A stretch of DNA of 24,239 nucleotides from a virus. The position numbers were made by a program, and so were the translations under genes. Under the pieces are notes generated by a model. That model saw nothing but the letters and a program-made list of their open reading frames with translations, did no database searches and was not told where the DNA came from. How positions within the stretch are numbered: the stretch's first letter is position 1; every line of letters begins with the position of its first letter. The stretch lies in the IMG/VR virus record IMGVR_UViG_3300037189_011725, positions 1-24,239 of that record, one strand, 5' to 3'. Below are positions 1 through 24,239 of the stretch, piece by piece.

Positions 1-117
1 AAGCTGCGTAGTGAACGCGCCGGACCTAAATCGCAAGTAAATGTGCAAATCAATGAAGGTGGAGACGGAACCAAGTACGGAGCACTTATTTCTAGGCTCC
101 TAGGAGATAAACTATAA
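1..117 (+). CDS. C-terminal fragment of unidentified gene upstream of the terminase (possible small terminase subunit)
   Basis: The frame beginning at base 1 is open for 38 codons and ends at TAA 115-117. The gene starts left of the window, so this is only the C-terminus: a basic stretch (KLRSERAGPK), then SQVNVQINEGGDG and a short C-terminal helix ending LLGDKL. I do not recognise a domain. A polar segment with a VNVQIN-type strand near the end, lying a few hundred bases before a large terminase gene, fits a small terminase subunit, but that rests on position only. The stop lies 10 bases before the GTG of the next gene, which suggests the same transcript. Confidence 0.5.
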   Translation, partial: KLRSERAGPKSQVNVQINEGGDGTKYGALISRLLGDKL

Positions 118-127
118 GGAGTTTAAG

Positions 128-403
128 GTGGACGTAGTAAAATTAATAGGTGAAGTAGGATTCCCAATTGCTGCGGCCGTTAGCGCAGGTTATTTTGTAT
201 TTTTAACCCTAAAGTTTATTTTAGCTGGAGTAACCAGCGGAGTGCACAATCTTGCACAAATTACAGAAAGACTAGACGCCAGAATAGACACCATGACAGC
301 TCAGCTAGAGCGTATTGATACCCGTGTAAGCTATGCACTAGGCCTAAGCCCAGACTATAGCAGAATGGCTCGCAGTGAGTTAAAAGATTTAAGGAAAGAC
401 TGA
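128..403 (+). CDS. Small one-helix membrane protein with coiled-coil tail, paralogue A (holin-like candidate)
   Basis: A 91-residue protein starting at GTG 128, with AAGGAG (116-121) nearby as ribosome binding site. Residues about 10-35 form one hydrophobic helix (GFPIAAAVSAGYFVFLTLKF). The rest is a soluble helix with heptad-like spacing (ITERLDARIDTMTAQLERIDTRV) and a charged C-terminus. The layout of a short N-terminus, one membrane helix and a cytoplasmic coiled coil is seen in BhlA/UviB-type holins and in unnamed small phage membrane proteins, so a lysis or membrane role is possible but not shown. It shares MD-V, GFPI-AA and GYF with the next gene, so the two are paralogues. Its stop overlaps the next start in TGATG, a sign of translational coupling. 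Confidence 0.8.
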   Translation: MDVVKLIGEVGFPIAAAVSAGYFVFLTLKFILAGVTSGVHNLAQITERLDARIDTMTAQLERIDTRVSYALGLSPDYSRMARSELKDLRKD

Positions 404-690
404 TGGATATGGTAGAAATTGTAAACCGCTATGGTTTTCCTATTTTAGCAGCTATGGGCATGGGGTATTTTATTTACCATGTATGGAACTGGGTAGTCAC
501 AGACATAAAACCTACTATAGGCAAAGCTACCAATACTTTAATTAACTTAATCGACCGTGTACGTGTCTTAGACAACGATTTGATCAGACTAAACGAAAAA
601 GTAAATACTGTGCTACAACTACGGGGTAAATTAATTGAAGTAGAGCGTATAGAAGCTAATAAAAAAATAAATGAGGGTCATGGTGCTTAA
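403..690 (+). CDS. Small one-helix membrane protein with coiled-coil tail, paralogue B
   Basis: A 95-residue protein whose ATG shares one base with the previous stop (TGATG, 401-405), so it probably relies on ribosomes finishing the upstream gene. Residues about 8-33 are a membrane helix (YGFPILAAMGMGYFIYHVWNWVV). A mostly helical soluble part follows (LIDRVRVLDNDLIRLNEKVNTVLQL). It aligns with the preceding protein through the GFPI-AA-GYF helix and the L-R-V-L-L coiled coil. I know this type of protein from phage genomes next to terminase genes, without a proven function. A heteromeric pair in the inner membrane, for example holin and partner, is an inference. The 3' end overlaps the start region of the terminase. 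Confidence 0.8.
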   Translation: MDMVEIVNRYGFPILAAMGMGYFIYHVWNWVVTDIKPTIGKATNTLINLIDRVRVLDNDLIRLNEKVNTVLQLRGKLIEVERIEANKKINEGHGA

Positions 691-1972
691 AGTTAGTCGA
701 GACGATGTAGACTGCGACGAAATCACAGAGTTTCCTGTAGAAACCAGATTTATTAAACTGCCAATTGAAAACTACTTAAAATTGTTGGGTGCTTGGGACA
801 CCATGAATCGTCCACAGATTGCCTTAATCAACGCAATCAATAATCCCAAGTATAGATTTGTATGCGCTGCACTTGCTAGACGACTAGGCAAAACCTACAT
901 CAGTAATATTATTGCACAGCTAGTCTCACTAGTGCCCGGTTGCAATGTGCTTATTATTTCACCTAACTATAATCTCTCCAGTATTTCATTTGAACTACAG
1001 CGCAGGTTTATCAGACACTTTGACCTAGAAGTAGAGCGCGATAACTTAAAAGACAAAGTTGTAGAACTATCAAATGGCAGCACTATCCGCATGGGCTCAC
1101 TATCAACTGTAGACAGCACAGTTGGACGCAGTTATCAAATTATCTTATTTGACGAGGCTGCACTAGGCGATGATGGCGAGTCAGCATTTAACGTGCAGCT
1201 GCGCCCCACACTAGACCGACCTAACAGCAAAGCTATTTTTATTTCAACACCCCGCGGTCAGCAAAACTGGTTTAGTCGTTTTTATCAACGTGGTTTTGGT
1301 AGTGAGTATCCTGAGTGGTGCAGCCTACAAGCAGACTACACTGAAAATTCTAGAATGGCAGAGTCTGATGTGGCAGAAGCTCGCCGATCGATGTCAAAAG
1401 CTGAATTTGAGCAAGAATACTTAGCCAGCTTTAATGTGTTTGAGGGTCAAATTTATAATTTTGATCGTGAAGCGGGAGTTGTAGAATATGCGCATCAAGA
1501 CGGTTGTGAGTACATTGCTGGGTGTGATCCCGGCTATCGCGATGCTACTGCTTTCGTGGTTATTAGTTATAATCCTGTTAGTGACCAGTTTCATATCGTA
1601 GATGAATACCTAAAAAGTGAAGCTACCACAGACAAGCATGCTGTAGCATTTCGTGAGTATATTGACAAGTGGCAGGTAGAAGTATTATTTATTGATTCGG
1701 CAGCAGCACAATTTGCTGGTGACCTTGCATATACTTATAACATTTCTACTACTAAAGCTAAAAAAGACGTTTTACCCGGTATTGCCTATGTACAAACACT
1801 AGTAGAAACTGGCAGGCTAAAAATTGCTCCGCACTGTACAAACGTCTTAGACGTTATGGACCAATATCGTTGGGACAAACGTGAAACATTGACTCGGGAA
1901 AAGCCAGTGCACGATAAGTACTCACACATGGCTGACGCCATTCGTTATGCACTGTATACATACACTGTCTAG
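671..1972 (+). CDS. terL: Large terminase subunit (DNA-packaging ATPase and nuclease)
   Basis: Motor subunit that pumps DNA through the portal and cuts the concatemer. Numbered from ATG 671, the N-terminal ATPase has a Walker A-type ALARRLGKT (about residues 67-75, similar to T4 gp17 SRQLGKT) and a Walker B IILFDEAA with D161 and E162. The C-terminal RNase H-like nuclease shows three acidic positions in order: D286 (GCDPGY), D342 (LFIDSAA) and D422 (SHMADAIRYAL). The set looks complete at 433 residues. The start is uncertain: ATG 671 has no clear ribosome binding site, while GAGG (673-676) sits better for GTG 683 (ATG 680 is also possible). All three overlap or nearly abut the previous gene, as expected for coupling. 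The stop TAG is followed at once by a promoter. Confidence 0.96.
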   Translation: MRVMVLKVSRDDVDCDEITEFPVETRFIKLPIENYLKLLGAWDTMNRPQIALINAINNPKYRFVCAALARRLGKTYISNIIAQLVSLVPGCNVLIISPNYNLSSISFELQRRFIRHFDLEVERDNLKDKVVELSNGSTIRMGSLSTVDSTVGRSYQIILFDEAALGDDGESAFNVQLRPTLDRPNSKAIFISTPRGQQNWFSRFYQRGFGSEYPEWCSLQADYTENSRMAESDVAEARRSMSKAEFEQEYLASFNVFEGQIYNFDREAGVVEYAHQDGCEYIAGCDPGYRDATAFVVISYNPVSDQFHIVDEYLKSEATTDKHAVAFREYIDKWQVEVLFIDSAAAQFAGDLAYTYNISTTKAKKDVLPGIAYVQTLVETGRLKIAPHCTNVLDVMDQYRWDKRETLTREKPVHDKYSHMADAIRYALYTYTV

Positions 1973-1974
1973 GT

Positions 1975-2018
1975 CATAAAAATTTTATGTTGACTTCGTC
2001 ATGCTTTGGGTGTACAAT
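1975..2018 (+). promoter_or_regulatory. Sigma-70 promoter P1 with A/T-rich palindrome at the -35, upstream of the Dps-like gene
   Basis: TTGACT (1990-1995), a 17-base spacer and TACAAT (2013-2018) match the sigma-70 consensus at 10 of 12 positions. The start of transcription should lie near 2025 and the next ATG is at 2054. Directly upstream, 1975-1989 is an odd-length palindrome, CATAAAA-A-TTTTATG, abutting the -35; it could be an UP element or an operator. The 9-mer AAATTTTAT (1980-1988) recurs at the same place in the second promoter of this window. Confidence 0.8.
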
Positions 2019-2053
2019 ACCAGTATTATAAAAAAATTATTGGGTAAAAAATA

Positions 2054-2494
2054 ATGGACCGAACTGAATACTACCTAGAACTTAAACGCGTTTTTGCCAG
2101 TGAGTTTAGCTTTTACCTAAAAGCTGCTAATTTTCATTGGAATGTAGAAGGCGAACCTTTTTACCAACTACACTTAATGTTAGAGCGCATCTATAACGAA
2201 GTTTTAGAGTCCATTGATACCTATGCTGAAGAATTGCGTGCCCTACAAATTGTTACACCTGCTAGTCTATCACAGTTTTCACAGTTAACATATATTAGTG
2301 ATGAAAATGCTCCAGGCGACTGGAAAGGCCTACTGCAAGAACTGCTAATGGATTCAGATATGATGGCACTAAAATTTCAGCAGCTATTTATGGTGGCTGA
2401 AGAATTTGGTGATCATGGACTGTCAAACTTCTTGGCAGATCGTCAAGATGCACACAAAAAACATAGTTGGATGTTACGCGCAAGTTTAAAATAA
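2054..2494 (+). CDS. dps: Dps-like ferritin (DNA-protection / iron-oxidising family)
   Basis: A 146-residue Dps-family protein. Dps forms 12-subunit shells that oxidise Fe2+ with peroxide and store it, protecting DNA. The signature NFHWNVEG then FYQLHLMLERIY then IDTYAEELRAL is present. Ferroxidase ligands fall at H28, H40, E44, D55 and E59, with spacings 12, 4, 15 and 4, identical to E. coli H51, H63, D67, D78 and E82; only the third is changed (Asp to Glu). The N-terminus is about 23 residues shorter than in E. coli and lacks its Lys-rich DNA-binding tail, though the C-terminus is basic. The gene is the first after promoter P1, with no strong ribosome binding site, and abuts the HNH gene. 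A Dps inside a phage late operon is unusual. Confidence 0.9.
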   Translation: MDRTEYYLELKRVFASEFSFYLKAANFHWNVEGEPFYQLHLMLERIYNEVLESIDTYAEELRALQIVTPASLSQFSQLTYISDENAPGDWKGLLQELLMDSDMMALKFQQLFMVAEEFGDHGLSNFLADRQDAHKKHSWMLRASLK

Positions 2495-2926
2495 ATGGCA
2501 AAAAATACAAACAAACGGATTCCCGTCAAACACGTTAGAGATAAAGCCAAGTCGGCTTATGAAAAGCAAGACACTTGCTATATTTGTGCAACTAGTCAGG
2601 ACTTGGAATTGCATCACCTGCACAGTGTTACCCTGTTGTTAGAAAACTGGGCACGACGTAAAGGTTATGATATTTCAACTGATGAGGGAATTTTAGCTGT
2701 TAGGGACGAGTTTATTAGTGAACATCATAGTGAGTTATACGAGCAGGTTTACACCCTATGTAATCCTCATCATATAGCGCTCCATGGTGTGTACGGTAAA
2801 ACTCCTCAGCCTGGCAGCGAACCCAAACAAGCACGCTGGATTGAAATTCAACGTGAAAAAGTTGCTAATGGCGGTCGTGCTGTTCCTAAGCAAAGCTATG
2901 GAAGTTTCTTTAGCGAATTTACTTAG
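2495..2926 (+). CDS. HNH-type nuclease, terminase-associated
   Basis: A 143-residue protein with an HNH/zinc-finger layout: C28-x2-C31, then LELHHLHS (H40, H41, H43), a helical insert of about 40 residues, and YTLCNPHHIALHG (C89, H92, H93, H97). C28, C31, C89 and probably H92 look like zinc ligands, with H40/H41 and H97 as active-site candidates; a fourth cysteine is missing. HNH proteins next to the terminase help cut packaging ends in HK97-like phages (gp74), and its site between terminase and portal fits that job. A free-standing homing endonuclease is the alternative. Its ATG follows the Dps stop directly (TAA-ATG), so it is coupled to Dps and shares P1. Confidence 0.8.
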   Translation: MAKNTNKRIPVKHVRDKAKSAYEKQDTCYICATSQDLELHHLHSVTLLLENWARRKGYDISTDEGILAVRDEFISEHHSELYEQVYTLCNPHHIALHGVYGKTPQPGSEPKQARWIEIQREKVANGGRAVPKQSYGSFFSEFT

Positions 2927-2934
2927 GATAAATC

Positions 2935-4122
2935 ATGGGTTGGATTAATAGTAGTGTAGAATGGATTCGCGAAAAGCTGAATCCTGCACAAGTTAGAATT
3001 GCACAAGGTGAGGGAACGCACATTCCCACAACTTCAAAGATTAGCTATCAACAAGCATTTAGAAATCTAGAAGTTGTTAATCGTGGTGTAAATATGGTTG
3101 TTAGCGCAGCCGCGTCACTAGACTATGACGTAAAAGACAAGTTAAACGAAGGCATTGTTAGTGGTATGAGGCAAAAGCAGTTAGTAAACTTGCTTAACTT
3201 TAGACCTAATCCCTATCAAAGCGTACAAGAATTTCGTCAGGCCATTTTTAGTGACCTGATCTTAGAAGGCAACGTATTTATACACTTTGATGGTACTTTT
3301 ATGTATCATCTACCTGCACAATATGTAGAAATACTTACTGATACTAAAACATTTATTCGTGGTTATCGTTACAGCGGTTACATTGAGTTTGAAGAAAGAG
3401 ATGTGTTTCACTTTCGCGACTTAAGTTCACAAAGTATCTACCGCGGTGCTAGTCGCCTAGAAGCTGCACAACACAGTATTGACCTACTTAATTCAATGCA
3501 TCAGTTTCAAACACAGTTTTTTGATAACGGTGCCACCTTTGGTTTTGTACTTACCAGCGATAACACACTATCACAAGTAGCCAAAGAAAAAACTATTCAG
3601 TACTGGCTGCAACGTTATAGTAATAAAACTGGTGGCAAACGCCCTGTTATCCTAGACAGCGGTTTAAAACCACATTCAATTAGTAATAACAGCTACAAAG
3701 ATCTAGACTTTGACTTGGCAGTTAAAACACACAACGATTTGCTATTACAAGTAATTGGTGTACCGCCCATTTTACTAGACGGTGGTAACAATGCTAATAT
3801 TTCGCCTAACTTGCGCCTGTTCTATCTAGAAACAGTAATGCCTATAATTAGAAAATTTATTAGTGCACTAGAACGTTATTATGGATACGATGTAGATGCA
3901 ATTACTAGTAATGTAAGTGCACTACAACCAGAATTAAAAGACATTGCAACTTATCATCAAACACTAGTAAATGGTGGTATTATCACACCCAACGAGGCTC
4001 GTGTAGAATTGCGATATGAAAAAATGCCGGGTCACGATGAACTGCGTGTTCCTGCTAATATTGCTGGTAGTGCTGTAAACCCAGCACAGGGCGGTCGTCC
4101 CACCGCAACCCCTAAAGAATAA
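2935..4122 (+). CDS. Portal protein (HK97-type)
   Basis: A 395-residue protein of the HK97 portal family, which forms the ring at the capsid vertex through which DNA enters and on which the neck is built. Family marks: an N-terminal segment with NRGVNMVVSAAASL, the core LLNFRPNPYQSVQEFRQAIFSDLILEGNVFIHF, the clip/stem region DVFHFRDLSSQSIYRGASRLEAAQHSI, and the C-terminal QVIGVPPILLDG followed by LRLFYLETVMPIIRKFISALE and GIITPNEAR. Length is normal for the family. AGGA (2925-2928) ends 6 bases before the ATG and overlaps the HNH stop. The end is Pro/Ala-rich (NPAQGGRPTATPKE). The next gene starts 12 bases on. Confidence 0.95.
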   Translation: MGWINSSVEWIREKLNPAQVRIAQGEGTHIPTTSKISYQQAFRNLEVVNRGVNMVVSAAASLDYDVKDKLNEGIVSGMRQKQLVNLLNFRPNPYQSVQEFRQAIFSDLILEGNVFIHFDGTFMYHLPAQYVEILTDTKTFIRGYRYSGYIEFEERDVFHFRDLSSQSIYRGASRLEAAQHSIDLLNSMHQFQTQFFDNGATFGFVLTSDNTLSQVAKEKTIQYWLQRYSNKTGGKRPVILDSGLKPHSISNNSYKDLDFDLAVKTHNDLLLQVIGVPPILLDGGNNANISPNLRLFYLETVMPIIRKFISALERYYGYDVDAITSNVSALQPELKDIATYHQTLVNGGIITPNEARVELRYEKMPGHDELRVPANIAGSAVNPAQGGRPTATPKE

Positions 4123-4134
4123 CAGGGAGAATAT

Positions 4135-6102
4135 ATGGTAGATAAAAATAAAGTACTTACAATAACGAGTACTTTTACTAAGAGTAATCTGCCTACCAAA
4201 GATATGAGCATTGATAGTATCATGATCGAAGGTTACGCAAGTACAGTCGATACTGATCGTCAAGGTGATATTGTACCAGCCACGGTGTGGAAAAATGGTA
4301 TGCAAAATTACTTGAAAAATCCAGTAATTTTAGCCTATCACGATCACAGCGAACCTGTTGGTAGAATGGTAGATCATAGAATTGACAGTAAGGGTTTGTG
4401 GATTAAAGCCAGAATTTCTGCAGCAGCAGGAGAAGTCTTTAATCTCATCAAAGACGGAGTACTTACTGCTTTTAGTATTGGTTTTCGTATCGCTGATGCG
4501 GAATATAATGCAGCTGAAGAGCTGTTTGTTGTTAAAGACTTGGAACTACATGAGATTTCAGTAGTGTCCGTACCTGCAAATCAAAACACACTGTTTAGTT
4601 TATCTAAGTCGTTTAAAACCGACGAAGAGCTTAAATCTTTTAAACTGCAATTTGCGCCTAAGCCGGAATCAGCTAAAGGGCTCGAGTCCACTATGGAAGC
4701 AAATAGCGACACTACAAAGGAATGGAACATGGATTCTAAAGAATTGGAAAAATTGCTTGCTGACACAGCTAAGCAAGCTGCTGCTGAAACAGCAAAAGCT
4801 ATTGCTGAAACACAAGCCAAAGCTGCTGCTGAAAAAGCTGCTGCTGAGCGTGCACAAGCTGAGCTTGATGCTAAAGTCAAAGCTGCTGTTGCACAAGTGC
4901 AAACAGTGGACACAGGTGCTGAGCGCCTACTTGCAGAACTTGAAAAGCGCGTTGCTGATCAAGAGCAAACACACAAAGCTGCACTAGAGGGCCTAGAGGC
5001 TTCACTACGTGAAAAAGCTAGCGAACTCGAGGCTATTAACAAGTCACGTATGCAGTTCCAGGACATCAAAGCAGGTGAAATGTCTTATGCAGACAAAGAA
5101 AAGGCTGTTTTCTTGTCAAAGATGGCTGGTAAATCAGTTGACGGCACAAAGTTTGGCCGTGATATGGTTCAAAAATACGGTCAGCACCTACCCTCAGCTA
5201 CATGGGAACTAGAAGTTTCACTAAACATGGAACAAGAAGTTCGCCGTCGTTTAGTGATTGCGCCACTATTCCGTAACATTGCTATGCAAACTAACGTAAT
5301 GACCATTCCGGTCAACCCAGAAGCTGGTGTTGCTAGCTGGGTTACTAACGCACAGTTTGGTAGTTCAAATAGTGCTGGTGGTACAACTGCTACTACTACA
5401 TCAAACGTTGGTACACCTGGTTCAGGCAGCCCACACCTTATCAAAGAAATCACACTCAACGCATATAAAGTTGCTACCAACGAGTACACAGCTTATGAAG
5501 AAGAGGAAGATAGCCTTATCGCTATTATGCCTGTAATTCGTGATGCTATGGTTCGTCGCGTTAGTCGTGCTGTTGATCGCGCTTTCTTGCGTGGTGCTGG
5601 TAGCGGTAGCGATCCAGTTGCTGGTCTTACAACATATGACGCATCTGGTACTGTTACTACAGTTTCAGCTAGCAGCGGTACTGCTACAGTTGCTAACCTA
5701 CGTGCACTTCGTAAAGGTCTTGGCGTTTGGGGTCTTGATCCAGCTGATGTTGTTTTTATCGTTAACAGCGATGTTTACTACAACTTGCTTGAGGATTCAA
5801 CCTTCCAAACAATGAACCAAGTTGGTCCACAAGCTACATTGCTAACTGGTCAAATCGGTCAAATCGGTAATAGCCCAGTTCTCGTCTCTGGCGAGTTTGC
5901 TGATCGTGCTAACACAGCGTTTGGCGCACTAGCTGTTGCTCCTAGTAACTTTATTGTTGGTAATCAGCGTGGCCTACGTATCGACACACAAGAACTAGTC
6001 GAAACACAACGTCGTGTTATGGTTGCCAGCCTACGTACTGGTATGACTCGTGTTACTAGCAATCTTGGTAACGCCGTTGCTACACTCAAGTATACAACCT
6101 AA
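4135..6102 (+). CDS. Prohead protease - scaffold - major capsid protein fusion
   Basis: One 655-codon frame covers three jobs that HK97 splits over two genes. Residues 1 to about 165 are a U35-type prohead protease: GYASTVDTDRQGDIV, AYHDHSEPVG (H69/H71), LTAFSIGF (S114) and LELHEISVVSVPANQNT (H139). Residues about 199-310 are an Ala/Lys/Glu-rich coiled coil like the HK97 delta (scaffold) domain. Residues about 320-655 are the HK97-fold capsid protein, with the E-loop and A-domain style text (NMEQEVRRRLVIAPLFRNIAM, GAGSGSDPVAGL, NSDVYYNLLED). GGGAG (4125-4129) serves the ATG at 4135. An internal start at 4729 could make scaffold-capsid (457 residues) alone. Arginine in the capsid part is almost only CGT/CGC, a high-expression codon style. 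Confidence 0.93.
   Translation: MVDKNKVLTITSTFTKSNLPTKDMSIDSIMIEGYASTVDTDRQGDIVPATVWKNGMQNYLKNPVILAYHDHSEPVGRMVDHRIDSKGLWIKARISAAAGEVFNLIKDGVLTAFSIGFRIADAEYNAAEELFVVKDLELHEISVVSVPANQNTLFSLSKSFKTDEELKSFKLQFAPKPESAKGLESTMEANSDTTKEWNMDSKELEKLLADTAKQAAAETAKAIAETQAKAAAEKAAAERAQAELDAKVKAAVAQVQTVDTGAERLLAELEKRVADQEQTHKAALEGLEASLREKASELEAINKSRMQFQDIKAGEMSYADKEKAVFLSKMAGKSVDGTKFGRDMVQKYGQHLPSATWELEVSLNMEQEVRRRLVIAPLFRNIAMQTNVMTIPVNPEAGVASWVTNAQFGSSNSAGGTTATTTSNVGTPGSGSPHLIKEITLNAYKVATNEYTAYEEEEDSLIAIMPVIRDAMVRRVSRAVDRAFLRGAGSGSDPVAGLTTYDASGTVTTVSASSGTATVANLRALRKGLGVWGLDPADVVFIVNSDVYYNLLEDSTFQTMNQVGPQATLLTGQIGQIGNSPVLVSGEFADRANTAFGALAVAPSNFIVGNQRGLRIDTQELVETQRRVMVASLRTGMTRVTSNLGNAVATLKYTT
4716..4731 (+). 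promoter_or_regulatory. Internal ribosome binding site and in-frame start for scaffold-capsid protein
   Basis: AAAGGAA (4716-4722) lies 6 bases before an in-frame ATG (4729-4731, codon 199 of the fusion). The codons after it read MDSKELEKLLADTAKQ, which looks like a natural scaffold N-terminus and falls exactly at the junction between protease linker and coiled coil. Another in-frame ATG at 4693 has no comparable site. Nested starts that make scaffold or capsid in excess are known in lambda (C/Nu3). Use of this one is inferred, not shown. Confidence 0.6.
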
Positions 6103-6114
6103 TCTGTTGTTTAC

Positions 6115-6144
6115 AAAAGACAGGGCTGAAAGGCCCTGTCTTTT
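6115..6144 (+). terminator. Intrinsic terminator after the capsid gene
   Basis: A perfect 12-bp stem: AAAAGACAGGGC (6115-6126) pairs with GCCCTGTCTTTT (6133-6144) around a 6-base loop, with a GC-rich upper stem and a short T run at its 3' base. It begins 12 bases after the capsid stop. The A/T symmetry means it could also stop transcription on the other strand. Since the neck genes follow without an obvious new promoter, it is probably a partial terminator that lowers neck-gene expression relative to capsid. Confidence 0.88.
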
Positions 6145-6176
6145 AAATAGGCTTTAAGGAGCTTATTTAAAAGACA
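6137..6176 (+). promoter_or_regulatory. Competing anti-terminator-type hairpin before the connector gene
   Basis: TGTCTTTTAAATA (6137-6149) is perfectly complementary to TATTTAAAAGACA (6164-6176). The stem extends inward through G-U, G-C, C-G, U-A and U-G pairs to a 4-base loop, giving about 18 pairs. Its left arm uses bases 6137-6144, the 3' arm of the terminator, so the two hairpins cannot coexist. AAAAGACA occurs both at 6115-6122 and 6169-6176, so the terminator arm has a choice of partners. AAGGAG (6156-6161) would be hidden in the stem, while GAGGT (6180-6184) stays free. Confidence 0.55.
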
Positions 6177-6188
6177 AACGAGGTAAAT

Positions 6189-6755
6189 ATGGGACTAAAT
6201 TTAACAACACGGGCAGACTATAAAACTTATGCCGGAATTAAAAGTACCAATTACGATGCTGAGATTGATGCCCTTATTCCTCGCGTAAGTGATTTTGTAA
6301 AGCGTTATTGCGGCAGAACTTTTGTAGACTACTTTGTAGCCGCAAAAACTGAAATTTTTGACGGTGGTACCAGCCAGTTTATCTTAACGGAACCGCCAGT
6401 TAATAGTATTACTAGTGTATCTTATAGCCAAGACTATGGTCAAACTTGGACTTTGATGACACAATACGTAGACTGGATCAAACGGGATGATACTGTAGTA
6501 AACTTAATCGGTTCAAAATTTCCAGTGTATTTACAAGGTTATAAGGTAATTTATACTGCTGGCTATGACGATACACCACAAGATCTAGAGATGGGTATCA
6601 TGGATTTAATTACCTACTATCGTAAAAACGATATGAGCGTACACAGTACAAAAGCACCAGGCACTAATAACGTACAAGTAGAATATATTACTACTAGCCA
6701 ACTACCAGCTCATATTCGTCGCGTCCTAGACCAATATAGGGCGGACTACACATGA
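6189..6755 (+). CDS. Head-tail connector protein (HK97 gp6-like adaptor)
   Basis: A 188-residue protein with the pattern of head-tail connector proteins that form the ring under the portal. The N-terminal half is helical (TRADYKTYAGIKSTNYDAEIDALIPRVSDFVKRYCGRTF). A beta-rich middle follows (TEIFDGGTSQFILTEPPVNSITSVSYSQDYGQTW, YKVIYTAGYDDTPQDLEMGIMDLI), and the C-terminus is helical (LPAHIRRVLDQYR). The phrases about TEPPV-SI-V and Y-A-GYDD-P-DL are typical of this family. GAGGT lies 4 bases before the ATG. Its stop overlaps the next start by 4 bases (ATGA). Placement straight after the capsid matches HK97 gene order. Confidence 0.87.
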   Translation: MGLNLTTRADYKTYAGIKSTNYDAEIDALIPRVSDFVKRYCGRTFVDYFVAAKTEIFDGGTSQFILTEPPVNSITSVSYSQDYGQTWTLMTQYVDWIKRDDTVVNLIGSKFPVYLQGYKVIYTAGYDDTPQDLEMGIMDLITYYRKNDMSVHSTKAPGTNNVQVEYITTSQLPAHIRRVLDQYRADYT

Positions 6756-8101
6756 GTGTAGAAGATTTTAAGAATACTATTAAATCACAGGCTTATCGTA
6801 CTTGGTTTTCAAGAATTGAAGATTCTATTTTAAAACAGTCTGCCGGAGATTTACGTAGTAGCCAAGAGGTAGCAGGAAAAACTAGTTTTTATATTACAGA
6901 AAAAACTATTAGAGATATTGCGGAAAAGCTAAGTCAAAGCAGCATTAGTGATCAGCAAGTACAACAAATTAAAGGAAAAATTAAAGATTACTTTAACGGA
7001 AAACGAGTTAAAGAAATTAGCGAGCCTTATATAGATGGAAAAGGTTTGTATTTTCCTAGAGTTAGTTTTGATACTATTGGTAGAATATTAGAAACAGGTT
7101 TTGCAGACGTTAGTAATCCACAGAATAAAAGAGTTAGTGACTTTTTTCAACGTGGTCATGTATACGGTATTGCCACTAAAACCCTAGAACAAAGTATTGA
7201 AAAACTTACTAGTAATAAGACGATAGAACCTAAAGCTAAACAGCTGTTGCTAGGTGTACTAAATGATATGTTTGTTAGACTAGAAAAAGAAGATCTAGCT
7301 ACTAGTAATTTAGGCGAAACAACTGCTAGTCTTTACGCTAAATATAAAAAGCGCAAATATAGTTATTTAGTGGAAATGCAGCTTAAAGTAGACAACCAAA
7401 AAGCTGGTAGAGAAGCTGCACCATTAATAAATGCTATTAGAAGGTACTTTGATCCTGATAAAATTCCTGCAAGTGAAAAACTGGGAATTAAGTTTCGTGA
7501 ACAAGATAAGTTTTTTAAAGCCTTAATTGAAAGTCGAGGATCTCCTAGTTTACTGGACATGATTCAGGCTAGTATTGTAACGGCTTTTGAAGGTAAACCT
7601 CAAAAAACTAATGAAAGTTATAGTACTAATATGGTACTGGCTAATCAAAAAGCCATTAAGGTTAATAATAAGCAAGTTTCTGATAAGATTAAAAAAGATA
7701 AACAAGCATTAAACAAATTACAAAAAGAAATTGAAGCTATTCCTACTAGACAACCTCAACAATTAGAGGAATCTTTTAACTTAACTAGCTTACAAAATTT
7801 GTTAAATGCTCAGCTGGTTGAACGCATAAAAGAAAATATGGGCACTGGTGATCGTAAAGATATTTTAAACTTGCGTACTGGTAGATTTGCTGAAAGTGTT
7901 AAATTAGAGCGACTAAGTGAAAGTAGAGCAGGAATGATTACTGCATTTTATACTTATATGCGTAATCCTTATGGTACATTTAGCGAGGGCGGTCAACAAC
8001 AGTCTCCTAGATCTAGAGATCCTAAGTTATTAATAAGCAAATCAATTAGGGAAATTGCTCAGACTAGAGTAGATAATAGATTAAGGGCAGTATTAGTATG
8101 A
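6752..8101 (+). CDS. Large neck / head-tail joining protein with unknown N-terminal region
   Basis: A 449-residue protein between the connector and the tail terminator, the place of HK97 gp10-type neck proteins. Only the last 110 residues or so (about 340-449: LLNAQLVERIKENMG, LNLRTGRFAESVKLERL, FYTYMRNPYGTFSEGG) resemble such a protein; that family is usually 100-200 residues. The first 340 residues are helical, Lys-rich and unrecognised (SFYITEKTIRDIAEKLSQ, RVSFDTIGRILETGF). No membrane helix or signal peptide is visible. It overlaps both neighbours by 4 bases, so it is coupled in translation. Codons are more AT-rich than in the capsid gene, with AGA as main Arg codon. The neck role is inferred from position and the C-terminus. 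Confidence 0.72.
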   Translation: MSVEDFKNTIKSQAYRTWFSRIEDSILKQSAGDLRSSQEVAGKTSFYITEKTIRDIAEKLSQSSISDQQVQQIKGKIKDYFNGKRVKEISEPYIDGKGLYFPRVSFDTIGRILETGFADVSNPQNKRVSDFFQRGHVYGIATKTLEQSIEKLTSNKTIEPKAKQLLLGVLNDMFVRLEKEDLATSNLGETTASLYAKYKKRKYSYLVEMQLKVDNQKAGREAAPLINAIRRYFDPDKIPASEKLGIKFREQDKFFKALIESRGSPSLLDMIQASIVTAFEGKPQKTNESYSTNMVLANQKAIKVNNKQVSDKIKKDKQALNKLQKEIEAIPTRQPQQLEESFNLTSLQNLLNAQLVERIKENMGTGDRKDILNLRTGRFAESVKLERLSESRAGMITAFYTYMRNPYGTFSEGGQQQSPRSRDPKLLISKSIREIAQTRVDNRLRAVLV

Positions 8102-8535
8102 GTAAGAGAACATCTATTATAAAAGCCCTTACTGAAAAACTTAACCTGATTAATGGCACAACTCCTTATCAGGTTAACCTATTTCAAAATGCCTATGCCA
8201 AGTTAAAATTCTGGGATGAAGTAGAGGATTTTCCTGCAGTTTACTTAACTCCAGGCACTGAAATGCGCGAGTATCATCCAGGAGGATTTGCTTGGGGATA
8301 TTTAAATATTTGTGTAAAAGTTTATTGTCATGGCGAGTCTAGTAGTGAACAACTAGAAAAACTTTTAGAAGATGTAGAAACTTGTGTAGATGCAAATCGT
8401 CAAGTAGTCTATGATTCCGTAAAGGGTTATTCCACAACTGAAATATTAGTTCAGTCAATTACCACTGACGAGGGTCTCCTTGCTCCTTATGCAGTAGGTG
8501 AGATTAACTTGCAAGTCCGATACCAGGTCATGTAA
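8098..8535 (+). CDS. Tail terminator protein
   Basis: A 145-residue protein with the style of tail terminators (lambda gpU class), which form a ring that stops tail-tube growth and joins tail to head. It starts with a helix (TSIIKALTEKLNLING). A strand-rich middle follows (FWDEVEDFPAVYLTPGTEMREYHPGGFAWGYLNICVKVYCHG), then a helix (EQLEKLLEDVETCVDA), and it ends with strands in the familiar pattern TTEILVQSITTDEGLLAPYAVGEINLQVRY. The pattern of small size, helix then sheet, and a closing strand after a GLLAPYAVGE-like loop is what I rely on. It overlaps the neck gene by 4 bases and precedes the tube gene, as in other siphoviruses. Confidence 0.82.
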   Translation: MSKRTSIIKALTEKLNLINGTTPYQVNLFQNAYAKLKFWDEVEDFPAVYLTPGTEMREYHPGGFAWGYLNICVKVYCHGESSSEQLEKLLEDVETCVDANRQVVYDSVKGYSTTEILVQSITTDEGLLAPYAVGEINLQVRYQVM

Positions 8536-8610
8536 GCAACCATGCTGGCGTACTAAAAACAGATAAATGTCTAGTTTATGTACTAAAGCATTAACAAAAA
8601 GGAAATAAAA

Positions 8611-9819
8611 ATGGCATTTAATCTAATTCGTAACGCCAGGGTATTCTTTACTAGAAAGGTAGATACTTATGGCGTTGTAACAACCGGCGTAGGTACTGGA
8701 ATTGACTTTAGTACTGCTGAGACCTTTGAAATTCAAGTTCTAGATGGACTAGCTTTTAGTCAAAATACTACTACAGAAACAGTTACACTTAATGAAGCTG
8801 GTACTACACCTAATCGTGGTCAGCGTAACTTTAATACAGCACTAGAGCCAGTAGACTTTAGCTTTAGTACTTATATTCGCCCAGCTGATAGTCAAACTGC
8901 AGTTGGTACTACTATTGCAGACGCTGAAGAAAAAATTCTGTGGAATGCAATGTTTGGTTATGGAGATATTGGTGCTACAGGAGCGGCTTGGACTGCTGCT
9001 AGTAGTGGTACTACTACTTCTGGACCAGCAACTGTTTCACTTGCTAATTCTGGCCGAAATCAGTTATTGCCTTTTGGTATGATTATCTGTATGGATGATG
9101 CAACCTTTGTGATTGATAACTGTGTTATGGATTCCGCCACAATGGATTTTGGCCTAGATACAATTGCCACAATTCAGTGGGCAGGTAAAGCCAGCGCAAT
9201 TCGTCAATTTGATAAAACTACATTAACAGACTCAGCAACTAAAGTAACAGCTAGTGCTAGTGGTACTAGTAACACCCTATTTATTGGTGAATCAAGCGTA
9301 AAGAATACAAAAGCTGCTTATTTAGCTAATAAACTAAGTAGTTTAACACTATTTGAAGATATTAGTGGTAGTACTACTAGCTACAGTATTGCATTAACTG
9401 GTGGTTCGCTTACACTAGCAAACAATGTAACCTATTTAACACCTAGTAACTTGGGTGTTGTTAATAAGCCTATTACATACTTTACTGGAACACGTGCTAT
9501 TACTGGTTCAATTAATGCTTATTTGCGTACTGGTACTGGTAGTGCTACTGCACTTTTAAATAGTATTCTAACAAAGAGTATTACTGATGTTAACCCATCA
9601 TTTAATGTTAAGTTAAGTATTGGTGGCAGCGCTACAACATCTACGCGTGTTGATCTAGTAATGCCAGCTTGTGTGTTACAAGTTCCAACAGTAGCAACTG
9701 AACAAGTTATTAGTACAACTATTGGCTTTACAGCTCAAGGTTATACAAGTGGTGCGTTTGATATTGGTTCTAATAACGAAATTGAAATCAGATATTACGT
9801 TGCTGATTCAGTAGTTTAA
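8611..9819 (+). CDS. Major tail tube protein, apparently with two tube domains
   Basis: A 402-residue protein, rich in Thr/Ser/Gly/Ala, at the tail-tube position between tail terminator and chaperones. AAGGAAA lies just before the ATG. Two halves appear to repeat the same fold. FSFSTYIRP (about 83-91) followed by a helix (EEKILWNAMFG) matches INAYLRTGTG (about 301-310) followed by ATALLNSIL. CVMDSATMDFGLDTIATIQW (C171 to W190) matches CVLQVPTVATEQVISTTIGF (C354 to F373) at identical length. This resembles T5 pb6, where a duplicated tube protein builds trimeric rings. A hairpin terminator follows, fitting high expression. The tube call is from position and composition; the duplication is my reading. 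Confidence 0.82.
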   Translation: MAFNLIRNARVFFTRKVDTYGVVTTGVGTGIDFSTAETFEIQVLDGLAFSQNTTTETVTLNEAGTTPNRGQRNFNTALEPVDFSFSTYIRPADSQTAVGTTIADAEEKILWNAMFGYGDIGATGAAWTAASSGTTTSGPATVSLANSGRNQLLPFGMIICMDDATFVIDNCVMDSATMDFGLDTIATIQWAGKASAIRQFDKTTLTDSATKVTASASGTSNTLFIGESSVKNTKAAYLANKLSSLTLFEDISGSTTSYSIALTGGSLTLANNVTYLTPSNLGVVNKPITYFTGTRAITGSINAYLRTGTGSATALLNSILTKSITDVNPSFNVKLSIGGSATTSTRVDLVMPACVLQVPTVATEQVISTTIGFTAQGYTSGAFDIGSNNEIEIRYYVADSVV

Positions 9820-9837
9820 TTAAACACTAAAATAAAC

Positions 9838-9864
9838 GCCGGGCACTAGTGCCCGGCACTTTTA
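9838..9864 (+). terminator. Terminator-like hairpin after the tail tube gene
   Basis: Bases 9838-9857 form a perfect 20-base palindrome (GCCGGGCACT and its complement), able to fold into an 8-bp GC-rich stem with a 4-base CTAG loop. It is followed by ACTTTTA, a short T run. It sits 18 bases after the tube stop. The T tract is weak, so it may be a partial terminator or a barrier that protects the tube mRNA 3' end from decay. Confidence 0.72.
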
Positions 9865-9880
9865 AAAATAACAGGTACTT

Positions 9881-10291
9881 ATGTCAACATTTTCTTTAAA
9901 AACCCTACTAGTTCCTTCAAAGCCGCTTGAAGTCGAGTATCCCGGAATGCCTGATTTTAAAATTCAGATTGCATTTTTATCTCGTGAAACTCTGCAAACA
10001 ATTCGCAAAAAATCAACAAAAACCGTATTTAAAAATCGTCAACCTGTTGAAGAAATGAATGACGATCTTTTCCTAGAATTATATGTCAAGGCCAGCGTAA
10101 AAGGTTGGACTGGACTTAAACTCAAGTATCTAGAGCAACTAGCACCTGTAGATCTTAGTGGTCAAGATGCAGATGCAGAACTTGAGTACAACGAAGAAAA
10201 TGCACTGCAACTAATGAAAAGTTCCAGTAACTTTGACGCATTTATTAGCGAACAGGTAACAGACTTGGGAAACTTTTCTACGAGCAAGTAA
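9881..10291 (+). CDS. Tail assembly chaperone, upstream frame (lambda gpG-like)
   Basis: A 136-residue protein at the place of lambda gpG, the chaperone that coats the tape measure protein and guides tube assembly. The text is acidic and partly helical (FLSRETLQTIRKKSTKTVF, NDDLFLELYVKASVKGWTGLKLKYLEQL, ENALQLMKSSSNFDAFISEQV). VKGWTGL and a late run FDAFISEQV are common in such proteins. The strongest support is the slippery heptamer GGGAAAC six codons before the last codon, where about the last 5 codons are replaced in a frameshifted product. It lacks a strong ribosome binding site apart from AGGT about 7 bases before the ATG. Confidence 0.85.
   Translation: MSTFSLKTLLVPSKPLEVEYPGMPDFKIQIAFLSRETLQTIRKKSTKTVFKNRQPVEEMNDDLFLELYVKASVKGWTGLKLKYLEQLAPVDLSGQDADAELEYNEENALQLMKSSSNFDAFISEQVTDLGNFSTSK
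10267..10273 (+). promoter_or_regulatory. Programmed -1 ribosomal frameshift site GGGAAAC
   Basis: In the frame of the upstream chaperone the bases read G-GGA-AAC, the canonical X-XXY-YYZ heptamer. A slip back by one gives GGG-AAA-CTT and enters a frame with no stop until TAG 10660-10662, yielding a product of about 260 residues (131 from the first frame, 129 from the second). A weak hairpin, ATAGTAG (10301-10307) with CTACTAT (10317-10323), lies 27 bases downstream and may or may not help. The lambda G-GT site GGGAAAG is closely similar. Confidence 0.9.
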
Positions 10292-10341
10292 ATAGTATAA
10301 ATAGTAGTCTTAATATCTACTATCAAAATGCTGAACTTAGT

Positions 10342-10662
10342 ATGACTAAGGATAAGTATTTTGAAATGTGTGAAATGATGGGTTCTGAACCCGTTGATTC
10401 AGAAATACCTATTGAAATAGAAGATTTTCCAGAGTTAGTAATACAGTGTTTTTTAATTTATAGAATACTGCCCGATATATGGGATACTATGAATGGTAGC
10501 TATCTAGGTAAAGACTACAGTTTAGTATTTAATTTATTTAAGTTATACGGCCTAGATGAATCTGAGCACTTGCTTTCAATCAATTTTTTACAAGAAATGG
10601 ACACTTGTAGAGGTAAAGTTATTGCTGAAAAAATAAAAGCAAAAATGGACAAAAAGCCCTAG
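10342..10662 (+). CDS. Tail assembly chaperone, frameshifted C-terminal part (lambda gpT-like)
   Basis: The second chaperone frame. Read from ATG 10342 it gives 106 residues, but this ATG has no ribosome binding site, and the frame is open back to the slippery site at 10273 (LFYEQVNSINSSLNIYYQN before the ATG). It is therefore most likely made only as the C-terminal part of a GT fusion (9881 to 10662), in which the T part recruits tail tube subunits to the tape measure. The sequence is acidic and helical (FEMCEMMGSEP, IEIEDFPELVIQCFLIYRILPDIWD, YSLVFNLFKLYGL). No other domain is recognised. Its stop codon lies inside the stem of the next terminator. Confidence 0.85.
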   Translation: MTKDKYFEMCEMMGSEPVDSEIPIEIEDFPELVIQCFLIYRILPDIWDTMNGSYLGKDYSLVFNLFKLYGLDESEHLLSINFLQEMDTCRGKVIAEKIKAKMDKKP

Positions 10663-10686
10663 CAGATTTTCTGCCGGGGCTTTTTT
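10651..10686 (+). terminator. Intrinsic terminator ending the tail chaperone unit
   Basis: GCCC (10656-10659) and GCAG (10662-10665) pair with CTGC (10671-10674) and GGGC (10677-10680) around an ATTTT loop. A run of A precedes the stem and six T follow (10681-10686). The chaperone stop TAG (10660-10662) lies within the stem. It is immediately followed by a new promoter, so the transcription unit ends here. Confidence 0.9.
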
Positions 10687-10694
10687 ATTGCTGT

Positions 10695-10734
10695 AAATTT
10701 TATAGTTGACAAGTTGTTGCCCCTGTGTTATAAT
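10695..10734 (+). promoter_or_regulatory. Perfect-consensus sigma-70 promoter P2 for the tape measure gene
   Basis: TTGACA (10706-10711), a 17-base spacer and TATAAT (10729-10734) match the consensus at all 12 positions with optimal spacing. AAATTTTAT (10695-10703) sits just upstream of the -35, as it does in P1 at 1980-1988. Transcription should begin near 10741, leaving a leader of about 60 bases before ATG 10800. This would make a very strong promoter for the host polymerase and suggests that tape measure, hub and fibre form their own transcript. Confidence 0.92.
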
Positions 10735-10750
10735 CGTGTTTAAAGTAAAA

Positions 10751-10775
10751 CTGCCTTAAAAATTTTTAAAAGCAG
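10751..10775 (+). promoter_or_regulatory. Leader hairpin between P2 and the tape measure start
   Basis: CTGC (10751-10754) can pair with GCAG (10772-10775), enclosing the A/T palindrome TTAAAAATTTTTAA, with a small internal mismatch. It lies in the 5' leader, 15 bases upstream of AGGAG (10791-10795), which stays free. It could protect the 5' end of a very long mRNA or tune transcription; no T tract follows, so it is not a terminator. Confidence 0.4.
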
Positions 10776-10799
10776 TAAAGGTCGCTATTAGGAGATATA

Positions 10800-13700
10800 A
10801 TGGCTACAGAGAATACTACAAACCATATTGTTAATGTTACTGATGAAGGTACTACCGACAAAGTAATTAAAAAAATTGGTACATTACTTAGCAAAGTAGA
10901 AGCTGTTCAAGCAGCTGCTAGTAAAATTAATATGGGCTCTACTGCTCAGGCTACAACACAAACATCTACACCTAAAGGATACTCTGCAGCTTCTGCATCT
11001 ATTCCTAGTAGTGGAACTGCAGGTTCTAGAGCCGCTGCACAATCAGCAAAACCTAGTGGTATGGAAACACAGCAGTATAATGCTCTTCGTGGAACTGCTG
11101 GAGTAACTGGCGCCAGTGCTAGAGATTTTGCTAAACAATCAGAAGGTATGGGCGGATTAGTTCGTTTGTATGCTACTTTTGCTGCTAATTTATACGCTGT
11201 AACTGCTGCTTTTAATGGCTTAAAAACGGCAATGGACACTACTAATATGATCCGTGGCTTAGATCAGCTTGGAGCAAGTAGTGGTGTTGCTTTAGGTAGT
11301 TTAAGTAAACAACTATTAGAAGTAACGCAAGGTGCGCTTAGCATGCGTGAAAGCATGAAAGTAACTGCACAAGTTACTAGTGCTGGCTTAGGTTCACAAG
11401 CTGTTCTTAAACTTGGTGAAGCAGGCACAAAAATTGCACAAGCACTAGGCTTAGATGCAGCAGACTCAATTACCAGACTAACCAGAGCAGTTACTAAGCT
11501 AGAGCCAGAACTCTTAGACGAATTAGGTATATTTGTAAAAATTGATGATGTTGTACAAAAATACGCACTTAGCGTAGGCAAAACTTCAGCACAAGTAACT
11601 GAGTTTGAACGTCGTCAAGCATTTTTAAATGCTGTAATAGATCAAAGTAAAAGTAAATTTGGCGATATTGCTGTTGACGTAAATCCTTATAATCAGCTAG
11701 CAGCATCCTTAGCTAATGTGGGGCAAAAAATTGCTGAAGTTATAAATACTGCCATTGGCCCCCTTGTATCACTACTAGCAAGTAGTCCTACAGCACTATA
11801 TACAACTGTAGCAGCTATTAGTGCACTTTTAGTTAAACAAGCAGTTCCTGCTATAGGTGATTTTAGAAATAGCTTAAGAGCAAGTGTTGCAGAAGCCGCT
11901 GACTTTGCTAAAAGAAAGGCTGAAGATGCTGTTGCGGCTGAAGCTGCTCGTGCTAAACAAATTGAAGATAAGGTTAGAAGCAGTGCAGATAAACAAGTTA
12001 AAATAGTTGAAGATGCAGAAGCAAAAATAGATGCATTAAAAGATCCTGCTAAAAAGAAAGGTGGTTTACTTGCAAAAGTTGCAAAAGCAGATGCCGGAGA
12101 AATTGAGGATAAAGGTTATATTCAAAAATTGCGAGATAAGGCTGCCGCAGAAGAAAAGAAAGGTAGAACTGAGTCTGCACAATCTCACAGAGAGTATGCT
12201 ACTGCTTTAGAAGGTCACGTTGCTGCCGAAAAAGAATTATTTCGTGTACAAGCAGAGGCAAGAGCAGCCGCAGAAAAAGATCCTAGTTTACTGAGTACTC
12301 GTGGACAGGCAATAAAATCTTCGTTAGATTCTCAACTTCAGCTAACTAAAGCTAATATTATTGCTAATGCAGGATATGCTGGTAGTATTGATTCTTTAAG
12401 TGGAGCTTGGTCTGGTTTAAAGAAAGAAATCAAAGATGCAAATCTTACAGGATTTACAAAAGCTACTACAACTTTGCAGGGTGGTTTTGCCATTTTAACA
12501 GGAAAAATTAGTACTGCAGTTAGTGCTTTTGGAACCTGGGGTGCAGCATTAGCTGCAGGCATAGAAATTGCTGCACTATTAAGTAGTTGGATTAGTAAAA
12601 ATTATCAAGAAATGGTTAAGTTTGATCAGTCAATGGATCAGCTAAAAGCTACTACTAAAAATACTGCTGCTGTACTAGAAAAATTTAGTCAAATAGATCC
12701 ATTAGGAAAACTTGCCGTTACTTCTACTCTAGCAAGAGCAACTGCTCTTAATGAATTAACACAGGGAGTTGAAAAAACTATTGATGCATTACTAACGGTA
12801 GATAAAGCTAGTAATGCTTGGGATAGATTCTGGGATGGTGCATTTAGTGTTGTTGGTAAAGATTTAAAGAGTACTAATTCTAGAGAAATAGGTGTTGCAA
12901 TTGCAGAAAGCATTGCACTTGCAGATACTGGTCCAGCAAAAGACGCCTATATTGCAAAAATTAAAGAAATTACTGGTGGCAAGGGTACTACCGCCGCTGG
13001 TTTTGTTGAATTTGCAGATACTAGTAATGCTGATAAATACAAAGATGCAGTTAAAAAAATCACAGAAGCCCAAAAAGATTTTAATAAATCACAACAAGAA
13101 AGTGCTTCCAGACTGCAAGCAGTACAAGATAGTTTTAAAAACACTAATAAAGCTTATAGTGAATTAGCGCAATCTCTTAGTGGTAGTACACCTCTATCAA
13201 AATTTGCTGAACAAATTCAAACTAGCGCATTTACCTTAACTGACTCTTTAAAAAGTCCTGAACAATCAATTAAAACAATTATTGGCTTATTAAATAATCC
13301 AACTGAAGCCGGATTTTTATCCAAGGAGTCTTATGACAGGCTAATGGCTTCTAGTGAGGAAATAAGGAATGTTTATAAAGAAATTCAATTTCAAGAAGCT
13401 ACTATTCGTGAAAAACAAGCAAAGCTAGCAGATCCAAGCATTGGTGGAGTAGAAAGAGCAGACATTCAAGATGTTATTAAGCGCGCTGAAGAGCAAATAA
13501 GAAAATTACAGGCCAGTGCAGTAACAATAGCTAGTCCTATAGTCAAAGCATTAAGTGAGGATAATTTTAGAATAGCTGGGCAGGCACTTGCTCAAGAAAC
13601 AGCAGCATCACTTAACAAAGCCTCAGAAACTATTAGAAAGTCTTATGGTAGCTTATTTACTGGTGAGCGAGCTGTTAGTTTTGAACAAGATATAGCTAAA

Positions 13701-16700
13701 AAAGATTTAGCTGTAAAAGTGCAGGGTATAGAAACAACGCTAGAATTAATTAAATCAAATATTGAATTAAAACTAGCAATTGAAAAAGATACTGCACAAC
13801 AAGTTATTGACAGTTCTAAGTCTACTCCTGCACAAATAGCTGCTGCTAAAGCAACTGTTGAAAAGGCAGGATTTAAACAGGAAATTATTGGCTCTGCTAC
13901 TCCTCAAGCTACATCTAATAAATTTGCTACAAGCGGAAACGAACTTCAAAGAGATGCCGCTAAAGAGGCTCAAAGTTCTGTAAAAGTATTAGTTGCTGGT
14001 CAAAATACCCTTAATGAACTTAAAGCTAGTGGAGCAGCTATTGATATACGTGCAGCTATTGAAACTGCACGAGCTCGCGGAAAAGCTGCAGCCGATCAAA
14101 AACGTCAAATAAATGCTTCATTACAAGAACAAGTAAAACAACTAGACGTAACTGAAAAATTAAACGGAACTTTAACAGCTGCGCAGTTTGCACAAAAACA
14201 AACTCTACAAACTCAAATTAGGCAAAATGAAAGTGCAGCAATATTGCTGGGCTTACAAACTGAGATTAAAGCGTTAGAATCTACTAAAGTACAAGACAGT
14301 GATCAAGCACGTAAAAAAGACGAACTTGCTGCTAAACGAGCTGAACTAGGCAGACTACAAAGTGCTGAAAGTGGTAAAGCCAGCGTTCAAACTGAAGAGC
14401 AAAAGCTACAGTTAATGGAACAGCAGCTTAAAAATATTGAGTTACAATATCGTATAAAAACAGCAGATCGTGACGAGGAGTTTAAGTCTGCAGAAAGTAT
14501 CTTGCAACTAGAGGCTCGTAGAACAAGCCTACAAGAAGAAATTTTAAATGCTTCACAAAGTATGGGTTTTATTCTACAAAAAGAATTTTTAACTCAAAAA
14601 GAACTAATTGATCTTAGAAAACTTGATAATAGCTATGCTCAAGATAAATTAAACACAATAAACAAGGCTAATCAAGAATTAGATTTACAGCAAAAAATTA
14701 TTGCTAGTGCTAATGAAAAACTTAAAGTTGCACCAGCTAATGCAGAGGCATCGGCTGATAAAGCGCGTGCTGAAAAAGCTCAAACAAGAATTAACCAAAC
14801 ACTTCAAGGCACTTTAGCTATAATTGAACAGGAAAGAGTTGCTAGAGAAAAGAATATTAAACTAGCTGCTGATTTAGCTAAATTTGAAGCTGGAACAGCA
14901 GAAATAGCAAAAGAAAAATTAACTATTCTTGATATGCAGATTGAAAAAGAAACCCTTTTACGCGACATTGCTAAATCTAAAATAGACTTAGACTCAGCTA
15001 CTCTAGAACGTAAAAAAGATACGCTGTTAATTACTCAGTCACAGTATTTATTAGAAAAAGGTATTATTGAGCAAAAACAATTACAATCTAATGCTGATGA
15101 TAAAATTGCTAATGCAGAGTCTGCGGCCGCTAAAAAGAGAGTTGAATTAGAGAAAAATCTAGCTGATGCTAGAAAACGCGCCGAATTAGTTAGACAAAAT
15201 CAACCTTTAGAAACACAAATAGATGAATTTACTGGCACACAAACATTTGGTCCACCAAGTGCTGCGCTACAAGCAGCAGAATTAGCAGTAAAGTCACTTG
15301 AAGCACAAACTGAAAATTTGGAGGCTAATCTTAAAAATCAAGTAGACACTATTCGCGGCATTGTAAAGCAAGAAAAAGAACGAGCACTAGTTAATTCTCA
15401 ACTAGCTGTATTTATTGAAAGACAAAATGAAGAGTATAAGCGACAAAAAGATCTTAGAGACGTAGAAGCACTACAACTACAACTAATAAGCAATACAGAA
15501 CAAAGTAAGTTAACTTTACAATCAACTTACCTAGAAGGCAGAAAATCAATAGGATTTATACTTGACGCAGAATATCAAAAACAAAAAGGCTTACTAGACT
15601 TAGAAAAATCTAAGGCAGATAAGATTATTCAACAAAATAACTTAAAAAAGACCGCTGCAGAGCAAGCTGACACAGATAAGAAAAATCTTGAATTAGCACA
15701 AGAGCGTTTAAGAATTGCTAATGCTAGTGCTCAACGTGAACTTGATGAAAAAAATAAGCTATTATTTGGCCAAGGACTACAGTTTGAATCAACACAACCT
15801 ACTAGTAATAAAACTCAGGCACAGATAACAGCAGAACAAGATTTAGCTACTGCAACAGCAACTCAAGCTGCTAATAAAGCAATTTCAGACGAAAAACAAG
15901 CTGCACTTGATAGGGAAGCTGCAGCTCGTGAAAAAATAATAAGTTTACAAGCTAGACAAAATGTATTGCAGGCTGAGCAAACTGAGTTAATGAAAAAAGT
16001 TGGTGCTGCAACTGAAACACTTAATGCGCTATTTGCTGGTATGGGTGGAAATACCCCTCAAATTGCTAAATCAATTGGTGATATAGGTACAGCTATTATA
16101 TCTAATAGAAAAGAACAAGAGATTTTAAATAACAAACGCGAATCAGAAGTTGAAATCGCAAAATCTTCTAGCGATACTCAAGGCGAGTACTTAGAAAAAT
16201 TAGGCGGTATTAACAAAAAGTTTGCCAAAGAACAGCAAAAATTAGATGTAGATACTGCAATGAAAAGTGCTGGTGCTGCTAAAATGATGTTTAAAGAAAA
16301 AACAGCTGCTTATAAAGTATTTGCTGCTTTTGAAAAAGCAATGATGGTAGTTAAGCTAGCTACTTTAGCTGCAGAAATTTCAGGAGAACTTGGTCTTACT
16401 GCAGTAAGCGTAGCTGCAAGTGGAGCACGTGCTGGTGCTAAAGGTACTGAATCTATTGTTAATGCAATGAAAGATTTACCCTTTCCTATTAGTTTAGCGG
16501 CTGGTGCTGCTGTAGCTGCAATAGTAGCTTCACTATTAGGCAGTGCATTTGCCAAAAAACCAACTGGTTTTGGAGGTGTTACTGCAGCTCAGCGTCAAGA
16601 AACCCAAGGCACTGCTATGGGGTATAATGCTGAAACTGGTGAAAAAATACAAGTTCGTCGTGGTGTATTTGGTGATGAAAATGCAAAAAGTGAATCTATT

Positions 16701-18824
16701 AACAATTCATTAAAACTAATTGCTGCAAATAGCGTAGACGGTTTAGATTATGATAATAAGATGCTTAATGCATTAAATAACTTAAAAGATGCATTAACAC
16801 AATCTTCACAAGCACTTTTTGGTATTAAAGGTTTGCGTGCTGGTAGTATGTTTGGTACTCAAGAAGGTACTAATACTAGTGGTGGTTTTTTAGGAATTGG
16901 TGGATTATTTAGCAGTTCAACAACTCGTAGTATTGTGGACAGCGGATTACAATTAAAAGGTACTTTTTTAGAGCTTGCTAGAACTGGTGGTGGTTTGATT
17001 AATACTTTTGAAGTAGTAAGTACGACTACTAAAAATAGTGGATTTTTAGGTCTAGGCGGTAGTACTAAAACTAGTCAGTCAACAAACTTTAGAGATTTAG
17101 GTATTACAGACCCTAAAGCTGAAGCATCTTTACGAGCTGCTTTTGGTTATGCTGCTGATTTAATATCTAGTGTTGGTGAACAGGCCGGCAAACTTCCACA
17201 AGAAATTGAAACCGCTATGAGTAACGCCAAAATAGACGAATTAGTCTCTTTACGTGGTTTAACTGGTGAAGACTTTATTAAACAACTAGAAGCCGTAGTA
17301 GGTTCAGTACTAGACGATACTGCCCTAGTACTATTTAGCGAGTTTGAAAAATTTGCTAAATTTGGTGAGGGTATGCTAGAAACTGTGGTTCGTGTAGTAG
17401 ATACCAATACCAAGGTTAATCAAGCTATTAAAAATATTGGTACTAGTGTTGCTGGTCAACTTACAGAAACTTTTACTAAATCATTTTTTGGATGGACATA
17501 TAGCACCGGAGTTATTACTACCACTTACGATAAACTAACTAATGATATAACTGAAGCACTAGTAAAAGCTGCCGGTGGTTTAGATAAGTTTTTAGATAAA
17601 GTAGAGGGTTTTAGATCAAACTTTTTAACTGAACAGGAGCGTTTAGCGCCAATTGCTCAAGCGTATCGCAAAGGTTTAACTGACTTAGGTTATAGCGCAG
17701 ATATTAGTCGTGATCAACTTAAACAGTTAATACAAAACTTTAACCTATTTGATCCTGCTGCTGGGCGTGCTGGTAAAAGTGCAGAACAAACTTATGTAGC
17801 ACTACTTGATATTGCAGATGGTTTTGATAAAGTAGCAGATGCTGCTGAAGCTGCTGCTAAAAAAGTCAGCGATGAGCGTGAAGGGCTACAACGTAAACTA
17901 GATGAATTATTAATGTCTAATACACAGTTACGTGAATTAGATATTCAAAAAATAGATATTACAAATCGTGCACTTCAACGTCAAATCTGGGCACAGCAAG
18001 ATGTACAAACCGCAGCTAAAGCACTACAAACTAGATTAAGTGATGTTACTAAAACTATTAATGGTCAAATTACTAGTTTAACAGATTACCGTCAATCATT
18101 AATGGTTGGTGATAAATCTACACTTACACAAATTGAGCAGTATCAACAAGCTAAACAAAACCTAACAGAATTATTTAGAACAGCTAATGATTCTACAGCA
18201 ACTGATGAAGTACGTAATGTTGCACTAGGTAAAATACAAGGTGCTAGTGATCAGGTACTTGGACTATCTCGTCAACTATACGCCAGTGGTGCACAGTACA
18301 GCGCAGATCAAGCAACAGTTATTGGTATCTTAGATGCTACTAAAGCTGACCTAGAAAAACGCAAAACTGATGCACAACTACAATTAACACAACTACAAAA
18401 TAGCAATAGTTTCTTGGAGAATATTCAAGCCAATACAAAATCTACCATGGATTTGTTGGCAGAGTTCTTAGCAGCTCAATCAGTGTATACTGCAGCAAGT
18501 AATCAACCAGGTGCTAGTCGTGCAAGTTTTGCTGTGGGTACAAACTACGTGCCACACGACATGACTGCTGACATTCACCGCGGTGAACGCATTATACCTG
18601 CTGCTGATAATGTTACACTAATTGCTAATAACAAAGAAATGTTACAAGAAATTCGTCAATTAAATCAGCGAATTGTTAATCTAGAACAAGCAATTGTTGA
18701 AGGAAATATGATTAATGCAGCTGCAACTGATCGTAACACTGATGCAATTGTTGTAGCAATTGAGTCTGGTACAGACACTACACTACAATTTAATAGACTA
18801 CAAAAGAAGGGTACAATTAAATGA
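10800..18824 (+). CDS. Tape measure protein, very long
   Basis: A 2,674-residue tape measure protein that sets tail length and is later ejected toward the host membrane. The N-terminus is low-complexity (Ala/Ser/Thr/Gln). Hydrophobic stretches lie near residues 118-150, 320-350 (LASSPTALYTTVAAISALL), 575-600 (WGAALAAGIEIAALLSSWI) and 1,825-1,920 (about FPISLAAGAAVAAIVASLLG). Residues about 1,060-1,800 are dominated by Gln/Lys/Glu/Ala-rich coiled coil. The C-terminus has the family signature GTNYVPHDMTADIHRGERIIPAADN near 2,580-2,604, then a short coiled coil. I see no peptidoglycan hydrolase motif by eye. AGGAG lies 4 bases before the ATG, and the stop overlaps the hub gene by 4 bases. It follows the chaperones, as usual. 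Confidence 0.96.
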   Translation: MATENTTNHIVNVTDEGTTDKVIKKIGTLLSKVEAVQAAASKINMGSTAQATTQTSTPKGYSAASASIPSSGTAGSRAAAQSAKPSGMETQQYNALRGTAGVTGASARDFAKQSEGMGGLVRLYATFAANLYAVTAAFNGLKTAMDTTNMIRGLDQLGASSGVALGSLSKQLLEVTQGALSMRESMKVTAQVTSAGLGSQAVLKLGEAGTKIAQALGLDAADSITRLTRAVTKLEPELLDELGIFVKIDDVVQKYALSVGKTSAQVTEFERRQAFLNAVIDQSKSKFGDIAVDVNPYNQLAASLANVGQKIAEVINTAIGPLVSLLASSPTALYTTVAAISALLVKQAVPAIGDFRNSLRASVAEAADFAKRKAEDAVAAEAARAKQIEDKVRSSADKQVKIVEDAEAKIDALKDPAKKKGGLLAKVAKADAGEIEDKGYIQKLRDKAAAEEKKGRTESAQSHREYATALEGHVAAEKELFRVQAEARAAAEKDPSLLSTRGQAIKSSLDSQLQLTKANIIANAGYAGSIDSLSGAWSGLKKEIKDANLTGFTKATTTLQGGFAILTGKISTAVSAFGTWGAALAAGIEIAALLSSWISKNYQEMVKFDQSMDQLKATTKNTAAVLEKFSQIDPLGKLAVTSTLARATALNELTQGVEKTIDALLTVDKASNAWDRFWDGAFSVVGKDLKSTNSREIGVAIAESIALADTGPAKDAYIAKIKEITGGKGTTAAGFVEFADTSNADKYKDAVKKITEAQKDFNKSQQESASRLQAVQDSFKNTNKAYSELAQSLSGSTPLSKFAEQIQTSAFTLTDSLKSPEQSIKTIIGLLNNPTEAGFLSKESYDRLMASSEEIRNVYKEIQFQEATIREKQAKLADPSIGGVERADIQDVIKRAEEQIRKLQASAVTIASPIVKALSEDNFRIAGQALAQETAASLNKASETIRKSYGSLFTGERAVSFEQDIAKKDLAVKVQGIETTLELIKSNIELKLAIEKDTAQQVIDSSKSTPAQIAAAKATVEKAGFKQEIIGSATPQATSNKFATSGNELQRDAAKEAQSSVKVLVAGQNTLNELKASGAAIDIRAAIETARARGKAAADQKRQINASLQEQVKQLDVTEKLNGTLTAAQFAQKQTLQTQIRQNESAAILLGLQTEIKALESTKVQDSDQARKKDELAAKRAELGRLQSAESGKASVQTEEQKLQLMEQQLKNIELQYRIKTADRDEEFKSAESILQLEARRTSLQEEILNASQSMGFILQKEFLTQKELIDLRKLDNSYAQDKLNTINKANQELDLQQKIIASANEKLKVAPANAEASADKARAEKAQTRINQTLQGTLAIIEQERVAREKNIKLAADLAKFEAGTAEIAKEKLTILDMQIEKETLLRDIAKSKIDLDSATLERKKDTLLITQSQYLLEKGIIEQKQLQSNADDKIANAESAAAKKRVELEKNLADARKRAELVRQNQPLETQIDEFTGTQTFGPPSAALQAAELAVKSLEAQTENLEANLKNQVDTIRGIVKQEKERALVNSQLAVFIERQNEEYKRQKDLRDVEALQLQLISNTEQSKLTLQSTYLEGRKSIGFILDAEYQKQKGLLDLEKSKADKIIQQNNLKKTAAEQADTDKKNLELAQERLRIANASAQRELDEKNKLLFGQGLQFESTQPTSNKTQAQITAEQDLATATATQAANKAISDEKQAALDREAAAREKIISLQARQNVLQAEQTELMKKVGAATETLNALFAGMGGNTPQIAKSIGDIGTAIISNRKEQEILNNKRESEVEIAKSSSDTQGEYLEKLGGINKKFAKEQQKLDVDTAMKSAGAAKMMFKEKTAAYKVFAAFEKAMMVVKLATLAAEISGELGLTAVSVAASGARAGAKGTESIVNAMKDLPFPISLAAGAAVAAIVASLLGSAFAKKPTGFGGVTAAQRQETQGTAMGYNAETGEKIQVRRGVFGDENAKSESINNSLKLIAANSVDGLDYDNKMLNALNNLKDALTQSSQALFGIKGLRAGSMFGTQEGTNTSGGFLGIGGLFSSSTTRSIVDSGLQLKGTFLELARTGGGLINTFEVVSTTTKNSGFLGLGGSTKTSQSTNFRDLGITDPKAEASLRAAFGYAADLISSVGEQAGKLPQEIETAMSNAKIDELVSLRGLTGEDFIKQLEAVVGSVLDDTALVLFSEFEKFAKFGEGMLETVVRVVDTNTKVNQAIKNIGTSVAGQLTETFTKSFFGWTYSTGVITTTYDKLTNDITEALVKAAGGLDKFLDKVEGFRSNFLTEQERLAPIAQAYRKGLTDLGYSADISRDQLKQLIQNFNLFDPAAGRAGKSAEQTYVALLDIADGFDKVADAAEAAAKKVSDEREGLQRKLDELLMSNTQLRELDIQKIDITNRALQRQIWAQQDVQTAAKALQTRLSDVTKTINGQITSLTDYRQSLMVGDKSTLTQIEQYQQAKQNLTELFRTANDSTATDEVRNVALGKIQGASDQVLGLSRQLYASGAQYSADQATVIGILDATKADLEKRKTDAQLQLTQLQNSNSFLENIQANTKSTMDLLAEFLAAQSVYTAASNQPGASRASFAVGTNYVPHDMTADIHRGERIIPAADNVTLIANNKEMLQEIRQLNQRIVNLEQAIVEGNMINAAATDRNTDAIVVAIESGTDTTLQFNRLQKKGTIK

Positions 18825-20356
18825 AAACACTAACACAGATAAAGGCTTGGCTTAATACGCCAAGTCATATTAAGTGCACACTAGCAGATATTACTGAACT
18901 GGGTTCCCAATTTAGTAATCTTAGTAGTGGTGTCCTAAACTTATCTAGTGTAGCGTATACTGATAGCGGCACCGCCTATGATGCTTGCATTATAGGCGGA
19001 CTAAATTTTAGTGAACAGCTAAACTTAGATGGTGCCGCTAGCCTAAGTTTTGGCGCCATTAACTTAGTAAATACCTACGGTGTTAATGACCAATTTTTAA
19101 CCTATATCTGGAATCGTAGGCCAATTAAGATTTACTTAGGTGATCCTAGTTGGCCTAAAAGTGACTTTGTGTTAATATTTGACGGTTTAGTACAAGACTT
19201 GACTACAAATGGTGAGGGCGAGTTAACTTTAAGTCTTTTTGATAAGCTACAGTGGTTAAATGATTCATTAACAGAAAGTACACTAAAGTCCCTGACTGGA
19301 TATAGCGAGGCTCAAAAAACAGTTAATGGTGTTGTTACACCAAATGAAACTATTTTACCCATTGTATTTGGCGAATGTTTTAATGTTCAGCCATTATTTG
19401 TAGACAACGGCACTTTTGGTAATACTGGTAATGTGTACATGGTGCATAAAGGCTTAGTGGATAATATAGTAGAAGTCAGAGACAATGGTGTACCTGTTGA
19501 AGTAGTAAAAAATTTAAACTCAGGAACTTTTGCACTAACTACTACGCCTTTTGGAACCATTACTTGTGACATCCTAGGTGACGCTACCGGTAGTTATACT
19601 AATACTATTCCCGGTATTATTAGTAAAATTTGTACTAGTAGTAGTTATGGTACACTAAGTACTAATAGGTTTACTAGCAGTGATTTAAATCTAGGTACTG
19701 ATACTCGTGCTGTTGGCGTTTACATTAACAGCAAAACAAATATGTTACAAGTTTGTAATGAACTTGCACAAAGCATTAATGCCAGTTTAATAAGTCCTAG
19801 TGTAACTGTTAATTATCAAACTGGCGAAATATCTGCAAGTAAACTTAGATTAGTAGAACTCAAAGTGCCTAGTGGAGATGCTGTTGTTGAATTAAATGAT
19901 GATTATATGGTAGTGGGTACTTTGGCAATTACTGAAATTTTTCCTGTAAAGCCCTATGTTAAACTAGGATACTGTAAAAATTTTACTACTCAACAAACTG
20001 TAGCTGCTGGTATAAATCCTGCTAGTAAGTTTGATGAAGAATATTGGTATATTTTGGATCAAAATACTACTAATAAAACCTTGTATAGAGATGCGGGTAC
20101 AGTGCAAGAAACTCCCACGTTATTAATTACTACAACAGATGCTACCGACGAGGCAACTAAAAGATTAACACTATGGGAAAAGCCTAGAAAATTAATTACT
20201 GCTACTTATTTACCTCACCACTTATTTACTCAGTTAGGTGATATTGTTACTATTAAATCTAGTAGATTTGGTTTAAGCAATGGTGAATTGGGTATAGTAT
20301 ATAGCATTAATAGAGACTGGATTACCGGAATGGTACAAATTGGAGTTTTAGTATAA
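18821..20356 (+). CDS. Tail hub / distal tail tip protein
   Basis: A 511-residue protein, coupled to the tape measure gene by an ATGA overlap. It is strand-rich, without membrane segments. An N-terminal region with IGGLNFSEQLNLDGAASLSFGAINLVNTYG leads into IWNRRPIKIYLGDPSWPKSDFVLIFDGLVQDL, a text I know from phage tail proteins placed between tape measure and fibre. Further on come TILPIVFGECFNVQPLFV and a C-terminal part ending IVTIKSSRFGLSNGELGIVYSINRDWITG, where the strands resemble baseplate hub proteins that cap the tube. It most likely forms the ring that ends the tube and carries the fibre protein. The exact family (Dit, hub or gpJ-like N-part) cannot be fixed by eye. Confidence 0.75.
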   Translation: MKTLTQIKAWLNTPSHIKCTLADITELGSQFSNLSSGVLNLSSVAYTDSGTAYDACIIGGLNFSEQLNLDGAASLSFGAINLVNTYGVNDQFLTYIWNRRPIKIYLGDPSWPKSDFVLIFDGLVQDLTTNGEGELTLSLFDKLQWLNDSLTESTLKSLTGYSEAQKTVNGVVTPNETILPIVFGECFNVQPLFVDNGTFGNTGNVYMVHKGLVDNIVEVRDNGVPVEVVKNLNSGTFALTTTPFGTITCDILGDATGSYTNTIPGIISKICTSSSYGTLSTNRFTSSDLNLGTDTRAVGVYINSKTNMLQVCNELAQSINASLISPSVTVNYQTGEISASKLRLVELKVPSGDAVVELNDDYMVVGTLAITEIFPVKPYVKLGYCKNFTTQQTVAAGINPASKFDEEYWYILDQNTTNKTLYRDAGTVQETPTLLITTTDATDEATKRLTLWEKPRKLITATYLPHHLFTQLGDIVTIKSSRFGLSNGELGIVYSINRDWITGMVQIGVLV

Positions 20357-23300
20357 ATGACAACACCTGTTAATTCTAGACGTGCAGCTTTAGAAGCTAC
20401 ATCTCCTCGCATACTGCAAGTTGGGGATAATTATATTAATTTAACTGTAACTAGTCAACAGTTTAAAATTGGTACAGATAATCAGCCAAATCCTGCATCT
20501 GTAACTATTACTGCTAATTTAGTAGGTGTTTTAGCAGGTACTGTTACATTTAATACTAATGTAGTTCCTAATCAATTTGTAGCTGGTACTACATTTACGG
20601 GCACAATTGCTTTAAATAGCAATATTTTAACAACAATTAATACTCCTGGTGTACCAGCAGTAGGTATGGAATTAACCGGTGGTAATATTCAGCCTGGCAC
20701 TTATATTGTTTCAGGTTCAGGTACTAACTGGATAGTAAGTAAAACTCAAACACTTGCAACATCTGCGGCTACACTAACGGGTAGTCCGCATACACGGTCG
20801 GGTAATACACTTACTATAACACCAGCAATTATGGCTAGTGATTATGTAACTGTTACTGCTAGTATTACCTATCAAAACGTTACATATACTTCTGCTCCTG
20901 TTAGTATTACTAAAATTTACAATAGTATACAAGCCAGGCTATCACAAACATTTAAAATCTATGCTAGTTATGATGATGGCACTGGTTATAATATACCACT
21001 ACCAATATCTCAACTAAATAGCACTGACAGAATATATTTAGATTTATATAACGGAGACTATGCTTTTAACCGCGGAACTGCTGGTAATATTACATACTCA
21101 CCACTAGCTAATACTGTAGTTGCTAAAAATGGATTAAAAGTTTATTTAAGTTCTGGCGATCCTAGTATTGATCCTACTATTACTGGTACTTCTATTACTA
21201 CTGGTAATGTTTATAAAATAGCAACAACAGGAAATCAAACTGCATTTGGTGCAGCTAATAATACTGTAGGAACAATTTTTACTGCTACACAAAACGGAAC
21301 ATTAACTAGTGGTACAGTTTCTATAATTTTTTCTGCTGGACAAGTAATAATTGAAGAAGATACCCCAGGATCTTGGACTACTCTTGACCCTACTAATTTT
21401 ACATTAACTGCAACCAGAAGTGGCGTAAATTACAGCGCTATTTTTAATGTAAGTAAACAAAGACAGGGTATGGGTGGTATACAGTATGGTACAATTAGTC
21501 TATATCGTTGGTCCGCAATAGACCCTAGCGCAAATCAGGGAGCTCTTTTACCCAAAGGCACTAGTACCTATACTTGGTATTCACAGTCGCATGTATACAA
21601 CCCTACAGCAGTACAGGGTAATCTTGATAGTTGGACTGTTGCAATACCCACTAAACCCACAGATAACTACACTTATTTATTGTGGAAAATTACTAAATCC
21701 GTTCAACAACAATCGGCTAGAGATGTAACTATACAAACATTAACAGGTATTACATGGACTAGTGATTATAAACTTACTGAAGTAACTACTACTAGTAATG
21801 AATTTGTTAAAACTAAAACAGCTACATTATATCAAAATGGTATTGGTGCCGCACCTGATGCTCCTACAGGTAGCGCAGTCTATAATTGGACAACTGAAAC
21901 ATTAGATGTTTCTGGTACTTCTCTAAATTTTTGGACAGTAACTATTCCAGCCGAACAAGAAGGCGTTGCACTTTACACGTTTAATGTAGACCTAATAGAA
22001 TCTAAAACTACTACTTCAACTACTGTTTATTGGGATAAAGGATATTCAAAATTAGTTACTATTTACGGTAAAAATTCAATTGTAGCTAGATTTGACAATG
22101 GTACGCATGCCATTCCTTGTGACTATCTAGATAGTGAAGCTAGTAGAAATTTTAGTAACAGCGGTACAAAACTAGTTGCCTATGACGGTACTACTGTTTT
22201 AACAGCTATTAGTGATGATACTGTGTTTAGTAAAGGTACATATAAAGTTAGTACTGCTGCTGATGGCGTAACTGTTGGCACAAAAACTGTGGGTGGTACT
22301 GCTGGTTTTACATTTGGCAATATTACAGCTGCAACTTTTGCTAGTACTACAACTGGTAGCATAACTTTTACACTTACTGGACAAACCCTAACTGGCACAG
22401 CATTTACATATAAACTAGTACAAACATTTACTAAAACACCTAGAGGTGATCCAGGTATTAACTACTGGATAGTAACAGATGCATCAGTTATTAGTAAATC
22501 ACTTGGTGGAGCATTTACACCTAGTACTATTACAGTAACTGCTAAAAAATCTGTGGCAGGGGTGGCCTCAGATTACGCTGGTTGGTTTAAAATTTATAAA
22601 AATTCAGATCCAGCTGCAGTATATACAAGCAATGCTGCTGAATCAAGTAAAACTTATACAATACCAGCAGACACTACACAGTTAAAATTTAGAGTATATG
22701 ACAGTAATCCAGACGCACAAACTGGTAGTAAGATTATACTAGACGAAGAAATTGTGCCAGTTGTTAACGACGGACCTACTGGTAATATTGGCAATAGTGC
22801 TCGTCGTGCCTATGTAAAAACAACTACTACTCCTGCTAGTAGTGGTGACAATGGTCCTAGCACATATACAGCAACTGGTGATGCTTTACCAAGAGATAAT
22901 GTTTGGTTTACTAAAGATGTGGCAACTGGACGTGGTGTATGGGCATCTACTCCTCAACAAATTGCTGAAGGCGAAACACTATATCAAAGTGATGGTATTT
23001 TTGTTTATGGTGGTAATACCACTTGGGGATTCCCTTACATTAGCGCCTTAAAAGTAGGTAACCTAAGTGCAATTACAGTAAATACTGGTGATTTATATGT
23101 AAGTGGCAGTATTCGTGGCGGAGCAAATTCCACAAAAGATTCAACTATTGATTTGACCACAGGTTCCGGCTACTATATTAGCAGTACTGGAAGTTTTAGG
23201 ATTGGTAATCCTACAACTAATTACCTAAAGTGGGATGGTACTGATTTAACTATTAATACTACTGGTGCTGTAAAAATTGGTAACACTACTAATTATTTTG

Positions 23301-24239
23301 ATTGGACTGGTACTGCTTTAAATATTAAAACTGCTGGTGCTGTAACTATTGGCAATCCTACAGGTGCTAGACTGGTATGGGATGGTAGCGCTCTTAGTAT
23401 TTACAATAGTAGTAATACAGCTATTCTTACTGCTGGTAAACTAACTTGGACCGCAGTAGGTGATATACCTTATTCAGTAGTTGGTAATTTACTAGACACT
23501 AGTACTTGGGTAACTGGGGCTGATTATAGTGCTACTGGACCCGCAGGCTTTAATTTAAACCAAAATGCTACTAGTGAAAATTCTATTATAGTTGATATAG
23601 GACCAGACGGTACACCAAAACAAATTTGGAAGGCTTATAGTACAGAAAATTTTACTGGGTCAGAGGATCCTGATGGCGGCTGGAATACTAGCAATTTTAC
23701 TATTGATCATCTTAAACCCTATAGATTTAGTTGCTGGATAAAACGGGCCAGTAGTCAAGCTACTGGTAGTGCATGGTTAGGTCTTGGTGGAAATACAGTA
23801 ACTAATTTAGCTGGCGTTCTTAATAGCAATCCATATTTTATTGCTGGTTATGGACGTGTTTCTTTAATTCAAGATAGATGGTATTTATTTGTAGGATATG
23901 TATGGCCTAGTACATATACTGGTAATACTAATCTTGGTGGTATTTATGATGGTATTACTGGTGAATTAGTATATGCTGGAACTTCTTGGAAGTGGGTAAG
24001 TGGTCAAACTACCTCCATTCATAGATGTTATCAATACTACTCAAACATTGGTGATATACAGTACTTTTACGGACCTAGAGTAGACATTGCTGATGGCTCT
24101 GAACCTACTATTGAAATGTTATTGGCATTAGGTAAAGCTACTACCGCTGCTAGTACTGCTAATACTGCTGCTAATACTGCTAATACTGCTAGTACTACTG
24201 CCGGTACTGCTGCTAATACTGCTAATACTGCTGCTGGTA
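20357..24239 (+). CDS. Tail tip / receptor-binding fibre protein, truncated by the window edge
   Basis: Starts at ATG 20357, directly after the hub stop (TAA-ATG), and stays open to the last base, so at least 1,294 residues; the C-terminus is missing. Composition is Thr/Ser/Asn/Gly-rich with many short strands, like stacked Ig-like or fibre repeats. Junctions with Gly/Pro (QRQGMGGIQYG, PRGDPGINYW, NDGPTGNIGN) look like domain linkers. SALKVGNLSAITVNTGDLYVSG (codons near 23,039-23,104) recalls the C-terminal part of lambda gpJ. A three-copy IGN-WDGT repeat follows, then a lectin-like jelly-roll text (HLKPYRFSCWIKR, DRWYLFVGYVWPSTY, YFYGPRVDIADGSEPTIEMLLALG) that I know from phage fibres. It probably recognises the host surface. 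Confidence 0.85.
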   Translation, partial: MTTPVNSRRAALEATSPRILQVGDNYINLTVTSQQFKIGTDNQPNPASVTITANLVGVLAGTVTFNTNVVPNQFVAGTTFTGTIALNSNILTTINTPGVPAVGMELTGGNIQPGTYIVSGSGTNWIVSKTQTLATSAATLTGSPHTRSGNTLTITPAIMASDYVTVTASITYQNVTYTSAPVSITKIYNSIQARLSQTFKIYASYDDGTGYNIPLPISQLNSTDRIYLDLYNGDYAFNRGTAGNITYSPLANTVVAKNGLKVYLSSGDPSIDPTITGTSITTGNVYKIATTGNQTAFGAANNTVGTIFTATQNGTLTSGTVSIIFSAGQVIIEEDTPGSWTTLDPTNFTLTATRSGVNYSAIFNVSKQRQGMGGIQYGTISLYRWSAIDPSANQGALLPKGTSTYTWYSQSHVYNPTAVQGNLDSWTVAIPTKPTDNYTYLLWKITKSVQQQSARDVTIQTLTGITWTSDYKLTEVTTTSNEFVKTKTATLYQNGIGAAPDAPTGSAVYNWTTETLDVSGTSLNFWTVTIPAEQEGVALYTFNVDLIESKTTTSTTVYWDKGYSKLVTIYGKNSIVARFDNGTHAIPCDYLDSEASRNFSNSGTKLVAYDGTTVLTAISDDTVFSKGTYKVSTAADGVTVGTKTVGGTAGFTFGNITAATFASTTTGSITFTLTGQTLTGTAFTYKLVQTFTKTPRGDPGINYWIVTDASVISKSLGGAFTPSTITVTAKKSVAGVASDYAGWFKIYKNSDPAAVYTSNAAESSKTYTIPADTTQLKFRVYDSNPDAQTGSKIILDEEIVPVVNDGPTGNIGNSARRAYVKTTTTPASSGDNGPSTYTATGDALPRDNVWFTKDVATGRGVWASTPQQIAEGETLYQSDGIFVYGGNTTWGFPYISALKVGNLSAITVNTGDLYVSGSIRGGANSTKDSTIDLTTGSGYYISSTGSFRIGNPTTNYLKWDGTDLTINTTGAVKIGNTTNYFDWTGTALNIKTAGAVTIGNPTGARLVWDGSALSIYNSSNTAILTAGKLTWTAVGDIPYSVVGNLLDTSTWVTGADYSATGPAGFNLNQNATSENSIIVDIGPDGTPKQIWKAYSTENFTGSEDPDGGWNTSNFTIDHLKPYRFSCWIKRASSQATGSAWLGLGGNTVTNLAGVLNSNPYFIAGYGRVSLIQDRWYLFVGYVWPSTYTGNTNLGGIYDGITGELVYAGTSWKWVSGQTTSIHRCYQYYSNIGDIQYFYGPRVDIADGSEPTIEMLLALGKATTAASTANTAANTANTASTTAGTAANTANTAAG
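23201..23422 (+). repeat. Three tandem 24-25 codon repeats in the fibre gene
   Basis: Units start at 23201, 23276 and 23348, each beginning with codons for IGN and carrying a central WDGT / WTGT / WDGS motif and a GAV-type end in the first two. They encode IGNPTTNYLKWDGTDLTI, IGNTTNYFDWTGTALNI and IGNPTGARLVWDGSALSI. The units match at protein level more than at DNA level, so they are an old structural repeat, probably beta-hairpins stacked along the fibre axis. Confidence 0.85.
24137..24239 (+). repeat. Low-complexity Ala-Asn-Thr repeat at the right edge
   Basis: Short tandem units built on GCT-AAT-ACT encode strings such as TANTAANTANTA and continue past the window edge. They follow the lectin-like domain and probably form a helical linker or coiled coil in the fibre. 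The near-identical codons make this a likely place for length change by slippage or recombination, and for assembly errors. Confidence 0.85.

Follow-up and report, generated by a model that had tools for sequence, protein, structure and literature searches.

A Dps-family mini-ferritin gene in the head operon of an uncultured lineage of T5-like phages

The DNA analyzed here (the window) is an IMG/VR virus record of 24,239 bases, probably a fragment, and encodes among its packaging and head genes a Dps-family mini-ferritin with a predicted intact ferroxidase core (Table 1). The protein belongs to what appears to be an exclusively viral branch of the family, and comparison with related phages indicates that its gene is optional cargo, placed first in the head operon and served by a promoter shared with that operon. 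The product is probably an iron mini-cage that uses peroxide and, produced together with the head proteins, protects the infected cell and unpackaged DNA. Phage-borne Dps was already known from scattered single cases, including Lactobacillus plantarum phages (PMC6669764), 'Gratiaviridae' gut phages (PMC8008677), SU10 and other C3-morphotype podophages (PMC4281155), and cyanophage S-SRM01, all of them tailed phages. No paper on Dps in T5-like phages was found in the literature collection searched. The location in the head operon of an uncultured T5-like lineage, the shared promoter, the virus-only clade, and the fusions of Dps to other domains are new.

Table 1. Features of the window around the dps gene
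Feature	Position	Strand	Remarks
terS 3' end, terminase small subunit	1..117	+	Record begins inside the gene; end like terS of relatives
Two tandem related small membrane-protein genes	128-690		phrog_18771; weak holin match; between terS and terL
terL, terminase large subunit	671..1972	+	About 50% identical to Vibrio T5-like phages
Predicted sigma70-type head-operon promoter	1990..2018	+	TTGACT-17-TACAAT; conserved also in relatives without dps
dps	2054..2494	+	146-aa Dps-family mini-ferritin; predicted ligands H28, H40, D55, E59 and variable E44
HNH endonuclease gene	2495..2926	+	phrog_3497
Portal protein	2935..4122	+	Pfam/PHROG profile matches
S78 prohead protease fused to major capsid protein, 655 aa	4135..6102	+	Profile matches

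Fold and ferroxidase site of the phage Dps

The dps reading frame is intact, with an ATG at 2054 and a TAA at 2492-2494. Its product matched Pfam PF00210 (Ferritin) in a profile search (E = 1.9e-17), phrog_3636 (E = 9.5e-32), which carries the label 'DNA binding protein', and, among PDB sequences, the Dps protein PA0962 of P. aeruginosa (8ff9; E = 9e-23). An AlphaFold monomer model based on 49 aligned sequences (pLDDT 94.2, pTM 0.90) places helices at residues 3-30, 36-63, 72-78, 90-117, and 121-145, corresponding to a ferritin-like four-helix bundle with a short BC helix (72-78) and without the ferritin E helix. The closest fold in the PDB was also PA0962 (TM 0.91, rmsd 1.8), which ranked first among the 50 best fold matches, all of them Dps or Dps-like. 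Profile and structure searches consequently place the protein among the Dps proteins and not outside the ferritin-like fold, the latter being the outcome that the preliminary description of this DNA had named as a possible objection to its assignment.

The spacing of the putative ligands, H28-x11-H40-x3-E44-x10-D55-x3-E59, is that of E. coli Dps (H-x11-H-x3-D/E-x10-D-x3-E), as had been claimed for all five positions. H28, W29, H40, D55, and E59 were invariant wherever the column was readable in 123 viral and 80 cellular distinct sequences, a set drawn from searches that give the best 80 matches and in which one or two partial sequences leave alignment gaps. The sequence thus retains the ligand set predicted for an inter-subunit site, two His from one subunit and Asp and Glu from the other. 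Close homologues had not lost ligands: all five were kept at 77% identity or more, with Glu at position 44 (E. coli D67) in every readable copy. Only this fifth position drifts further out, being E/G/Q/D/A/K among more distant phage relatives and E/M/Q among cellular relatives. The Asp-to-Glu change pointed out earlier is therefore present but ordinary, as PA0962 and HP-NAP also carry Glu and the site varies, and it was rejected as a special feature of the window protein. Phage proteins with G, Q, A, or K at position 44 may therefore have a different second iron site.

PA0962, which shares 31% identity with the window Dps, also resembles it in having Glu at the E. coli D67 position and no basic tail. 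Its H37/H49/D64/E68 are spaced as H28/H40/D55/E59 of the phage protein, and His, Asp, and Glu ligands that match the invariant phage positions make up its Fe1 site (PMC10002758). However, PA0962 is a cellular protein and the phage protein has a shorter N-terminus; of the cross-linking Tyr network of PA0962 (Y27, Y30, Y81), the phage keeps Y30 (as Y21) but not Y27. Identity to the Dps of S-SRM01, a Bacteroides phage, and SU10-type phages was 26-32%.

E. coli Dps has a Lys-rich DNA-binding N-terminal tail and Asp at the fifth ligand position. In contrast, helix A of the modeled window protein begins at residue 3, in agreement with the previously noted absence of this tail, and neither terminus carries a basic extension. 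The product is also acidic (pI 4.84, net charge -10 per subunit).

The dps gene is under purifying selection: across 334 usable pairs of clade-1 sequences, the median dN/dS was 0.08. In proteins otherwise 65% alike, the last 28 residues are nearly unchanged, an invariance that partly reflects the peptide used to find those relatives. Synonymous sites diverge widely along the whole gene, including the C-terminal part. Therefore, the near-invariant C-terminus points to constraint at the protein level, and unusual conservation of the DNA itself was rejected.

Head operon, promoter, and insertion site

The gene order of the window, terS (partial)-two small membrane-protein genes-terL-dps-HNH-portal-protease/capsid fusion, is the same in all close relatives with contigs covering it, with the exception of L009, L023, and L024, which carry additional genes between terL and dps. 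The earlier placement of dps between packaging genes stands: terL lies on its 5' side, and HNH and then portal on its 3' side. The search that had been proposed, for the same gene between terL and portal elsewhere, found it in more than 50 TerL-distinct related contigs. The HNH start codon follows the dps stop codon with zero gap, so co-transcription is expected. The small membrane-protein pair (128-690) is missing in several close relatives.

TerL and the head gene order are T5-like when compared with Vibrio Demerecviridae phages. Vibrio phage 234P1 of this family has the order terS-terL-HNH/nicking endonuclease-portal-protease-capsid and a TerL about 50% identical to that of the window, and the counterpart of the HNH gene is annotated there as 'nicking endonuclease'. 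However, 234P1 has no dps between terL and HNH, and its prohead protease and capsid are separate genes, whereas they are fused in the window. Matches to T5-type head completion and tail proteins were also found (PF24163, E = 1.5e-16; PF23818, E = 1.4e-36), while a match to PF25747 (T5_p143) fell below its cut-off. The close relatives all come from metagenomes, and the majority of records are fragmentary. The related records extend to 99-102 kb, as compared with about 100-120 kb, including long terminal repeats, expected of a T5-like phage and 24 kb for the window fragment. No integrase was detected in 18 related records of up to 345 kb, and a temperate lifestyle was rejected. Judged by these genes, the phage is a lytic T5-like siphophage of bacteria.

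Upstream of dps, a -35-type hexamer (TTGACT, 1990-1995) is separated by 17 nt from TACAAT (2013-2018), the end of which lies 35 nt from the dps start. Loose promoter matches in the dps region were no commoner than in shuffled sequences, and therefore a promoter match by itself means little. Relatives were gathered by TerL, and the junction 3' of terL was read and scored for the promoter (out of 12). Scores of at least 10 were obtained in 68 of 68 distinct junctions and of at least 11 in 39, compared with 4% and 0.2%, respectively, of shuffled sequences. Across the 68 junctions, the two hexamers and a few positions of the spacer hardly change, while the remaining spacer varies. This conservation indicates that the predicted promoter is real. 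In 19 of the 68 junctions dps is lacking and the promoter stands directly before the HNH gene (relatives keeping it in this way include L131, L134, L137, L138, L148-L151, and L153); in L134, the short leader known before dps in sister phages persists although dps itself is gone. As dps-less relatives keep the promoter before HNH, it is that of the head operon and not of dps. The preliminary description was thus right that a strong promoter precedes the gene, but this promoter is not specific to dps. Late expression of dps would follow only from its gene position. A sigma70 promoter of perfect consensus sequence (TTGACA-17-TATAAT with TG) was also observed at 10706-10734, about 65 nt 5' of a 2674-aa tape-measure gene.

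Many T5-like relatives lack dps at the terL/HNH junction, so the gene is not essential; the genomes compared here indicate that it is optional cargo at an insertion hotspot. Other cargo consists mostly of minus-strand GIY-YIG-motif genes and, in L009, of a 175-aa gene; inserts were seen in L009, L097, L098, L100, L103, L106, L109, L115, L124, L139, and L511:1196-1819. Mapping dps presence onto a 76-sequence TerL tree requires 7 changes, at least 3 of which are forced by well-supported branches. All dps genes at the junction form one clade (SH-aLRT 97) nested in a viral-only clade (97), which is separate from 41 proteobacterial and other PA0962-type sequences; the window clade is also separate from the known phage Dps in the tree. 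The best cellular match to the window Dps among the matches listed is 42% identical, a closer cellular gene being possible. With this match and with the viral sequences in one clade, recent capture from a host is not supported. The correlation between TerL and Dps distances is 0.85 over all relatives, as against 0.18 within the closest group, which suggests exchange among close relatives. The overall pattern fits one acquisition and several losses, together with such exchange.

Possible roles during infection

In the reading we consider probable, a lytic T5-like siphophage lineage acquired dps, which inserted at the terL/HNH junction. The gene would thereby have come to stand first behind a strong host-sigma70 promoter that was already driving the HNH-portal-capsid head operon. 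Dps would then be made together with the head proteins, and its subunits, modeled here as monomers, would assemble into a dodecamer that uses hydrogen peroxide to oxidize and store Fe2+ at inter-subunit His/His/Asp/Glu sites. While heads are being assembled and filled, iron storage of this kind could reduce Fenton damage both to the dying cell and to phage DNA that still awaits packaging. PA0962 oxidizes Fe2+ with H2O2, and its deletion sensitizes cells to H2O2 (PMC10002758). In Lactobacillus phages and SU10/GAP52, dps lies among replication or middle genes, whereas dps of the window opens the head operon. Iron and peroxide control during head assembly and DNA packaging thereby becomes a testable part of infection.

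Other roles that do not require a place in the virion are less easily reconciled with these data. PA0962 cleaves DNA in vitro with divalent cations by a mechanism that is not known (PMC10002758), and the gene adjoining dps encodes an HNH (nicking-type) endonuclease; a PA0962-like 12-mer could accordingly nick or degrade host DNA beside the HNH enzyme. However, the window Dps is strongly acidic and HNH is kept in relatives without dps, and we regard this role as quite improbable. The chance that the protein condenses or shields phage DNA or compacts host DNA like E. coli Dps appears remote, the family name and the PHROG label notwithstanding, since an acidic protein without a basic tail is unlikely to act in this way and DNA binding is not universal in Dps, depending in some on basic tails (PMC10002758). 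The earlier suggestion of host DNA condensation is disfavored on the same grounds. It is scarcely credible that dps is a selfish moron, a passenger with its own promoter and no function in infection. Patchy presence on the TerL tree and other cargo at the same junction would suit such a passenger, but its promoter should be absent from dps-less relatives, which in fact retain it, and this reading was rejected; the low dN/dS (about 0.08) and invariant ligands also argue against it.

A Dps cage in or on the capsid, shielding packaged DNA or delivering an iron- and peroxide-handling protein to the next host, seems unlikely, although several observations point toward it. The dps gene opens the head operon across the lineage, and four related contigs (L420, L422, L424, and L426) encode fusion proteins with a Dps domain joined C-terminally to a domain of roughly 118 residues that matches part of phrog_2859 (E = 1.7e-31). 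A phrog_2859-type domain also occurs inside an open reading frame annotated as the major capsid protein in cyanophage S-CBS1 and Roseobacter phage CRP-406 and, in Vibrio phage 1.122.A, inside one that precedes the capsid gene by two genes, and is in this sense head-protein associated. L420 sits in a T5-like record (TerL 72%). The structure predicted for the fusion protein was unusable (pLDDT 47). A fold search of viral models (BFVD) found Dps domains inside longer proteins, three of them annotated 'Prohead protease'; no Dps-protease fusion was present among the first viral matches, and the fusions turned up only in searches with a second Dps type. The Dps-domain protein of SU10 was detected by mass spectrometry in concentrated phage (PMC4281155), and T4-like relatives have dps among proteins that share targeting-like N-termini. 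These links to the head are associations. However, the SU10 sample was not CsCl purified and also held middle-gene proteins (PMC4281155), the window Dps has neither a fused domain nor a targeting leader, and a 9-nm cage in a packed head would presumably cost DNA space. In G006 and G062, moreover, Dps has collagen-like genes as neighbors, at a distance from the head genes. Similarly doubtful is the wider proposal that a virus-only Dps has taken on a head-associated role, with expression from the head operon in T5-like phages, fusion to a mobile capsid-polyprotein domain in relatives, and a cage or iron core carried in or on virions. A finding of Dps in virions would be relevant to the question of how phages obtain their iron and carry it.

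Dps and other genes elsewhere in related phages

Both G006 and G062 lack Dps at the terL junction. As these relatives carry Dps elsewhere, the head-operon position is not required, which weakens the virion or packaging link hinted at in the preliminary description, whereas the fusions lend that link indirect support. Rubrerythrin was encoded in the T5-like related records G005, G006, and G008. Although this sample is small and consists mostly of fragment records, such recurring redox diiron genes favor selection for iron and peroxide control over selection for an exact position. The viral Dps lineage is long-lived, keeping its ferroxidase site and recurring in T5-like phages and in T4-like or other large phages.

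Rubrerythrin genes of T5-like relatives were located at L409:778-1230, L410:1645-2097, and L411:1024-1497, and rubrerythrin was also present in several large phages. One or two Dps genes lie beside collagen-like (tail-fibre-like) proteins at L408:1639-2091, L421:4001-5487, and L420:628-3382. In the T4-like relatives (L030-L081 loci, e.g., L034:1477-10426), unrelated proteins encoded near dps have short N-terminal sequences in common (MLLRELF, MRIRELLE, MKIKELLE, MNIRDLL), which resemble leaders for capsid targeting.

Genes for a calcineurin-like metallophosphoesterase (about 260 aa) and then a GT4 glycosyltransferase (about 333 aa) were found 5' of terS at L011:373-2265, and the pair is also present in L002, L018, L022, L028, and others. 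A literature search found no paper on this phage pair, which we take to resemble the plcP-agt lipid-remodeling genes of phosphate-starved bacteria. At the 3' end of the window (24140-24239), a triplet-like repeat tract (gctaatact...) lies in a long tail-fibre-like frame that runs off the end of the record.
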